The notes under the pieces: model-generated
What the model saw: the letters and a program-made list of their open reading frames with translations, nothing else
The model's database searches: none
What the model was told of the DNA's origin: nothing
Assembly: GCA_947503935.1 (NCBI GenBank)
Contig: CANNFR010000011.1
Span: forward strand, 1-64,000
Length of the DNA: 64,000 bases
Source: an uncultured Paracoccaceae bacterium
Lineage (GTDB): Bacteria > Pseudomonadota > Alphaproteobacteria > Rhodobacterales > Rhodobacteraceae
Direction: 5' to 3'
Shown: one piece after another, positions 1 through 64,000 of the stretch
How positions within the stretch are numbered: position 1 is the first letter of the stretch
Layout: each line of letters opens with the position of its first letter
Program-made: the position numbers and the translations under genes

Positions 1-320
1 TCAATATAGCCCGACATGCCCGCCTCCAATTATTGGAGACGACTATACACCAGGCCCGAGTTTCCACACAGCCTCGGACCAAAGCAGCCCTTGATCGACC
101 TCTATTCTTGCTGCGGCGCGGCGAGTCAAACCAGACTTTCTCTGCAAATGCAAAATCTCGGTAGATGGGAACTCACAGCTTGCGCGTCGTCAGCCAGCAA
201 TGTGAGACGAAACTACTTAGTCCGTCATTTTTCATTGCTGGCGATCGCAGGTGGGACCATAGTAGAACCACAACATATTGATGGGCAGCATGTCCATCAC
301 ACAAAAGTGGGGGGAGCAGC
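1..320. other. Non-coding stretch upstream of the MazG-like gene
   Basis: I see no convincing gene here; the open frames lack family resemblance and overlap the next gene. It contains a perfect 15-base inverted repeat at 24-38 (CTCCAAT, one T, ATTGGAG). A purine-rich ribosome binding site (GGGGAG) lies just before the ATG at 321. The promoter of the MazG-UDG pair should lie here, but I could not place it firmly. Confidence 0.5.
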
Positions 321-1496
321 ATGGTTGAAGATTTTGTCCCGCTGTCGGTGCAACAATTTTCGCGCGAAGCGATGGGCACAGATCGACGCCGGGACGATGG
401 TTCATTGAATTTTCCGCTTCTTGGGCTATTCGGCGAGGTGGGTAGCCTTCTGGCCGAAGTCAAAAAGAAGCAGCGCGATAAGATCGCGTACCTCGCCTAT
501 GCCGACGCCGTGACGGAAGAACTAGGCGATGTCCTGTGGTACTTCAATCTCGTCGCAAGCAAAGGCGGCGTGCCCTTCGCCGACATCGTCACCAATCTGC
601 ATCAACGTGACGAAGACTGGCACTCCGCTTCCGATAAGCCGCTGACCTTCGCCGCGCTGCAACCATCGATCATCGAGCCGCAGAAAGCGCCGACAGACGC
701 TTTCGAACAGACTCTGATCGAATTTGCGGCCGCCACCGGTCGCCTAATGGATGAACATGCGCAAACCGATCTGAGCCATGATCACCGTCGCCTCGGTCCA
801 AAACTAGCGGCCATCCTCGAGCTCCTTATCCGTGCTGCAAATGAGGCAGGGGTCAGCTTAGAAGCGGCCGCCGTCAAGAACCGGCATAAGACGCAAGACC
901 GGTGGCCCGTCGCCAAGAGCTATCCCCCCCTGTTAGACGAGAACGCTGATCCGAATGAAAAGCTGCCGCGTCAGCTGGAAATCGCCATTTTTGAGCGGGA
1001 AGTTTCCGGCAAGAACTACGTCTTTCAGACGTGCCAGGGGCTCAACATTGGCGACCGCCTAACCGATAACGCGATGACCCCGGACGATTACCGCTTCCAC
1101 GATGTGTTCCACTATGCTTACGTCGCTGTCCTGGGGTGGTCGCCTGTTACGCGTTCGTTGTTTCGTTTGAAGCGGAAGAGCCAACCAGAAATCGACGAGG
1201 CGCAGGATGGAGCGCGCGCAACGCTCATCGAAGAGGGGGTTGCGACCTGGATCTTCGGCCAAGCCGTCAACATGGAGTTTTTCGACGGCCTCAAACCAGG
1301 CGATCTACCCTTCGACCTCCTCAAGCAAGTCAGACAGTTTGTAGCTGGCTACGAGGCTGAAGAGTGTCCTGCTTGGCTGTGGGAACAAGCGATCTTGCAG
1401 GGCTATGCGGCCTTCCGCTATTTACGCGAACACCGACGGGGGAAGGTCACCATCGACATGGTCAACCGCCGTCTCGACATCGAGCCACTCTCATGA
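321..1496 (+). CDS. MazG-type nucleotide pyrophosphohydrolase with MazG_C-like domain
   Basis: This 391-residue protein has a MazG fold near residues 33-98 with the metal-binding pattern GEVGSLLAE (39-45) followed by EELGDVLWY (66-74). MazG enzymes hydrolyse NTPs or dNTPs to monophosphate and pyrophosphate. Residues about 128-195 look like a second, degenerate MazG-like repeat. The C-terminal part, with RFHDVFHYAYVAVLGWSPV near 258-276 and an EE-rich helix near 300-310, resembles the MazG_C domain. The gene has a good ribosome binding site and overlaps the next gene by ATGA, so the two are probably co-transcribed. A nucleotide-pool function is inferred from the family; the substrate is unknown. 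Confidence 0.8.
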   Translation: MVEDFVPLSVQQFSREAMGTDRRRDDGSLNFPLLGLFGEVGSLLAEVKKKQRDKIAYLAYADAVTEELGDVLWYFNLVASKGGVPFADIVTNLHQRDEDWHSASDKPLTFAALQPSIIEPQKAPTDAFEQTLIEFAAATGRLMDEHAQTDLSHDHRRLGPKLAAILELLIRAANEAGVSLEAAAVKNRHKTQDRWPVAKSYPPLLDENADPNEKLPRQLEIAIFEREVSGKNYVFQTCQGLNIGDRLTDNAMTPDDYRFHDVFHYAYVAVLGWSPVTRSLFRLKRKSQPEIDEAQDGARATLIEEGVATWIFGQAVNMEFFDGLKPGDLPFDLLKQVRQFVAGYEAEECPAWLWEQAILQGYAAFRYLREHRRGKVTIDMVNRRLDIEPLS

Positions 1497-2179
1497 AAAC
1501 AGCAACCGATTTTGTCGACGCGCTTAGCGCTGTCACCCTCGACAATGCCTTCAATCCCTACCGGGATATCTGCCCGGTCCATGATACGCCCGATGCTGCC
1601 GAGCAGCGCCGCGCCAATCTCCTACATTGTCTTGAAGCGTGCATGGCAGGCGGTGCCGATACCATTTGGGTTGCGCGCGATCTCGGTTATCGCGGAGGCC
1701 GTCGCACCGGCATCCCACTTACCGACGAGGCACATCTGCCCGACGCATCACGACTTTTTTCGGATGCAGCGTTGTCCAGAGCCACCGTCGGATCGCTGGT
1801 TGCCGAGAGAACCGCGAAGATCACATGGGGCCAATTGAAGGCCATCGGTAAGCCCGTGATGTTGTGGAACGTCTTCCCGCTCCATCCACACGCGCCAGGC
1901 GATTCAATGTCAAATCGGTGCCATAAGAAATCAGAACGAGTTGCCACCTGGCCCTTCATGCTCGCCCTGTTAGGGCTACTGAAGCCAAGAAAGCTGGTAG
2001 CGATTGGGCGCGATGCAGGCCTAGCCTTGGCCGACCTCGATATCGACGTATCCGTTGTTCGTCATCCCAGCTATGGTGGCCAGGCGGACTTCATCGCGGG
2101 CATTCAAGACATCTACGGCCTTGCGCCAACCGCCGCTGATGATCCAGAAGCTACGCTGCCGTTTGCTGAATTTGCCTGA
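1493..2179 (+). CDS. Uracil-DNA glycosylase-like protein
   Basis: The ATG at 1493 overlaps the MazG stop and gives 228 residues. Family landmarks of a UDG-superfamily branch are visible: GYRGGRRTGIPLTDE (65-79), the LWNVFPLHPHAPGD block (124-137) where a base-binding Asn normally sits, IGRDAGLAL (171-179), and RHPSYGGQADF (190-200), the HPS-type motif. UDGs excise uracil from DNA. The first motif reads ARDLGYRG where relatives have GEAPGYRG, so catalytic competence is uncertain. Its 3' end overlaps the end of the convergent thymidylate-synthase-like gene by about 67 bases, which suggests the two transcription units were inherited together. Confidence 0.75.
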   Translation: MKTATDFVDALSAVTLDNAFNPYRDICPVHDTPDAAEQRRANLLHCLEACMAGGADTIWVARDLGYRGGRRTGIPLTDEAHLPDASRLFSDAALSRATVGSLVAERTAKITWGQLKAIGKPVMLWNVFPLHPHAPGDSMSNRCHKKSERVATWPFMLALLGLLKPRKLVAIGRDAGLALADLDIDVSVVRHPSYGGQADFIAGIQDIYGLAPTAADDPEATLPFAEFA

Positions 2180-2952
2180 TCTGGCGCAGCAGGCAAGGCG
2201 TCATAACCGGTGAGCAACGCTGCCAAATCTGTTCGGGTCGTTGCTCCCCCACAGGTCGTCTTTGGCAAGTCGATGATGGCGTGCGACGAAATAACCGTTA
2301 GCGGCCCAACTTCCTGTTCTGTCTCTTTAGCAACAAACGCCATCAGCTGGCCCAACCCAATCAGGTTCCCCAGCAACTTCTCAATGTAGTAGTGGTTCCG
2401 ATAAATTGCTGTCAGTGCCACTTTTTTTGGCGATCCGGGTAACAGCTTGAAGCTCAAGAAGCTCAAGCATTGGCCACCGTAGGGTGACCGGGTTGAATCA
2501 CGTGCCGGGTCAAACAGCGCAAGCTCGAACTTATTGTTCGACCGAACAGCTGGATCCCGCATCCGCGTGACGATATCCCACAAAGGGTTGCCCATCGGCG
2601 CGTTTGGCCAATCGGTCATGCGCTCAAAGTAATATCCCGACCAACGCTCGCTTTTGCGCACTGTCGGCAGCACTTTGTTGTGGAACGCGTCGAAAAACTC
2701 CGGCGCGCCATGCCGCCTATACAGGCTCTCTGGAAAAATGGTGTTCGAGATAGTCCGCACGGATTTGTCGTGACGGCGCAAAAACTCGTCGACCAACGCG
2801 ACCCGTGGGTCGGCAAACTGCGCGCCGGTGGTCGGATCATCCACACACAACATCACGTTGTGCGCTTCATGACCTGGCGCGGCGTCGACTGCCTGCACGG
2901 CCTCACGCCAGGTTTCGACAGCGCTAGGCTGCGACAGCACGATTGGGGACAT
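2113..2952 (-). CDS. Thymidylate-synthase-like protein
   Basis: This 279-residue protein resembles the thymidylate synthase (ThyA) superfamily. The centre has a Cys-containing GGQCLSFLSFKL (159-170) like the catalytic PCHxxxQF motif. It is followed by YRNHYYIEKLLGN (184-196), like the RSxDxxLGxPFN phosphate/nucleotide site, and SSHAIID (222-228), like the DAHxY site. Similarity is remote, so the reaction may be dUMP or dCMP methylation, hydroxymethylation, or simple nucleotide binding. The start overlaps the papain-like gene by 29 bases, making it the last gene of the operon. The last 25 residues are low complexity and antisense to the UDG-like gene. A housekeeping ThyA role is unlikely in this context. 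Confidence 0.65.
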   Translation of the reverse strand: MSPIVLSQPSAVETWREAVQAVDAAPGHEAHNVMLCVDDPTTGAQFADPRVALVDEFLRRHDKSVRTISNTIFPESLYRRHGAPEFFDAFHNKVLPTVRKSERWSGYYFERMTDWPNAPMGNPLWDIVTRMRDPAVRSNNKFELALFDPARDSTRSPYGGQCLSFLSFKLLPGSPKKVALTAIYRNHYYIEKLLGNLIGLGQLMAFVAKETEQEVGPLTVISSHAIIDLPKTTCGGATTRTDLAALLTGYDALPAAPDQANSANGSVASGSSAAVGARP

Positions 2953-3607
2953 CGCATGCCTCCTTTAACAACGCCAAGCCGTACATATGGCGACTTAGAT
3001 AATCCTCTGTGAGCCAGATATGACCCGCCACGCCCCAGCTATCGCCCCAGCTATTGCGGATAAGAATGACCCTCTCTCCGGCCATGTCACCGTAGCCGAC
3101 GGCGATCACCGCGTGGCGAGGTGCTGGAAACACCTGATCATTGTCATCATGGCCAACGACGCCGCTCGATGGCGGCGTAAAGAAGCGCCGCGTTAGGGTA
3201 CTCAGAATGATGGCTGGACAGTGCTGGTCCAGCGCGTCCCGGATAAGGCTAAGGTTGTGGCGGAGTTGCTCGGACCCGCGCCCGTACAGATCACCAACGG
3301 AACGCGGCGGCGAATATTGGCTCAGATCGCTCGGCAACGCAGGCAAGTAGGGCCACCCCGTCTCTTCTGGCTGACCATCATTCTCCAAAGTTGCCAACAT
3401 ATCGCTCAGAAACGCCCCCTTTTCCGGCGACCGCCCGGAGCGCTTTTGGGCGTGAAAGAACGCATACTCACACGATAGCGGGTCCCAACCTTGACGCAGC
3501 CCGGCATGGGCATCGCTCGCGGCGAAAGCTAAGCAAGTGGGCCGTGCACCCTGATCGCGAACCGGCCCGAACTGGCTACGCAAATCCACATCAATCGAAA
3601 TCGTCAC
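2924..3607 (-). CDS. Papain-like (C1 family) cysteine peptidase
   Basis: This 227-residue protein has the complete C1 active site: oxyanion Gln19 in GPVRDQGARPTCLAFA, nucleophile Cys25, His165 in RHAVIAVGYG and Asn185 in IRNSWGDSWG. There is no signal peptide and no propeptide, so it should be a cytoplasmic enzyme made in a form that needs another brake. It starts immediately after the stop of the ImmA/chagasin-like gene, and the chagasin family inhibits exactly this class of peptidase. The pairing therefore suggests the upstream protein holds this peptidase inactive. The substrate is unknown. Confidence 0.85.
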   Translation of the reverse strand: MTISIDVDLRSQFGPVRDQGARPTCLAFAASDAHAGLRQGWDPLSCEYAFFHAQKRSGRSPEKGAFLSDMLATLENDGQPEETGWPYLPALPSDLSQYSPPRSVGDLYGRGSEQLRHNLSLIRDALDQHCPAIILSTLTRRFFTPPSSGVVGHDDNDQVFPAPRHAVIAVGYGDMAGERVILIRNSWGDSWGVAGHIWLTEDYLSRHMYGLALLKEACDVPNRAVAA

Positions 3608-4624
3608 TTAGGCGGCCTCCAATGTCAGCCGCTCACGGCGCTCAACGCGCGACAGGCCTTCTTCTTCTGGTCCGGTGAAATCAACATCCAGCTCAAACCG
3701 TGTCAGCGTCTGTTCGAGATCCCAGGGTCGTGCTTCGTCGAGGATGAGGCGGCCGCGATAGTCATCGGGCGGCTGCGCCGTCACACGGCGAACGCCGGGA
3801 TCGCCAATGCTGTCCGCCTCTACTTCTACAACCTCATCACGCACCACGGCGAAGCCGCTTTGGCGGAGGTCTTCGATATTCCACAGATAGCCACCATTGC
3901 TATGCTCTGTCAGCTTCAACACGAAAAGATCATTTCGGCTGCCATCGATGCGAGTACCGGCATCGCGTTCGGTCAGCAGCCACACGTCACCCCGATAGTT
4001 CGTCGGTCGATGGCCTTCGAGGAGCCCCTCTTTCAATGCTTTTCGCTGCGTACCGAGCAACTCCCGCGCTTGCTTCGCTTCAATCATGCGATAGCGCACG
4101 AGCGTCCAGCACAACGCCTCGTAACTCACGCCCAACCGCAAGCTAAGCTGATAGATGACATTCGGCCGACGTAGATAGGGCGTAGTCCAACCCTGACGCT
4201 TCATGTGGTTGGCGATAAGCCACTTTGGCAGGAGGAATGCGACCGCGAAGCCATCGGCTTCAACTTCCTGAAGGTCTTGGCCAGGCTGTGCACTCATGAC
4301 CATTCGGCGCAGAATATTATCGTCGTCAAGGCTTGGTTGATGATCAAGCATGCAGTGGCCCAACTCATGGGCGGCCGTAAACCGCTGGATGCTCAGTGTC
4401 CTTTGCGTGGTCACAAGAATACCCGGCGACGGAAAATTGAGAAACGCGCCTAGCAAACCGTCCAACGGCCGAAACAAGAGGGGCACGTCTAAATCGGCGA
4501 TGGCCGCGAACACATTGATCGCGCCACCAGACTTTTCAATCTGTTCCTTAATGCCGAGCTGGCGGAGCAATCGCCCAGCGGATTGCGCACCTTTCCTGAC
4601 GGCCTGAGCATAGTTCGTAGCCAT
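3608..4624 (-). CDS. ImmA/IrrE metallopeptidase fused to a chagasin (I42)-like inhibitor domain
   Basis: The N-terminal half of this 338-residue protein is an ImmA/IrrE zinc peptidase with AAHELGHCMLDH (zinc ligands His86 and His90, catalytic Glu87) and a third ligand likely at Glu122 in VEADGFAVAFLLP. Such enzymes usually cleave a partner XRE repressor, and a XRE gene lies three bases upstream. Residues about 208-315 carry the three landmarks of chagasin inhibitors: SNGGYLW (NPTTGYxW loop), GDPGVRR (GxGG loop) and EARPWDL (RPW loop), ending in a beta-rich stretch. Chagasins block papain-like peptidases, and the next gene encodes one. The fusion reading is my inference from motifs. Confidence 0.8.
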   Translation of the reverse strand: MATNYAQAVRKGAQSAGRLLRQLGIKEQIEKSGGAINVFAAIADLDVPLLFRPLDGLLGAFLNFPSPGILVTTQRTLSIQRFTAAHELGHCMLDHQPSLDDDNILRRMVMSAQPGQDLQEVEADGFAVAFLLPKWLIANHMKRQGWTTPYLRRPNVIYQLSLRLGVSYEALCWTLVRYRMIEAKQARELLGTQRKALKEGLLEGHRPTNYRGDVWLLTERDAGTRIDGSRNDLFVLKLTEHSNGGYLWNIEDLRQSGFAVVRDEVVEVEADSIGDPGVRRVTAQPPDDYRGRLILDEARPWDLEQTLTRFELDVDFTGPEEEGLSRVERRERLTLEAA

Positions 4625-4627
4625 GGG

Positions 4628-5002
4628 CTATTCCTCGACTGCCGTCGATCGTGACCGAAGGTATTCGGCGAAACGCCCAAGCTCATCACGATCCTGACGG
4701 GACAGATCAGCCGCGCGACGTGCAAGATGGGCTACATCCACGGGCAGCGTCGCCTCAGCGTCTTCCTCTCCAATGAAGAACGACACTGGCTGACGGTACA
4801 GTTTCGCTAACCTATTTAGCTCCAAGGCTTCGACCCGGCGGTTACCAGCTTCGATTTCAGACAGCGCGCTGCGCTGTATCTTTAAATACTGAGCAACCTC
4901 TTCTTGCTTGAGGCCCAAATACCGCCGCGCTTCACGCAACCGTTCCCCCAACACACGGCGCTCTTCCTGGTCTACATCATCTACCTTTTTGGGAACGCTC
5001 AT
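4628..5002 (-). CDS. XRE-family helix-turn-helix regulator
   Basis: This 124-residue protein has a XRE DNA-binding domain at about residues 20-77 (LREARRYLGLKQEEVAQYLKIQ, then RSALSEIEAGNRRVEALEL) and a short helical tail. The ATG at 5002 overlaps the stop of the acyl-carrier-like gene by ATGA; an in-frame ATG at 5029 is less likely. The ImmA/IrrE gene follows after three bases, the classic arrangement in which the peptidase cleaves the repressor. It probably represses its own operon through the palindrome in the promoter spacer at 5381-5397. Confidence 0.85.
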   Translation of the reverse strand: MSVPKKVDDVDQEERRVLGERLREARRYLGLKQEEVAQYLKIQRSALSEIEAGNRRVEALELNRLAKLYRQPVSFFIGEEDAEATLPVDVAHLARRAADLSRQDRDELGRFAEYLRSRSTAVEE

Positions 5003-5343
5003 CCGACTTCTCCCTGCTTTTTGCGCCATTGCTGTTCCAGACGAGGAAGTATGTGGTCTAGGGCGCCCTGAACAGAATTATAGCCACCCGTCCTCACGGT
5101 CGCGTCTTTCGGTTGAAATCCAAGCACATCCTCGACGGAACATAGAATTTCCACCACGGCGAGGGAATCCATCGGCACCGGCGCTACCGCAGCAACGCTC
5201 GGCTCTCTTGGCAACGCGAAGCCGTTGATGTCGGCTTCGGTCTCCGCGACCCCCATCAACTCATCCCGTAGGAGGGCCTCAACAGCCTGCCGCGGGAAGA
5301 CGTCAACATTTACCGCCTCTTTGGTGTCCGATGTCACAGCCAT
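4999..5343 (-). CDS. Acyl-carrier-protein-like (phosphopantetheine-binding) protein
   Basis: This 114-residue protein is the first gene of the minus-strand operon. The C-terminal half resembles an acyl or peptidyl carrier: PMDSLAVVEILCSVEDVLGF, where Ser60 of the DSL motif would carry 4'-phosphopantetheine. The N-terminal half (helix around 15-35, then a Pro/Ala-rich linker) is not recognisable. No ketosynthase, adenylation domain or phosphopantetheinyl transferase is nearby, so it may be loaded by host enzymes or used as a sensor or adaptor. The chosen start ATG is at 5343; longer in-frame starts cross the predicted promoter. Confidence 0.6.
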   Translation of the reverse strand: MAVTSDTKEAVNVDVFPRQAVEALLRDELMGVAETEADINGFALPREPSVAAVAPVPMDSLAVVEILCSVEDVLGFQPKDATVRTGGYNSVQGALDHILPRLEQQWRKKQGEVG

Positions 5344-5373
5344 GATCGATGTCCGAAAATCTGTCTTAGCGCT

Positions 5374-5402
5374 TAAATAATGTCGGAATTTCCAACATGC
5401 AA
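5374..5402 (-). promoter_or_regulatory. Predicted promoter of the ACP-XRE-ImmA operon with operator in the spacer
   Basis: Reading the minus strand, a -35-like TTGCAT (5402-5397) is separated by 17 bases from a -10-like TATTTA (5379-5374), about 30 bases before the first gene. The spacer is almost entirely an imperfect palindrome, TGTCGGAA-T-TTCCAACA at 5381-5397 with one mismatch, well placed for repression by the XRE protein. An AT-rich inverted repeat (CTTTTTT-GCG-AAAAAAG) lies just upstream at 5404-5420. Confidence 0.5.
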
Positions 5403-5476
5403 GCTTTTTTGCGAAAAAAGTGCCAAGAGCCACAAAGCCGTGCTAACGCCGAGGCCGGTACCACCAAGAGGGTGAG

Positions 5477-5749
5477 TTATGCGTTCCGATCTAGCCCGCA
5501 TCCACACTCACGTGTCGCGTCTACCGCGGTGAGAAGCTCATCAAGCGTGAGGCCTTCACGATCAACGGTCCGCTTGAGACTAAGCCACACGGATGCTTCC
5601 AAGCGAAGGCTGGTCCGCTTTCCGCACGCATTATTGGTTTGCTCGCGCCCGCAGCGAACTTCCGCTTCCCGCCCTCTCGTGCAGGATTTTCTCATAAACT
5701 GACTGGACTTCAGCTGCTGGCAGAGCGTTAGTGTCAGTGCGCGCGACAA
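5477..5749 (-). pseudogene. Possible ribbon-helix-helix protein remnant
   Basis: The C-terminal part of this minus-strand frame reads KRTSLRLEASVWLSLKRTV followed by DREGLTLDELLTAVDATR. This resembles the RHH_4 ribbon-helix-helix domain, where RTS-LE-W, then REGL-L-L is typical. The usual NLSSALR ending is missing, and no good start codon or ribosome binding site precedes the domain, so I read it as a truncated copy. The rest of the 487-base gap 5344-5830 holds only the operon promoter and nothing else I recognise. Confidence 0.35.
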
Positions 5750-5830
5750 GTATTCGCATGGCTCCCCGGAACCACCGGGCTCGGCTCAGTAGCAGCGGGA
5801 TCTTTCCGCTGATCAACTGAGGAGACGGCC

Positions 5831-6094
5831 ATGACCAATTCACCAAAGAAACGCGCCACCAAGAAAGACCAGCTGATCAGGCTGCTCGGCACGAAGTCCG
5901 GCAGCGATATCAGATCACTGAGCGCAAAGCTTGGCTGGCAACAGCATACGACACGGGCGGCGCTGAGCGGTCTGCGGAAAGCCGGGTACGAGGTTGCAAG
6001 CAAGAAGCCTGCGACGGGAGAGCTTGCAAAGTATCGTATCCTGTCTGCGCCAGAGCAGGGCGCGCCGACCGTGGATCAGGCCCATGGGGCGTAA
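5831..6094 (+). CDS. DUF3489 protein
   Basis: This 87-residue basic protein matches the DUF3489 pattern: KKDQLIRLLGTKSGSDIRSL, then LGWQQHTTRAALSGLRKAGYEV, a probable winged helix-turn-helix. A strong ribosome binding site (GAGGAGA) precedes the ATG. It overlaps the DUF2924 gene by 11 bases. DUF3489, DUF2924 and a serine recombinase form a recurrent trio in alphaproteobacterial mobile elements. A role in controlling or assisting the recombinase is inferred only from this linkage. Confidence 0.85.
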   Translation: MTNSPKKRATKKDQLIRLLGTKSGSDIRSLSAKLGWQQHTTRAALSGLRKAGYEVASKKPATGELAKYRILSAPEQGAPTVDQAHGA

Positions 6095-6494
6095 ACCCGA
6101 TCCGGCGCGTCCGGCGACACTTGCACAGTGGGAGGCGGTCTTCGGATCGCCTCCGCCACCGTATCTGTCTGTACCGTTTATGCAGAAGGCGCTGGCATAT
6201 GAAGCACAGTGTAAAGCGCTGGGCGGCGTGCCTGCGGGAACAAAACGCGCGTTGAAACGCATTGCAACAGGGGAGCCGGTTGCCGCGTCGAACAGCAGCA
6301 GCCTGCGGCCGGGCGCGCAGCTTGTTCGGGAATGGAATGGCAGAACCTATCAGGTTCAGGTCGCAGAAGGTGGCTTTGAACTGGACGGTAAGACTTGGAA
6401 ATCGCTCTCCGCCATCGCGAAACACATCACGGGGGCCACGTGGTCAGGCCCGCGCTTCTTCGGACTGAATGGCCGGGTAGGGGGGCGGTCGTGA
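6084..6494 (+). CDS. DUF2924 protein
   Basis: From the ATG at 6084 this gives 136 residues. The C-terminal half has the DUF2924 signature: PGAQLVREWNGRTYQVQV, then GFELDGKTWKSLSAIAKHITGA, then WSGPRFFGL. It lies between DUF3489 and the recombinase and overlaps the recombinase start by GTGA, so the three genes are translationally coupled. The function is unknown; association with serine recombinases is the main clue. Confidence 0.85.
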   Translation: MGRKPDPARPATLAQWEAVFGSPPPPYLSVPFMQKALAYEAQCKALGGVPAGTKRALKRIATGEPVAASNSSSLRPGAQLVREWNGRTYQVQVAEGGFELDGKTWKSLSAIAKHITGATWSGPRFFGLNGRVGGRS

Positions 6495-8131
6495 AGAAGC
6501 TCCGCTGCGCCATTTACACGCGGAAGTCGTCGGAAGACGGCCTGGAGCAGGAGTTCAACTCGCTCGACGCGCAGCGCGAAGCCTGTGCTGCCTACATCAC
6601 CAGCCAGAAGCACGAAGGCTGGGTGCTGCTGTCTGAGCACTATGATGACGGTGGCCTGTCAGGAGGCTCGCTGGACCGGCCTGCGCTGCAAAAACTGCTG
6701 CAGGATATCGCGGACGGGCGCGTCGATCAGATCATCGTTTACAAAATCGATCGGCTGACACGGTCCCTCGCGGATTTCGCCCGGATCGTCGATACGCTGG
6801 ATGCGGCAGAGGCGTCTTTCGTCTCGGTCACGCAGTCGTTCAACACAGCGACCAGCATGGGGCGTCTCACGCTGAACATGCTGCTGTCGTTTGCGCAGTT
6901 TGAGCGTGAAGTCACGGCAGAGCGCATCCGCGACAAAATCGCGGCCTCCAAGCGCAGAGGGCTTTGGATGGGTGGGCAGGTACCGCTGGGGTATGCTGCG
7001 GATGGCAGGACGCTTAAGATCAATGACAGTGAAGCGAAGACAGTCAGGGCGCTCTACGATCTCTACGAACAGCATGGCACCGTCCGGGAAGTAAAGGCCG
7101 CTGCAGATCAGCGGGGCTTACGCAGCAGAGTTAGATCGACAGCTGATGGAGCACAAAAAGGCGGCGGGGCGTTTGATCGCGGCCACATTTACCAGATCCT
7201 GACCAACCCGGTCTACGCGGGACGCATCCGTCACAAGGAAAAGGTCTTTGACGGGCAGCACGATGCGATCGTTGATCTGGACCGTTGGGATCGGATCCAG
7301 CGGCTTCTGCAAGACGGCGCGGCAAAGGCCAGGGCCCGAAAGACGGCAAAGCAGCGGTCCCTGCTTTGCGGCAAGCTCTTTGATGAGACGGGTGATCGGC
7401 TGACCCCTTCGCACAGCAAGACGAAGGCAGGAGTTCGGCTTCGGTATTATGTCTCCCACCGCCTGATTAAAAACAGTGGTGAGATCAAAGGCGATGGCTG
7501 GCGATTGCCTGCGCAGGATCTGGAGGCGAAGGTTGCGCATCTGATGCGTCAGCGGCTCAGCGATATGACTTTCGTTGGCAGGCTGGTTCCGAACCGCTCC
7601 GCAGAAGACATAAAGCATCATCATAGCATCCTGCAAAAGTTGTGTGCCCATAAGGACATCAGTTACATGTTTGATCTCGTTGCGCGGATCGATCTTAGCC
7701 CCGGTGAGCTGACCGTCACCATGGATCGCGTTCAGCTTGCTTCAGTGATCAAAGTGGGCGTTGATAAGATCGACGAGTCGGTGCGGATCATCACAGCGCC
7801 GTTCCAGCTGAAGAAGCGCGGCGTCGAGACAAAGCTGGTTCTTGGTGATGCTTCCGGCGGCGCCGATGAAACTCTGATCCGGAACATCGCCAAAGCGCAT
7901 CTTTGGTTCGAACAGATCAAATCCGGCAGAACACTGTCCGAGATTGCAAAATTTGAAGGCACAACGAATGGCAGGATTTATCAGCTGATCGATCTGGCTT
8001 TCCTTGCCCCCGACATCATCCGCGATGTCCTCGACGGCCAACAACCTCTGGGCCTGACATCCGACTGGTGCGTGCGGCACACTCTGCCAACCAACTGGCA
8101 GGACCAGCGCGCTCTGATCGCGACTCTCTGA
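6491..8131 (+). CDS. Large serine recombinase
   Basis: From the GTG at 6491 this gives 546 residues. The N-terminal resolvase domain starts AIYTRKSSEDGLEQEFNSLDAQREAC, with the catalytic Ser at about 13, and continues through the conserved YKIDRLTRSLADF and FAQFEREVTAERIRDKI helices. The recombinase domain (PLGYAADGRTL, then GHIYQILTNPVYAGRIRHK) spans about 180-270 and is followed by a zinc-ribbon-like region and a long C-terminal DNA-binding part. Size and layout fit unidirectional integrases or transposases of mobile elements. It lies about 170 bases from the tRNA-Gln gene and is the best candidate for mobilising the island. Confidence 0.93.
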   Translation: MKKLRCAIYTRKSSEDGLEQEFNSLDAQREACAAYITSQKHEGWVLLSEHYDDGGLSGGSLDRPALQKLLQDIADGRVDQIIVYKIDRLTRSLADFARIVDTLDAAEASFVSVTQSFNTATSMGRLTLNMLLSFAQFEREVTAERIRDKIAASKRRGLWMGGQVPLGYAADGRTLKINDSEAKTVRALYDLYEQHGTVREVKAAADQRGLRSRVRSTADGAQKGGGAFDRGHIYQILTNPVYAGRIRHKEKVFDGQHDAIVDLDRWDRIQRLLQDGAAKARARKTAKQRSLLCGKLFDETGDRLTPSHSKTKAGVRLRYYVSHRLIKNSGEIKGDGWRLPAQDLEAKVAHLMRQRLSDMTFVGRLVPNRSAEDIKHHHSILQKLCAHKDISYMFDLVARIDLSPGELTVTMDRVQLASVIKVGVDKIDESVRIITAPFQLKKRGVETKLVLGDASGGADETLIRNIAKAHLWFEQIKSGRTLSEIAKFEGTTNGRIYQLIDLAFLAPDIIRDVLDGQQPLGLTSDWCVRHTLPTNWQDQRALIATL

Positions 8132-8303
8132 ACATCCCAGACGGACACCCGTATCGCAAAATGCCCGACCTCAGACTTCAGGGGATATCGGGGTTTGTTT
8201 GCCGGACATGGATAGTCTGCGTTGAACTTACTTATCCCTAACCTGCGGAAATCACGTCGCTATTGTGAACGACAGCCGTATCGTCTGCATTCCTTGAAGT
8301 GTT

Positions 8304-8378
8304 TGGCTGGGGTGGTAGGATTCGAACCTACGATCTCCTGTACCAAAAACAGTTGCCCTACCGCTAGGCCACACCCCA
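8304..8378 (-). tRNA. tRNA-Gln (anticodon UUG)
   Basis: A full cloverleaf can be folded. The acceptor stem is TGGGGTG with CACCCCA (seven pairs), the D arm is GCCT/GGGC, the anticodon loop TTTTGGT contains TTG, the T arm is GTAGG-TTCGAAT-CCTAC, the discriminator is G, and an encoded CCA ends at 8304. One oddity is an A-G mismatch at the top of the anticodon stem (positions 27-43). The gene borders the recombinase region at its 3' side. Confidence 0.93.
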
Positions 8379-8453
8379 ATAGTGAAGCGCTAATTACGCC
8401 GGGTGAGAGACGCGATCAACCCCTTTTTGCGGCTTTTTCATCCAGTCCGGCCG

Positions 8454-9848
8454 CTATTCTTCCGGGGCGTTTTTTGTCAGCAAATCTTCGGTCTGGTCAC
8501 GCTCGACCTGCACGAACCGGTCGAGCTCTTCTTCCGAGTTCGCATCGACATCGGTGCTGACCGCTTCGCTTGGTTGCGGTTTGCCGGCGGCCTTCGGCGT
8601 CGGCATGGTCGATCCGGCAGGCGGTGGGTCGAGGCGGACCCGGTAGGTGGTGTCGGGGATCTCGATCCCTTCCGCCTCGATCGCCTGCTTGACCAGCCGG
8701 ATCGCCTCGCCACGCGCCACGGCGAAGTCGGTCGAGTTCTGCAAAATCCATCCGGTGACCCGCAGGATGGCGCCGGTTTCGTTCAGGTTTTCCAGCCAGA
8801 CCAGCGCCTTGGGCGTTTCCAGAACAAAGGGCAGGGCCTGCACGGTCTGTTGCGCCAATTCACGTGCGAAGCCCAGATCCGCCTCGGGATCAACGCCCAT
8901 GTCGAACTGAAAGCGGCGTTCGTCATTGCGCGAATAATTCACGATGCGGCTTTTGAAGACCGTCGAATTGGGGATGCGGATGTGGTTGCCGTCAAGCGAT
9001 AGCAGGATCGTCGCGCGCGAGGTCAGGCGGATCACCTTGCCGATATCGCCCTCGATCTCAACCAGATCGTTCGGGCGGAAGGGCTGGCGGATCGACAGCA
9101 TGATCGAGGCGATGAAGTTCTCGACCGTATCACGCACCGCGAAACCGATGGCGAGGCCCACGATACCGGCGGCGCCGAGGATGGTGCCCAAAAGGGCCGT
9201 CGCCCCCAGAATGTCCAACGCGACGACCACGCCGAAGACGAAAAAGATGACGCGCAGAAGCTGGCGGTAGATATTGGCGATGAACTCGTTCGGGGCGAGA
9301 CGTTCCCACGGGCGGCGGAGGCGTGCCAGGAACAGCCCCGTCACAAAGACGGCCGTGCCGGCCGCCAGCGCGACGAAGATGATCGGGAGCGCAGCAATCA
9401 GCTGCACTACGCGCTGTTCGAAGCGGGCGATGGCGGGGTCGAGGCGTTCGCCTAAATCGGTTGTCTCGGCCACATCGTTTTCGATTGTCACGACACCTTC
9501 GACGCGGGTCACCAACTCATCCAGGCGCCGGATCTGCTCAGGCTCGGCCACCCGGCCGCTCAGGCTGACGACGCCTGCACGCACTGAAACGGTCACGTTC
9601 TGGTAGCCGTCAAGCTCGCGCAGGATATCGCGGATGCGTTGTTCGATGGCGCGATCTTGGCGGAGGCTTTCGGTGCTGGAGGCCTCAACCTGGATTTCGC
9701 CATTCGGTTGCGGCGCGCTTTCGGTTTGCGACTGGGCAGGTGTTGCGCAAAGCGCCAGGCAGAGCGCGAGAAGGCGGAGGGAAGTCAGCACGGGCGGGGT
9801 CCAGTCATCAAGGCGCAATGCCGCGATCATTGTCCGAACCGCACGCAT
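8454..9848 (-). CDS. MscS-family mechanosensitive channel with BON domain
   Basis: This 464-residue protein begins with a signal-peptide-like segment (about 22-41). A periplasmic BON domain follows (about 65-125, IRDILRELDGYQNVTVSVRAGVVSLSGRV). Three membrane segments lie at roughly 148-245, then the MscS pore and beta domain (GIVGLAIGFAVRDTVENFIASIML, then IRIPNSTVFKSRIVNY). MscS channels in the inner membrane release solutes on hypo-osmotic shock; the BON domain may bind lipid or envelope components. The C-terminal 50 residues are proline- and acid-rich and probably disordered. Confidence 0.9.
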   Translation of the reverse strand: MRAVRTMIAALRLDDWTPPVLTSLRLLALCLALCATPAQSQTESAPQPNGEIQVEASSTESLRQDRAIEQRIRDILRELDGYQNVTVSVRAGVVSLSGRVAEPEQIRRLDELVTRVEGVVTIENDVAETTDLGERLDPAIARFEQRVVQLIAALPIIFVALAAGTAVFVTGLFLARLRRPWERLAPNEFIANIYRQLLRVIFFVFGVVVALDILGATALLGTILGAAGIVGLAIGFAVRDTVENFIASIMLSIRQPFRPNDLVEIEGDIGKVIRLTSRATILLSLDGNHIRIPNSTVFKSRIVNYSRNDERRFQFDMGVDPEADLGFARELAQQTVQALPFVLETPKALVWLENLNETGAILRVTGWILQNSTDFAVARGEAIRLVKQAIEAEGIEIPDTTYRVRLDPPPAGSTMPTPKAAGKPQPSEAVSTDVDANSEEELDRFVQVERDQTEDLLTKNAPEE

Positions 9849-9866
9849 TGGTCCAGCCCCCGCGTG

Positions 9867-10700
9867 TCAGAGGCGGATGGGCCTGTCCTTGGCAAGCGTG
9901 TCGAACGCCATCAGCGTTTCCAGAAGGGCTGGCATCTGGTCCAGCGGGATCATATTGGGGCCGTCGGACGGGGCGGTGTCGGGGGCCTCGTGCGTTTCTA
10001 TGAAAACCGCCGCGATACCCAGCGATACGGCCGCGCGTGCCATGACCGGCGCGAATTCCCGCTGGCCGCCCGATGTTTTGCCCTGTCCGCCGGGCTGCTG
10101 GACTGAATGGGTGGCGTCCATCACCACCGGATACCCTGTTTTCATCATCTCGGGCAGGCTGCGCATATCGGCGACAAGCGTGTTGTAGCCAAAGCTGACA
10201 CCCCGTTCGGTCAGCAAGATGCGGGTATTGCCGGTACTGGCGATCTTGTCGGCGACATTGGCCATGTCCCACGGCGCCAGAAACTGACCTTTCTTGACGT
10301 TGACGACAGCGCCGGTGTCGCCCGCGGCCAACAACAGATCGGTCTGACGGCAGAGGAAGGCGGGGATTTGCAGAACGTCCACCGCCGCGGCCACCTCGGC
10401 GCAATGGGCGGCCTCATGGACGTCTGTCAGAACCGGGCAGCCGATCTTCTTGCGGATATCCGACAGGATTGCCAGGCCGGCCTCGCGCCCCAGGCCGCGC
10501 TTGCCCTGCAAGGAGGTGCGATTGGCCTTGTCATAGCTGGCCTTGAAGATATAGCCCGCGCCCACCTCGGCGCAGATCTCGGCCATCCTGCCTGCAATCG
10601 TCTGGGCGTGATCAGCACTTTCCAGCTGACACGGCCCCGCGATCAGGGTCATCGGAAGGTCATTGCCGACACGAAGTGACCCGATGGAAACCTCGCGCAT
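9867..10700 (-). CDS. kdsA: 3-deoxy-D-manno-octulosonate 8-phosphate synthase
   Basis: The 277-residue protein matches KdsA throughout: LIAGPCQLES, then KASYDKANRTS near 55-65, GCPVLTDVHE, and the VVNVKKGQFLAPWDM block. It condenses phosphoenolpyruvate with arabinose 5-phosphate to make Kdo 8-phosphate, the precursor of Kdo in lipopolysaccharide and of capsule linkers. It shares one base (TGATG) with the end of the kpsE-like gene and is the last gene of a capsule-related operon. This suggests a supply role for a Kdo-containing surface polysaccharide. Confidence 0.95.
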   Translation of the reverse strand: MREVSIGSLRVGNDLPMTLIAGPCQLESADHAQTIAGRMAEICAEVGAGYIFKASYDKANRTSLQGKRGLGREAGLAILSDIRKKIGCPVLTDVHEAAHCAEVAAAVDVLQIPAFLCRQTDLLLAAGDTGAVVNVKKGQFLAPWDMANVADKIASTGNTRILLTERGVSFGYNTLVADMRSLPEMMKTGYPVVMDATHSVQQPGGQGKTSGGQREFAPVMARAAVSLGIAAVFIETHEAPDTAPSDGPNMIPLDQMPALLETLMAFDTLAKDRPIRL

Positions 10701-12331
10701 CAGGCCGAGACCTGTTCGCGGAGGATGGAGGCGGTTAGCGACATCATCAGATAAATCCCGGCAAGGATAAGGAATGAGACGGCCGTGTTCTCAAAGGCCC
10801 TGGGGTAGCTTGGATCATCCGGCGCGACCGGGCTGACACCGGTCGAGAGATAGCGCACTTGTCGATTGGCCTCAATCCGAGCGGTCTCCATTTGCTGCAG
10901 GGATTGCGCCAAAAGCATCCGGCGGGTCTGCAGATCCGCCTCGGTCATCATCAACTCGCCCGTGATGCTGGCCAGCGAGGCGTTGTTTCCGCCATTCTCG
11001 CTCATCTGTGCGCGCATGTCCGCGATCAGTTTTTCAAGACGGGCGATGTTGTTTTCGGCAACGCGGACGCGGGTGGCGTTGGGGCTTGAGTTCTCAAGCA
11101 ATTCCTCCAGCTCCAGCCGCTCCTGAATCAGCTCGACCTCGAAAGTGCCGATCTGGTTCATCAGCAGACTGACCTCGGCCTCGGCTGACATGATGCCGCG
11201 CATTTCCTGCAATTCGACGACCTTGCGCTGGGCCTCCTGCACGTTGGCCTCGGCTTCGAGGTAGTTTTGCCGCGCATCGGCCATCTGGTTTTCGCGGAGA
11301 CGTTGGGTTAGCTGATCAACTTGCTCTTCCGCGTAGGAAATCAACGCCTCAGAGAAGGTCGCGCTGACCTGAGGATCGGCAGCGATCACCTCCATCTTGA
11401 TGATCCCTTCCGTTGGATCATAGCTGATTTTCACGTTGCGGCGATAGACTTTGTAGGCGTCTTCATTGCTGGCATCCGCTTCCAACCGCTGGATCGGGTC
11501 GATCGAGAGATCGGAAAAATGCGCTTTGAAGCCGTGGTCCGCGTCCAGCCTGAGCATGGCTTCACGCGATTGCAGATAGCTTTGGACGGTGATCGAATCC
11601 TGAGCGGTGGCCATTGCGGTGCCCGAGAAAAGCGAACCCGCCCCGCTCATCCCCTGGGGATCGGCCTGCTGGATGATGAATTCCGACTTCGTGCCATACA
11701 TCGGCGTGGCAAGATTGTAGAAATAGTAGCCCGCCAGGAAGGTCGGGAACAAAACGAATGCCGCAAGACGCACGAACAGAAGGGCCAGACGCCGCCGCCG
11801 CCGTTTGGCGATATCGCGCTGGACGCGAATGATCTCGCGCGCGCGGCGGTCTTCGGCCGAGATATCGGGTGTGGGCAGTTGAGGCCCTGCCGGCGAAACG
11901 GTTTGCGGCAATTGCTGGGTGTTTGCCTTGGCACCTGCCGCCTCACCAACCACCAATTCCAGCATGTTGGCATGTTTGAAAGGGTTGATCCCCTTCTGGC
12001 GCAGCAGGCGCACGGCCTCAAAATCAGACGTGGCGTTGATGCCGTTTTTCTGTGCGACGCGGCGAGCCATGCGCAATTGCCGCCCGGTCAACCCTTCCGC
12101 GCGGATCGCGGCAATCTCTGCCTCTGCGGCTGCCTCGCCGGGCGTCGACATATCGGCCTTGGGAACGTCATCGGAGGCTGCGGCCGTGGGAAAGACGCGG
12201 TCACCGAACCCGTCATCGGTGTTCTCAAACGGGCTTGCCGGTGCGGCGGGCTTTGCCGGTTTCGCGGGCGTATCCCCTGTCGGCGCCGTGCGGCCGAACC
12301 GGAATTTAGAGGCTCTTGGTTTGGTACTCAT
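10700..12331 (-). CDS. kpsE: Capsule polysaccharide export inner-membrane protein (KpsE/CtrB-like)
   Basis: From the ATG at 12331 this gives 543 residues. A long Ala/Pro-rich cytoplasmic head contains a short helical motif (LTGRQLRMARRVAQKNGI). A membrane helix lies near residues 195-215, then a periplasmic Wzz-like domain with long coiled coils (about 360-460) and a second membrane helix near the C-terminus. KpsE-type co-polymerase or export adaptor proteins link the ABC exporter to the outer-membrane channel. The start lies inside the end of kpsT, so expression is coupled. A longer in-frame start at 12361 is less likely. Confidence 0.82.
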   Translation of the reverse strand: MSTKPRASKFRFGRTAPTGDTPAKPAKPAAPASPFENTDDGFGDRVFPTAAASDDVPKADMSTPGEAAAEAEIAAIRAEGLTGRQLRMARRVAQKNGINATSDFEAVRLLRQKGINPFKHANMLELVVGEAAGAKANTQQLPQTVSPAGPQLPTPDISAEDRRAREIIRVQRDIAKRRRRRLALLFVRLAAFVLFPTFLAGYYFYNLATPMYGTKSEFIIQQADPQGMSGAGSLFSGTAMATAQDSITVQSYLQSREAMLRLDADHGFKAHFSDLSIDPIQRLEADASNEDAYKVYRRNVKISYDPTEGIIKMEVIAADPQVSATFSEALISYAEEQVDQLTQRLRENQMADARQNYLEAEANVQEAQRKVVELQEMRGIMSAEAEVSLLMNQIGTFEVELIQERLELEELLENSSPNATRVRVAENNIARLEKLIADMRAQMSENGGNNASLASITGELMMTEADLQTRRMLLAQSLQQMETARIEANRQVRYLSTGVSPVAPDDPSYPRAFENTAVSFLILAGIYLMMSLTASILREQVSA

Positions 12332-12968
12332 AAAGCGCCTTCGCTTCCTCAAGCGTGTCAAACAAGGTCAGTTGTCCATTGCTGAGCACAGCCGCCGAGC
12401 GGCAGAATTTCTCAAGCGTTCCAGCCTGATGCGACACGATGATTACTGTCCTATCCTTCAGCCTGTCAGCCAGAACGTTGCCCGCTTTGCGGTTGAATTC
12501 AACATCCGTGCTGTTCGGCATACCCTCATCGATCAGGTAAAGGTCAAAATCCAGCGCCAGCAATAGCGCAAAGTTGAAGCGGGCCCGCATCCCCGAGCTA
12601 TAGGTTGCCACCGGCATATCGAAATATTCATCAAGATCACAGAGCCAGCGGCAAAACGCGTCGACATAATCGGGGTCAAGCCCATAGAGGCGGGCGATGA
12701 AGCGGGCATTCTCTGTCGCGGTGTGCTTGGTCACCACGCCGCCCATATACCCCAGCGGGAACGAGATGCGGCAATCCCGGCGCACTTCGCCTTCGTCAGG
12801 TTTCTCGATGCCGGCCATCATGTTGATCAGCGTGCTCTTGCCCGTGCCGTTCGGCGCCAGAATGCCCAGGGAATTGCCCAGTTCCACGCGGAACGACGCG
12901 CGATCAAGAATAACCTTGCGCTGCCTACCGGTCCAGAAGGACTTGCTGACATTCTCGAACTCGAGCAT
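12306..12968 (-). CDS. kpsT: Capsular polysaccharide ABC exporter ATPase (KpsT-like)
   Basis: From the ATG at 12968 this gives 220 residues: a compact ABC ATPase with Walker A APNGTGKST, an ABC signature SSGMRARFNFA and Walker B DLYLIDE. The APNGTGKST form and the short length are typical of KpsT/Wzt-type exporters that move capsular polysaccharide across the inner membrane. The permease partner KpsM is not in the neighbourhood: upstream is nhaA. The permease must be elsewhere or the locus is split. It overlaps kpsE and starts the kpsT-kpsE-kdsA unit. Confidence 0.88.
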   Translation of the reverse strand: MLEFENVSKSFWTGRQRKVILDRASFRVELGNSLGILAPNGTGKSTLINMMAGIEKPDEGEVRRDCRISFPLGYMGGVVTKHTATENARFIARLYGLDPDYVDAFCRWLCDLDEYFDMPVATYSSGMRARFNFALLLALDFDLYLIDEGMPNSTDVEFNRKAGNVLADRLKDRTVIIVSHQAGTLEKFCRSAAVLSNGQLTLFDTLEEAKALYEYQTKSL

Positions 12969-13118
12969 TCGCCGCCTCGAAACTGACCTTTCTGCCCCAT
13001 CGCACCGTGAAGCCAACCTGGCCGAGAGCGCGGGACGCTAAGACCTCTTTAGGGCTATAATATGTCTGAATCCTCAACGCGAGGTGGTCTAGTTTTTCGC
13101 AAACAGCCCGGTGTGGCG

Positions 13119-14378
13119 TCAAATCACCTGTTTCTCGACCCGGCAGAGCTTGCCTGCGATGATCGCGATCACTGCCGCCCCAAAGCTGAACAACGCCCCC
13201 ATCTTGGCGGCATCCTGCACCGGCCCGGGATCAAATGCGACCGAGGCCACGAAAAGCGCCACGGTGAACCCGATGGCGGCCACGAATCCGATCACGATCA
13301 GGTCGATCACGCGCATGCCGACCGGCAGGCCCAGGCCAAGCAGACGTGCCGCGAACCAGCCAAAGAGTAATATTCCCAAAGGCTTACCGATCAAAAGGCC
13401 GGCCAGAACCAGCCAAGTCGGCTCACCTATGGCCGAGAGTTCAACGCCTGCATTCAGAAGGCCAAAGAAGAACAGGATGACCTCGACAGGGTGCTTGAGC
13501 AGAAGTTGGGCACGGTTCAGCAAGTCCGTCAGATACTGCTCGGCCTCGGCGAAGATGCCGAAAGCGCGGTCGGCATGGGGCAGGGTGGGGACGATCGGCA
13601 GCAGGCCGAGGGCCGGATGCAGGCCGGATTCCTGAAAGCCATACCAGCTGATCGCACCGGCCAGAAGATAGGGCCAGAATGACAGCTTTTGCCGCATCCA
13701 TGTTGATCTCGGACGCAGCTGATCCCCCCGGTCAAGGCGCCGCGGCAGCCAGTTGAACAGAACGAAGACGCCTACGGCAGCGGCCAGTGAAACCAGCAGC
13801 CAGGCTGGCGCCAACGCGGCCGAGGGGTAGAAGATCGCCACGATCAGAAGACCCGCCGCGTCATCAGCAATGGCCAGCAGCAACAGGAACCGCACCGCCG
13901 GGTGGCCCGCGCCGAACACCATGCGACCCACGAGGTAGGAAAATGCGATATCTGTGGCCGTGGGAATCGCCCAGCCATTCGCGACCTCGCCGAACTTTGC
14001 AGGCCCCAGCAGCAGGGCCAGACCCAGATAGACCGAGATCGGGCCGACCATACCCCCTAATGTCGCGATCAGAGGGGTCACCGCCTTCTTGCCGCGGAGC
14101 GACCCGTTTTTGAGGATAATCGCCTCCCAGACTTCCTTCGCGGTGATGGCGAAGAAGAAGGCCATTAGCACGTCATTGACCAGATAATGCAGCGTCAGCG
14201 TCCGGTGGATACGGCCATCCTCGACATGCGGATGGCCGATGAAGAAGTCGTCGATCAGAACGAATTCAACGACGTCACGATAGCTGTGCGGATTGACGTT
14301 GGCCCAGACCAGGGCAATCACCGCCCCGGCAATCAGAAGAAGTGAGTAATTGGTGAGGAAATTCCAAACGCGGTACAT
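13119..14378 (-). CDS. nhaA: Na+/H+ antiporter NhaA
   Basis: The 419-residue polytopic membrane protein has about 11-12 transmembrane segments. Conserved NhaA blocks include GWAIPTATDIAFSYLVGR, with the transport aspartate in TATDIAF, and LLLAIADDAAGLLIVAIFY, plus the C-terminal IGFTVALFVASVAF. NhaA exports sodium in exchange for protons and controls pH and salt tolerance, in keeping with a marine lifestyle. It is a single gene with its own 5' region, divergent from the UDG-like gene at 14497. Confidence 0.93.
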   Translation of the reverse strand: MYRVWNFLTNYSLLLIAGAVIALVWANVNPHSYRDVVEFVLIDDFFIGHPHVEDGRIHRTLTLHYLVNDVLMAFFFAITAKEVWEAIILKNGSLRGKKAVTPLIATLGGMVGPISVYLGLALLLGPAKFGEVANGWAIPTATDIAFSYLVGRMVFGAGHPAVRFLLLLAIADDAAGLLIVAIFYPSAALAPAWLLVSLAAAVGVFVLFNWLPRRLDRGDQLRPRSTWMRQKLSFWPYLLAGAISWYGFQESGLHPALGLLPIVPTLPHADRAFGIFAEAEQYLTDLLNRAQLLLKHPVEVILFFFGLLNAGVELSAIGEPTWLVLAGLLIGKPLGILLFGWFAARLLGLGLPVGMRVIDLIVIGFVAAIGFTVALFVASVAFDPGPVQDAAKMGALFSFGAAVIAIIAGKLCRVEKQVI

Positions 14379-14496
14379 CTGCTGACTGCCTTTTGCTTTT
14401 CACAGTGCAATAGCGGATCGGAAAACGCAGGGCAAAGGCAGGCTTGGGGCTGGCAATCGGTTTGCTCTTGCATATGCCCCACGTTATCACCGCCGG

Positions 14497-15090
14497 ATGG
14501 AGAAACTTGCGTCTGAGATCGCGGCCTGTCGCATCTGTGCCTCGGCTTTTGCAGCCACGGCATCGCGTCATGCGCCAAGGCCGGTCGTCTGGTTCAGGCC
14601 GCCCGCCCGCCTTCTGATCGCCAGCCAGGCGCCGGGGTTGCGCGTGCATGAGGCCGGCACCCCGTTCTGGGACCGGTCCGGTGCACGCCTGCGCGATTGG
14701 CTGGGGCTGAGCGAGGAGGAGTTCTACGACAGGTCACGGGTGGCGATCCTACCCATGGCCTTTTGCTTTCCGGGATATGACTCTGCAGGCTCTGACCTGC
14801 CGCCGCCGCGGGTCTGCGCCGAGACATGGCGTGAGAGTGCGATGGCCAAACTTGCACATATCGAACTGACCTTGCTGGTCGGCGGATATGCACAGCGCTG
14901 GCATCTTGGCCGCAAGGCCGCGCGCAATGTGACCGAAACGGTCAAGGCCTGGCGCGAACATGCCCCTGATATCTTTTCGCTTCCGCATCCCTCCTGGCGC
15001 AACACGGCCTGGCTGAAACAGAATGAATGGTTCGAAGCTGACCTTCTGCCGGCTCTACGACGGCGGGTGAGAGAGGTGATCTCGGCATGA
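14497..15090 (+). CDS. Uracil-DNA glycosylase family protein (chromosomal)
   Basis: The 197-residue protein starts with a small Cys pair region (IAACRICASAF). It then shows RLLIASQAPGLRVHEAGTPF, where the UDG motif GEAPG reads SQAPG, an ILPMAFCFPGYD segment, and a C-terminal SLPHPSWRNT, the HPS motif. It belongs to the family 4/5-like uracil-DNA glycosylases but has atypical active-site residues. The stop overlaps the next ATG (ATGA). It differs clearly from the island UDG-like protein at 1493. Confidence 0.8.
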   Translation: MEKLASEIAACRICASAFAATASRHAPRPVVWFRPPARLLIASQAPGLRVHEAGTPFWDRSGARLRDWLGLSEEEFYDRSRVAILPMAFCFPGYDSAGSDLPPPRVCAETWRESAMAKLAHIELTLLVGGYAQRWHLGRKAARNVTETVKAWREHAPDIFSLPHPSWRNTAWLKQNEWFEADLLPALRRRVREVISA

Positions 15091-15875
15091 CGAAAACCGG
15101 GACCCATCTGGATCGCGCCCATGCGGCTATGGTCAGCGCACCTCAGGACGATGCCGCCCGGCTTGCCTTTTTCGAACGTATTGCTGATGCCGAGCTGTTC
15201 CTGCTTCTGGCGAAAGACGCCGAAGGCGATCACCTCGACCCCAAGGTTTTCCCGCTGGAAGATGGTCCTTTCCTTCTGGCCTTCGACCGTGAAGACCGGC
15301 TTTCGTCCTTTCTGGGCGGCCCCGCGCCCTACGCCGCCCTGTCCGGCCGATCCATTGCGGCGATGCTGGCGGGCAAAGGTATTGGATTGGGTCTGAACCT
15401 TGGCGTTGCGCCGTCAGAGTTTTTGATGCCGCCTGAGGCGATTGACTGGCTTGCCGAAACGCTGGGTCAACGGCCCGTCGAAGTTGAGGCCAGGCCCGAG
15501 ATGCTCCATGCCCCGTCGCGCATGCCTGAAAAACTGGTCGAGGCGCTGGCCGTCAAGCTGGCTCAGGCCCAGGGTCGTGCCCAGACGGCCTATCTGGCTG
15601 GTATCACGTACCGCGATGGCGCGCGCGGAACGGTTCTGGCCTTTATCGGAGCGTGGCCCGGGGCCGAACCCGCCCTGGCGCAGGCGGTCTCGGAGGCGTT
15701 GATCTTTACCGGAATTGACGCCGCCCAGTTGGATGTGGCCTTCTTTGACGCAACCGACCCGATGGCGGCGCGTCTTGCGAAGGTGGGTTTGCGCTTTGAT
15801 CTGCCTGAACCCGAGCCGACGCCTCAAGCGGCCCCGCCCGGATCGAACCCGGACAAACCGCCCAAACTCCGCTGA
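15087..15875 (+). CDS. SseB-family protein
   Basis: The 262-residue protein has an SseB N-terminal domain: LDRAHAAMVSAPQDDAARLAFFERIADAELFLLLAKD, then FPLEDGPFLLAFDREDRLSSFLGGPAPYAALSGR. A second domain with SseB C-terminal-like features follows (about 145-230). SseB-like proteins are soluble and of unclear biochemical role. The gene is translationally coupled to the UDG-like gene upstream. The C-terminus is proline-rich. Confidence 0.85.
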   Translation: MTKTGTHLDRAHAAMVSAPQDDAARLAFFERIADAELFLLLAKDAEGDHLDPKVFPLEDGPFLLAFDREDRLSSFLGGPAPYAALSGRSIAAMLAGKGIGLGLNLGVAPSEFLMPPEAIDWLAETLGQRPVEVEARPEMLHAPSRMPEKLVEALAVKLAQAQGRAQTAYLAGITYRDGARGTVLAFIGAWPGAEPALAQAVSEALIFTGIDAAQLDVAFFDATDPMAARLAKVGLRFDLPEPEPTPQAAPPGSNPDKPPKLR

Positions 15876-15976
15876 AATCCGCCATCTTTTTGGTTTCCAG
15901 ATACCCCCGCCGTGTGCCTGCTAAGTCCAAGAGTGGGGCGATACTCCGGGCTCGCAAGGGCGCCGAAAGGAAAAGC

Positions 15977-16906
15977 TCAATACCCAGCTTTCCGATTGAC
16001 CAGATGCAAGAACGGCTCGCCAGCCTCGCCGCGCCGGATATTCTCGGCAATCACCTTCGAGGCGCTGGCAGGCCGTGTCTCGGCTGCGATATGCGGTGTC
16101 ACGGTTACTTTGGGATGGCGCCAAAAGGCATGACCCTGGGGCAGAGGCTCGGTCCGGAAGACGTCGAGTGTGGCATGACCCAGACCACCCGCATCCAACG
16201 CCGCCAAAAGCGTATCATCGTCGATCAACGCGCCGCGGCCGGGGTTGATCAAGAACGCGCCTTTCGGCAGAAGCGCGAGGCGGCGCGCATTCATCACACC
16301 TTCGGTTTCGGCCGTCAGCGGCAGAAGCAACACGACGATATCCGCCCGGCGCAGTGTCTCGGCAAGACCATCCTCGCCATTGCGGCAGGTCACGCCCGAG
16401 ATGTCTTTTGGCCCCCGGCTCCACCCCAGCACCTGAAATCGCATGGCCGACAGCGCCTGGGCACATGCCTGCCCCAACGCCCCCAGACCCAGAACCGCGA
16501 CGGTGCGATCCCGCGCCAGCGGCGGGGCCTCGTGCGACCAGACGCCGTCGGTTCCGTGAATATGTGTGTCCATCCCCAGATGATGGCGCAGGACATGGCC
16601 CACGACATATTCGACCATCCCTTCCGTCAAGGACGGCTCAACCATCCGGGCCAGCGGCAGTGTCAGGGTCTGGTTGCCCGCCACGTCCTCAACCCCGGCC
16701 CAGAGGTTCAAAACCGCCTTGGCCTTCGTATAAGGGCGAAAATCGCTGACCGGGCCGTTGGGCGCAAAAACGATGTAATCGACCTCGGACGGGTCCGCTT
16801 GCAACACCACGCGCGCCTCAACGCCGGTCCTGGCGATCGCGTCCGGCAGGGCGGTCTCATATGCGGGCCAGCGTTCCTCACGGGCGGCGAAAAGAACAGT
16901 CAGCAT
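15977..16906 (-). CDS. ghrA: 2-hydroxyacid dehydrogenase (glyoxylate/hydroxypyruvate reductase A type)
   Basis: From the ATG at 16906 this gives 309 residues. The NAD(P)-binding motif is VLGLGALGQACAQAL. The catalytic residues of D-2-hydroxyacid dehydrogenases appear as Arg in INPGRGALID, Glu in DVFRTEPLP and His in TPHIAAET. The N-terminal YIVFAPNGPVSDFRPYTKAKAVLNLWAGVE matches the GhrA subgroup, which reduces glyoxylate and hydroxypyruvate. It follows rodA by five bases and is the last gene of the cell-shape operon, an association that is probably transcriptional only. Confidence 0.83.
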   Translation of the reverse strand: MLTVLFAAREERWPAYETALPDAIARTGVEARVVLQADPSEVDYIVFAPNGPVSDFRPYTKAKAVLNLWAGVEDVAGNQTLTLPLARMVEPSLTEGMVEYVVGHVLRHHLGMDTHIHGTDGVWSHEAPPLARDRTVAVLGLGALGQACAQALSAMRFQVLGWSRGPKDISGVTCRNGEDGLAETLRRADIVVLLLPLTAETEGVMNARRLALLPKGAFLINPGRGALIDDDTLLAALDAGGLGHATLDVFRTEPLPQGHAFWRHPKVTVTPHIAAETRPASASKVIAENIRRGEAGEPFLHLVNRKAGY

Positions 16907-16911
16907 GGATG

Positions 16912-18051
16912 CTACCTTGGCCTGTGAAGATGCGCGCTTTGCACCAAGCCGAAGGCGACCATCAGAACCATCATCGCCGACCCGCCATATGAGACCAGCG
17001 GCAAGGGCACGCCGACCACAGGCGCCAGGCCCATCACCATCGCCATGTTGACGGCGAAATAGAGGAAGAAGGTCATCGCGATGCCCAAGGTCAGAAGCGA
17101 GGCGAAGCGGTCCTTGTTGGTCAGCGCTGAGACGATGCAAAAGCCGATGATCAGCGCATAAAGCGACAACAGCGAAAACGCCCCGATAAAACCGAACTCT
17201 TCGGCCAGCGTGGTGAAAATGAAGTCGGTATGCTTCTCGGGCAGGAAATTCAGACGCGATTGCGTGCCTTGCATGAAGCCTCGACCGGTCCAGCCACCTG
17301 AGCCCAATGCGATCTTGGCCTGGGTGATGTGGTATCCCGCGCCGAGCGGGTCCGAGCCCGGGTCAAGAAATGTGTCGATCCGCCGGTACTGGTAATCCTC
17401 CAAGATCTGCCAGGTCGTGCCACGGGAGGCCAGCACAGCGGTGACGGCGCCGACGCCCATGGCCGTGACGGTGGCAAAGTATATCCAGCTGACGCCGGCC
17501 ACGAACATCACCGCGGCACCACCGAAGATCAGCAAAAGGGCTGTCCCTAGATCGGGCTGTTTGAGCACCAGAAGGGTCGGCACGATGATCAGAACCGCCG
17601 GAATCAGAACGAATAGCGGATGCGAGGTTTTGCGGATATCCAGCCAATCGTAGTAAGCCGCCAGCAGCATCACCATTGTGATCTTGGTCAATTCGGAGGG
17701 CTGCAGGCGCATGAAACCAAGGTCGATCCAGCGCTGGGCGCCCATTCCGACCTCGCCGAAAAACTCGACCGACAAGAGCAACAGGATCGAAATGCCGTAC
17801 CCGACACCGGCCATGTTGCGCCAGAACCAAATCGGCACGAAGGCGATGACGAACATCACTACCAATCCCACCGCAAACCGTTTGATCTGCGGCTCGGCCC
17901 AGCGGGACAGATCGCCGCCTGCCACCGAGTACAGCATCAGAAAACCGACGCTGGCCACCGCGACGATCAACACGATCAGCGCCCAGTTGAGGTGCAGAAC
18001 CTTGCTGAAGCCCGACGGGACACGTTTGACGGAATATTCAAGATAGCTCAT
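16912..18051 (-). CDS. rodA: Rod-shape SEDS glycosyltransferase RodA
   Basis: The 379-residue membrane protein has about ten transmembrane segments. SEDS landmarks are GAQRWIDLGFMRLQPSELTKI (near 104-124), the large periplasmic loop with KHTDFIFTTLAEEFGFIGA, and the C-terminal VGVPLPLVSYGGSAM. RodA polymerises peptidoglycan glycan strands in the elongasome together with PBP2. The start overlaps the mrdA stop by ATGA, matching the obligate partnership of the two proteins. Confidence 0.95.
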   Translation of the reverse strand: MSYLEYSVKRVPSGFSKVLHLNWALIVLIVAVASVGFLMLYSVAGGDLSRWAEPQIKRFAVGLVVMFVIAFVPIWFWRNMAGVGYGISILLLLSVEFFGEVGMGAQRWIDLGFMRLQPSELTKITMVMLLAAYYDWLDIRKTSHPLFVLIPAVLIIVPTLLVLKQPDLGTALLLIFGGAAVMFVAGVSWIYFATVTAMGVGAVTAVLASRGTTWQILEDYQYRRIDTFLDPGSDPLGAGYHITQAKIALGSGGWTGRGFMQGTQSRLNFLPEKHTDFIFTTLAEEFGFIGAFSLLSLYALIIGFCIVSALTNKDRFASLLTLGIAMTFFLYFAVNMAMVMGLAPVVGVPLPLVSYGGSAMMVLMVAFGLVQSAHLHRPR

Positions 18052-19988
18052 GCGCGGCTTGCCCCGCCCACATCGCCCGGCTTCAGAAGCGGCAATTGCT
18101 CCTGCATCGAGCGGATGCGCCCCCGCTGGCTTTCGGGATACGAGGTGAGGGGGGGCAGACCCTGATGCAAGGCCTGCAAGACCACGTCACGGGCTATGGG
18201 CGCCGCGATGGTTGACCCGCCGCCACCATGTTCGACGACAACCGACACCGCAATTTCCGGCACCTCGGCCGGCGCGAACGCCACGAACAAGGCGTGATCG
18301 CGCCGTTCCCATGGCAGATCCTCGTTTCGGGTCACACCGGCGCGGCGCTCTTCGGCGGTGATGTTGCGGACCTGGCTGGTGCCGGTCTTGCCGGCCATGC
18401 GCCGCTCATCCTCAACGATGCGCGAGCTGTAGGCCGTGCCGCGCCGGTCATTCGTCGCGCCAAACATCGCCTCATGGATCAAGCGCAAGTTCTGCGGATC
18501 GATCCCGAGATCGTCGAATTCGGGTGGCGGCTCTTCGACCCCGTTTACCGATTTGATCAATCGCGGGACCACGGCCTTGCCGGTTGCCAGCCGGGCCGAC
18601 ATCACCGCCAGTTGCAGCGGTGTCGCCAAGATGTAGCCCTGGCCGATCGCGGCATTCAGGGAATCGCCGATCAGCCATTCCTCGCCCCGCCGCTCGCGCT
18701 TCCATTCGCGTGAGGGCACCAGCCCCTCGCTGACCGCCGACATCGGGATATCGAACCGCTCGCCCAGGCCAAAGCGGCGCGCCATGGCAGCGATCCGTTC
18801 GATCCCGGCGCGTTCGGCCAGTTCGTAATAATAGATGTCGCAGCTTTCGACGAGGCTCTTCTGCAGGTCCGTTCGACCATGTCCACCGCGCGACCAGCAA
18901 TGAAACCGCCGTCCGCTGACCTCGCGAAATCCACCGCAGTAGACGGTTTCCTCAGGGTCGATAACGCCGGCCTCCAAGGCTGCCAACGCGGTTATCATCT
19001 TGAACGTCGACCCCGGCGGATAGGCGCCTTGCACTGTCTTGTCGGCCAATGGCAGGTAATTGTCTTCGGTCAGGGCCTGATAATCGGCGAACGAGATACC
19101 GCGCACGAAAAGATTGGGATCGAAGGAGGGGGATGAGTTGATGGCCAAGACATCGCCTGTGTTGACATCCAAGACGATGCCGGCCGCGCTTTCCGTGCTG
19201 AGACGTGCACGGATGAAATTCTGCAGACGGTGATCGATCGTCAACTGGACATCGGCGCCCGCGGTGCCTTCTTCCCGGTCAAGCTCGCGCATGACGCGGC
19301 CCGCGGCGTTCACCTCGATCCGCTTGCTTCCAGCCTTGCCGCGCAGGATGCCTTCCAGACGGCCTTCGACCCCGATCTTGCCGACCTGGAATCGCGGGAT
19401 CTGCAAGACCGGATCAGGGTCGTCCAGCCTTTGCAAATCGGTTTCGCTGACAGGGCCGACATAGCCCAGAACATGCGCCATATCGGGCCCAAGCGGATAG
19501 ACCCGGCTCAGGCCGACATCGGGGGTCACGCCGGGCAGGGCCGGGGCGTTGACCGCAACAGCCGAGATTGCGTCCCAACTCACACGGTCGGCGATGGTGA
19601 CCGGCACGAAGGCCTTGCGCTGCCCCATCTCGCGCAGGGCGCGCTGCAGGTCGTCATCGTCCAGTTCGACGATCTGGCGCAGGCGTTCGATGACCATGGG
19701 GACATCGCGGGCATCTTCGCGCACCATCACGATGCGATAGTTCTGTTCATTACCGGCGATCAGCGTGCCGGTCCGGTCAAAGATACGGCCGCGCGCGGGC
19801 GGGATCAGACGGATGTTGACGCGATTCTCTTCGGCCAGAAGGCGAAACTGATCGGCCTGTTCGCCTTGCATATACCGCATACGCAGGCCCAAAATGCCCA
19901 TCGAGGCCAGCATCGTGCCGCCCAGGATCAGGCCGCGCCGCGTGATGCCGCGTGCGCTTTCCTCGGTATCGCGGGCGGTGCGCTTCAA
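18048..19988 (-). CDS. mrdA: Penicillin-binding protein 2 (peptidoglycan transpeptidase)
   Basis: The 646-residue protein has one N-terminal membrane anchor (about 20-42), a pedestal domain and a transpeptidase domain. The active-site motifs are visible: SxxK in GAYPPGSTFKMITALAALE and KTG in MAGKTGTSQVRN. It crosslinks peptidoglycan during cell elongation and works with RodA. It overlaps both rodA and mreD by four bases. The C-terminus after about 610 is probably disordered. Confidence 0.95.
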   Translation of the reverse strand: MKRTARDTEESARGITRRGLILGGTMLASMGILGLRMRYMQGEQADQFRLLAEENRVNIRLIPPARGRIFDRTGTLIAGNEQNYRIVMVREDARDVPMVIERLRQIVELDDDDLQRALREMGQRKAFVPVTIADRVSWDAISAVAVNAPALPGVTPDVGLSRVYPLGPDMAHVLGYVGPVSETDLQRLDDPDPVLQIPRFQVGKIGVEGRLEGILRGKAGSKRIEVNAAGRVMRELDREEGTAGADVQLTIDHRLQNFIRARLSTESAAGIVLDVNTGDVLAINSSPSFDPNLFVRGISFADYQALTEDNYLPLADKTVQGAYPPGSTFKMITALAALEAGVIDPEETVYCGGFREVSGRRFHCWSRGGHGRTDLQKSLVESCDIYYYELAERAGIERIAAMARRFGLGERFDIPMSAVSEGLVPSREWKRERRGEEWLIGDSLNAAIGQGYILATPLQLAVMSARLATGKAVVPRLIKSVNGVEEPPPEFDDLGIDPQNLRLIHEAMFGATNDRRGTAYSSRIVEDERRMAGKTGTSQVRNITAEERRAGVTRNEDLPWERRDHALFVAFAPAEVPEIAVSVVVEHGGGGSTIAAPIARDVVLQALHQGLPPLTSYPESQRGRIRSMQEQLPLLKPGDVGGASRA

Positions 19989-20527
19989 ATCTTCCTCCCC
20001 AGCCTGTCGACCTCACCGGGTGCCGCGCGGCGCAGGCCCAAGGCCAGCCAGAGGGTCGCCACCACAATCGGATAGGCAAGAAGGGTGACAAGGATATGCA
20101 ACAGCGCAATTCCCAATGTGACGTCGGGCACCATGAAGATCGCCAATAGTATCGTCTGCCCAAGGGTGGCTGCAAGTAACACGGCCGAGACCATGACCCA
20201 TTCCATCAAAAACGGCAGCTCGCGCATCAATCCCTCTCGGGCGCGCAGGAATTCGGTCGCGGCCAGGATCATCAGGGTCCAAAGGCCGGGGGGCCGCATG
20301 AAGATCAGATCGCACAGCAAGAAGATTGCGGCGATCAGCAAGGGCGGAACGTGATCGGGGCGGCGCAAGACCCAGGCGAAGGTGATGCAGATCAGCAGGT
20401 CCGGGCCTGGCAGACCGCTGGGCGTTGTGTCCAGCGGCAGCAGGCGCACGAAGATATAGCTGATGGCCAGGGCCACATAGATGGCGCGTCCGGTCCAGAG
20501 TCTGAAGGTGATCGTATCAGCCACCAC
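19985..20527 (-). CDS. mreD: Rod-shape-determining protein MreD
   Basis: The 180-residue hydrophobic protein has about five membrane helices and the MreD-type RAREGLMRELPFLMEW segment. It lies between mreC and mrdA. MreD is an inner-membrane component of the elongasome that partners with MreC. The start overlaps the mreC stop by 11 bases, so a slightly later start cannot be excluded. Sequence conservation in this family is low, so position is part of the evidence. Confidence 0.88.
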   Translation of the reverse strand: MVADTITFRLWTGRAIYVALAISYIFVRLLPLDTTPSGLPGPDLLICITFAWVLRRPDHVPPLLIAAIFLLCDLIFMRPPGLWTLMILAATEFLRAREGLMRELPFLMEWVMVSAVLLAATLGQTILLAIFMVPDVTLGIALLHILVTLLAYPIVVATLWLALGLRRAAPGEVDRLGRKI

Positions 20528-21449
20528 TGCCCCCGTCGGTATCGGCCGTCAGGGCCTCGGTCGCGGCCTCTTCTTCGGCATCGAAGGGGCGCGCGGGGGT
20601 CAGCAGGCCGCCGGGGTCTTCGATCCGCTCGGTCGGGCGCGAGCGCAGGACGCGCAAGAAATCGATCCGCTCGTAATCGGCCGCAAGGCGCACGCGCAGG
20701 CGCCTGCTGGTGTCCTCGGCCACCTCGCCCACGAGAAGGCCGGCGGGAAAAAGACCCCCGTCGCCCGAGCTGACAACGCGGTCGCCAGCCCGGACGATTG
20801 TGGGGTTTTCCAGAAACTCAATCAGCGGGGCAAGGCTATTGTCGCCAGCCAGGATGGCGCGCTGGCCCGAGGGCAGGATCGTCACCGGGATGCGGCTGTT
20901 TGAATCGGTGAGGAATATCACGCGCGAGGTCGTCTCGCCCACGCCCGAGATCCGCCCGACAAGGCCCAGACCGTCCATTGTCGCCCAACCATCGCGAATG
21001 CCATCACTGCTGCCGACATTCAGCAAAACCGATTGCCGAAAGGGCGAGCCGACATCGGCCATCACGACGCCTGTGACAAAGGTCAGCTGCGGATCAAGCC
21101 GCACATTGTTCAGGTCAAGCAAGCGCGCGTTGCGCTGGTCCAGCTGCAAGGCCGTCTCGCGCCAGGCCCGCATCTGCTGCAATTCGCGCCGAAGCTCCTG
21201 ATTTTGTTCATAAAGGCTGGCATAGCTTTGAAAGCCTTCGAACATGTCGGCGATCTTGGTGAAGGGCACCATCGCCCAGTCAAAACTGGGGACCACGCGA
21301 TCGACAAGATCGGCGCGAATGCGCTCAACCCGCGGGCTGTCGATGCGCCAAAACAGAAAGAGGCCTATCAGAAACGCAAACAAAAGCCCCACCAGGATGC
21401 GCCTGATCGGTCGGACAAAATCGTCGCTATTCTGCCAGTCTCTGGCCAA
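20517..21449 (-). CDS. mreC: Rod-shape-determining protein MreC
   Basis: The 310-residue protein has one N-terminal membrane helix (LVGLLFAFLIGLFLFWRI, about 21-38), a coiled coil (about 75-110, ending QLDQRNARLLDLN), and the beta-rich MreC domain with SPFRQSVLLNVGSSDGIRDGWATM and GRISGVGETTSRVIFLTDSNSRIPV. MreC links cytoplasmic MreB to periplasmic PBP2 activation. The C-terminus is acidic. It is the second gene of mreBCD, 34 bases downstream of mreB. Confidence 0.94.
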   Translation of the reverse strand: MARDWQNSDDFVRPIRRILVGLLFAFLIGLFLFWRIDSPRVERIRADLVDRVVPSFDWAMVPFTKIADMFEGFQSYASLYEQNQELRRELQQMRAWRETALQLDQRNARLLDLNNVRLDPQLTFVTGVVMADVGSPFRQSVLLNVGSSDGIRDGWATMDGLGLVGRISGVGETTSRVIFLTDSNSRIPVTILPSGQRAILAGDNSLAPLIEFLENPTIVRAGDRVVSSGDGGLFPAGLLVGEVAEDTSRRLRVRLAADYERIDFLRVLRSRPTERIEDPGGLLTPARPFDAEEEAATEALTADTDGGSGG

Positions 21450-21483
21450 GATTACCCCTTTTCGTGATGCGCCGGGGGCGGCG

Positions 21484-22572
<1,089 letters not shown>

Positions 22573-22744
22573 TCACAGCTAAGCCTGTTTATAAAGAGGT
22601 GTGCCGACAGGGAAAAGGGGCTTGACGCGACGGCGCGGCGCGATGTTGCCACTTGTCTCTTATCAACATTCAGACACGAATTTGGCTATTTGAGAGGGCC
22701 AGGATTGCAGTTATGCAACCAAGTCCTCTCTTTCCCGAATTCTG

Positions 22745-24322
22745 CTAGCCAGCATCCTTATAGGTCACCGTTTTCACATCGGCGTCGGGATCAGACTTCT
22801 GGCGGCGGATGATCAGCCGGTTCAGCGCGTTCACATAAGCTTTCGCGCTGGACACGACAGTGTCGGTATCGGCGGCCTGACCGGTCGCGATGCGTCCGTC
22901 CTCCTCCATCCGCACGCTGACGGTCGCCTGAGCGTCCGTACCTTCCGTCACCGCGTGCACCTGGTAAAGCTGCAGCCGCGCATTGTGGGGGTAGAGCGCC
23001 TTGACCGCGTTGAACGTGGCATCCACCGGCCCGTCGCCCTCAGCGCTGACCTGATGCTCCTGACCATCGATGATCAGCACCAAATCGGCGGTCTGGGGCC
23101 CCTCGGTGCCGCAGACCACCCGCAGGGATTTCACCTGAATATGGTCGCTGTCGGTGTTGGCTTCGCTGTCGCGCATCAGCGCAATCAGGTCGTCGTCATA
23201 GACCTCCTTCTTGCGATCCGCGAGGGCCTTGAACCGCACGAAGACATCGTTCAGCTGATTGTCGGCCAGCTCATACCCAAGCTCTGCCATCTTGGCGCGC
23301 AGAGCGGCCCGCCCGGAATGCTTGCCCATCACCAGATTGGTCTCTTTCAACCCGATATCCGAGGGGCGCATGATCTCGAAGGTCTCGGCGTTTTTCAGCA
23401 TGCCGTCCTGGTGGATACCGCTTTCATGGGCGAAGGCGTTCTTGCCGACGATGGCCTTGTTGAACTGCACCGGAAAGCCTGAAACAGTCGCCACCCGCCG
23501 CGAAATGCCGATCAGCTTGGTGGTGTCGATGCCGGTCTGGTAGGGCATAATGTCGTTGCGCACTTTCAGCGCCATGACGACCTCTTCCAGCGCGGTGTTT
23601 CCCGCCCGTTCGCCGAGACCGTTGATCGTGCATTCGATCTGCCGCGCACCGGCATCAACGGCTGCCAGCGCGTTGGCTGTGGCCATGCCGAGATCGTTGT
23701 GGCAATGGGTGGCGAACACCACCTCATCCGCGCCCGGCACCTTTTCGATCAGCATACTGATCAGATCGGCGCTTTCGCGCGGTGCAGTGTAGCCCACCGT
23801 ATCGGGGATGTTGATCGTCGTGGCCCCCGCCTTGATGGCGATTTCGACCACGCGGCAGAGGTAATCATGCTCGGTCCGCGTCGCGTCCATCGGCGACCAT
23901 TGCACGTTGTCGCAGAGGTTGCGGGCATGGGTCACCGTCTCGTGGATGCGCTCAGCCATCTGATCCTGATCGAGGTTCGGGATCGCGCGGTGCAAGGGCG
24001 ACGTGCCGATGAAGGTGTGGATGCGCGGGCGGCGGGCATGTTTCACGGCCTCCCAACAGCGGTCGATATCCTTGAAGTTCGCCCGCGACAGGCCGCAGAT
24101 CACGGCATTTTCGCTGCGTCTCGCGATCTCTTCCACCGCGGCGAAATCGCCCTCGGAGGCGATGGGAAAGCCTGCTTCGATGATGTCCACGCCCATCTCG
24201 TCCAGCATCTGGGCGATTTCGAGCTTTTCATCATGGGTCATGGTGGCGCCCGGCGATTGCTCACCGTCGCGCAATGTCGTGTCGAAGATAACGACGCGGT
24301 CCTGGTCGGTATTCTGGGTCAT
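22745..24322 (-). CDS. leuA: 2-isopropylmalate synthase
   Basis: The 525-residue protein is a standard LeuA. The TIM barrel starts with IFDTTLRDGEQSPGATM, the metal-binding HCHNDLGMATANALA is near 205-215, and the C-terminal leucine-binding regulatory domain begins around 395. It condenses acetyl-CoA with 2-oxoisovalerate in the first committed step of leucine synthesis. A leucine-rich leader peptide and alternative hairpins lie directly upstream, pointing to attenuation control in addition to feedback inhibition. Confidence 0.96.
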   Translation of the reverse strand: MTQNTDQDRVVIFDTTLRDGEQSPGATMTHDEKLEIAQMLDEMGVDIIEAGFPIASEGDFAAVEEIARRSENAVICGLSRANFKDIDRCWEAVKHARRPRIHTFIGTSPLHRAIPNLDQDQMAERIHETVTHARNLCDNVQWSPMDATRTEHDYLCRVVEIAIKAGATTINIPDTVGYTAPRESADLISMLIEKVPGADEVVFATHCHNDLGMATANALAAVDAGARQIECTINGLGERAGNTALEEVVMALKVRNDIMPYQTGIDTTKLIGISRRVATVSGFPVQFNKAIVGKNAFAHESGIHQDGMLKNAETFEIMRPSDIGLKETNLVMGKHSGRAALRAKMAELGYELADNQLNDVFVRFKALADRKKEVYDDDLIALMRDSEANTDSDHIQVKSLRVVCGTEGPQTADLVLIIDGQEHQVSAEGDGPVDATFNAVKALYPHNARLQLYQVHAVTEGTDAQATVSVRMEEDGRIATGQAADTDTVVSSAKAYVNALNRLIIRRQKSDPDADVKTVTYKDAG

Positions 24323-24361
24323 GGTCGGTCTCGCTTAATTGATCCTGAAGTCTTGCTGACA

Positions 24362-24409
24362 GGGCGCTTGCTACCTCCGAGCGGTCGCGCCCATGGGCAC
24401 GCTCAGAGG
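24362..24409 (-). promoter_or_regulatory. Attenuator-like alternative hairpins upstream of leuA
   Basis: On the minus strand an arm at 24409-24400 (CCTCTGAGCG) can pair with 24383-24374 (CGCTCGGAGG), ten pairs including one T-G. An arm at 24392-24387 (GGGCGC) can pair with 24367-24362 (GCGCCC). The arms are interleaved, so the two hairpins exclude each other, as in classic attenuators. The first arm includes the stop codon of the leader peptide, so a ribosome paused at the leucine codons would change the folding. No clear run of T follows, so termination efficiency is uncertain. Confidence 0.6.
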
Positions 24410-24483
24410 CGGCTAAGAAGTAGGATCAGGGCACGAGCCGTGGCGGTGCTGAGTGCACCGGGCCGGGTTGCGATATGTGTCAT
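24403..24483 (-). CDS. leuL: Leucine-rich leader peptide of leuA
   Basis: A short frame of 26 residues starts with ATG at 24483 and ends ALILLLSRL followed by TGA at 24405-24403. Four leucine codons of four kinds (CTG, CTA, CTT, CTT) and one isoleucine codon fall within five codons near the end, with a further CTC just before the stop. This is the hallmark of a transcription-attenuation leader that senses charged tRNA-Leu. It sits 80 bases before leuA, and its stop lies inside the first attenuator arm. No strong ribosome binding site is visible; a TATGAT box at 24506-24501 could place transcription start very near the ATG. Confidence 0.7.
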   Translation of the reverse strand: MTHIATRPGALSTATARALILLLSRL

Positions 24484-24583
24484 ACGTGCCATTGATGCAA
24501 ATCATACGCCCTATGCCTGAAAAGGGAAGCCGGAAATTGACGTTTGTCGTCAGGCACCTAGGTCAGGCTGCGGAGGGTTTGGT

Positions 24584-25249
24584 ATGAAGCGGGCATTGGT
24601 GATCGGCGCATCCGGCGGCATCGGGCGGGCGATGATGGCGGCCTTGGCCGCGCGCGGGGCTGAGGCTGTGGGGCTGTCGCGGTCGGGCCAGGGCCTGGAT
24701 GTGACCGATGAGGCCAGCGTGGCCAAGGCATTGTCCGAGGTCGAGGGGCCGTTTGACCTGATCTTCGTGGCGACCGGAGCGTTGGAGATCGGCGATCACC
24801 GCCCGGAAAAATCGCTCCGCGCGCTTGATCTTGTTGCGTTGTCGGCGCAATTCGCGCTGAACGCGGTCGGCCCCGCTTTGGTTTTGAAGCACGCTATGGC
24901 GTTAATGCCGCGCGACCGCCGGGCCGTTTTCGCGGCTTTGTCGGCGCGGGTTGGGTCTATCGGCGACAATGGTCTCGGCGGCTGGTATTCGTATCGGGCC
25001 TCGAAAGCCGCGCTGAACCAGCTGATCCATACCGCGGCGATTGAGGTCGCCCGCACCCATCCCGACGCCGTGGTGACGCTGCTGCATCCTGGCACCGTGC
25101 AGACCAAATTCACCGAGAAGTACGTCGGTCGTCACCCTGCCGTTCCGGCGGCGGAGGCGGCGCGCAACCTCTTGGCGGTGATTGACGGTCTGACGCCCGA
25201 TCGCTCGGGCGGCTTTTTCGACTGGGCAGGCAAGGAGGTGCCGTGGTGA
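24584..25249 (+). CDS. Short-chain dehydrogenase/reductase (C-factor-like)
   Basis: The 221-residue protein has the SDR cofactor motif ALVIGASGGIGRAMM at the N-terminus and the catalytic YxxxK in GGWYSYRASKAALNQLI (about 138-142), with a Ser upstream in FAALSARVGSI. Its substrate is unknown; relatives are annotated as C-factor-like. It overlaps the photolyase gene start, so the two are co-expressed. This linkage suggests a role in light or oxidative stress, but that is inference. Confidence 0.85.
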   Translation: MKRALVIGASGGIGRAMMAALAARGAEAVGLSRSGQGLDVTDEASVAKALSEVEGPFDLIFVATGALEIGDHRPEKSLRALDLVALSAQFALNAVGPALVLKHAMALMPRDRRAVFAALSARVGSIGDNGLGGWYSYRASKAALNQLIHTAAIEVARTHPDAVVTLLHPGTVQTKFTEKYVGRHPAVPAAEAARNLLAVIDGLTPDRSGGFFDWAGKEVPW

Positions 25250-26772
25250 GCCGTCTGGTCCTGATCCTCGGCGATCAAGTCTCGCCCGATATCGCCGCTT
25301 TGCGAGAGGCCGACAAAGGCACGGATATCGTGATGATGGCCGAGGTGGCGGATGAGGCCAGCTATGTCGGCCATCATCCCAAGAAGATCGCGTTCATCTT
25401 CGCCGCCATGCGCAAATTCGCGGCCCGGCTTGAGGGCGATGGCTGGAAGGTCGTCTATACCAAACTGGATGACCCCAAGAACGCGGGCAGCATTCCGGGC
25501 GAGATTCTACGACGCGCCGAGGAGTTTGGCGCGCAAGAGGCGCTGGTCACTCGACCTGGTGAATGGCGTCTGATCGGGCTTCTGGGCGATATGCCGATCC
25601 CCGTTCATCAGCTTGAGGATGATCGCTTCATATGTTCGGAAAGTGAATTTCAGAGCTGGACCGCGGGACGCAAGAGCCTGCGGATGGAATACTTTTATCG
25701 CGAGATGCGCCGTAAGACGGGCTTGCTGATGGAAGGTGACAAACCGGCCGGAGGGCAGTGGAATTTCGACCACGAAAACCGCAAACCCGCACCGGATGAG
25801 GTGCACCATTCCGGCCCGATGCAGTTCACACCGGATGAGGGTGTCGAAGAGGTTCTGGACCTCGTCGAGGCGCGATTTGCAGACAATTTCGGCCAGCTCC
25901 GCCCATTCCACTTCGCCACCGATCAGGACCAAGCGCGCCGGGCGCTGAGCTATTTCATCAAGCACGCCTTGCCGCGCTTCGGCGATTATCAGGACGCGAT
26001 GCTGAACGACAACAAGTTTCTCTACCACGCCGTGATCTCACCCTATCTGAATGCCGGGCTTCTAGGGCCGTTGGAGATCTGCCAAGCGGCTGAAGAGGCT
26101 TGGAAAAATGGTGATGCGCCGTTGAATGCGGTTGAGGGGTTTATCCGGCAGATCATCGGCTGGCGCGAATATGTGCGGGGCATTTATTTCCTGGAAGGGC
26201 CTGATTATCCGCGCCGCAACGCGTTGAACCATCAGCGCAAGCTGCCGGCACTCTATTGGGGCGCCGAGACCAAGATGAATTGCCTGTCAAAAGCCGTTGC
26301 CCAAACCCGAGACGAGGCTTATGCCCATCACATCCAGCGCCTCATGGTCACCGGCAATTTCGCCCTTCTGGCAGGCATCGACCCTCACGAGGTGCATGAA
26401 TGGTACTTGGCCGTCTATGCCGACGCCTATGAATGGGTCGAGGCGCCCAATACCGTAGGGATGAGCCAGTTCGCGGATGGCGGGGTGGTAGGCTCAAAGC
26501 CCTACGTTTCGTCTGGCAACTATATCGACCGGATGTCCGATTACTGCAAATCCTGCGCTTACAAGGTCAAGAAGAAAACGGGGCAGGGGGCCTGTCCGTT
26601 CAACCTGCTCTACTGGCACTTCCTGAACCGGCACCGCGACCGGTTCGAAAACAATCCCCGCATGGCCAACATGTACCGCACCTGGGACCGGATGGATGAA
26701 GGCCGCCGCGACACCGTGCTGGCTGAGGCAGATGATTTTCTAAGTTGCCTCTCAAGTGGTGAGACCGTTTAA
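25246..26772 (+). CDS. Iron-sulfur bacterial cryptochrome/photolyase (PhrB/CryB-like)
   Basis: The protein of about 508 residues begins LVLILGDQVS. It carries the FeS-BCP features: MNCLSKAVAQT (first cysteine), NTVGMSQFADGG, and a C-terminal YCKSCAYKVKKKTGQGACPFN supplying three more cysteines for a 4Fe-4S cluster. Family members repair (6-4) photoproducts or act as blue-light sensors using FAD. The start is GTG at 25246 overlapping the SDR stop (GTGA); GTG at 25243 is an alternative. The desaturase gene follows immediately. Confidence 0.93.
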   Translation: MSRLVLILGDQVSPDIAALREADKGTDIVMMAEVADEASYVGHHPKKIAFIFAAMRKFAARLEGDGWKVVYTKLDDPKNAGSIPGEILRRAEEFGAQEALVTRPGEWRLIGLLGDMPIPVHQLEDDRFICSESEFQSWTAGRKSLRMEYFYREMRRKTGLLMEGDKPAGGQWNFDHENRKPAPDEVHHSGPMQFTPDEGVEEVLDLVEARFADNFGQLRPFHFATDQDQARRALSYFIKHALPRFGDYQDAMLNDNKFLYHAVISPYLNAGLLGPLEICQAAEEAWKNGDAPLNAVEGFIRQIIGWREYVRGIYFLEGPDYPRRNALNHQRKLPALYWGAETKMNCLSKAVAQTRDEAYAHHIQRLMVTGNFALLAGIDPHEVHEWYLAVYADAYEWVEAPNTVGMSQFADGGVVGSKPYVSSGNYIDRMSDYCKSCAYKVKKKTGQGACPFNLLYWHFLNRHRDRFENNPRMANMYRTWDRMDEGRRDTVLAEADDFLSCLSSGETV

Positions 26773-26806
26773 CTCGTGGCTAAAACCGATCGGACGTACA
26801 GAGGCC

Positions 26807-27745
26807 ATGGACTGGATTGCAACTGAAAGGGTTCTGCCCCTCACCGGTACATCTGCAACAGAGGGGCAGATAGTTTGGGCCTCTGCCAAGTCGCTTTGGT
26901 TTCTGGCACATGCAGTTCTTGGCCTTACCGGAATAGTTCTTTTCCCCCAATGTGATGCGCTTGCGGTATTCGTCCTTCTGACGGCCGTCACAATCTGCGC
27001 GGGGCATTCGGTCGGCATGCACAGGCTGCTGATCCATCGCAGTTTCAAGACCCCGCTTTGGGTTGAGCATGTGCTGGTCTGGCTTGGCACGCTGGTTGGC
27101 ATGGCCGGGCCTTTTGGCATGATCCGCGCGCACGACATGCGTGACTGGCATCAGCGGCAGGTCGTTTGTCCGCCGCATCCCTCACATGATGCCAGTTTCT
27201 GGCGAGATGCCTGGTGGCAGATGCATTGCGAGTACCGGCTGGCCCGTCCGCCGGAATTCCGGATTGAGCCCGAGGTTGCGCAGGATCGCTTCTACCGGTT
27301 TGTCGAACGCACCTGGATGGCGCAGCAGCTTCCGCTGGCCCTTGTGCTTTGGCTTCTTGGGGGCTGGGCTTACGTGCTTTGGGGCGTCTCGCTGCGCATT
27401 GCGGTTTCGCTTTTCGGGCATTGGATGGTGGGCCATTATGCCCATCGCAAGGGCCATCAGGGGTGGCAGATCAAGGGGCTACCGGTGCAGGGCTACAATC
27501 TGCCAGGGCTTGGCCTGGTGACGTTCGGCGAGAATTGGCACGGCAATCACCACGCCTTTCCCCATTCGGCCAGACTGGGCATCGACGACGGCCAAAGCGA
27601 TCCGGGGTATCTGTTTATTCGTGCCTTGCGGGCTATGGGATTGGCGCGGGATATCAAAGGCCCGGCCAGTGAACCCGCGCGAGAGGGGTTGGAGCGCGTT
27701 ACCGCTGAATGGCCAGAGCCTGAAACAGCGCCCCGAACGCTCTAA
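26807..27745 (+). CDS. Acyl-CoA (fatty acid) desaturase family protein
   Basis: From the ATG at 26807 this gives about 312 residues with four or more membrane helices. Histidine boxes are HRLLIHR near 80, a divergent second box HDMRDWH near 110 in place of HRxHH, and GENWHGNHHAFPHS near 245. It probably introduces double bonds in membrane lipids with a di-iron centre. GTG starts at 26756 and 26759 would add up to 17 residues and overlap the photolyase stop. Membrane adaptation to light or cold would fit the photolyase linkage, but this is inference. Confidence 0.85.
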   Translation: MDWIATERVLPLTGTSATEGQIVWASAKSLWFLAHAVLGLTGIVLFPQCDALAVFVLLTAVTICAGHSVGMHRLLIHRSFKTPLWVEHVLVWLGTLVGMAGPFGMIRAHDMRDWHQRQVVCPPHPSHDASFWRDAWWQMHCEYRLARPPEFRIEPEVAQDRFYRFVERTWMAQQLPLALVLWLLGGWAYVLWGVSLRIAVSLFGHWMVGHYAHRKGHQGWQIKGLPVQGYNLPGLGLVTFGENWHGNHHAFPHSARLGIDDGQSDPGYLFIRALRAMGLARDIKGPASEPAREGLERVTAEWPEPETAPRTL

Positions 27746-27855
27746 ACTTAAGCCGGTCGAATGGGCCTTAGGGTACCTTGTCCCGGGCTTGACGCGGGGC
27801 CTCCCGTGCGTCGCAAGAATCCTTAACACGTGGCTCCAAGCAAAGCGGAAAGGCT

Positions 27856-29316
27856 CTAATTGCCGTCAGCCGCTGGCAAAGCCGCATCCGGCTGTGGTGT
27901 TTCAGCCGAGACGAGCAGTCCGTTTTGCCAGCGCCCTGAGGCCACCTCTCCCGAGGCGTATTCCAGCGTGCCCTCACCCTGACGTTTGCCATCGACAAAC
28001 TCGCCGACATAAACATCGCCGTTGGGATAGGTGGCCGTGCCCTGGCCTTCCATCTCGTTCTCGTCCCACATGCCCGAATAGCGGAATCCATCTGCCATTG
28101 TCAGCTCACCCTGGCCTTCCCGGACGCCGTTGACGAAACTTCCGGTATACACCGTGCCATTGGCATAGGTCGCGGTGCCTTGGCCTTGGCGCACGCCATT
28201 TTGCCATTCGCCTTCATATCGGTAGCCGTCCTCGTTGGTCATGACACCCTGCCCGTGATACTTGCCGGCCAGAAAGGTGCCGTCGTAGGTCAGCCCGTTG
28301 GGATAGGTGGCAACGCCCTCCCCCTCGATCACCCCGGCCTGCCACTCACCCTCGTAGGTCGAGCCATCCGCATAGGTGATGGTCCCGGTGCCTTCCGCCA
28401 GCCCGTCACGGAAGGACCCGCTGTAAACAGACCCGTCCGGGTTGGTTGCGGTGCCTTGGCCCGAGATCTGGCCCTGAACCCAATTGCCTTCGTAGACAAA
28501 CCCATCAACCCGGCGGAAAACGCCCTGGCCATGGCGTCTGTCGGCCTCGAATGTGCCTTCGTAGACATCGCCATTGCCGTAGGTCACACGACCTTCGCCC
28601 TGGCGCTGGCCATCGACGAAATCGCCTTCATAGACATCGCCATTGGCCAGCGTCAGCATGCCCCGGCCATTGATCTCATCGCCGCGCCAATTGCCTTGGT
28701 AAACCTGCCCGTCGGTCATCCGAAGCGTGCCCTGGCCCGAGCGCTGCCCGTCCGCCATATCGCCGTTATAGACCGAGCCATCGGGATAGGTGATCGTGCC
28801 CTTGCCCTGCTTGGTGCCCATCGCCCAGTCGCCTTCATAGCGATAGCCGTTGGGGCTGACCATGATGCCGGTGCCGTCATGGACACCATCGGCAAAGCCG
28901 CCATCGTACACCACACCGTTTGCGTAAACCGCGCGGCCCGTGCCCTCGATCCGGCCATCCACCCAATCGCCTTCGTAGGTACCGCCATCGGCAAAGGTGA
29001 TCTTGCCGAAGCCTTCGGGCTTGCCGCGGGCAAAATCGCCCTCATAGACCGAACCGTTGGGAAAGCGTGCCACACCCTGGCCACGGATTTCACCATCAAT
29101 CCACTCGCCGCTATATTCATATCCGCTCGGCAAGCGGTAGGTGCCGCGCCCGTGCCGCATGCCGTCTTTCATGGTGCCTTCGTAGACACCCCCATCGTCA
29201 TATTGCTTGGTCACGATCTCGGCTGCGGTTTGCGCGAAAGCACCGCCGCCGCAATGCGTTGCCACCACAAACGCCATTATGGCGCCTGAACGCGCCAGGG
29301 TCCCAGACTTGCCCAC
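27856..29316 (-). CDS. Secreted MORN-repeat protein
   Basis: I chose GTG at 29316 because AGGGGG lies five bases upstream and a signal peptide follows directly (hydrophobic segment about 10-28 ending GGGAFAQ). The 486-residue protein then has about 19 MORN repeats of 23 residues (pattern YxGxWxxGxxxGxGxxxxxxG), the last degenerate, and a short disordered tail. MORN repeats form an elongated beta ladder that can bind lipids or proteins; here the location is probably periplasmic or outer surface. It diverges from nadE. Function unknown. Confidence 0.88.
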   Translation of the reverse strand: MGKSGTLARSGAIMAFVVATHCGGGAFAQTAAEIVTKQYDDGGVYEGTMKDGMRHGRGTYRLPSGYEYSGEWIDGEIRGQGVARFPNGSVYEGDFARGKPEGFGKITFADGGTYEGDWVDGRIEGTGRAVYANGVVYDGGFADGVHDGTGIMVSPNGYRYEGDWAMGTKQGKGTITYPDGSVYNGDMADGQRSGQGTLRMTDGQVYQGNWRGDEINGRGMLTLANGDVYEGDFVDGQRQGEGRVTYGNGDVYEGTFEADRRHGQGVFRRVDGFVYEGNWVQGQISGQGTATNPDGSVYSGSFRDGLAEGTGTITYADGSTYEGEWQAGVIEGEGVATYPNGLTYDGTFLAGKYHGQGVMTNEDGYRYEGEWQNGVRQGQGTATYANGTVYTGSFVNGVREGQGELTMADGFRYSGMWDENEMEGQGTATYPNGDVYVGEFVDGKRQGEGTLEYASGEVASGRWQNGLLVSAETPQPDAALPAADGN

Positions 29317-29465
29317 GAAGGCCCCCTTATCTTTCCCACCACTCTCTTCGTTGGCGCAAAGGTAACCGCGAGCCCTTGACCTGACAACGTTTTTTCCAAG
29401 CCGCGCGCGCTTCCCATCGGGTGTGGTTCTGCTAAGTACCACTTGCGAATGCTGGGGAAATGACA

Positions 29466-31124
29466 ATGAGTTCCAAATTCCGCCTGACGCTGGCACAGCT
29501 GAACCCCACACTCGGGGCGTTGTCGGCCAATGCCGCAAAGGCAAAGGCCGCTTGGAAGGACGGGCGCAAGGCAGGCGCCGGTCTTGTGGCGCTGCCCGAA
29601 ATGTTCCTGACCGGCTATCAGACCCAGGATCTGATCATGAAGCCCGCATTTGAGGCCGATGTCGCGGCCCATCTGGCCGACCTTGCGGCTGAGTGCGCCG
29701 ACGGGCCCGCCCTGGGCATTGGCGGGCCCTGGCGCGAAGGGGCGCGGCTCTACAACGCCTATCACATCCTGCAGGGCGGCCAGACCGTCGCCCGTATCCT
29801 CAAACATCACCTGCCCAATGACGGCGTTTTTGATGAGGTCCGCCTTTATACCTCGTCCGAGATCCATGGTCCCTACCGCATCGGCCCGCTCCGCATCGGA
29901 TCGCCCATATGCGAGGACAGCTGGTATCCTGACGTGGCCGAGGCGCAGGCGGAATCGGGGGCCGAGGTGCTGCTGGTGCCCAACGGCTCGCCCTATCACC
30001 GCGGCAAATTCGATTTGCGCATGAATCTGATGGTGTCCCGCGTGGTCGAAACCGGCCTGCCGCTGGTCTACCTCAACATGGTGGGCGGACAGGACGATCA
30101 GGTCTTCGATGGCGGATCGTTCGTGCTGAACCCGGGCGGCAAGTTGGCAATGAAGATGCCGGTTTTCGACGAGGTGATCGCCCATGTCGATTTTGAGGAA
30201 ACCGATGACGGCTGGCGCGCGGTTGCGGGCGAAAAGGCCGTCCACCCTGACGATTGGGAGCAGGATTACCGTGTGATGGTCGAAGCCTTGCGCGACTATC
30301 TGGGCAAGACCGGGTTTTCAAAGGTGGTGCTGGGGCTTTCTGGCGGGATCGACAGCGCGATTGTCGCCACCATCGCATCGGACGCGATCGGCCCGGAAAA
30401 TGTGCGCTGCGTGATGCTGCCGTCGGAATACACCTCGCAGCATTCGCTGGAAGACGCCGCAGACGTGGCCAAGCGGTTGGGCACGCGGCTCGATACGGTG
30501 CCGATCGGCGGGGCGCGGTCGGCGGTGACCGAGGCCCTGGCACCGCTTTTCGAGGGCACGGAAGAGGGTGTGGCGGAAGAAAACATCCAGTCGCGCCTGC
30601 GCGGCGTGATGCTGATGGCCTTGTCGAACAAGTTCGGCGAGATGCTTCTGACCACCGGCAACAAATCCGAGGTCGCGGTGGGCTATGCCACGATCTACGG
30701 CGATATGGCCGGCGGCTATAACCCGATCAAGGACCTCTACAAAATGCGGGTGTTCCAGACCTGCCGCTGGCGTAACCAGAACCATAGGCCCTGGATGAAG
30801 GCCCCCGAGGGCGAGGTGATCCCGCCGCGCGTCATCGACAAGCCCCCCTCGGCCGAGCTGCGCGCTGACCAGAAGGACGAGGACAGCCTGCCGCCCTATG
30901 AGGCGCTCGATGCGATCCTCGAAGGTCTGGTTGACCGCGAAGAAAGCGTGGCCGATCTGGTCGCCGCGGGGTTCGAGCGTGAAACGGTCAAGAAGATCGA
31001 GCATCTCCTCTACATCTCGGAATACAAGCGCTTTCAATCCGCCCCCGGCGCCCGCCTGACTTCTCGCGCGTTCTGGCTCGACCGCCGCTATCCCATCGTG
31101 AACCGCTGGCGCGACCCGTCTTGA
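29466..31124 (+). CDS. nadE: Glutamine-dependent NAD+ synthase
   Basis: From the ATG at 29466 this gives 552 residues. The N-terminal carbon-nitrogen hydrolase domain shows the Glu in VALPEMFLTGY, Lys in ILKHHLPNDG and Cys in GSPICEDSWYPD. The C-terminal synthetase domain has the pyrophosphatase loop VVLGLSGGIDSAIVA and TTGNKSEVAVGYATIYGDMAGGYNP. It amidates deamido-NAD using glutamine-derived ammonia and ATP. An ATG six bases earlier is possible, but the GGGGA ribosome site is better spaced for 29466. Confidence 0.95.
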   Translation: MSSKFRLTLAQLNPTLGALSANAAKAKAAWKDGRKAGAGLVALPEMFLTGYQTQDLIMKPAFEADVAAHLADLAAECADGPALGIGGPWREGARLYNAYHILQGGQTVARILKHHLPNDGVFDEVRLYTSSEIHGPYRIGPLRIGSPICEDSWYPDVAEAQAESGAEVLLVPNGSPYHRGKFDLRMNLMVSRVVETGLPLVYLNMVGGQDDQVFDGGSFVLNPGGKLAMKMPVFDEVIAHVDFEETDDGWRAVAGEKAVHPDDWEQDYRVMVEALRDYLGKTGFSKVVLGLSGGIDSAIVATIASDAIGPENVRCVMLPSEYTSQHSLEDAADVAKRLGTRLDTVPIGGARSAVTEALAPLFEGTEEGVAEENIQSRLRGVMLMALSNKFGEMLLTTGNKSEVAVGYATIYGDMAGGYNPIKDLYKMRVFQTCRWRNQNHRPWMKAPEGEVIPPRVIDKPPSAELRADQKDEDSLPPYEALDAILEGLVDREESVADLVAAGFERETVKKIEHLLYISEYKRFQSAPGARLTSRAFWLDRRYPIVNRWRDPS

Positions 31125-31127
31125 TTT

Positions 31128-31823
31128 TCAGGTCCGCGCCTTTTCGAAGGCGGTCCAGGCGGCCTCGAACGCGGTGAAGTCGAAGCCGGGCGCCGCGGCG
31201 GCATCCAACACGATGCGCTCGGTCGCCAGAAGCTTGGCGATTGCACCCTGCATCTGGCCAATCAGGCCTTCGGGGATGATGACGGCGCCGTGGCGGTCGG
31301 CATGGACAAGATCGCCGGGCTGGATTTGCAGGCCAAAGACAGTGACGGGAGTGTCGATCTCGCGCACATGCACGAAGCCGTGGCTGGGGCCGATGGACCC
31401 GGCGATGACGGGGAAACCGTCGGGCAGATCGCCCAGATCGCGCATCACACCATTGGTCAGGGCGCCGGACAGGCCGAACCCCTTGTGGATGGACGTATTG
31501 ATCTCGCCCCAATAGGCGCCGACGGCATCCGCGCCGTCGAGGTCTTCGATCACGGCGATTGAAGGGGCGGGCGCCTCGGCCATGTAGCGGTAATAGGCCA
31601 TCCGGCGGGTGCGGATGACATCCGGTGCCTCTGTCGGCGGGTCGATGGCGGCGATCTTGGCGGTGCGGGCGTAACCCACGATGGCGCCGCCTGTCGGGTC
31701 GCTACATTGCACGGTGCCGCGGGTGAAGCGGTTGAACCCGCGTTTGCCTTCGGCCACCTCGATGGCATTGCAAACGGTCGGCGTGTCGACCCGGCGCAGC
31801 AGGGTCAGAAGATCGTTGTCCAT
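31128..31823 (-). CDS. RraA-family aldolase-like protein
   Basis: The 231-residue protein has the RraA / 4-hydroxy-4-methyl-2-oxoglutarate aldolase fold. Visible marks are TPTVCNAIE at the N-terminus, the substrate-binding GVMRDLGDLPDGFPVIAGS, and PGDLVHADRHGAVIIP with the metal-linked Asp. Enzymes of this group cleave or decarboxylate 2-oxo acids. It is the last gene of the twelve-gene leftward operon and overlaps the hydrolase by one base, so it probably acts late in the pathway. The true RNase E inhibitor function is unlikely at this length. Confidence 0.85.
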   Translation of the reverse strand: MDNDLLTLLRRVDTPTVCNAIEVAEGKRGFNRFTRGTVQCSDPTGGAIVGYARTAKIAAIDPPTEAPDVIRTRRMAYYRYMAEAPAPSIAVIEDLDGADAVGAYWGEINTSIHKGFGLSGALTNGVMRDLGDLPDGFPVIAGSIGPSHGFVHVREIDTPVTVFGLQIQPGDLVHADRHGAVIIPEGLIGQMQGAIAKLLATERIVLDAAAAPGFDFTAFEAAWTAFEKART

Positions 31824-32515
31824 TACTCCTCCAGCCAGCGGGCGAGGGCCGCTGTCGTTTCTCTTGGGCGTTCCAGGGTGGGTAGATGCCCGGCCTCTTC
31901 GATGATCTCAAGCCGGGCATGGGGCATGAGTTGGTGCATCAATTCGTGACGCGCGACAGGGCAGAGCTGGTCATGCCGCCCGCAGAGGATCAGCGCGGAT
32001 TTCTTGCAGCTGCGCAAGGTGTCCTGCTGATCGGGCCGGTTGCGGAGCGCGGTGGATTGCCGGACAAACACCTCCGGCCCGAGATCCATTGCCATCGTCA
32101 TGCAGAGGTCGAGGATGGCGGGTTTCGCCGGGCTCTCGACCAGATAGTTTGGCTTCATCTCGTCGCGCATGACATCGGCCAGGCCACCGGCGCGAACCCT
32201 GTCGATTTGCGGGCCGCGGCGGGCCTGCATTTCTGGCGCCTCGGCCAATGGGTTGGTGTCGAGAAGCGCGATGCGGGTGATCCGATCCGGTGCCTGGCGC
32301 AGCATCTCCATCGCGACAATCCCGCCCATGGACAGGCCCGCGAGGGCAAAGTGCGGTGGAGCATAGGCCAGGACCTCGACTGCCAAGGCCTGCATCGTAT
32401 CCTGCCTGCCGATAGGAGGCAGGTGGATCGCCCGCATCAGCCCGAACGCCGCGATCTGCGAGCGGAAGAGCCGCCCGTCACACATCATGCCGGGCAAAAG
32501 GACCAGCGGTGTCAC
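31823..32515 (-). CDS. Alpha/beta hydrolase
   Basis: From the GTG at 32515 (GTGA overlap with the MetE-like gene) this gives 230 residues. The fold begins TPLVLLPGMMCDGRLF, the nucleophile elbow is GLSMGG near 81-86, and the last strand has the His in EEAGHLPTLERP. The layout matches small esterases or enol-lactonases with a mobile lid. It sits between the MetE-like and RraA-like genes and so may open an ester or lactone intermediate. Substrate unknown. Confidence 0.88.
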   Translation of the reverse strand: MTPLVLLPGMMCDGRLFRSQIAAFGLMRAIHLPPIGRQDTMQALAVEVLAYAPPHFALAGLSMGGIVAMEMLRQAPDRITRIALLDTNPLAEAPEMQARRGPQIDRVRAGGLADVMRDEMKPNYLVESPAKPAILDLCMTMAMDLGPEVFVRQSTALRNRPDQQDTLRSCKKSALILCGRHDQLCPVARHELMHQLMPHARLEIIEEAGHLPTLERPRETTAALARWLEE

Positions 32516-33633
32516 GAAGCCAAAGCCGCCCCTTCGGCCAGCGCGGCAAGCTTGGCATAGGCGATATCCGGGTCGACCGCGCCGAAGCCCGCGAATGTTC
32601 CAAAACCACAATCGCTGCCCGCAATCACGCGATCTGTGCCCACGATTTGTACGAAACGTTCAAGCCGCTGGGCGACAAGCTGCGGATGTTCGACAAAATT
32701 TGTGGTGGTGTCGACCACTCCGGGGACAAGTACCTTGTTGTCGGGTATCTCGGCCTTGCGATCACGAAACACCGCCCATTCGTGACCATGTCGCGGGTTT
32801 GAGGTTTCGAACAGCACATAGCGTGCCTTGGCCGCCATCAATGTGGTGAACATCTTGTCCATCGGAATATCGCAGACATGGGGGCCTTCGTAATTGCCCC
32901 AGCAGATATGGATGCGCACCTTCTCGGCCGGGATATCGGACAGCGCATGGTTCAGCGCGTCGATATGGGTCCGGGCGACCTTGATGAACTCGTCATCCGT
33001 GAGGTCAGTGAACAGCATATGGCGCGACAGCGCCAGATCGGGGCAGTCGAGCTGCAAGTCGAGGCCAGAGGCCACAATCGTCTCGTATTCGGCCTTCATC
33101 GCGTCGGCCAGCGCGGCCAGATAGGCCTCGCGCGTCTTGTAGTAATCGTTCTGCAGGAAAAGCGAGATCACACCGGGCGAGGCGGCATTCATGAAGCCGC
33201 GCTTGGCGCCGTGCTGCTCCATCGCGGCCTTCAGGTTGGCGATGTCCTTTTCCAACTCGCCCTGGCCCTTCGACCGCACCTCGCCCACGCACATCGGCCG
33301 GGCGTATTTCGGTGTGCCGCCGTCATTGGCCAACCGTTCGAGGAACTTCGGGAAAAGCTTCAGATCGGCGGGGGCGTTGCGCGGGCTGTCGCCGTCGAAG
33401 CCGGTATAGCGGTCTTTCACGTAAGTCGCGTAGCTGATCTTCGAGGTCTCGCCGTCCGACACGATATCGACGCCCGCCGCGACCTGGCGGCGCACGGTGT
33501 CGGACACCGCCTCGGTCATCGCGGTGTCGAAATCGGCCGCGTCGTAGGGCTCGCCTCGCTCGCGGGCGAAGATGAAATCGACGACTTTCTGGCTGCGGGG
33601 CAGGCTGCCGACATGGGTGGTGAGGAGGGTCAT
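32512..33633 (-). CDS. Cobalamin-independent methionine-synthase-like methyltransferase
   Basis: From the ATG at 33633 this gives 373 residues: a single UROD/MetE-like barrel starting LLTTHVGSLPRS. Zinc ligands are His and Cys in RIHICWGNYEG (about 253-257) and Cys in VIAGSDCGFGTF near the C-terminus. Stand-alone members move methyl or alkyl groups to thiols, rather than acting as true MetE, which has two barrels. In this catabolic operon it may demethylate or transfer an alkyl group from an intermediate. It overlaps both neighbours by four bases. Confidence 0.85.
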   Translation of the reverse strand: MTLLTTHVGSLPRSQKVVDFIFARERGEPYDAADFDTAMTEAVSDTVRRQVAAGVDIVSDGETSKISYATYVKDRYTGFDGDSPRNAPADLKLFPKFLERLANDGGTPKYARPMCVGEVRSKGQGELEKDIANLKAAMEQHGAKRGFMNAASPGVISLFLQNDYYKTREAYLAALADAMKAEYETIVASGLDLQLDCPDLALSRHMLFTDLTDDEFIKVARTHIDALNHALSDIPAEKVRIHICWGNYEGPHVCDIPMDKMFTTLMAAKARYVLFETSNPRHGHEWAVFRDRKAEIPDNKVLVPGVVDTTTNFVEHPQLVAQRLERFVQIVGTDRVIAGSDCGFGTFAGFGAVDPDIAYAKLAALAEGAALAS

Positions 33634-34604
33634 CGCGCGTCTCCCATCCAGGTGGGGCCGGCCGGATCGTCGGTGGCGACCACGTGGTAAAGCGCGGCCT
33701 CGCCAGTCATCGAGGGCCAGGCGGCATGGTCGAGGTTTTCCGGCACGCTCATCGTGTCGCCGGGGGCGAGGGTGGTGGCGCCGCCCTCCCATTCCACCCG
33801 CCAGTGCCCCTTGACCGGCATCAAGACCGACGGGCGGTCGTGCCGGTGCTTGGCGTCTGTCGCCGAGGCGCGGGTAATGAAATCCACCTCGAAGCCAGGG
33901 CGGTCGCGGATGATGCCCTTCTCGCCGATCACCTTGACGGGCCGGGCTGAGGCCAGCGCCACCATATCGTTGTAGCGGCGCACGCCCATGCCCACGACCT
34001 GCATCGGCGACATCTCGGGGAAGTCCTTCAGCTGATCCTCGGTCAGGACCGGCATCGGCGCGACCCCCTCGGGCAGCGACTGGCCCTTCTTGCTGTCATA
34101 GAGCTTGCCGTTCTCGCCCAGGATCAGACCGTGATCGCGCGCATCCTCGATCACCTGCGGCGCCCATATGACGCCGCCACCGGCATCGTCCCCGCCAAGG
34201 ATCGCCATGATCATCCCGTAATCGGTGCCGATATTCTCGAACCCCCGGAAGATGCCGGTGGGCAGGTTGATGATGTCGCCCTCCTCCAGCACCACTTCGC
34301 CGGCATTGCCCCAGCGGCCCCAGAAGAACCGCCAGCGGCCGGAGAGGACGAAGAACACTTCCGCCGTGCGGTGGCTGTGCAGCGAGTTGCGGCATTTCGG
34401 CGGCTGACCCGCAGCGCCGATGTTGAAGCCGTGAGGGATGGCGATGTGCACGTGCTGATCGGGGGATTCCGAGACACCGCCGCCGATGATGGTGAAGTTC
34501 TCCTTCTGGTCGGAGCCCGGTGTGTGCGCGTCGATAAAGGCGGTCTTGCAAGGTTTGAGTTGGCCGTAGCGGACGATGTGGGCGTTCATTTCTTGCGGTG
34601 TCAT
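33630..34604 (-). CDS. Bicupin protein (possible dioxygenase)
   Basis: From the ATG at 34604 this gives 324 residues with two cupin domains. The first has RNSLHSHRTAEVFFVLSGRWRFFWG with a metal-type His pair and Glu (about 80-105). The second has DAKHRHDRPSVLMPVKGHWRVEWEG near 260-285. Gentisate-dioxygenase-like and other ring- or chain-cleaving bicupins have this arrangement. The gene overlaps the MetE-like gene (ATGA). Whether it oxidises, isomerises or just binds the substrate cannot be told from sequence. Confidence 0.78.
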   Translation of the reverse strand: MTPQEMNAHIVRYGQLKPCKTAFIDAHTPGSDQKENFTIIGGGVSESPDQHVHIAIPHGFNIGAAGQPPKCRNSLHSHRTAEVFFVLSGRWRFFWGRWGNAGEVVLEEGDIINLPTGIFRGFENIGTDYGMIMAILGGDDAGGGVIWAPQVIEDARDHGLILGENGKLYDSKKGQSLPEGVAPMPVLTEDQLKDFPEMSPMQVVGMGVRRYNDMVALASARPVKVIGEKGIIRDRPGFEVDFITRASATDAKHRHDRPSVLMPVKGHWRVEWEGGATTLAPGDTMSVPENLDHAAWPSMTGEAALYHVVATDDPAGPTWMGDAR

Positions 34605-34620
34605 ACGACATCCCTCCCCT

Positions 34621-35004
34621 TTACGCGGCTGCAATCACTTCGATCTCGACCAGCCATGTCGGATCGAGCAGTTGAGCGACAATTGCGGTTGTCGGGATAA
34701 CGCGCCCGCCCAAAGCCCGGACGCGCGCGGCCCCGTTAGCCTCAGCGTAGCTACGGTCAGCAAGGTAGCTTGTCAGGCGAACGATATTGTCCACACTCAT
34801 GTCGGCGCTTGCGAGGATGGCCCCGATATTGTTCCAGATCATTTCGAGTTGTCGGTCGATGCTAGCGGGCGCGTCGCCGTCCTTCTCGAGCCCCATCGTT
34901 CCGGCAACGAACACGATTCTCTGGAAGTCGCTAAGCTCGAGCGCATGAGTATAGTCAGAGGTAGCCGGGTAAAGGCCTGTCGCCTGGACTGCTTTGGTTT
35001 TCAT
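34621..35004 (-). CDS. RidA-family protein
   Basis: The 127-residue protein fits RidA/YjgF: RIVFVAGTMGLEKDG, then QLEMIWNNIGAILASADMSVDNIVRLTSYLADRS, and a C-terminal VAQLLDPTWLVEIEVIA. RidA proteins hydrolyse reactive enamine or imine intermediates to 2-oxo acids. Its place in the catabolic operon suggests that an amino or imino intermediate occurs. The conserved Arg expected near residue 105 is not obvious (IPTTAIVAQLL), so the exact subfamily is uncertain. It overlaps the SnoaL-like gene by four bases. Confidence 0.87.
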   Translation of the reverse strand: MKTKAVQATGLYPATSDYTHALELSDFQRIVFVAGTMGLEKDGDAPASIDRQLEMIWNNIGAILASADMSVDNIVRLTSYLADRSYAEANGAARVRALGGRVIPTTAIVAQLLDPTWLVEIEVIAAA

Positions 35005-35975
35005 AGGTCACCTCGGTGCAACAGGATCTGCTTCCAGATCGCGGTTTCATCCACCATCACGTATTCCCGGCGGAGGCCCCAGGGGCCGAATTCGGCGTGG
35101 GAGATGCCTAGCACGTAGACCTCGGCGCCGGTGGGTTTGCCGAAGCTGCCCCAACCGGAATGTGTGCCATGGAGGCTCCACCGGATCGCGGCGCGGGGCG
35201 GCATCAGTGGGTCGTCGCGACCGATTTGGTGATGGATCGTGAAGGCGGCGTCGGGAAAGGCGGCGCGGAGGCCCATCCAGAAACGGTCGGCATCGCCATG
35301 GCTGTGGCCGGTGACGCCGCCGGGATATTCCAGCTGGCATGCGCGGTCGTAGGCGGCGGGGATGACGGCCATATCCGCACCCATGATGCGGGTCAGGATA
35401 TCCCCATAACGCTGGCCCCATTCGTTATCGTTGCCGTGGCCCTGATAGGGGCCGGGCTTGTCGGCGGCCGGGGTCAGCGGTTTCACGCAGGCGTCGGGTC
35501 CGCCCTCACGCGCGATCTGGTCCCGCGCGAAATCGGCCGGGTCCCAGCCCATCTGCCGGACGATGGCGCCCTGGTCGCGGATCAGCCATTCATCGTTGAT
35601 CTGATTGTCGATCGCGTGGCAATCGGCGATGATCCGATAGGTCAGCTTGCGCCCTGTGGCGGCGCCATAGGCACCGTCGCCCAGATGCGTCGCGGTTGAG
35701 AACAGGCGGTGCGAGGACAGCATCCCATCCTCCGGGGTGCCGGACCAGATCACATCCTCGCCCAGAAGCGTGCGGTCGGGAAACTCGGCCAATGTCGCCA
35801 TGGTGGCCGCGATCACCCCCTCATTGCCGACCACGACTGAGGCGGGCGAGCGGACGACGATGTCGGGGGCGTAATAATCATGCAAGGTCGCGATGCCGCG
35901 ATCTTCCCAGATTTCCTTGGTGATCCCGATGATGTAATCGGGGAAGTCCTTGAATTTGGGGTCGAAGCCTTTCAT
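35001..35975 (-). CDS. Tandem SnoaL/NTF2-like protein
   Basis: From the ATG at 35975 (ATGA overlap with the LacI stop) this gives 324 residues. Two NTF2-like cone domains can be seen: residues about 10-150 (IWEDRGIATLHDYYAPDIVVRSPASVVVG, then DQGAIVRQMGWD) and 180-310 (DRFWMGLRAAFPDAAFTIHHQIG, then HGTHSGWGSFGKPTG). SnoaL-like folds act as cyclases, isomerases or hydrolases on small ring compounds. It is one of three SnoaL-like genes in the divergon and is similar in layout to the one at 44766. Confidence 0.78.
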   Translation of the reverse strand: MKGFDPKFKDFPDYIIGITKEIWEDRGIATLHDYYAPDIVVRSPASVVVGNEGVIAATMATLAEFPDRTLLGEDVIWSGTPEDGMLSSHRLFSTATHLGDGAYGAATGRKLTYRIIADCHAIDNQINDEWLIRDQGAIVRQMGWDPADFARDQIAREGGPDACVKPLTPAADKPGPYQGHGNDNEWGQRYGDILTRIMGADMAVIPAAYDRACQLEYPGGVTGHSHGDADRFWMGLRAAFPDAAFTIHHQIGRDDPLMPPRAAIRWSLHGTHSGWGSFGKPTGAEVYVLGISHAEFGPWGLRREYVMVDETAIWKQILLHRGDL

Positions 35976-36994
35976 CGCGTCCATCCCTCGGGAATGCGGG
36001 CCGTTCCGCGCAGGACCAGAGGCCCGTCGATTTCAATCTTTTGCGCAGGACGGCTGGGGTCATCGATCTTGCTCAGAAGCGTCTCGATCGTCGCCTCGAC
36101 CATGCGATTGACTGGTTGGCGCACGGTTGTCAGGTCGTAGGCCGCCCAGGCGGCAAGGGGCACGTCGTCATACCCCACGATCGCGATGTCATCGGGGATG
36201 GTCAGGCCAAACTCGGCCCGCAGCGTATCCATCACGGAAAAGGCCATGTAATCGTTGCCGACGAAAATCGCGTCCGGCCTCTCGGGCCTGGCCATTAGGC
36301 CGCGGACCGCCTCGGCGGCGATGTCGCGTTTGTACATGCCGTCAACGGTTGCCAGCGGCGCCAACCCGTTCTTTTCCAGCGTTTCCGCAAAGCCGCGCCT
36401 GCGGTCCCGCCCGGTCGATGACCCGCTCCAACCCGCGATGTGGGCGATGCGCGTATAGCCGCCGGCCACCAGAAACTCCGCCGCCTTGCGCCCACCTTCC
36501 ACATTGGCCGCCGTGACAGACGAATGTCCGGTGCCGTCCTGACCCCTGTTGAACATGACCACGGGGATACCGGCCGCGGCACAGCGGTTGGTCAGGTCGT
36601 TCGACATGCCCACGCTGGCAGTGATGATGCCGTCGACCTGATAATCCATAAGCTCCCGCACGACCTTGTCGATATCGCTGTGGATGTCGGGCGCCATGAA
36701 GATCAGCACGTGATAGCCCTTGTCCTGCAGCGCGTTCGACAAAAGCTCAAGCGCGAGGGGGTAGAACTGGTTTTCCAGATAGGTCAGGACCAGGCCGATG
36801 ATGCGGCTCTTGCCGGTGATCATCGCGCGGGCCAGGGGGTTCGGCCGATAGCCCAATTCGGCGGCGGCTTTGCGCACCTTCTCAACCGTGGCTTTTGAGG
36901 CCGAGGCGCCCGGCGTGAAGACCCGGCTGACCGCGGACTGGCTGACGCCCGCCAGGCGGGCCACGTCGAGGGAGGTGACTTTCGCGTCTGCCAT
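35972..36994 (-). CDS. LacI-family transcriptional regulator
   Basis: From the ATG at 36994 this gives 340 residues. The HTH is at 5-50 (VTSLDVARLAGVSQSAVSRVF). The periplasmic-binding-like sensor follows (SRIIGLVLTYLENQFYPLALELLSNAL, then AIFVGNDYMAFSVMDTL and IVGYDDVPLAAW). The start shares a base with the SDR stop. As the only regulator in the divergon it is the obvious candidate to bind the two TTGCAT-type operators at 41305 and 41426 and release them when substrate is present. Confidence 0.92.
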   Translation of the reverse strand: MADAKVTSLDVARLAGVSQSAVSRVFTPGASASKATVEKVRKAAAELGYRPNPLARAMITGKSRIIGLVLTYLENQFYPLALELLSNALQDKGYHVLIFMAPDIHSDIDKVVRELMDYQVDGIITASVGMSNDLTNRCAAAGIPVVMFNRGQDGTGHSSVTAANVEGGRKAAEFLVAGGYTRIAHIAGWSGSSTGRDRRRGFAETLEKNGLAPLATVDGMYKRDIAAEAVRGLMARPERPDAIFVGNDYMAFSVMDTLRAEFGLTIPDDIAIVGYDDVPLAAWAAYDLTTVRQPVNRMVEATIETLLSKIDDPSRPAQKIEIDGPLVLRGTARIPEGWTR

Positions 36995-37758
36995 TACTCT
37001 GCCGTCCATCCCCCGTCGATCAACAGTGATGTGCCGGTCACCAGCGCCGAGGCGTTCGACGCCAGGTAGACGACCGCGCCCATGATATCTTCCACCTCGC
37101 CCACGCGGCCCAGCTTGATCTTGTCTTCGATCCACTTGACCCGCTCGGGGTTCTCAAAGGTCTGCTCGGTCAGGGGGGTGCGGATGAAGGTGGGGCAGAT
37201 CGTGTTGACGCGGACGCCGTGCGGCCCCCATTCGATGGCCATCGCCTTGGTGAAACCCTCGACAGCGTGCTTGGTCGCGCAATAAACGGCGCGGTCGATG
37301 CCGCCGACATGGGCCATCTGGCTGGAAATATTGATCAGGCTGCCCTTGCGGCTATTGGCGATCAGGCCTTTGGCGACGGCGCGGGTCAGGAAATAGGCGC
37401 CCTTGACGTTCAGATCTGTGGCGGCATCGTAATCGCCCTCGGTCGTATCGACCGACGGCGCATGCCGCGCCAGACCGGCGGAATTGACCAGAACGTCGAA
37501 GGGGCCGTTTTCGGCCACGGCGGCCTCGGTCGCGACGATGTCGGCCACGTCCAGCGGCAGGATACGGACCGCCATGTCGGCCGCGATCATCTCAACCGCC
37601 AGCGCCTCAAGCTTGTCGGCGCTGCGGGCCGCCAGTGTGACCTCGGCGCCTGCTTCGGCCAGAGCCACGGCGCTGGCCCGCCCGATACCCGAGGACGCGC
37701 CGGTGACCAGCGCGCGGTATCCGTCAAGGCGGAACGAGGGGGTGCGGGGTAGGGTCAT
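36994..37758 (-). CDS. Short-chain dehydrogenase/reductase
   Basis: The 254-residue protein is a classical SDR: ALVTGASSGIGRASAVAL, NSAGLA, a Ser in SLINISSQMAHVGG, the catalytic YCATK at about 163-167, and the C-terminal GTSLLIDGGWTAE. It oxidises or reduces an alcohol or ketone, probably a sugar- or polyol-like intermediate. Four-base and one-base overlaps with neighbours make it part of the leftward operon. The substrate cannot be assigned. Confidence 0.9.
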   Translation of the reverse strand: MTLPRTPSFRLDGYRALVTGASSGIGRASAVALAEAGAEVTLAARSADKLEALAVEMIAADMAVRILPLDVADIVATEAAVAENGPFDVLVNSAGLARHAPSVDTTEGDYDAATDLNVKGAYFLTRAVAKGLIANSRKGSLINISSQMAHVGGIDRAVYCATKHAVEGFTKAMAIEWGPHGVRVNTICPTFIRTPLTEQTFENPERVKWIEDKIKLGRVGEVEDIMGAVVYLASNASALVTGTSLLIDGGWTAE

Positions 37759-38417
37759 GGGGCGCGCCTTGGTGGATCTGGGTAGCTGATACCACGAAAG
37801 GCCGGAAAGTCAGCGTAGCGTTCGGCGCGGTCTTTCGCGGGTTCGGCGGCGTAATCGCCAGCCCGTAATAGACAGATACGACGCGGCATGTAGCCATCGA
37901 TCGACCGGGCGGGCTCTTCGCGCCAGGTCAGGTTGAAGGCCGCCAGCCGCGGAAAGAACCACATGGAGGAGTAATCCAGATGGTCATGCACCCACCAGGC
38001 CAAATCCCGCCAGTCGCGCCCGGCCTCATATAGATCGGCGAACCACGGGATGGCGATGCAGGCGCAGGCGCCCATGCGGCCCTTGGCATCGCGCCGGTCC
38101 CAGATGTGGTGGGCGTAATTCGACGGATTTGCTGCGCATTTCTGCGGTTTCACCTCGGTCGCGCCGAAATGGTTCAGCTCGGGCGAACGGTACGAGGACC
38201 GTACCGCGATCGGCCCGAAGGTCTCGACAATGGGGTCGAGCAGCTCGGTACACAGCTTGGTGCCCGCCGCGATGGCGAGGTCCGGATCGTCAGGGATGTT
38301 CGGGCGGCCAAAGAAATTCCCGATCTCGGAATAGAGAAAATCGCGCATGTAGAAATGCCGCGAGAGGCGCACCCGGCCCAATTTCTCAAGGCCGACATAC
38401 GATCGCGGCCGTCTCAT
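37755..38417 (-). CDS. Peptidase M15-like protein of unknown function
   Basis: From the ATG at 38417 this gives 220 residues. The middle part has [17 protein letters not shown] (about 80-96), then [27 protein letters not shown]. This resembles the SxYRSxxxN and HxxGxAxD elements of D-Ala-D-Ala carboxypeptidase-like (M15) folds. There is no signal peptide, and the exact zinc ligands are not certain. It overlaps both the HisD-like and SDR genes, so it belongs to the catabolic operon; a cell-wall role seems odd there. I do not recognise its function. Confidence 0.6.
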
Positions 38418-39739
38418 TCCGCCGCGTTGAGCTCTGCAGCCGCGCCATAGGGCACATTGCGCCCGCCATAGCGGCGTACCCGCAGGTTGCATTGCTCGGC
38501 ATGGCCCACGAAGCCTTCCAGCATGCAAAGACGGCTGCCATATTCGCCGATCAGGGCAGCGGCCTCGTCGGTTGTAACGCGCTGATAGCTGTGGGTTTTC
38601 AGAAACTTGCCGACCCAAAGCCCGCCGGTATAGCGCCCGGCTTTCTTGGTGGGCAGTGTGTGGTTGGTGCCGATCACCTTGTCGCCATTGGCCACATTGG
38701 TGCGGGGGCCGAGGAACAGGGCGCCGTAGCTGTGCATGTGTTCCAGAAACCAATCGTCGCGGTCGGTCATCACCTGCACATGTTCCGACGCGATATCATT
38801 GGCGGCGGCCAGCATCTCGTCATGCGTGTCGCAAAGAATGACCTCGCCGTAATCGGTCCAGCTTTTCCCAGCGGTCTCGGCAGTGGGCAGGATCGCCAAC
38901 AGACGGTCAATCTCGGCCAGCGTCGCCTCGGCCAGCTTGCGGGAATTGGTGACAAGCACGGCGGGCGAGTTATAGCCGTGCTCGGCCTGGCCCAGCAGGT
39001 CGGTCGCGCACATTTCCGCATCGACCGTATCGTCGGCGATCACCATGGTCTCAGTGGGCCCCGCGAACAGATCGATGCCGACGCGACCATAAAGTTGGCG
39101 CTTGGCTTCAGCGACGAAGGCGTTGCCGGGGCCAACCAGCATATCGACCGGGTCGATCGTTTCGGTGCCCAGGGCCATGGCGCCCACCGCCTGCATGCCC
39201 CCCAGCACGTAGATCTCATGCGCGCCGCCCAGATGCATGGCGGCCACGATGGCCGGATGTGGGGCGCCATCGACCGGCGGGGCCGAGGCGACGATGCGCG
39301 GAACGCCCGCGACATTGGCGGTCAGCACCGACATATGCGCGCTGGCCACCATCGGAAACTTGCCACCCGGCACATAACAACCCACTGATTGCACGGGGAT
39401 ATTCTTGTGCCCGAGGATGACGCCCGGTAGCGTCTCGACCTCGATATCGGTCATGCTGGCGCGCTGGGCCTCGGCAAAGGTGCGGATCTGGGTTTGCGCG
39501 AATTTGATGTCGTCCATCTCGCGCGCGCTGACCTTTTGCATCGCGGCCTCGATCTCGGACGCACCGAGGCGGAAGGACGGCGGGTCATAGCGGTCGAACT
39601 TGACTGACAGCTCACGGATGGCCGCATCGCCGCGCGCCTCGATATCGGCCAACGTCGCCTCGACGATGCCGCGGACCTTGGCGTCGTCCTCGGCCCGTTC
39701 GGCCTCGGGCTTGCCGCGCTTGAGGTGGGTGATTGTCAT
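38414..39739 (-). CDS. Histidinol-dehydrogenase-family NAD-dependent dehydrogenase (HisD/HpsN-like)
   Basis: From the ATG at 39739 this gives 441 residues. Family blocks are clear: [68 protein letters not shown] and [18 protein letters not shown]. HisD itself oxidises histidinol, but context and the C-terminal [10 protein letters not shown] ending point to a catabolic paralog of the type that oxidises a terminal CH2OH to COOH (as HpsN does with dihydroxypropanesulfonate). Zinc-ligand Gln and His are kept in GQAEHG. The substrate here is unknown. Confidence 0.85.
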
Positions 39740-39743
39740 CGGC

Positions 39744-40247
39744 TTATCCTTGCTCTTCTGGCCGGGGCGGCGTGCGCGCGCCGGTGTCATAGGCTTCCCA
39801 GCCCTCGCCGCCGAAGACGTCACGGCCGAGCTGCGCCAGAACGCTTGCGAAATCGACCGAGACGGGGTTGTCTTTGATGCGGCCATCTTCGACCCGCCAG
39901 AAATCCATGTAAGGAATCTTGACGCGTTTGCCGGTAGGGGCCAGCCCCATGAAGGGGCCGGAATGGGTGGCCTCGATATGGCCGAAACACGCAGCCCATT
40001 CGCCGTCTGCCAGGAATTTCTCGGTCACGTATTTACGGTCGGTGAAGGCGGCACGCAGCGGCAATTGCCAGTTGGCGCGGAAGGCGACAAGGCCCTCTTT
40101 GGTGCCGCAGCCGTGATTGCCGCGCCAGAGGAAATCCTCATGAAAATAGCGCGCCATGTCGTCTTCGCCCGCGGCCAGACCGTCTTCCATACGGCGCACG
40201 GCGGCCAGGGTTTCGGCGCTTTGCGCGCGATGCTGTTCGGCGTCCAT
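39744..40247 (-). CDS. SnoaL/NTF2-like protein
   Basis: The 167-residue protein has a single NTF2-like domain: [38 protein letters not shown], then [33 protein letters not shown]. The PTGKRV and WRVEDGRI pattern is typical of the SnoaL-like ester-cyclase family. It shares a base with the ABC ATPase and lies five bases before the HisD-like gene. The role is unknown; it is one of three such folds encoded in the divergon. Confidence 0.85.
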
Positions 40248-41293
40248 CAGGCGAGCCTCTCGCCGGTTTCGGCATCGAAGAGGTGGCAGATCCCTGGCGG
40301 GATCGTGGCGCTGACCGGGCTGCCGATTTCGGCCCGAAAATCCTTGTGCGCCTTGACCGAAACTAGCGCGCCACCGGCCCGGACGGTGATCATGGTGGCA
40401 TCGCCCAAAAGCTCGAGCGAATAGATCGGCGCACTGATCTGACCGGCCTCGGCGAGGCTAGCATCCTCGGCGCGGAACCCTAAGGTCACGGGGCCGGAAT
40501 GGCCGGCCTCCAGCCCGTCAATCTGCACGTTCTTGCCGCTGAACGTGCCGTTCTCCAGCGTCCCCTCCATCAGGTTCATGGCCGGTGAGCCGATGAAGCC
40601 TGCGACGAAGGTATTGGCCGGGCGGTCATAGATGTCGGTGGGCGTGCCGACCTGCTGGACGATGCCGCCCTTCATCACGACCACCCGATCGGCCAGGGTC
40701 ATCGCCTCGATCTGGTCATGGGTCACGTAGACGGTGGTGACCTGCAATTCGTGGCTGAGGTTCTTGATCTGCGCGCGGGTCGAGACGCGCAGCTTGGCGT
40801 CGAGGTTCGACAGCGGCTCGTCCATCAAAAACACGTTCGGCTGGCGCACAATGGCGCGGGCCAGCGCCACGCGTTGGCGCTGGCCGCCTGACAGCTCGGC
40901 CGGGCGACGATGCAGGAAATCGGTCAATTCGACCATCTCGGCCGCGCGGCGCACCCGCTCGTCATGGGTGGCGGGGTCGGATTTGCGGACCTTCAGGGGG
41001 AAGCGGATATTCTCATAGACGTTGAGGTTGGGATAGAGCGCATAGCTTTGGAACACCATCGCCACGTCGCGGTCCTTGGGGTCGAGATCGTTGATGCGCT
41101 TGCCGTCGACCAAGATGTCGCCTTCGGTCACATCCTCAAGCCCCGCGATCATCCGCATCGTGGTGGTCTTGCCGCAGCCCGAGGGGCCCAGAAGCACCAG
41201 AAATTCACGATCCGCGATGGTCAGATCGAAGTTGTGAACGCCGACGAAAGATCCCCACCGTTTCGAGATATTGCGAAGCTGTATCTCGGCCAT
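40247..41293 (-). CDS. Carbohydrate-type ABC transporter ATPase (UgpC/MsmK-like)
   Basis: From the ATG at 41293 this gives 348 residues. Walker A is GPSGCGKTT, the signature [15 protein letters not shown], and Walker B NVFLMDEPLSNLD, followed by the D-loop and a switch His in VYVTHDQIEAM. A TOBE-type domain occupies about 240-348. It powers the importer whose binding protein and permeases are encoded divergently at 41544-44763. An operator lies twelve bases upstream of the start. It is the first gene of the leftward operon. Confidence 0.93.
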   Translation of the reverse strand: MAEIQLRNISKRWGSFVGVHNFDLTIADREFLVLLGPSGCGKTTTMRMIAGLEDVTEGDILVDGKRINDLDPKDRDVAMVFQSYALYPNLNVYENIRFPLKVRKSDPATHDERVRRAAEMVELTDFLHRRPAELSGGQRQRVALARAIVRQPNVFLMDEPLSNLDAKLRVSTRAQIKNLSHELQVTTVYVTHDQIEAMTLADRVVVMKGGIVQQVGTPTDIYDRPANTFVAGFIGSPAMNLMEGTLENGTFSGKNVQIDGLEAGHSGPVTLGFRAEDASLAEAGQISAPIYSLELLGDATMITVRAGGALVSVKAHKDFRAEIGSPVSATIPPGICHLFDAETGERLA

Positions 41294-41304
41294 CGGGCTT
41301 TCCC

Positions 41305-41320
41305 TTGCATACGAATGCAA
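41305..41320. promoter_or_regulatory. LacI-type operator 1
   Basis: TTGCATACGAATGCAA has six-base arms TTGCAT/ATGCAA around a four-base centre. It lies twelve bases upstream of the leftward ABC ATPase start. It is the exact reverse complement of operator 2 at 41426-41441. A duplicated site in a divergent promoter region with a LacI-family gene in the same operon strongly suggests cognate regulation. Confidence 0.75.
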
Positions 41321-41425
41321 TCAGTCTATCCAGGAATCTATTCCCGCTTCAAGCTTTCTTTTTGCAGTTTTCAGCGACCACTGTGCAGAGAAATGTCTTG
41401 AAAACAGAGGGCTTTCCGGGACTAC

Positions 41426-41441
41426 TTGCATTCGTATGCAA
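41426..41441. promoter_or_regulatory. LacI-type operator 2
   Basis: TTGCATTCGTATGCAA is operator 1 in the opposite orientation. Here the palindrome extends to eight-base arms (ACTTGCAT/ATGCAAGT at 41424-41443). It sits about 100 bases upstream of the rightward binding-protein gene. Centre-to-centre distance from operator 1 is 121 bases, compatible with looping across both promoters. Confidence 0.75.
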
Positions 41442-41543
41442 GTGTGATCTTCGATTCGGCGTGCCAGGTGCCCGCCGCGCGGCCTTGTCCGCAAATGATA
41501 ATCGCCCCGGCAACAGGGGTGTCCAGACAAGGAGGTTTCGACC

Positions 41544-42785
41544 ATGAAGATGTGGAAAAGTGCAACCCTGGCGACAGCGCTGGCGGTGCTGAACGGGACG
41601 AGTGTGATGGCCGCTTGCGGCCTCGATGCGGGGCGTGTGAGTATTGTTGGTAACGAGTTTCCCGCCATTCAGACAGTCGCCGCAGGGGCTGCGGCCTGCG
41701 CGGGGGGCGGTGTCGAGGTTGAGGCGAACCTGACCGCTGATCACCAGAAGATCAATGTCGCCGGTATGCAAGGCAACCCGGCGGAATATACATCCGCCAT
41801 CATCGCCAATTCCTCGATCGTGGCGCTGATCAACGAAGACGTCATCCGCCCGCTTGACGACCTGATTGCCGAACATGGTCAGGACATTCCCAGAAATCAG
41901 TTGATTACGGTCGACGGCAAGGTGATGGCAGTGGCGTTCATGGCCAATGCGCAGCATCTGGTCTATCGGAAGGATGTGCTGGAACAGATCGGGGTGGAGC
42001 CACCGAGAACCTATGAAGAGCTTCTGGCCGCGGCCGAGATGATCCGCGAGCAGGGAATCATGGAAAACCCGGTCGGCGGCCCCTATCAGGCAGGCTGGAA
42101 CCTGGCGCAGGAATTCACCAACATGTATCTCGGCCATGGCGGGCAGTTCTACGAGCCAGGCACCGCACAGGTGTCGATCAACAACGAACAGGGCATCGCC
42201 ACGCTGAATATGCTGAAGGCGCTGACCGAGTACATGAACCCCGATTTTCTGACCCACGATTCCAACGCCACCTCGGCCGAATGGGAAGCGGGTAATGTCG
42301 CCTTGATGAATATGTGGGGCTCACGCACCGGCGTGTTGATGGACGACGAAGGTTCGGCGGAGGTCGTCTATTCCAATACCATGGTCGGCGCGCCGATGAC
42401 GGTGGGCGGCGGGTTGACGCCGGCCTCGACGCTCTGGTGGGATGGCTGGACGGTGGCCAAGAACATCTCGGACGAGGATGCCGTGGCCACGTTCATTGCC
42501 CTGAAAAACGGGATCAGCCCGCAAATCCTGAATGACGAGACGATGGGCCAGGCCGTCTGGATGATCGAGGGGTATGAACCCGCGCCCGTCAACGAGGGTG
42601 TCGTTTCGGCCATCCAGATGGGCACAACGCCCTATCCGATGCTGCCTTATCATGGGCTGTTGCACACGGCGCTGGGCGACAATCTGGCCGATTTCCTGCA
42701 AGGCAAGGAAAGCGCGGAACAGGCCTTGATGGATATCGAAGCCGCCTACACCGCAGCGGCCCGCGAGAAAGGCTTTCTGCAATAG
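41544..42785 (+). CDS. Extracellular solute-binding protein of a carbohydrate-type ABC importer
   Basis: The 413-residue protein has a signal peptide (about 1-23, ending VMA before ACGLDAG). A family 1 binding-protein fold follows, with LVYRKDVLEQIGVEPPRTYEELLAAAEMIRE and WEAGNVALMNMWGS. It captures the substrate in the periplasm for the permeases downstream. A good ribosome site (AAGGAGG) precedes the ATG. A terminator-like hairpin after the gene probably keeps its level above that of the permeases. The ligand cannot be told; sugars, polyols and glycosides are typical. Confidence 0.92.
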   Translation: MKMWKSATLATALAVLNGTSVMAACGLDAGRVSIVGNEFPAIQTVAAGAAACAGGGVEVEANLTADHQKINVAGMQGNPAEYTSAIIANSSIVALINEDVIRPLDDLIAEHGQDIPRNQLITVDGKVMAVAFMANAQHLVYRKDVLEQIGVEPPRTYEELLAAAEMIREQGIMENPVGGPYQAGWNLAQEFTNMYLGHGGQFYEPGTAQVSINNEQGIATLNMLKALTEYMNPDFLTHDSNATSAEWEAGNVALMNMWGSRTGVLMDDEGSAEVVYSNTMVGAPMTVGGGLTPASTLWWDGWTVAKNISDEDAVATFIALKNGISPQILNDETMGQAVWMIEGYEPAPVNEGVVSAIQMGTTPYPMLPYHGLLHTALGDNLADFLQGKESAEQALMDIEAAYTAAAREKGFLQ

Positions 42786-42803
42786 GCAGGTGACGCGATA
42801 GAA

Positions 42804-42824
42804 GGGGGCAGAGGCCCCCTTTTT
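42804..42824 (+). terminator. Intrinsic terminator/attenuating hairpin after the binding-protein gene
   Basis: GGGGGC, loop AGAG, GCCCCC, then five T. The stem of six G-C pairs with a T run is a canonical intrinsic terminator. It is placed 18 bases after the stop of the binding-protein gene and before the permease genes. Partial read-through would give more binding protein than permease. Confidence 0.85.
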
Positions 42825-42853
42825 CATCAGATGTTTGGGAAATTGCGACGGCC

Positions 42854-43882
42854 ATGAAACACAAGACTTTCTTCTGGTTCGTCTTCCCCTCGGCCGTGGC
42901 GATGCTGTTATTCATCGCGCTGCCCATCGTCTCGGTCATTATCCAATCCGTCCATGTGGCCCACGAACAGGTCGTCGTGACGGTTGAGAATTGCGGGCCC
43001 TTCGGCTGCACCGAAGCCACGATGATCGACCAGGAAGCCACCGAGGAGTTGAGGCGCGAGAAGCCCCTTGGGCAGTTCGCAGGTCTTGAGACCTATTTCG
43101 ACCGTGGCCACCTGGCCACGACCGAAGTGGCCGCCGCCTGGCGCGTTTCGGAAAGCTGGGGCGAATTCGGCGGGTATCTGATGAACCTGCCGTTCTACAA
43201 GGCGATGGGCTTCACTCTGGCGTACACGTTCATCGTGACGCCGCTGACCATCATCCTGGGCTTCATGATCGCGGTCGCCGTGAACAGCGTCACGCGCCGC
43301 GTTCGCGGGCCCCTGATCTTCTTTTCGCTTCTGCCGATGATCGTGACACCGCTGGTGGGGTCACTGATCCTCTACTGGATGATCGACGCGCGCGGCATCA
43401 TCGGGACGGCCTTGCAGATGCTGGTGGGTGACCCGACCCTGTCGGTCAAGGCCTCGACCCCGCTGACCTGGATCATGCTGATGGTCTACGGCGTCTGGCA
43501 TTCGGCACCCTTCGCCTTCATCGTCTATTACGCAGGATTGCAGACCGTGAACCAGGATACGCTGGAAAGCGCCATGATCGACGGCGCCAACAGGTGGGAG
43601 CGGATCCGCTATGTCGTCCTGCCCCATCTGATGCCGCTGACAACCTTCATCGCGCTGATCCAGCTGATGGACAATTTCCGTGTTTTTGAACCGATCGTCA
43701 GCTTCTCGGCCTCGGCCCATGCGACGTCCCTCTCCTGGGCGATCTACAACGATCTGGGCGGCGAGACGCGGCAGCTGTCATCGGCCGCCGCTACCTCGGT
43801 CCTGACGATTATCGGCGTCGCGATACTGCTTTCGCCTGTGCTGGTGCGCACCTGGCGCGACTTCAACCGGAAGGCCGCGTGA
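42854..43882 (+). CDS. ABC importer permease 1 (MalF/UgpA type)
   Basis: The 342-residue membrane protein has six or so helices. A large periplasmic insertion after the first helix (about 35-95) contains two Cys. The EAA loop is ESAMIDGANRWERIRYVVLPHLMP near 238-261, which contacts the ATPase. It forms the channel with permease 2. It overlaps the next gene by one base (TGATG). Confidence 0.92.
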   Translation: MKHKTFFWFVFPSAVAMLLFIALPIVSVIIQSVHVAHEQVVVTVENCGPFGCTEATMIDQEATEELRREKPLGQFAGLETYFDRGHLATTEVAAAWRVSESWGEFGGYLMNLPFYKAMGFTLAYTFIVTPLTIILGFMIAVAVNSVTRRVRGPLIFFSLLPMIVTPLVGSLILYWMIDARGIIGTALQMLVGDPTLSVKASTPLTWIMLMVYGVWHSAPFAFIVYYAGLQTVNQDTLESAMIDGANRWERIRYVVLPHLMPLTTFIALIQLMDNFRVFEPIVSFSASAHATSLSWAIYNDLGGETRQLSSAAATSVLTIIGVAILLSPVLVRTWRDFNRKAA

Positions 43883-44763
43883 TGGCAAGCAAGGCGCAAG
43901 CCCGCTCACTACCGCTACGCTTGTTCGCTATCGCGTTCCTGGTGCTGTGGATGCTGCTGGCGGCGTTTCCGTTTCTCTGGACGCTTTGGGGGTCGTTCAA
44001 GGTTGAGGGCGATTTCTTCTCAAAGGCCGACTGGGCCTATGCGATCTTCGGCACGCGCACCCAGGTGGAAACCGGCGGGGCCTTCACTGGCCAGGGCTAT
44101 TACGGCGCCTGGGTGCAGGAGGATTTCTGGCGCGCGGTTCTGAATACCTCGCTGGTCTGCCTTTTCGTCGTCACCATCTCGCTGACCTTCGGGACGCTCG
44201 GGGGCTACGCCCTGTCGCGCTCGACCTATCGCTACACGTTCTGGTTTCTGATCATCGCGTTGATCTTTCGCGCGATGCCGCCGATCACGCTTGTGTCGGG
44301 GTATCTGCCGGTGTTTTTCCAGTGGAACCTCTGGGGCCATCTGCCCACCGCGATCATCGTGCTGGTGGCGATTAACCAGCCCTTCACGCTTTGGATGCTG
44401 CATTCGTTCTTCAAGAACATCCCCAAGGACCTTGATGAGAGCGCGATGGTCGATGGCTGCAACCGCTTCCAGGCGTTCCGCCATGTGATCATTCCGGTGA
44501 TGTGGCCGGGGGTGATCACGACGGGGCTGTTCTCGTTCCTTCTGGCCTATAACGATTTCGCGGTGACGGCGATGATCCTCGACCAGCAGAACCAGACCAT
44601 GGTGCCCAAGATCGCAAGCTTCCTCGGCACCACGCAGACCAAAGGCAACGTGATGTTCGCGGTGGCGGCGGTGGTCTCGGCCACGGCGCCCTTGTTCATC
44701 ATGATCATGTTCTTCCAGCGCCAGATCGTTTCTGGCCTTACGGCAGGGGCTGTGAAGGGGTGA
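43882..44763 (+). CDS. ABC importer permease 2 (MalG/UgpE type)
   Basis: From the ATG at 43882 this gives 293 residues with six membrane helices and the EAA motif DESAMVDGCNRFQAFRHVIIPVMWPG near 187-212. It pairs with permease 1 in the importer. A GTG three bases earlier is also in frame. The end overlaps or abuts the SnoaL-like gene. Confidence 0.92.
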   Translation: MASKAQARSLPLRLFAIAFLVLWMLLAAFPFLWTLWGSFKVEGDFFSKADWAYAIFGTRTQVETGGAFTGQGYYGAWVQEDFWRAVLNTSLVCLFVVTISLTFGTLGGYALSRSTYRYTFWFLIIALIFRAMPPITLVSGYLPVFFQWNLWGHLPTAIIVLVAINQPFTLWMLHSFFKNIPKDLDESAMVDGCNRFQAFRHVIIPVMWPGVITTGLFSFLLAYNDFAVTAMILDQQNQTMVPKIASFLGTTQTKGNVMFAVAAVVSATAPLFIMIMFFQRQIVSGLTAGAVKG

Positions 44764-44765
44764 GC

Positions 44766-45794
44766 ATGGTGGATTTCCAGGCCGAGAAGGCGCTGGTGCT
44801 GGCGCAATACGAGGCCATGGCCGGGGCCACGCCTGAGACGGTCGCAAGCCTTCTCGCCGAACGCACGGCGTCCGACTGGCACTGGCGCGGCATGCATCCG
44901 TTTCACGAACAACGGGGGCCCGAGGCTGTGGCGCAGGCTTTCTGGGGCCCGTTTCTGACAGCGATGGCCCGGGTACAACGACGCCAGGACATCTTCTTTG
45001 CGGGCCTGAACCAGATTGATGGCTTCCGATCGGTCTGGGTGGTGTCGATGGGGCACCTGATGGGCCTTTTCGATGCGCCGTTTCTGGGCATCCCGCCGAC
45101 CCGAAAAATCGCCATGCTGCGCTATGCTGAGTTCAACCGCGTCGAGGGCGGGCGCATCGTGGAAACCGCGCTGTTCTGCGACCTTCTGCACCTGATGCGG
45201 CAGGCGGGCCTCAACCCCCTGCCGCCGCAGACGGCCGCGCATCTGGTGCCGCCGGGGCCCGCCACCCATGACGGCCTGATCTTCCGGCCGCAAGACGGGG
45301 CCGAGGGTGAAGCCACGCTCGACCTGATCAACCGGATGATCGGCGACATCGCGGCCAATTCGAATGCGCCCGATGTGGTCGTTCCGCGCGATCCCGACCC
45401 GCGGGACGAGCTGTCGCGCAGCTGGCACGACGATATGATCTGGTGGGGGCCCGAGGGGATCGGTGCGACCTATACGATCGACCGCTACATCGAACAGCAC
45501 CAGCGCCCGTTCCGCACCCAGATCAAGGACCGCATGTTCAACGGCCACATCGCCAAGTTGGCCGAGGGCGATTACGGCGGGTTCTTCGGCTGGCCGAACC
45601 TGACGCTGACGCCGACCGGCGGCTATATGGGGCTACCGGCTAACGGCCTTGGCACAGCCGACATGCGCGTGGTCGACATCTATCGCCGCGCGGGCGACAA
45701 GTTGGCCGAAAACTGGGTTTTCATCGACATGCTGCATTTTTTGAACATGCAGGGCCTCGACGTGTTGGTGCGCTTGCCAGTGGCGCGGCCATAA
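44766..45794 (+). CDS. Tandem SnoaL/NTF2-like protein
   Basis: From the ATG at 44766 (GGGG five bases upstream) this gives 342 residues; GTG at 44760 overlapping the permease stop is an alternative. Two NTF2-like domains are visible: about 20-145 (DWHWRGMHPFHEQRGPEAVAQAFWGPF, then LRYAEFNRVEGGRIVET) and 215-335 (WHDDMIWWGPEGIGATYTIDRYIEQ, then DIYRRAGDKLAENWVFIDMLHFL). The layout parallels the protein at 35001. Being co-transcribed with the importer, it probably acts early on the substrate. Confidence 0.82.
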   Translation: MVDFQAEKALVLAQYEAMAGATPETVASLLAERTASDWHWRGMHPFHEQRGPEAVAQAFWGPFLTAMARVQRRQDIFFAGLNQIDGFRSVWVVSMGHLMGLFDAPFLGIPPTRKIAMLRYAEFNRVEGGRIVETALFCDLLHLMRQAGLNPLPPQTAAHLVPPGPATHDGLIFRPQDGAEGEATLDLINRMIGDIAANSNAPDVVVPRDPDPRDELSRSWHDDMIWWGPEGIGATYTIDRYIEQHQRPFRTQIKDRMFNGHIAKLAEGDYGGFFGWPNLTLTPTGGYMGLPANGLGTADMRVVDIYRRAGDKLAENWVFIDMLHFLNMQGLDVLVRLPVARP

Positions 45795-45877
45795 AGCCGT
45801 CTTGGCCCGTCAAAAGACTTTTACAAACCTGACATAGATGCCTACCGTGATGTCATAAAAAGTCAGGGAGGAATGAC

Positions 45878-46849
45878 ATGAAAACGATGGCGCTATTTTC
45901 GACGGTGGCCACGGTTGTGATGCTGGGGGCGCTGCCCGCCATGGCGCAGGAGGATTGCCCGAGGGGTGATCTGGACCAACGCTTTTGCGACCGGGATGGC
46001 GACTTGCTGGCCGACGTGCCGACGGACGAGTCCGAGTGGCTCGACCCCGACACCTTGATCTTCGCCTACACCCCGGTGGAAGACCCCGCCGTCTATCGCG
46101 AGGCTTGGGCCGATTTTCTGACCCATCTGACCGAGGCGACCGGCAAGGAAGTGGTCTTTTTCCCGGTCCAATCGAACGCCGCCCAGATTGAGGCGATGCG
46201 CTCGGGCCGCTTGCATATCGCGGGCTTCAATACCGGCTCGAACCCTTTGGCGGTGAATTGCGCGGGCTTCCGGCCGTTCACGATCATGGCCGCCGAGGAT
46301 GGCAGCTTCGGCTACGAGATGGAGATCATCACGCACCCGGAATCAGGAATTTCCGAGATTGCGGATATCAAGGGCGGCCAGCTGGCCTTTACCTCGCCCA
46401 CCTCGAATTCAGGTTTCAAGGCGCCGTCGGCGATCCTGAAAAGCGACTTCGAGATGGAGGCCGAGCGTGATTTTGAACCGGTCTTCTCGGGCAAGCACGA
46501 CAACTCGATCCTCGGCGTGGCTAACAGGGATTACCCGGCCGCGGCAGTGGCCAATTCGGTTCTGGCACGCATGTTGGAACGCGATGTCGTGTCCGAGGAT
46601 CAGTTGGTCTCGATCTACAAATCGCAGACCTTCCCGACCACGGGTTACGGGGTAGCCTACAACCTCAAGCCCGAATTGCAGGACCAGATCCGCGAGGCGT
46701 TCTTTAGCTTCGATTGGGACGGCACATCCCTGCAGGAGGAGTTTGAGAAGAACGGCGAGGCGCAGTTTCTTGAGATGACCTACCAGGAATTCTGGGACGT
46801 GATCCGCAAGATTGACGCGGCCAACGACGTCTCTTACGCCTGCGAATGA
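45878..46849 (+). CDS. phnD: Phosphonate/phosphate-ester ABC binding protein
   Basis: The 323-residue protein has a signal peptide (about 1-23, ending AMA before QEDC). The PhnD family fold shows LIFAYTPVEDPAVYREAW, then SGRLHIAGFNTGS and IKGGQLAFTSPTSNSGFKAP, which line the phosphonate pocket. The N-terminus carries DRDGDLLADVPTD, resembling an EF-hand or type-3-repeat calcium loop. It starts an operon with phnC, two phnE and a HAD phosphatase. The ligand could be phosphonate, phosphite or an organic phosphate ester. Confidence 0.9.
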   Translation: MKTMALFSTVATVVMLGALPAMAQEDCPRGDLDQRFCDRDGDLLADVPTDESEWLDPDTLIFAYTPVEDPAVYREAWADFLTHLTEATGKEVVFFPVQSNAAQIEAMRSGRLHIAGFNTGSNPLAVNCAGFRPFTIMAAEDGSFGYEMEIITHPESGISEIADIKGGQLAFTSPTSNSGFKAPSAILKSDFEMEAERDFEPVFSGKHDNSILGVANRDYPAAAVANSVLARMLERDVVSEDQLVSIYKSQTFPTTGYGVAYNLKPELQDQIREAFFSFDWDGTSLQEEFEKNGEAQFLEMTYQEFWDVIRKIDAANDVSYACE

Positions 46850-46857
46850 TCATGGCA

Positions 46858-46887
46858 GCGGCGGCCCTTTGGGGAAGGGGCCGCCGC
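46858..46887 (+). terminator. Intercistronic GC-rich hairpin between phnD and phnC
   Basis: A perfect ten-pair stem (GCGGCGGCCC with GGGCCGCCGC) around a ten-base loop lies eight bases after the phnD stop. There is no T run, so it more likely stabilises the phnD message or dampens read-through than terminates fully. This is a common device for high expression of a binding protein. Confidence 0.65.
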
Positions 46888-46919
46888 ACCCAATGATATA
46901 ATGTACGAGGGGGCGGGAC

Positions 46920-47699
46920 ATGCTGCGGCTGGAGAAGCTGACCAAGACATACAAAACCGGGGATCAGGCGCTGAAGGCCGTCGATCTGGACGTGCCCAAA
47001 GGCCAGGTTCTGGCCCTGATCGGCCCGTCCGGCGCGGGCAAATCCACCTTGATCCGCTGCATCAACCGCCTGGTCGAGCCCACCAGCGGCAAGGTCTGGC
47101 TGGGCGAGACCGAGTTGACCGGCCTCGGTTCCGGTGCGCTCAGGCGTGAGCGGCGGCGCATGGGGATGATCTTTCAGGAATATGCGCTGGTCGAACGTCT
47201 GACGGTGATGGAAAACGTGCTGTCGGGCCGTTTGGGCTATGTCGGCTTCTGGCGCAGTCTGGCGCGGCGGTTCCCGCAGTCGGACGTGGACGAGGCGTTT
47301 CGCCTGCTGGACCGCGTGGGTCTGTTGCAGATGGCCGATAAGCGCGCGGATGAGCTGTCGGGTGGCCAGCGCCAGCGCGTGGGCATCTGCCGCGCGCTGA
47401 TCCAGAACCCGGCCTTGTTGCTGGTCGATGAACCGACCGCCAGCCTCGACCCCAAGACCAGCCGCCAGATCATGCGCCTGATCTGCGAGCTTTGCGCCGA
47501 GCGGGATCTGGCCGCGATCATCAACATCCATGACGTGGCCCTGGCGCAGATGTTTGTGCAGCGCGTCATCGGCCTGCGCTTTGGCGCGGTCGAATTCGAC
47601 GGCCCGCCAGAGGCGCTGACGCCCGATGTGCTGACGACGATTTATGGCGAAGAAGATTGGCACGCGACGATCAAGAAAGATGACGAGGCCGTCGCATGA
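46920..47699 (+). CDS. phnC: Phosphonate-type ABC transporter ATPase
   Basis: The 259-residue protein is a PhnC-type ATPase: Walker [10 protein letters not shown], signature [14 protein letters not shown], Walker [13 protein letters not shown], and a switch His in [34 protein letters not shown] is characteristic of the family. It energises uptake with the two PhnE permeases. It overlaps the first phnE by four bases. Confidence 0.94.
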
Positions 47700-48517
47700 A
47701 CGGCGAGGCCACCGAACTGAACGCCTATCTGGGCAAGCGCTGGAGGCGCCCGCCGATGATCAAGCGGCCATGGCTGCGCTGGCTTCTGATCATCGGTGGC
47801 CTGGCCTATCTGGTCGCCGCCATCGCCTCGGTCGAGGTGAACTGGTCGCGCGTCTACGAGGGGCTCGACCGGGGCGGGGCCTTCATCATGTCGTTCACGC
47901 AGCCCGATTTCACCACCCGCGCGGGCGACATTTGGGAAGGGCTGTTGGAGAGCATCATCATGACTGTCGCGGCCTCGGTCGTCGGCATCCTGATTTCCAT
48001 CCCCATCGGCCTTGGGGCTGCGCGCAACATCGCGCCCCTTCCGGTCTACATGATCTGCCGTGGCATCGTCGCGATCAGCCGCGCCTTGCAGGAAATCATC
48101 GTGGCGATCTTGCTGGTTGCGATCTTCGGCTTCGGGCCGCTAGCGGGCTTTCTCACCCTGTCCTTCGCGACCATCGGGTTCCTGTCGAAGCTGCTGGCCG
48201 AGGATATCGAGGCGATGGATCGGAGCCAGGCCGAAGCCGTTCGCGCCACTGGGGCCCGCTGGACCCAATGGATCAACTATGGGGTGCAGCCGCAGGTGAT
48301 CCCGCGCCTCGTGGGCCTGTCGATCTATCGCGTCGACATCAATTTCCGGGAAAGCGCCATTTTGGGGCTGGTCGGCGCCGGGGGCATTGGGGCCACGCTG
48401 AACACCGCGTTCGACCGCTACGAATTCGACACGGCAGCGGCCATCCTGATCCTGATCATCGGGATCGTCATGGCGCTGGAATACATCTCGGGCATTGTCC
48501 GGGCGAGGGTGCAGTAA
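47696..48517 (+). CDS. phnE: Phosphonate-type ABC permease (first PhnE)
   Basis: The 273-residue protein has an N-terminal cytoplasmic stretch, then about five to six helices. The permease EAA region is [28 protein letters not shown], followed by [17 protein letters not shown], typical of PhnE. It heterodimerises with the second PhnE. The stop shares a base with the next ATG (TAATG). Confidence 0.93.
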
Positions 48518-49335
48518 TGCCGGTGACAGACCTTTCCGACGGCACCCGCATCTGGCAGCGCCGCAGCCAGCGCGAGGCGCTGACCCATTGGGCGATCTGG
48601 CTGGTCGGGGTGGCGATTTTCGTCTGGTGCTGGAACTGGATCTCGGACCAGACCACCTGGCCCTTCGTCTGGGACGCCCCGCGCATCGCGGGCGATATCC
48701 TGACCCGCGCCACCCCACCTCGCTGGTCGTATATGGAGCAGCTCTGGTGGCCGATCTGGGACACCATCAACATCGCGACCCTGGGCACGCTGATCGCCTT
48801 GGTCATGGCGGTGCCGGTGGCCTTCATGGCCGCGCGCAACACCACGCCATCGGCCCTGTTTGTCCGGCCCATCGCGCTCCTCATCATCGTATCGACCCGG
48901 TCGATCAACTCGCTGATCTGGGCGCTTTTGCTGATCGCGATCATCGGGCCGGGCGTATTTGCCGGCATCATTGCCATCGCGATCCGGTCGATCGGGTTCT
49001 GCGCCAAGCTGCTTTACGAGGCGATTGAAGAGATCGATCGCACACAGGTCGAGGCGATCACCGCCACTGGCGCCAGCCGTTGGCAGGTGATGGCCTACGG
49101 CATCGTGCCGCAGATCCTGCCGGCCTTTGCTGGCATCTCGGTCTTCCGCTGGGACATCAACATCCGCGAAAGCACGGTGCTGGGGCTGGTGGGTGCAGGC
49201 GGTATCGGGCTGCAATTGTCAGGATCGCTGAACACCCTGGCCTGGCCGCAGGTCTCGCTGATCCTTCTGGTGATCCTTGTCGCCGTTGTTATCAGCGAAT
49301 GGGTGTCGGCCAAAGTGCGGGGCGCGATCATCTGA
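48517..49335 (+). CDS. phnE: Phosphonate-type ABC permease (second PhnE)
   Basis: From the ATG at 48517 this gives 272 residues with the same architecture as the first PhnE: RTQVEAITATGASRWQVMAYGIVPQILP and [22 protein letters not shown]. Two unequal PhnE subunits are common in this transporter class. TGATG-type coupling joins it to the HAD hydrolase gene. Confidence 0.93.
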   Translation: MPVTDLSDGTRIWQRRSQREALTHWAIWLVGVAIFVWCWNWISDQTTWPFVWDAPRIAGDILTRATPPRWSYMEQLWWPIWDTINIATLGTLIALVMAVPVAFMAARNTTPSALFVRPIALLIIVSTRSINSLIWALLLIAIIGPGVFAGIIAIAIRSIGFCAKLLYEAIEEIDRTQVEAITATGASRWQVMAYGIVPQILPAFAGISVFRWDINIRESTVLGLVGAGGIGLQLSGSLNTLAWPQVSLILLVILVAVVISEWVSAKVRGAII

Positions 49336-50243
49336 TGGAGGGGAGGGCGGACGAGGAATGGGCCTTTCAGGCCTATGAGGCGGTGCGCGGGCGCTTGCCG
49401 CAAGCCACATTTCCCGATCACGCAAAGCAGGTGAACACGCTGGCGGACTTGGCGGATGACGTCGATGTCTTCCTGCTCGATGCCTTCGGCGTGCTGAATA
49501 TCGGCGAACGCGCGATCCCCGGGGCTGCGGCGCGTATCCGGCAATTGCGGGGCATGGGCAAACGCGTGCTTGTGGTGACCAACGCGGCCGGATACCCCAA
49601 GCGGCTGCTGATGCAGCGCTACGAACGTCTGGGCTTTGACTTTACACCCGATGATGTCATCTCAAGCCGCGATACGCTGCTGGCTGCCCTGGCCGATCAG
49701 CCCGCGCGGCATTGGGGCCTTATCGCCTCGCAGCGCTTCGGCGTGGAAGAGCTGGATCATCTCGACACCGAATTCATGGCCGAAGATCCCACCGCCTATG
49801 ATCGGGCCGAGGGGTTCCTCTTCATCGGCGCGGGCGAGTGGACCGAGGCGCGGCAAGCTTTGCTCACGGCCTCGCTGCGCGCCCGGCCCCGGCCGGTGCT
49901 GGTGGGCAATCCCGATATCGTCTCGCCCGGTGATAAGGGTCTGAACCGTGAGCCCGGCCATTACGCCCATCGTTTGGCGGATGAGACAGGCGTCACGCCT
50001 CAATTCTACGGCAAACCCTTTTCCGGCATTTTCGATCTGGCACTTGCGCGGCTAGACCCCGACCAGGACCTCTCGCGCCTCGTAATGGTGGGCGATACCT
50101 TGCAGACCGACATCCTTGGTGGGCGGGCCGCTGGCCTGAAAACGGCGCTTTTGACGGGCTATGGCGCCTTGCGCGGATTGGATATCAACAAGGCGATCCA
50201 AAGCGCGGGGATTGTCCCTCACTACCATATGCCAGAGCCCTGA
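49335..50243 (+). CDS. HAD class IIA phosphatase
   Basis: From the ATG at 49335 this gives 302 residues. The HAD nucleophile motif is VFLLDAFGVLN (Asp about 49). A Thr/Asn motif VLVVTNAAGYPK and the C-terminal MVGDTLQTDILGGRAAGLKTALLTG also match class IIA (NagD-like) enzymes. The second Asp of the usual DxD is replaced by Phe, as in the DLWG-type subgroup. Coupled translation with the transporter suggests it removes phosphate from the imported ester, arguing for an organic phosphate rather than a phosphonate as cargo. That is inference. Confidence 0.85.
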   Translation: MEGRADEEWAFQAYEAVRGRLPQATFPDHAKQVNTLADLADDVDVFLLDAFGVLNIGERAIPGAAARIRQLRGMGKRVLVVTNAAGYPKRLLMQRYERLGFDFTPDDVISSRDTLLAALADQPARHWGLIASQRFGVEELDHLDTEFMAEDPTAYDRAEGFLFIGAGEWTEARQALLTASLRARPRPVLVGNPDIVSPGDKGLNREPGHYAHRLADETGVTPQFYGKPFSGIFDLALARLDPDQDLSRLVMVGDTLQTDILGGRAAGLKTALLTGYGALRGLDINKAIQSAGIVPHYHMPEP

Positions 50244-50466
50244 CTTCAGGGGGGGGTCTGGGGGATCACTCAGGGTCACAGCTTTCACGGGCCGCATTTG
50301 GCGTTCTAATCACCTGATATCTATAGGAAATGAATAACGCCCCGCCTGGGTTTTCATCTTCCATTCATCTGCTTTCGAACACTCTGTTCATGCCCGGGGC
50401 CAAGCGCATGTCATCCCCATGCTCCAGATTTGATGTCATCGGATACCTCCAAAGGGGACATGCAAG

Positions 50467-51531
50467 ATGACCTATATGACAAATCTCGACACCGGCCTTC
50501 TCGACATCGCCAAATGGGCTTTCACCACGCGGCGCGTAAATCGTGACGACGTGCAGCGCCTCTCGCGCGACCTGAACGGCGCACAAGCGGGCGATCTGCT
50601 GCTTTGCAGCATTGCCGAGATCGGTCAGCACAAAAAGATCCAGCTGGCTGACCGGCGCAACTCGGCCAGCTATCCTGGCGACCTGGTGGTGCTGTGTCTC
50701 GGCGACCGCTATGCGCCGGATCAGTTCCAGGCCCGCGCCGAGATTGGCGATGGATACCTTCAGCTGGCCGCCGGCGGCGGTGTGGCGGGCACGATCGAAG
50801 CGGCGCATCATTTCATGGAGGAGCCAACGCTTCTGACGCCGATGGCTCTGCTGATCGGACCAAACGGTGACGCGATGAATGTCGGCGACTACGCCTTGCC
50901 GCAGCGGCCCGCAAACCACGACGTGACGGTGATCGGCGTGTTCGGGGCTTCGATGAACTCGGGCAAGACCACGGCGGCCTCCAGCCTGGCCCATGGTCTG
51001 GTGGCGGCAGGTTATGCGGTGGCAGGTGTCAAGGCCACGGGCACCGGTGCATTCGGCGATTTCAACGCCTTTGAGGATGCCGGCGTGCCGGTTATGGACT
51101 TCACCGACGTGGGCATGGCCACAACCTACCGGCAGCCGATGGCGCGGATTGAGGAAGGGTTCGACACCCTGGTCGCCACGGCCGCCGCAAATGGGGCCGA
51201 GGTGGTGGTGGTCGAGATCGCCGATGGCGTCTTCCAGCAGGAAACCCGCGCCATTCTACGCAAAAGCGCGATCCGCGACCGTCTTGATGGCATCTTGTTC
51301 GCAGCACCCGATGCCCTCAGCGCGCTGGGCGCGGTCGTTGTGCTTGAGGGTCATGGGCTGACGCCCTTTGCAATCTCGGGCATGGTCAGCTGCTCGCCCC
51401 TGGCTGCGGCCGAGGCCGCCGAGGTGACAGGCTTGCCGATCCTCTCGCGTGAGGATCTGTGGAACTCAGCCACCATCGCCGAGACTGTCCGCCCCCTGAT
51501 GCGCAATCGCGAAACACTGAGCGCGGCATGA
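50467..51531 (+). CDS. P-loop NTPase of uncertain function
   Basis: The 354-residue protein has an N-terminal domain with GDLLLCSIAEIGQHKKIQL and a C-terminal P-loop domain with Walker A GVFGASMNSGKTTAASSL (about 158-175). The GxxxxGKTT plus VAGVKATGTGAFGD arrangement recalls MobB/DUF1611-like proteins that load or sort cofactors. I do not recognise it further. It begins a unit with the ABC-like protein downstream (ATGA overlap), and a good ribosome site (AGGGGA) precedes it. The 223-base gap before it should carry the promoter. Confidence 0.6.
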   Translation: MTYMTNLDTGLLDIAKWAFTTRRVNRDDVQRLSRDLNGAQAGDLLLCSIAEIGQHKKIQLADRRNSASYPGDLVVLCLGDRYAPDQFQARAEIGDGYLQLAAGGGVAGTIEAAHHFMEEPTLLTPMALLIGPNGDAMNVGDYALPQRPANHDVTVIGVFGASMNSGKTTAASSLAHGLVAAGYAVAGVKATGTGAFGDFNAFEDAGVPVMDFTDVGMATTYRQPMARIEEGFDTLVATAAANGAEVVVVEIADGVFQQETRAILRKSAIRDRLDGILFAAPDALSALGAVVVLEGHGLTPFAISGMVSCSPLAAAEAAEVTGLPILSREDLWNSATIAETVRPLMRNRETLSAA

Positions 51532-53099
51532 GCCAGCTTCCCGAATTGATGAAAGGGGACCGCGTGAAAGACGCGGTCCTCATCCCTGTTCTCGGTATCC
51601 TGCAGGCCGTCGCGTTGGGTTTTGGGGCGTTCGCTACCCGCGATGCGTTCACCGCGTTGCATGACGGCACCTTGCCCTCCAACGCGACGCTGGCATGGCT
51701 GTTCGGGGCCGGTGCCACCGTCGCCGCCCTGGCCTGGCTGATGCGCCTCAGGGCCGAGGCGATTGGCCAAAGCTACGCAACCGCCCTGCGCCGCGTGCTT
51801 TACGCGCACATCGCGGGCATGTCGCTGAGCACGCTGGAAAAGCGCCGTGTCGGGGCCCTGTCACTGCGCTTTGTCGGCGATCTGTCCGCCGCGCGGAATT
51901 GGTTCGGGCAAGGCCTGCCGCCGATCCTGTCGGCACTGGTCGTCTTGCCGGGGGCGGCCACGGTTCTCTATCTGCTTGATCCGCGTCTGATGCAGATGGC
52001 CGTCGTGCCTTTGGCGCTGACACTGGCCATGATGACGCTGGTGGCCATCGGATTGCAGGCCCGCCATCGCAAATTGCGGACCAGACGCGCGAATATCTCG
52101 ATCTCGATGATGGAGCGGATCGCGATCGCCCCGCAGCTTGACCTGATGGGCCGCACCGGGCACGAGCTTGACGTGCTGGATCAGGACGGTGCGTCCCTGC
52201 GTGAGGATGCACTGGCCCGCATCGGACGGGCGTCATCCTTGCGGTTTCTTGTCGATATCGGCGCGGGGGCTGCGGCGGTTCTGGTATTCCTGACCGCAGG
52301 GCGGCACGGCATCGCACCCGGAACGGTCGCGGCGTCGCTGGCGATCATCGCGATCCTCGTGACACCGCTGAAAGAACTGGCCGGCGCCTGGGACAGGTTC
52401 TGCGCCTGGCGGGTCGCGCGTGGAAAGGCCGAGACCCTGCTTCAAACACCCAGCCAACGCCGCCGGGTCAAACCGCTCGGCAGGCCGGTTTCAGTGCGGA
52501 TTGACGGGCATCGCCAGATCTTCGTTTCGGCAGGCGATCTGGTCGCTCTGCCCGCGGATGCCGATGATGATTTGCTGCGGTTGATAGCGGGCATCGATCA
52601 TTCCGCATCGGTCAGGGTGCATTATGATGATCTGCCCGCCGGTGATCTGCCTGCAATTGCCTATCTCGGCCATCAGGCGCCGGTGCTGCAAGGCACGTTG
52701 CGCCGTGCGGTGACGTTGGGCCTGGCCCCGCGCCCGTCGAAGGACAAGGTCCTCGCCGCCCTGAAAGCTTTCGGCATCGCCCATCTTGCCGACGGTTCGA
52801 AGGGCCTGCGCCAAAGGGTTTCCGAGGGCGCGCGCAACCTCTCGGTCGCCGAGGCGCTGCGGCTGGAATTGACCCGCGCGGTTCTTGGCGCCCCCGATCT
52901 CATCCTGATCGAGGCGCACCGCCTGGCCGCCGATCCCAATGCTGCGGCCCTGCTTAGACAATTGCGTCAGGCAACAGGTGCGACGATCATCGTGCGCGGC
53001 ATCGACATCGCCACCGCCTGGCACAAGGACTTGCGGGTTGTCTCATCGACAGCCTCGAGAAAGATGCTATCATCTCGACCATCAATCACGGCCGGATAG
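51528..53099 (+). CDS. ABC-exporter-like membrane protein with degenerate ATPase domain
   Basis: From the ATG at 51528 this gives 523 residues. Residues about 15-310 form a six-helix type-I exporter membrane domain (RRVLYAHIAGMSLSTLEKRRVGALSLRFVGDLSAARNWFG is the typical intracellular loop). The nucleotide-binding domain that follows has lost its motifs: Walker A reads SAGDLVALPADADDDLLR with no GKS/T, the signature reads ARNLSVAEALRLEL, and Walker B reads DLILIEAH, lacking the DE pair. It should not hydrolyse ATP alone and may be a structural half or a sensor. The P-loop protein upstream might supply nucleotide binding, which is speculative. Confidence 0.75.
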   Translation: MSQLPELMKGDRVKDAVLIPVLGILQAVALGFGAFATRDAFTALHDGTLPSNATLAWLFGAGATVAALAWLMRLRAEAIGQSYATALRRVLYAHIAGMSLSTLEKRRVGALSLRFVGDLSAARNWFGQGLPPILSALVVLPGAATVLYLLDPRLMQMAVVPLALTLAMMTLVAIGLQARHRKLRTRRANISISMMERIAIAPQLDLMGRTGHELDVLDQDGASLREDALARIGRASSLRFLVDIGAGAAAVLVFLTAGRHGIAPGTVAASLAIIAILVTPLKELAGAWDRFCAWRVARGKAETLLQTPSQRRRVKPLGRPVSVRIDGHRQIFVSAGDLVALPADADDDLLRLIAGIDHSASVRVHYDDLPAGDLPAIAYLGHQAPVLQGTLRRAVTLGLAPRPSKDKVLAALKAFGIAHLADGSKGLRQRVSEGARNLSVAEALRLELTRAVLGAPDLILIEAHRLAADPNAAALLRQLRQATGATIIVRGIDIATAWHKDLRVVSSTASRKMLSSRPSITAG

Positions 53100-53107
53100 C
53101 AAAACCC

Positions 53108-54703
53108 ATGCGTATCACCGCCCTTCTCAGCCTCTATGCCTTGGCCTTCATCATCCTTGTCTCTGGCGTGATTGCGCTTTCGCTGTGGGATCTCAAGCGC
53201 AGCCAGTATTGGGAGGAGCGTACCGACCTGGCCCATAGCTCGCTGCAATCGCACCTAGCGCTGCAATCGCTGGTCTATCAGCTGTTCAAGCAGCACGGCG
53301 ATGCCTTGCTGATCGGCGACCGCGATGAAGGGCTTCTTGAGCGCGAGCTGAAATCGGCCATTGCGACCGAGATCTCCCGCATCCGCGCCGCCATCGCCGG
53401 CGAGATCGACATGGTGGGTGACGAGGAGCTGGATGAGCTTGAGGTTCTGGCACAGATCGAGACCAAGGTGCAGGAGGTGACCGCCAAGCTGACCTGGCTG
53501 ACCGATGATGGCCGACCGATCGATCCGGCCATCCGGCTGGAACGGCTGGCCGATGTGCTGGACCGTACTGTCGATCTGGAGCTGTCGCAACTGATCGCCG
53601 AAGCCATTGCCGAAGAGGCTGAAGAGGTTGCCGAAACCCGCGCGCTTGCCGAAACGTTTCGCCAGGACATGCGGTTGCTCACCTACTCGGCGGCCGCGTT
53701 GGCCACCTTACTGCTTTTGCTGGCTTTCTGGTCTTATGTACGCCTGATCCAGCGGCCCTTTGCGGACGTCATGGAGCGTGTCTCGGATTACAGAAAGGGT
53801 GATTTCTCGCGCCCTCTGCAAGTTTCCGGCGGTAAGGAGTTGCGGCATTTGTCGCACGTTCTCAATGAGATGGCCAGGGGTCTGGAAAACCGGGCGCAGG
53901 AGCAGCTTGAGCAAAACGACAAGCTGGAGGAAAAGGTGCGCGACCGCACGTCTGAGCTGCAGAAGCTGCTGGCGCAGATCGAGTTGTCCGAAACCAACCG
54001 CCGCCGTCTGATGGCCGATATCAGCCACGAATTGCGCACGCCGCTTACCATCATTCAGGGCGAGGCCGAGGTTGCCTTGCGCAGTGGCGAACAGCCCTAT
54101 GATGTAACTGCCGACGTTCTGGCCCGCATCCGCGACGCGGCCCGCCACACGACCCATATCGTTGAGGATATGTTGCTGATCGCACGGCATGAGGCGGGCC
54201 ATCTAAGGCTTGATCTGAAAGATGTCGATCTGCGTCGGATCGTGGCCGAGGCCCAGGATATGTTTGCAAGCGACGTGGAGGTGACGATCAACGCCAAGGA
54301 TACACGCATCCGCGTGGATCCTCTGCGGATGCGCCAATGCATTTTGTCGGTTTTGCACAACGCGCAGCGCTATGGTGGGCCCAACATCCAGATCACGCTG
54401 AACGACGACGGCAATCACATATCGATTGTTCTTCAGGACGATGGCCCGGGCATGAGCGACCAGGATAAGGCGCAGGCATTCGACCGGTTTTTCCGGGGCT
54501 CGAATGCCGCGGGTCAGGCCAGCGAAGGGACGGGCCTGGGTCTGCCCATCGTGCGGGCGATCATGAACGCCCATGACGGGTCCGTGATGCTGGAGGATGC
54601 CGAGACTGGCGGGTTGCGTGTCATCCTCTCGATCCCCCGGAAGCGACAATTGTCGGTCGTCAATGAGATCGGCGAAAACACACGCAGCCGCGCAATCGGC
54701 TGA
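53108..54703 (+). CDS. Sensor histidine kinase
   Basis: The 531-residue protein has a membrane helix at about 7-27, an acidic helical periplasmic domain to about 190, a second helix at 195-215, HAMP (about 215-268) and a coiled coil. HisKA follows with phosphoacceptor His in MADISHELRTPLTII near 310. The catalytic ATPase domain has LHNAQRYG, DDGPGM and GTGLGLPIV. It probably senses an envelope signal and phosphorylates the response regulator encoded next. It follows the degenerate ABC-like gene by eight bases, so the two may work together. Confidence 0.93.
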   Translation: MRITALLSLYALAFIILVSGVIALSLWDLKRSQYWEERTDLAHSSLQSHLALQSLVYQLFKQHGDALLIGDRDEGLLERELKSAIATEISRIRAAIAGEIDMVGDEELDELEVLAQIETKVQEVTAKLTWLTDDGRPIDPAIRLERLADVLDRTVDLELSQLIAEAIAEEAEEVAETRALAETFRQDMRLLTYSAAALATLLLLLAFWSYVRLIQRPFADVMERVSDYRKGDFSRPLQVSGGKELRHLSHVLNEMARGLENRAQEQLEQNDKLEEKVRDRTSELQKLLAQIELSETNRRRLMADISHELRTPLTIIQGEAEVALRSGEQPYDVTADVLARIRDAARHTTHIVEDMLLIARHEAGHLRLDLKDVDLRRIVAEAQDMFASDVEVTINAKDTRIRVDPLRMRQCILSVLHNAQRYGGPNIQITLNDDGNHISIVLQDDGPGMSDQDKAQAFDRFFRGSNAAGQASEGTGLGLPIVRAIMNAHDGSVMLEDAETGGLRVILSIPRKRQLSVVNEIGENTRSRAIG

Positions 54704-54791
54704 TTTTTTTCTGATTATTGGTGCGATTTTCTGGAATAAAGTTCTGTCTGACCCGTTTCCCAAATACAGGACAAAGTGGTTGGGAATGAAC

Positions 54792-55463
54792 ATGAATATC
54801 TTGCTGATCGAGGATGAAGTCAGGGTCGCGGACTTTTTGCGGCGCGGGTTGGCAGGCGAGGGGTGGAGCGTCCAGCATGCCCCCGACGGTGAAACCGGGA
54901 TCGAGATGATGGCGCAGGATTCCTATGATGTCGTGCTGCTTGATCTGATGCTGCCGGGCATCAGCGGCCAGGACGTCTGCCGCAAGCTGCGCGCTCGCAA
55001 CGTGACCACGCCGATCCTGATGCTGAGCGCATTGGACGCGATCGATGAGCGTGTCGAGGGCCTTAAGATCGGCGCCGACGATTACCTGCCCAAACCTTTC
55101 GATTTTGATGAATTGGTGGCCCGCATCGAAAGCCTGCACAGACGCGCGAAACAGTTTTCGGGCCTGTGCGAAGCCGATACTCTGTCGCATGGGGAAATCA
55201 AATTCGACAAGCAATCCTATAAGGTTACCGTAGCGGGCGATCCGATTGAGCTTTCTGCGAAAGAGCGCGAGATACTGGTGCTGTTCTTGTCGAATGTTGG
55301 ACGCGTTCTGACGCGTGAGCGTATCCTGAACGCGGTCTGGGGCCTGAATGCCGACCCGCTGACGAATGTCGTCGATGTCTATATCGGCCGTTTGCGGCGC
55401 AAGCTTAGGGACCATGGCAAGGCGATCGTGACATTGCGCAATGTCGGATACCGGATCGGATAG
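54792..55463 (+). CDS. OmpR-family response regulator
   Basis: From the ATG at 54792 this gives 223 residues; ATG at 54786 is an alternative. The receiver domain has acidic pocket EDE, phosphoacceptor Asp in VVLLDLMLPG near 51, and Lys in YLPKPFDFDEL. The winged-helix output domain covers about 125-223 (ELSAKEREILVLFLSNVGRVLTRERILNAVWG). It is the partner of the kinase upstream, after an 88-base gap. Targets are unknown. Confidence 0.93.
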   Translation: MNILLIEDEVRVADFLRRGLAGEGWSVQHAPDGETGIEMMAQDSYDVVLLDLMLPGISGQDVCRKLRARNVTTPILMLSALDAIDERVEGLKIGADDYLPKPFDFDELVARIESLHRRAKQFSGLCEADTLSHGEIKFDKQSYKVTVAGDPIELSAKEREILVLFLSNVGRVLTRERILNAVWGLNADPLTNVVDVYIGRLRRKLRDHGKAIVTLRNVGYRIG

Positions 55464-55586
55464 CCCATCTGATCGTATTGCTACGCCTCCGGCGACGACT
55501 TGCTGAATGGGCCGCCAGCCGGATCAAAGCTGGACCGATGCCCCGGTACCTGCGTAGGTTGATCCTTTAACCCCTGGGAGGATCAA

Positions 55587-55790
55587 ATGTCAGTTGCACG
55601 CGTGACCGAAATCATCGCCTCGTCCAAAACCAGCTTCGAGGATGCCGTATCGCAAGGCGTTGCCCGCGCCAGCGAGACGCTGAAAAACGTTGAGGCGGCC
55701 TGGGTTCAGGACATGAAGGTGACCGTCAAGGACGGCAAGATCAATGAATATCGCGTCATCCTGAAGGTAACGTTCGTTCTGACCGACTGA
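55587..55790 (+). CDS. Dodecin (flavin-binding)
   Basis: The 67-residue protein is a full dodecin: VTEIIASSKTSFEDAVSQGV, then NVEAAWVQDMKVTVKDGKI and YRVILKVTFVL. The conserved Trp39 stacks on the flavin. Twelve copies form a hollow sphere that stores riboflavin or FMN and protects the cell from flavin photochemistry. It has a strong ribosome site (GGGAGG) and stands alone. Confidence 0.92.
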   Translation: MSVARVTEIIASSKTSFEDAVSQGVARASETLKNVEAAWVQDMKVTVKDGKINEYRVILKVTFVLTD

Positions 55791-55883
55791 TCCCTGCTTT
55801 TTGCTGCGGTGCAGAAAAACTGTTGCGGGAGAGCGCCCGGAATGATCTGATAGGCGTGAACCAACCAGATCGGAACAGGCGCC

Positions 55884-56513
55884 ATGGGCCATGTCATCTC
55901 AGTCGCGCAGCAAAAGGGTGGCTCGGGCAAAACGACGATCGCGGTGAATCTGGCCGTGGCGTTTCTGCGCGCGGGCAAATCGGTGGCTCTGCTCGATACC
56001 GACCCACAGGGCTCGCTGGGCCGCTGGTTCATGGCGCGGCGCGAGGTGGGCGATCCGGGGATGGAGTTTTCCACCGCCAGTGCCTGGGGCGTCAGCTATG
56101 AATGCGAGAAGCTGCGCAAGAGCGTCGATTACGTTCTTGTCGATACACCGCCCAAGGTCGATGCCGATCTGCGCCCCGCTTTGCGTGAGAGCGATCTGGT
56201 GATCGTGCCGGTGGCGATGAGCCAGGTTGATATCTGGGCGACGGAAAGCGTTCTCGACCTGGCCCGGCGCGAGGATCGCCCCGTTATGGTGGTGATGAAC
56301 CGCGCCCGGGCCAAAACCCGGCTGGCAGGCGAAATCGACGCCGCGATCGAGGCCTTGCAGGCCGAGCGGGCCGAGACGGTGCTGGGCAATCGGGTGGTTT
56401 ATGCCGAAACGCTGGGGCAGGGGAAGGGCGCGCTGGAACGCGGCAAGGGCCCGTGGGTGGCCGAGGTCGATGGCTTGGCGCGTGAGGTCCGTGACCTCTT
56501 GGCCAAGGGTTAG
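55884..56513 (+). CDS. ParA-family ATPase
   Basis: The 209-residue protein has the deviant Walker A ISVAQQKGGSGKTTIAVNLAVAF, Walker A' LLDTDPQGSLGRW and Walker B YVLVDTPPK. It is shorter than true chromosomal ParA, lacks an N-terminal DNA-binding region and has no parB or parS nearby. It is therefore likely an orphan positioning ATPase. The end overlaps the convergent DUF4329 gene by four bases. Confidence 0.9.
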   Translation: MGHVISVAQQKGGSGKTTIAVNLAVAFLRAGKSVALLDTDPQGSLGRWFMARREVGDPGMEFSTASAWGVSYECEKLRKSVDYVLVDTPPKVDADLRPALRESDLVIVPVAMSQVDIWATESVLDLARREDRPVMVVMNRARAKTRLAGEIDAAIEALQAERAETVLGNRVVYAETLGQGKGALERGKGPWVAEVDGLAREVRDLLAKG

Positions 56514-57037
56514 TCACCCATCAGCCATTCCAGATCGGCCAGCGTATAGCTGCGCCGGATTTTCATGAACTTTCCAGGTCGAAAAGCGGGGTCCTGCGGC
56601 AGACAGCCGATACTGCAAAGCTGGTGAACCCGCTCGGTCTTGTGATCGCTGAACCAGAGCCGCCCGCCGGGGGTTGAGATATAGCCGTCCATCGCCGTGT
56701 CGATGTCCGATTGCAGGTCCTGCAGCGACGGGATTTCGTTCAGGCTGTCGCGGTTGAAGGCGGCATGGGTGTGATAGCTGGCGAAGACGTCCAGTTGCGG
56801 TGGCGGGGTGCCCATGTAGCACGAATTGTACTTACCGGGGCGCGGTTTGGTCGCCATCAGCCGACCGTCGGAGGTGCGGGCGAAATGGCCGCAATACTCG
56901 CGGTCTTCGATGATTGAGAGGATTTGCAATTCGGCCATGAAGGCGCGGACGAAGGCGACCTCTTCATCGGTCTGGGCACGGGCCGACGTGGCGGCCAGAG
57001 CAAGCGCGAGGGCGGCAAGGATCAGGCGGATCGGCAT
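56510..57037 (-). CDS. Exported DUF4329-like protein
   Basis: From the ATG at 57037 this gives 175 residues with a signal peptide (IRLILAALALALAATSARAQ). The body has FASYHTHAAFN, then SLQDLQSDIDTAMDGYISTPGGRLWF and CSIGCLPQDPAF. The JAB-like HTH around His88 and the Leu-Asp pattern match DUF4329, which may be a deneddylase-like metal fold or a toxin-related domain. Function unknown. Confidence 0.75.
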   Translation of the reverse strand: MPIRLILAALALALAATSARAQTDEEVAFVRAFMAELQILSIIEDREYCGHFARTSDGRLMATKPRPGKYNSCYMGTPPPQLDVFASYHTHAAFNRDSLNEIPSLQDLQSDIDTAMDGYISTPGGRLWFSDHKTERVHQLCSIGCLPQDPAFRPGKFMKIRRSYTLADLEWLMGD

Positions 57038-57238
57038 GAGAAACGGCGCCTCCTTCAGGCTCTGCGCGGCCCCAGCTCTAGCCGGTCGCACACTGATCTG
57101 TCGAGGGGCTGCCATGGCAAGAGGTCGCCCATGCCGCGGCGTCGCGGTTGCGCAAGCGCGCTTCACGCGCTTTACTTATCCGCGAGAACGACATGTCCGC
57201 GTGGGGTGGGGCACCCGGTTACAAGCGGAGTTGAGCAG

Positions 57239-57712
57239 ATGATCCGAGTGATGATTGTTTTGGCTATGGTCACCATGGCCTCGGCGGCCCAGGCGCAATC
57301 GTGCCGTGCGCCGTCAAACGCATCAGCAATTCAGTCCGATGTTGCCCAGATGATGAATGCCGAACGGCGCAAGCGCGGTCTGAGGGCGTTGACCTTTTCG
57401 CCGCGTCTCCAGCGTGCCGCCCAGCGTCATGTCTGTGATATGGCGGCAAACGGCGTGCAGTCGCATCGCGGGTCCGACGGATCGAACTTTGCACGACGGC
57501 TGCGGGCCGCCGGCGGCTGTGGCCCTGGGGGTGAGAACATCGCCTGGGGCCAGCGATCGGCCGCCTCGGTCATGGCCGGCTGGATGGGATCGTCTGGCCA
57601 CCGCGCCAACATCCTGCACCGCCGGGCCACATCCTACGGGATCGCCGTGGCGCAACCGGGCCCGCGTGTGGGCGGTGGCCCGCGTTGGGTGATGGTGGTC
57701 GGCGGCTGCTAG
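57239..57712 (+). CDS. Secreted CAP-domain (SCP/PR1) protein
   Basis: From the ATG at 57239 this gives 157 residues with a signal peptide (IRVMIVLAMVTMASAAQA). The CAP domain shows MMNAERRKRGLRALTFSPRLQRAAQRHVCDMA, the His in VQSHRG, GGENIAWG and MGSSGHRANIL. Bacterial CAP proteins are secreted and of uncertain biochemical role; nuclease, lipid-binding and protease roles have been proposed. Four Cys suggest disulfides. Confidence 0.88.
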   Translation: MIRVMIVLAMVTMASAAQAQSCRAPSNASAIQSDVAQMMNAERRKRGLRALTFSPRLQRAAQRHVCDMAANGVQSHRGSDGSNFARRLRAAGGCGPGGENIAWGQRSAASVMAGWMGSSGHRANILHRRATSYGIAVAQPGPRVGGGPRWVMVVGGC

Positions 57713-58148
57713 GACATGATCACATCAGATCGAAACAACGGCCGCCCGCATTGCCCTCCCTCACCCTGCCGTTGATCCGAGCACCCGGCGCGGAACAAGG
57801 CCGAAGGCCGCCGTGCCATCGGCGGGCCGTCCAGACGGCACGGCGATATGTCGCCGTAGGCGCCCTGTTCGAACGTCGTTCGGGGCCTCAACCATAAAGC
57901 ACCATCGCGGCAAGGCCGGATCGCCGCACCCCGGCCCGCCGATGGCTCGGCTTGTGCTTGGATGCGGCCGGTATGACTACACCACAGCACGGCGCCTTTC
58001 CAACGTTTCACGCTATTCGGATCTGGCAACACAGTGCTTTGCGTTCAAACTGCGCCGGAAATCCCGCTCCGAAACCGATATCCGGCCAATTTCAAACGCG
58101 AAGTTTGATGTAGTAAAGGCAGGGGATATAGGGTCCGCCCTAGGCCCC
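57713..58148. other. GC-rich intergenic region with inverted repeats, no convincing gene
   Basis: No frame here has a recognisable product. The clearest structure is a nine-pair inverted repeat, CGCCGTGCC at 57809-57817 with GGCACGGCG at 57837-57845. A smaller GCGGC/GCCGC pair lies near 57912-57932. The region separates the CAP gene from the end of the Anbu-like gene and could hold a terminator or a structured RNA, but I cannot assign one. Confidence 0.4.
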
Positions 58149-58889
58149 TCAATCCAACTGCGTAAAGCGCGGCAGGCTGTTGAAAGCCTGCCTCAGCGCG
58201 TCACCCCATCCGGTTGAGATGGTTTGGAAATACGGATCGTCGGCCTCAATCCGGCCCTGATGGGCGGCCTCGAATGTGTCGGTCAGATAGACCTGATAAT
58301 CGATCGGCAGCCCGACAGACAGGTTGGCTTTGATCGTGGAATCGAACGATACCAACAGCAGTTTGATCGCGTCCTCAAAGCTCATCCCCGGATCGAAGGC
58401 GCGCACCAGGATCGGGCGGCCATACTTCGTCTCACCGATCTGGAAAAACGGCGTGTCGGCAGAGGCTTCGACGAAATTGCCCTCAGGATAGATGAGGAAC
58501 AGCCGCGGCTCGCCCTCGCCCACCTGACCGCCCAGAATGATTGTGGCGTTGAAGGCCGGGTCGGCTGCCGTCTGGCCAGCTTGCGCGTTGGCCGCGATCA
58601 CTTCTTTCAGCGTTTCGCCAACAAGCCGGGCCACCTGAAACATCGACGGCTCGCCCATCACCGACGGCGTGCGGTCGGCTGCGGCCTTCGACCGTTCGTC
58701 CAGCAGGCTGATGACGGCCTGCGTGGTCGCCAGATTTCCCGCCGACAGAAGTGTGATGAACCGGTCGCCGGGGGCCGCCCAGGTGTGCATCTTGCGAAAG
58801 ACCGAGACGTTGTCGACGCCTGCATTTGTGCGGGTGTCGGACATGAAGACAAGCCCCCGGTCCATCCGGAGCGCGACGCAATATGTCAT
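58149..58889 (-). CDS. Proteasome-like peptidase (Anbu type)
   Basis: From the ATG at 58889 this gives 246 residues beginning MTYCVALRMDRGLVFMSDTRTNAG. Removal of the initiator Met exposes Thr2, the nucleophile of N-terminal-nucleophile hydrolases, with Asp and Lys/Arg-type partners downstream. The ALRMDRGLVFMSDTRTNAGVDN block is characteristic of Anbu (COG3484). It lies downstream of the transglutaminase, alpha-E and ATP-grasp genes, a conserved cluster predicted to make and degrade a peptide tag. Confidence 0.9.
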   Translation of the reverse strand: MTYCVALRMDRGLVFMSDTRTNAGVDNVSVFRKMHTWAAPGDRFITLLSAGNLATTQAVISLLDERSKAAADRTPSVMGEPSMFQVARLVGETLKEVIAANAQAGQTAADPAFNATIILGGQVGEGEPRLFLIYPEGNFVEASADTPFFQIGETKYGRPILVRAFDPGMSFEDAIKLLLVSFDSTIKANLSVGLPIDYQVYLTDTFEAAHQGRIEADDPYFQTISTGWGDALRQAFNSLPRFTQLD

Positions 58890-58926
58890 CGTTTGGGTTC
58901 CTTGGGGGCGCGAATCGGCCCGGTTA

Positions 58927-59730
58927 TCACTGCTGCTGTACCTGAATATCGACCGAAAGGTTTTCTTTTCCGTGATCACCGTAGCGCAGACCGGAAATTG
59001 GGGCGGCTTCGCGATAGTCAAGGCCCGTGGCGACGCGGATGTACCGCTCATCCGGCGAAATGCCGTTCGAGATGTCGAAGCCGACCCAGCCGATCCCGTC
59101 CAGATGCGCCTCGGCCCAGGCATGGGTCGCATCCTGATCGACGCGGTCGTCCATCATCAGATAGCCCGAGACATAACGCGCGGGCATCCCCATGCCGCGC
59201 GCGGCGGCCAGAAAGATATGCGCATGGTCCTGACAAACCCCCTGGCCCTGCTCAAGCGCCATTTCGGCCGTGGTCTCGGCATCGGTCTGACCGGTCAGGT
59301 AATCGACGCTTTCGCGAATGCGGCGCGACAATTCGTGCATGCGCGGCAATTCATCTGGGTATTCATGGGGCAGGCCGCCGGCCAGCTTGCGGGTCAGGTT
59401 GCCCGCCCGGGTCAGGTCGGTGGGGCGGCGGAACAGCCAAAGCGGCGCAAAGCCCTGATGGCGACCGACCACGCCGGACTTATCGCTGGTCTCGACCTCG
59501 CCGTGCGATGTGACGACGATCTCGGCATCATCCGAGATCGACAGCAGCATGACATGGTTCATGTGCTGGTCGTCGAACTCAGCCTCCTTGCGGGCGCCCT
59601 CGATATGGGTCTGCCATGACAGCACCTGCTGCTCGGCCCGGCTTTTCGGCGTCAGGCGCAGCTCTTGCAGCCCGTAGCTGACGGGGTGGTCGTAGCGGTA
59701 TGTGGTGCGGTGCGAGACCTTCAGGCGCAT
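58927..59730 (-). CDS. Transglutaminase-like protein (Bacterial_transglu N-terminal type)
   Basis: From the ATG at 59730 this gives 267 residues. The N-terminal domain (LKVSHRTTYRYDHPVSYGLQELRLTP) is the bacterial transglutaminase-like type. The catalytic core has Cys in GVCQDHAHIFLAA (about 165), His in THAWAEAHLDG (about 204) and Asp in GFDISNG (about 219). It may hydrolyse or form amide bonds in the product of the ATP-grasp enzyme. It starts seven bases after the alpha-E gene. Confidence 0.92.
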   Translation of the reverse strand: MRLKVSHRTTYRYDHPVSYGLQELRLTPKSRAEQQVLSWQTHIEGARKEAEFDDQHMNHVMLLSISDDAEIVVTSHGEVETSDKSGVVGRHQGFAPLWLFRRPTDLTRAGNLTRKLAGGLPHEYPDELPRMHELSRRIRESVDYLTGQTDAETTAEMALEQGQGVCQDHAHIFLAAARGMGMPARYVSGYLMMDDRVDQDATHAWAEAHLDGIGWVGFDISNGISPDERYIRVATGLDYREAAPISGLRYGDHGKENLSVDIQVQQQ

Positions 59731-59737
59731 AAGAGTA

Positions 59738-60679
59738 TCATCCGTAAAACCGGTAATCCTGTTCGATCTGAGCGGCAAGGATGCCGCTGTCGCGCAGGAA
59801 ATCGGTGAGAAATTCATGCAGGCCGTGTTCGAAAATGGCCTCGATATCGTTGTCGTGCAGCATGGCACGCAACCGATCCACCTGGTCATGGCAGGGGTGG
59901 CGCATGCCGTAATCCCTTTCCAGATAGCCCAGATTGTCGGCCATCTTCGCGGTGCAGAACGCCAGACTGCGTGGCATACGCCCATCCAGGATCAAAAACT
60001 CGGCAATACCTATCGGCGCGACCTCACCGCCGGTCAACCAGCGATAGGCCCGCTGCCCGGCGACCGAGCGCAAGACAGTCTCCCATTGCACGTTATCAAG
60101 GGACGATCCGATCTGGCTGATCGAGGGCAAAAGGACGTAATACTTCACGTCAAGGATACGCGCCGTGTTGTCGGCGCGTTCCAGAAATGTGCCCACCCGC
60201 GCGAAATCATAGCCGTCATTGCGCAGCATTGACCCGTGAAGTGCGCCCCGGACCAGCGCGCTTTGCTGGCGGATCAGGCCCAGAACCGCCGTCATCTCGT
60301 TCTCGCGCACAGGCCGTTTCAGCGCCGCCTTCAGCGCCATCCAGCATTCATTGGTGGCCTCCCAGACTTCGCGGGTCAGCGCGATGCGCACCAGCCGGGC
60401 ATTAAAGCGCGCGGCCTCGATCGAGGACAGGACGGATGACGGATAATCAGGGTCGCGCAGCAGAAAGTCGATCACAGAGGGGCCGTCGAACGTATCGAAC
60501 CGCGCGAGATAGGCGTCGCGCGCACCGGCCGTATCGATGACCGAGGCCCATTCGTCGGCCGGGTCGCCGCCCCGCGTCATGGCCATGCGGAAGCCCACCT
60601 CGACCAGGCGCGCGGTATTCTCGCACCTCTCGAGATAGCGGAACATCCAGAAGAGGCCCCCTGCGGTTTTGCCCAGCAT
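59738..60679 (-). CDS. Alpha-E domain protein
   Basis: The 313-residue helical protein starts MLGKTAGGLFWMFRYLERCENTARLVEVGFRM and continues with GTFLERADNTARILDVKYY, the two ER-x-ENTAR repeats of the alpha-E family (COG2307). It has no known activity. It always accompanies circularly permuted ATP-grasp proteins and probably assists them. It ends seven bases before the transglutaminase gene. Confidence 0.92.
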   Translation of the reverse strand: MLGKTAGGLFWMFRYLERCENTARLVEVGFRMAMTRGGDPADEWASVIDTAGARDAYLARFDTFDGPSVIDFLLRDPDYPSSVLSSIEAARFNARLVRIALTREVWEATNECWMALKAALKRPVRENEMTAVLGLIRQQSALVRGALHGSMLRNDGYDFARVGTFLERADNTARILDVKYYVLLPSISQIGSSLDNVQWETVLRSVAGQRAYRWLTGGEVAPIGIAEFLILDGRMPRSLAFCTAKMADNLGYLERDYGMRHPCHDQVDRLRAMLHDNDIEAIFEHGLHEFLTDFLRDSGILAAQIEQDYRFYG

Positions 60680-60684
60680 CGCGG

Positions 60685-62112
60685 CTATTCCTCCAGCACC
60701 CAGGTATCCTTGGTGCCGCCCCCCTGGCTTGAGTTGACCACCAGCGACCCCTGCTTCAGCGCCACCCGCGTCAACCCGCCGGGCACCAGATCGATCTTGT
60801 CGGGCGATACCAGCACGTAAGGCCTGAGGTCGACATGACGGGGCGCCAGGCCTGCCTTGGTCAGGATCGGCACCGTCGAAAGCGACAAGGTCGGCTGGGC
60901 GATGTAATTGCCGGGCTTGGCCTCCAGTTTGGCGCGGAAGGCGGCCAGCTCTTTCTTCGATGCCGCCGGACCCACCAGCATGCCGTAGCCACCCGATCCG
61001 TGCACCTCTTTCACCACCAGCTCGGCCAGGTTGTCGAGCACGTATTTCAGCGAGTCTCCGTCCGAGCAGCGCCAGGTGGGCACGTTCTTCAGGATCGCCT
61101 TTTCGCCCGTATAGAACTCAACTATATCAGGCATGTAGCTGTAGATCGCCTTGTCGTCCGAGATACCCGTGCCCGGCGCATTGGCAATAGTGATGCCGCC
61201 TGAGCGATAGACATCCATGATGCCCGGCACGCCCAGCATTGACGCGGGGTTGAAAACCAGCGGGTCGAGATATTCGTCATCGACGCGGCGGTAGAGCACG
61301 TCGATCGCCTTATAGCCCCGGGTCGTGCGCATGGCGATGCGCCCGTCGACCACGCGCAGATCGCTGCCTTCGACCAATTCGCCGCCCATCTGATCGGCCA
61401 GGAACGAATGTTCGAAATAGGCCGAGTTGTGGATGCCGGGCGTCAGCACAGCCACCACGGGCTTGCCCGAACAGGCCGGCGGCGCCGAGGCCGCAAGTGA
61501 CCGGCGCAGCCGCGCGGGGTAGTCACTGACCTGCTGTACCCGGACTTTCGAGAAAAGCTCAGGAAACATCTGCAGCATCGTCTCGCGGTTTTCCAGCATA
61601 TAGCTGACACCGGACGGCGTGCGGGCGTTGTCTTCCAGAACATACACCTCATCCTCGCCGGTGCGCACCAGGTCGGTGCCAACGATATGGGTATAGACGC
61701 CGCCGGGTGGGTTCACGCCGATCATCTGCGGCAGGAATGCCTCGTTCCGGGCAATCAGCTCTGGCGGCACGCGGCCGGCGCGCAGGATTTCCTGGCGGTG
61801 GTAGATGTCATAGAGAAACGCGTTGATGGCGCGGACCCGCTGTTCGATACCGCGCGCCAGCCGCGACCATTCGCGGCCCGAGATGATGCGGGGGACAATG
61901 TCGAACGGGATCAGCCGCTCATCCGCCTCGGCCTGGCCGTAGACGTTGAAGGTGATGCCGGTGCGGCGAAAGAAGGTCTCGGCCTCGTTCGACTTGTGAC
62001 GAAGGCGGGCGATATCCTCGCCCTCGAACCAGCGGTGATACTCGGCATAAGGCGCGCGCGGGGTGTCGCCGCTGCCTGTCATCTCATCAAAAAACTCGGG
62101 CTTATCTGTCAT
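60685..62112 (-). CDS. Circularly permuted type 2 ATP-grasp protein
   Basis: The 475-residue protein matches COG2308: FFRRTGITFNVYGQAEADERLIPFDIVPRIIS, VLEDNARTPSGVSYMLENR, RRVDDEYLDPLVFNPASMLGVPGI and IANAPGTGISDDKAIYSYMPD. It is predicted to ligate amino acids or peptides using ATP. The cluster order ATP-grasp, alpha-E, transglutaminase, Anbu is complete here. Substrate unknown. Confidence 0.93.
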   Translation of the reverse strand: MTDKPEFFDEMTGSGDTPRAPYAEYHRWFEGEDIARLRHKSNEAETFFRRTGITFNVYGQAEADERLIPFDIVPRIISGREWSRLARGIEQRVRAINAFLYDIYHRQEILRAGRVPPELIARNEAFLPQMIGVNPPGGVYTHIVGTDLVRTGEDEVYVLEDNARTPSGVSYMLENRETMLQMFPELFSKVRVQQVSDYPARLRRSLAASAPPACSGKPVVAVLTPGIHNSAYFEHSFLADQMGGELVEGSDLRVVDGRIAMRTTRGYKAIDVLYRRVDDEYLDPLVFNPASMLGVPGIMDVYRSGGITIANAPGTGISDDKAIYSYMPDIVEFYTGEKAILKNVPTWRCSDGDSLKYVLDNLAELVVKEVHGSGGYGMLVGPAASKKELAAFRAKLEAKPGNYIAQPTLSLSTVPILTKAGLAPRHVDLRPYVLVSPDKIDLVPGGLTRVALKQGSLVVNSSQGGGTKDTWVLEE

Positions 62113-62241
62113 ATGTCAGGGGTAGCTGCCTTCCTGTCGCGCGCGAAGTGGGTGTCCGATCCAAGCGCGTCTGGCCTGCCATGACAACCCCTTATGCCCT
62201 TTTTCAAGCCATCCGCCCGCAATTTGGGCGATCCTGGTTGG

Positions 62242-62679
62242 CTACCCGTCGATCCAGATCGTCACCGGCCCGTCATTGACCAGCGCGACCTGCATATCGG
62301 CTCCGAACCGCCCGGTCTGCACGGAAATGCCCAAGGCGGTTAGCGCTTTGGCGGTATGCTCATAAAGCCGGTTGCCGGTGTCGGGGTCGGCGGCGGCCGA
62401 AAATCCGGGCCGATTACCGCGTGAGGTGTCAGCAGCCAGGGTGAACTGGCTGACGATCAAAGCCGCCCCGCCGATGTCCACAAGCGAGCGGTTCATCTTG
62501 CCCGCCTCGTCGCGAAAGATGCGCAACTTGGCGATGCGGGCGGCCAGGGCCTCGGCGCGGGCTTCGTCATCGCCTTGCATCGCGCAGACCAGCACCAGAA
62601 GGCCCGGCCCGATCTGGCCGACCACGGTACCGTCAACGGTGACCGACGCTTCGCTGACCCGTTGAATCAGCGCCCTCAT
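62242..62679 (-). CDS. dtd: D-aminoacyl-tRNA deacylase
   Basis: The 145-residue protein is a complete Dtd: [17 protein letters not shown], the [17 protein letters not shown] motif, and the C-terminal [10 protein letters not shown] with the cross-subunit Gly-Pro motif. It hydrolyses D-aminoacyl- and glycyl-tRNA(Ala) mischarges. Its ATG overlaps the sugar-kinase stop, so the two genes are coupled. Confidence 0.96.
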
Positions 62680-63593
62680 AATTCGTGCGCCCAGGGCGGG
62701 TTAGCGCCGGCCCGCGACACGGTGATGGCCGCGGCTTTGGTGCCAAGGGTCAGTGCCTCGCGCAAGGTATCCTCATCAAGCGCGCCGATCATATCCTTAC
62801 GCAGCGCTTTGGCACACGCCAGGGCGGCCAGGACGCCCGCATTGAACGTATCGCCCGCCCCGACGGTATCGGCCACCTCAACGCGGGTGGCCTCGACAAA
62901 AACGTCGTGCTTCGCGGTCAGCGCGCGCGCGCCCTCGGCCCCTTCGGTGATGCAGACCATCTGGGCGCCCATTGCCAGAACCTCGCGAGCGAGCGCGGTG
63001 ATGTCACCGCTACCTAGCAGCCAGCGCAAATCCTCATCCGAAAGCTTGACGATATCCGCGCGCGCGATCATCCGCCCAATACGGGCGCGATAGGCAGCCT
63101 GATGGGTGATGAAGCCGGGCCGGATATTGGGATCGATCATGGTGACCCGCGCCGCCGCCTCGCGCAGCATCAACGCCTCATAGGCCTCGCCACAGGGGTC
63201 GACCACCACGCTGATCCCGCCGAAGAACAACGCCTGCACCTGTTTGGGCAATGTCGGCAGATTGTCGGGCGTCAGCATCCGGCCGGCTGTATTCTCATCG
63301 TAAAAGGCATAACGGGCCTGGCCGTTCTCCAGCGTCACAAAGGCCAAGGTGGTGGGGCGGTCTGACATGTGCGCGAGGTTCTCGACCTTGCTGGCGCCCA
63401 GAGCCTCGGTCAGCATCTGTCCGAAGAGGTCGGTAGACAGGCCGCTGAAGAACCCGGTTTTCGTACCAAGACGCCCCAGCGCTATGGCGGTGTTGAAAAC
63501 CGCCCCGCCCGGATAGGGCGCAAAGGCAGCCTCATCCTTGTCCGAGCGGCGCGGCAACATGTCGATCAGGGCTTCGCCTGCACACAAGATCAT
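62676..63593 (-). CDS. PfkB-family carbohydrate kinase (fructokinase-like)
   Basis: The 305-residue protein has the PfkB N-terminal signature [20 protein letters not shown] and the C-terminal [18 protein letters not shown], with catalytic Asp in GAGD. The substrate-recognition residues resemble bacterial fructokinases; other sugars are possible. It is coupled to dtd. Confidence 0.9.
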
Positions 63594-63646
63594 CTGGATC
63601 GTCCCCTCTGGTCGCCCAAGGCTTAGCCCCGGCTCGGCCCGGGGGC

Positions 63647-63767
63647 AATTCTTCTGCGAAGAATTTGACGAGGCGATCCTTCTGTCGAAGGATCAGATTT
63701 TTCGCAGAAAAATCGTGAAGCGCGTCAGATCAGCAGGCGCGCCACAAGATTTTCGCAGAAAATCTTG
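63647..63767. repeat. Run of four related small hairpins
   Basis: Four inverted repeats lie in tandem: 63647-63665 (AATTCTTC-TGC-GAAGAATT), 63675-63694 (GATCCTTC-TGTC-GAAGGATC), 63696-63714 (GATTTTT-CGCAG-AAAAATC) and 63745-63767 (nine-base arms around CGCAG). Each centres on TTCTGCGAA or its reverse complement TTCGCAGAA, or a near variant, while the outer bases differ, showing compensatory pairing. They lie between the stop of an incomplete gene and the sugar-kinase start. Candidates are REP-like elements or terminators. Confidence 0.75.
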
Positions 63768-63781
63768 GCCCCCGTCGCGTT

Positions 63782-64000
63782 CTATTGCATCTCGCTAAAG
63801 TAATACCCCACCCCGATCACGATCATCGCCAGGATCACGGCGAAGGCGATCTTCCAGGGCGACCATGGCCGTTCCCCTTGCACTTCACCGGTTTGGCCGT
63901 TGACGACGAACCTGTAGCTTTTGCCGCGGAACTTATAGGCCGCAAGCCATAGCGGCAGCAGGATGTGCTTGAAGGTCTCGTCCGAGACATCCGTATCAAC
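63782..64000 (-). CDS. C-terminal end of a membrane protein (truncated by window edge)
   Basis: The minus-strand frame is open from 64000 to a TAG at 63782-63784, giving the last 72 residues. It ends with LPLWLAAYKFRGKSYRFVVNGQTGEVQG, then RPWSPWKIAFAVILAMIVIGVGYYFSEMQ, a single C-terminal membrane helix. The pattern resembles the tail of proteins annotated as primosomal-N'-like zinc-ribbon membrane proteins. The identity stays open because the start is missing. Confidence 0.6.
   Translation of the reverse strand, partial: VDTDVSDETFKHILLPLWLAAYKFRGKSYRFVVNGQTGEVQGERPWSPWKIAFAVILAMIVIGVGYYFSEMQ

Follow-up and report, generated by a model that had tools for sequence, protein, structure and literature searches.

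Do the seven genes of this locus, two of which converge on five others, belong together, and what would they act on? We addressed this in a 64-kb window (the whole stretch of DNA analyzed), in which all seven open reading frames (ORFs) were found at 321–5343.

Gene arrangement and recurrence

The plus strand carries a gene for a MazG pyrophosphohydrolase of 391 amino acids with a MazG_C domain (321..1496), followed by a gene for a glycosylase of the UDG superfamily (1493..2179; SMUG1-like by predicted fold, in the following UDG-like), whose ATG overlaps the MazG stop codon as ATGA, as read from the sequence. The minus strand carries a five-gene operon. It starts with an acyl carrier protein (ACP; 4999..5343, start codon picked by comparison with relatives), followed by a CapH-like repressor of the XRE family (4628..5029), an ImmA/IrrE (M78) metallopeptidase fused to a chagasin (I42) domain (3608..4624), a papain-like C1 cysteine peptidase with a GTG start (2924..3607) and a protein of 279 amino acids assigned to the thymidylate synthase (TS) superfamily by its predicted fold (2113..2952). 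The ORF ends place the 67-base overlap of the converging 3′ ends at 2113..2179, and the convergent seven-gene arrangement given in the preliminary description is confirmed.

On the right, a large serine recombinase gene (6395..8131, plus strand; PF00239, E 2.9e-37; PF07508, E 1.4e-13) and a tRNA-Gln gene (8304..8378, minus strand; ARAGORN), which lies at the right edge of the island, separate the module from genes at 8454 onward whose ORF translations, inspected by eye, look like those of core genes. The first base of the window is the start of the contig, and only the right end of the island is visible.

Among 80 relatives fetched from genomes, 75 contain all seven genes, and their order and orientation are identical in all 75 complete loci. 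Because of this recurrence the arrangement goes beyond chance. Distance correlations among the seven genes range from r 0.79 to 0.94 (42 loci). The preliminary description had placed the genes in an apparent mobile island and proposed a search for the neighborhood across genomes; the neighborhood is neither unique to this genome, nor do the MazG-UDG pair and the five-gene operon stay apart, because the genes travel together. Hence the seven genes very probably constitute one functional module. As a single closed set the module holds in part, since MazG-UDG pairs next to TIR or SIR2 genes are also seen with no TS-like operon inside 6 kb, and neither C1 nor UDG is encoded in 8 of 58 clusters that keep the TS-like gene.

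The 22 plasmid records with a TS-like relative include 13 conjugative ones, and 14 of 39 plasmid records with a UDG gene are among the 20 of these 22 that are listed. Other copies of the module are on large genome contigs and on one viral contig (L021); two queries of 50,697 phage records returned no TS-like protein of this kind. In five opened loci, the neighbors include caspase-family, CHAT, AbiEii, RES/Xre and HEPN genes.

The conjugative plasmids would also fit a module that marks or maintains its own mobile element, or causes addiction to it, and is not directed against phages. ImmA is the peptidase that cuts ImmR-type repressors. In the available text of PMC10233336, the integrative element TnSmu1 is under the control of an ImmR-like repressor. 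We consider this reading improbable: a glycosylase is suited to destroying altered DNA and not to marking it, the module holds no second clearly toxin-like pair, and copies are also found on large genome contigs.

A predicted thymidylate synthase fold without the folate Asp

The gene at the 3′ end of the operon had been called ThyA-like. Its product has no Pfam family at E up to 1 and matches TIGR03283 weakly (E 2.9e-6; 26.9 bits, cut-off 174.55), and PF00303 (ThyA) has no match in its own genome. The predicted model (pLDDT 88.1) yielded 396 Foldseek matches at E up to 0.001, of which the 50 listed are TS, MilA and dCMP hydroxylase or monooxygenase entries. The nearest folds, tied and at 11–13% identity, are the dCMP hydroxylase AfhB of phage HY126, or FAD-dCMP monooxygenase (Z 17.9), and the CMP hydroxymethylase MilA (Z 17.7); the best ThyA follows in the VIA comparison with Z 14.8 over 206 residues. 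The protein thus belongs to the TS superfamily, but it is not a ThyA: the fold agrees, without the Arg pair, the folate Asp or a Pfam score.

The catalytic Cys162 and the pyrimidine-binding Asn196 align to the TS Cys and Asn and are present in 38/38 and 14/14 sequences of two alignments. In TS, the Asp of column 188 serves folate binding and an Arg pair binds phosphate. Column 188 is Asp in 0/38 and 1/14 sequences here, and columns 139–141 as a rule have no Arg pair. In ThyA, an Asn at the position equivalent to N196 goes with uridylate. By this rule Asn196 suggests a uridylate, though the nearest folds, AfhB and MilA, act on cytidylates.

With the Arg pair and the folate Asp missing, substrate and chemistry need not be those of ThyA, and the protein could be a sensor. 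The module would then be a nucleotide-sensing abortive system in which the TS-like protein and the ACP sense phage hydroxymethyl-dUMP or a disturbed thymidylate pool, the signal arises when MazG and the glycosylase act on phage nucleotides or DNA, and C1, or another gene where C1 is missing, is the sole effector. The lost residues are as expected if catalysis gave way to binding, C1 paired with I42 would suit an effector held back, and MazG-UDG also stands beside TIR or SIR2 genes; Cys162 and Asn196, however, are kept throughout, needless for a pure sensor, and C1 is gone from the 8 clusters that retain the TS-like gene. We regard such a sensing system as unlikely.

The glycosylase and its replacement by a kinase

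The MazG protein scores above the cut-off for PF03819 (23.6 bits, cut-off 22) and for MazG_C (PF18722, 269.2 bits), and its acidic metal site (E39, E66, E67, D70) is retained in 40–41 of 44 aligned sequences. The UDG-like protein stays below the cut-off for PF03167 (E 8.6e-4; 19.8 bits, cut-off 24.3), and sequence-profile searches gave no SMUG1 match. Its predicted model (pLDDT 88.1) finds SMUG1 at ranks 1–10 of the VIA list (Z 16.2–17.8), the best match with rmsd 2.7 over 189 aligned residues at 19% identity; SMUG2 (Z 15.3) and family 4 (Z 14.4) score lower. The motif RDLGYRGGRRTG is present in 35/35 sequences, with Asp62 at the catalytic position of motif A in all of them. We take the equivalent residue of SMUG1 to be Asn, an assignment made by motif, with the SMUG1 residue read from the title of entry 5h99 (N58D mutant). 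With Asp in place of this Asn, activity on 5-hydroxymethyluracil is not assured. In the available text of PMC8508711, TDG or SMUG1 removes 5-hydroxymethyluracil from DNA, while the accessible part of one review gives SMUG1 as a U:G enzyme only (PMC7247160).

Other copies of the module have a 5-hydroxymethyl-dU DNA kinase (HMUDK; PF18723 in 3/3 tested) instead of the glycosylase. The 58 clusters comprise 45 with UDG only, 11 with HMUDK only, 2 with neither and none with both, proportions that are biased because most of the 45 were collected by a single pattern scan whose seeds were nine loci of the UDG type and one of the HMUDK type, and in a count in which short loci (~3.7 kb) could conceal a second gene. 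TIR and Nmad2 pairs have the same two alternatives, MazG-UDG in L114 and L116 and HMUDK in L109 and L111. A 5-hydroxymethyl-dU DNA kinase is also part of phage thymidine hypermodification pathways; the HMUDK-type copies share this enzyme with them, but the module differs in lying on plasmids, genomes and one viral contig and in having a switch and, in many copies, a protease.

The preliminary description had placed the set on the dUTP/dUMP/dTTP axis. This is partly supported; the plain axis is probably wrong, since the SMUG1-nearest fold and the exchange for HMUDK make a 5-substituted deoxyuridine in DNA the more likely object. That a 5-modified deoxyuridine is the shared substrate appears slightly better than an even chance.

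A putative repressor-metallopeptidase switch

The XRE protein matches HTH_31 above the cut-off (E 3.1e-10) and the PADLOC model capH (E 7e-12), with two RmrA models and HTH_VI scoring higher. The best PADLOC match of ImmA is capP (E 1.9e-15); ImmA also scores above the cut-off for PF06114 (Peptidase_M78), and its HELGH motif and E120 are intact in 13/13 sequences. An ImmA-type peptidase cleaves an XRE-type repressor in PprI/DdrO and CapP/CapH. As in these systems, the XRE repressor adjoins an M78 peptidase with HELGH; in the module, by contrast, the peptidase carries a fused I42 domain and the operon starts with a carrier protein gene. It differs from CapH/CapP further in that the controlled genes are not CBASS and that RmrA models are the best PADLOC matches of the repressor. 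PprI, an IrrE-type peptidase, is activated by single-stranded DNA in the available text of PMC10904395.

Upstream of the ACP gene lies a palindromic operator (5380..5398; 11/12 consensus positions), the sole place in the 64-kb window with at most one mismatch. It is kept at ≥10/12 positions in 39 of 42 loci compared with 28 of 2100 shuffles, the consensus having been derived from the same loci on which it was scored. A possible second operator (5349..5367), 31 bases from the first, has two mismatches and is weak alone because three other places in the window match as well; the 31-base spacing recurs in 6 of the 11 loci that have a pair of sites. A look for a sigma-70-type promoter beside the operator gave none. 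Judged from these sequence features, XRE and ImmA probably form a repressor-metallopeptidase switch.

Of the two converging operons, MazG-UDG has no such operator and may thus be made constantly, which would suit suicide by a poison nucleotide: on induction, the TS-like enzyme would make an altered dUMP, replication would build it into DNA, and the glycosylase would then break this DNA, with MazG guarding the host pool beforehand. dCTP deaminase or dTMP kinase genes close to some module copies also fit. Such a course needs a kinase step to the triphosphate, unproven in the window copy, and HMUDK-type copies have a kinase for the glycosylase and no obvious strand breakage; we give it a slim chance.

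A protease and its putative inhibitor domain

The C1 protein matches PF00112 above the cut-off (E 1.8e-12), its active site (Q19, C25, H165, N185) is complete in 10/10 sequences, and the 60 listed of its 154 PDB matches at E up to 1e-5 are papain-type proteases. Residues 230–313 of ImmA match the I42 family (PF09394; 31.2 bits, cut-off 27.2), and 39 of 41 proteins, that of the window included, have this domain at E up to 1e-3. Chagasin is known from parasite biology. At the same threshold, I42 is present in 42 of 45 ImmA proteins whose gene is next to C1, compared with 0 of 6 where C1 is absent. This association, the capP/capH matches and the operator fit a protease that is held back and released on induction, as had been suggested; its release is a prediction from sequence, and I42 quite likely restrains C1.

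The carrier protein

The phosphopantetheine site D59-S60 of the ACP is present in 13/13 and 39/39 sequences of two alignments. The window protein has no family match of its own; of the 73 PDB sequences that its family profile finds at E up to 0.1, nearly all of the 60 listed are carrier proteins, and among four homologs one matches Pfam PP-binding above the cut-off, one below and two have no match. A PPTase gene, whose product could activate the carrier protein, lies close to the module in 9 of 58 clusters.

ACP and TS-like protein might together form a folate-free pyrimidine modifier, though we think this rather improbable. The TS-type Cys would activate C5 of deoxyuridylate, and the electrophile would be a group on the phosphopantetheine arm of the ACP instead of methylene-tetrahydrofolate. 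The product, a 5-substituted dUMP or DNA base, would serve as currency in an immune module of wide distribution, where the SMUG1-like protein or HMUDK reads it and effectors are interchangeable: the C1 protease or, in the case of the MazG-UDG or kinase arm, TIR together with Nmad2.

Proposed function

From the gene order, the intact catalytic residues, the operator, the I42-C1 association and the exchange of glycosylase for HMUDK, all present in the sequences, we favor, at about even odds, a mobile, inducible conflict module centered on a 5-modified deoxyuridine (5-hydroxymethyl-dU or one of its derivatives being the likeliest), with the protease as an optional effector. A role in defense is somewhat likely, and the target is probably a phage or plasmid. 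XRE would hold the operon from ACP to the TS-like gene off. DNA damage or single-stranded DNA, arising partly from the SMUG1-like glycosylase on altered DNA, would activate ImmA, which would cut XRE as in PprI/DdrO and CapP/CapH and so derepress the operon. Activation would also free C1 from I42, and C1 would then harm the infected cell. A C5-altered pyrimidine nucleotide would come from the TS-like enzyme working with the carrier protein, MazG would trim nucleoside triphosphates, and the glycosylase, or HMUDK in other copies, would act on the altered base once in DNA. As a full chain, this course of events is doubtful.

Relation to described systems and implications

Nucleotide-centric conflict systems were reportedly described by Burroughs et al. 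in 2015. These and the DefensePredictor systems resemble the module in theme and domains. In its available text, DefensePredictor lists thymidylate synthase and 5-hydroxymethyluracil kinase among the domains of validated defense systems, names MazG, MazG-C and nucleotide-modification domains in predicted systems, and has UDG among the abbreviations in a figure of the latter (PMC13092281). Its main text does not contain the terms "ImmA" and "cysteine protease" (0 occurrences each), and the text sections covered do not mention carrier protein, ImmA, cysteine protease or I42 (PMC13092281); a MazG-UDG system may be drawn in its figures. The preliminary description had known of no system with this combination, which needs qualifying: related domains are in print, while ImmA and the cysteine protease are absent from that main text.

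The module links base modification in DNA, TS-fold enzymes, carrier proteins and protease switches, which are usually studied apart. The alternation of the SMUG1-like protein and HMUDK offers a concrete and cheap substrate hypothesis, a 5-substituted deoxyuridine, and the co-occurrence of I42 and C1 a testable inhibitor-protease pair. If the proposal is true, mobile immune modules in bacteria and archaea would produce a modified thymine-like base or keep watch over it, and the chagasin domain would be at work here as part of a switch in immunity.

Location and recurrence of the module

All seven genes named in the preliminary description were present in their places, and only small corrections to start positions were needed. 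The module extends from 321 to 5343, with genes for MazG and a UDG-superfamily glycosylase on the plus strand converging on a minus-strand operon that encodes an acyl carrier-like protein (ACP), an XRE regulator, an ImmA peptidase fused to a chagasin (I42) domain, a papain-like cysteine peptidase (C1), and a protein of the thymidylate synthase superfamily (TS-like). Read from the sequence, the glycosylase gene starts at 1493 in an ATGA overlap with the MazG gene, and the carrier protein gene probably starts at 5343. The genome is 4.48 Mb in size, and its contig 11 begins with the window. Between the module and genes that, judged by eye, resemble core genes from 8454 onward lie a serine recombinase gene (6395–8131) and a tRNA-Gln gene (8304–8378). 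Because these two elements separate the module from the core-like genes, we place it in an island whose far end is off the contig. The host genome contains ThyX, and a match to the ThyA family was not found in it.

The initial observation was right in that the module recurs as a real unit; it is mobile, occurs widely in alphaproteobacteria, and has relatives in further phyla and in an archaeon. Searching with the TS-like protein by tblastn yielded 22 plasmid records, 13 of which were typed as conjugative. Plasmid loci were picked by hand from the hit lists for inspection, 12 of the 22 records and then 10 more. Nine of the 12 opened hits (L009–L017) were of the UDG type, in which the five-gene operon converges on the UDG gene, and MazG adjoined in eight of these nine, the exception being L014. 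Two plasmids of Rhizobium ruizarguesonis have the TS-like gene annotated as two pieces (L009, 7980–8739; L106, 6004–6838), so it may be decaying there.

A genome-wide pattern scan, seeded with nine UDG-type loci and one locus with a 5-hmdU DNA kinase (HMUDK type, L005), found 126 relatives, of which 80 were kept. As nearly all seeds were of the UDG type, the scan gives no estimate of the frequency of other types. All seven families were located within 6.5 kb of the TS-like gene in 75 of the 80 loci, and their order and orientation were identical in all 75 complete loci (XRE order left unscored). In the five incomplete loci, the TS-like gene runs to the contig end (L035), lies near the end of the stretch fetched (L087) or is the only module gene (L077), while L073 is without MazG and L100 without a detectable UDG. 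Pairwise distances of the seven proteins were correlated at 0.79–0.94 across 42 loci. Clustering at 90% identity, with TS-like sequences up to 150 residues long left out, gave 58 clusters.

In an evenly drawn sample of 385 genomes of the class (own genome counted), seven possessed a TS-like relative, and module genes adjoined it in six. Two of the seven had partial TS-like matches only (L006, L007), and no module gene stood alongside the match in L006. An evenly drawn sample of the phylum gave TS-like matches in 22 of 398 genomes. Four of these, the own genome among them, had a strong relative, always within the module; the other 18 matches were weak (E 1e-14 to 4e-4), mostly longer and different TS-type proteins, and module genes were absent from the 16 short loci read among them. 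Several phylum genomes harbor a longer TS-type family (L122–L137; open frames of about 500–790 aa); the short loci read gave no link between it and genes of the module.

Two TS-like queries matched none of 50,697 phage records at E ≤ 1e-3; a phage-borne origin is thus unsupported by these records. In the single IMG/VR viral contig found (L021, 52.9 kb), the module is of the kinase type.

Exchange of glycosylase and kinase

Among the 58 clusters, 45 had a UDG without a kinase and 11 a kinase without a UDG, none had both, and the two with neither were L100 and L035, the latter cut by the contig end. The kinase was called by a model that had been made with proteins of the PF18723 type (5-hmdU DNA kinase), and PF18723 itself was confirmed in the three kinases tested. 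Eight clusters lacked both C1 and UDG and had a kinase gene, with examples from cyanobacteria (L018, L102), rhizobia (L103, L104) and streptomycetes (L019, L105). C1 and kinase occurred together in three clusters (L005, L106 and the archaeal L020). The common core consists of ACP, XRE, ImmA and TS-like genes, usually with MazG as well; in L102–L104, the gene at the ACP position is annotated as hypothetical and falls below the threshold of the ACP model. A phosphopantetheinyl transferase gene was found within 9 kb in nine of the 58 clusters (eight acpS-type, one of a second type), which speaks for a real and activated carrier protein.

Further genes were observed near the module. A family of ~190 aa without notable Pfam match (L106, 6835–7416; L020, 2310–2885; also L014 and L104) is found repeatedly next to genes for a dCTP deaminase or a kinase. 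A metallophosphoesterase of ~724 aa lies near the module in eight of the 58 clusters (L009, 10866–13040; L010, 10864–13038, with PF00149 in this copy; L013, 10810–12993) and also adjoins MazG-UDG in L115. Upstream of MazG, many loci contain a small gene (e.g., L010, 10582–10776; L011, 10614–10811), in several cases with palindromes upstream, that recalls ribbon-helix-helix proteins by eye; it had no Pfam support and was not detected in the window.

MazG and UDG in other contexts

UDG relatives were present in 39 plasmid records, 14 of which were shared, by accession, with the 20 listed of the 22 TS-like records. Five of the other 25 were opened: MazG adjoined UDG in four, TIR genes were nearby in three, and none had a TS-like gene within the stretch fetched. 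Since the pair is found without the TS-like gene and often near TIR, we consider MazG-UDG a module of its own with varying partners. The earlier interpretation is partly right: the genes do recur together (75/80), but the seven are not a fixed unit, as MazG-UDG also occurs elsewhere.

In L114 (3139–6669) and L116 (3770–6663), MazG-UDG stands beside a TIR protein and Nmad2 without the TS-like operon, apparently constituting a second, parallel system. The TIR protein of L116 matches Thoeris ThsB_TIR. In the same TIR and Nmad2 context, L109 (3835–6925) and L111 (650–6053) have a 5-hmdU DNA kinase, clustered with a radical SAM protein in L109 and with a 532-aa thymidylate synthase and an O-methyltransferase in L111. 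Nmad2 (PF18753) was confirmed in all four loci, and for TIR the one protein run against Pfam gave a match.

Predicted folds and the proposed base

Structure prediction, which the preliminary description had called for, was run for the TS-like protein and the glycosylase and returned a TS-superfamily and a SMUG1-like fold, respectively. The TS-like model (pLDDT 88.1, pTM 0.87) gave its highest scores (Z 17.9 in both cases) against the dCMP hydroxylase of phage HY126 and an FAD-dCMP monooxygenase, tied with the CMP hydroxymethylase MilA (Z 17.7), and thymidylate synthases ranked lower (Z 14.8 and below). The Cys and Asn of TS are kept in all aligned members, and the following Arg is kept in all 38 sequences of one alignment and 12 of 14 of another. 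The folate Asp is present in none of 38 and one of 14 sequences, and the Arg pair of TS is absent as a rule. The designation "ThyA-like" thus holds at the level of the superfamily, by predicted fold, but the lack of a Pfam match and the lost residues rule out ThyA itself. Given the fold, the kept Cys and Asn, and the loss of the folate Asp, ordinary use of folate is unlikely for this putative enzyme of the TS superfamily.

For the glycosylase model (pLDDT 88.1, pTM 0.85), the best match was SMUG1 (Z 17.8, rmsd 2.7, 189 residues), followed by SMUG2 (Z 15.3) and family 4 (Z 14.4); sequence profiles gave weak matches, to family-4-type UDGs only. The motif RDLGYRGGRRTG, identical in 35 of 35 sequences, differs from SMUG1 in an Asp at a position where SMUG1 has Asn, as the title of 5h99 indicates. 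Removal of 5-hydroxymethyluracil from DNA is ascribed to TDG or SMUG1 in an excerpt of one article (PMC8508711); the consulted portion of another lists SMUG1 as a U:G enzyme only (PMC7247160), and neither this portion nor that of PMC11065753 supports SMUG1 acting on 5-hmU.

These swaps, folds and family names lead us to propose that the shared base may be 5-hydroxymethyl-dU. In the module, the SMUG1-like glycosylase and the 5-hmdU DNA kinase replace each other and do not occur together; the TIR and Nmad2 context shows the same alternation; the kinase takes its name from this base in DNA; and the nearest fold of the glycosylase removes 5-hydroxymethyluracil.

Inhibitor domain, proposed switch and predicted operator

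Chagasin-type domains inhibit papain-like proteases. The active sites were intact in 10 of 10 C1 and 13 of 13 ImmA proteins. I42 was detected at E ≤ 1e-3 in 39 of 41 ImmA proteins from C1-bearing loci and in three of four further ones (the fourth at 0.03), and was absent at E ≤ 0.1 from all six ImmA proteins tested from C1-less loci, a set that left out those of L008, L021, L120 and L121. The presence of the inhibitor domain thus follows that of the protease.

The best PADLOC match of ImmA was capP (E 1.9e-15), the peptidase of a known metallopeptidase/repressor switch. XRE matched capH (E 7e-12), with two RmrA models (best 9.1e-15) and HTH_VI ranking above. According to PMC10904395, single-stranded DNA activates the IrrE-type peptidase PprI.

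Upstream of the ACP gene, we found a palindrome, ATGTCNG-N5-CNGACAT, as predicted operator. It scored at least 10 of 12 in 39 of 42 loci versus 28 of 2100 letter-shuffled regions, a contrast that this count overstates, since the consensus itself comes from these loci. An operator shared by both operons was not found, as only one of 42 MazG upstream regions scored at least 10 (the empty region of L032 entered as 0). Position 5380–5398 is the sole place with one mismatch in the 64-kb window. A possible second operator, 31 bases away at 5349–5367, has two mismatches, like three other places in the window; allowing up to three, there were 45 matches versus a shuffle mean of 27.8. Two sites occurred in 11 of the 42 loci, with a spacing of 31 in six of these 11 versus 0.3% of two-site shuffles. 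Among the kinase-bearing loci inspected, L018, L019, L103 and L104 have other palindromes near the ACP gene and L105 one farther off, and none was output for L020, L102 and L106. Scanning 5250–5650 gave no match to a sigma-70-type promoter.

Relation to described systems

Among the literature matches listed, no title or abstract start describes the combination found here, and the consulted part of a jumbo-phage review (PMC7824862) contains nothing on the module. According to excerpts of the DefensePredictor study (PMC13092281), which credits a 2015 bioinformatic study, validated systems include thymidylate synthase and 5-hydroxymethyluracil kinase, and MazG, MazG-C and other nucleotide domains are named in predicted systems. 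The initial statement that no described system has this combination thus stands for the matches listed, but related domains have been reported; these excerpts and the titles and abstract starts listed contain neither the carrier protein, nor the pairing of I42 with C1 on the putative ImmA switch, nor the exchange of glycosylase for kinase. The domains reported by DefensePredictor would place the module among nucleotide-centred conflict systems. Three features stand out as new: the exchange between kinase and glycosylase, together with the SMUG1-like fold of the latter; the association of I42 with C1; and the predicted operator.
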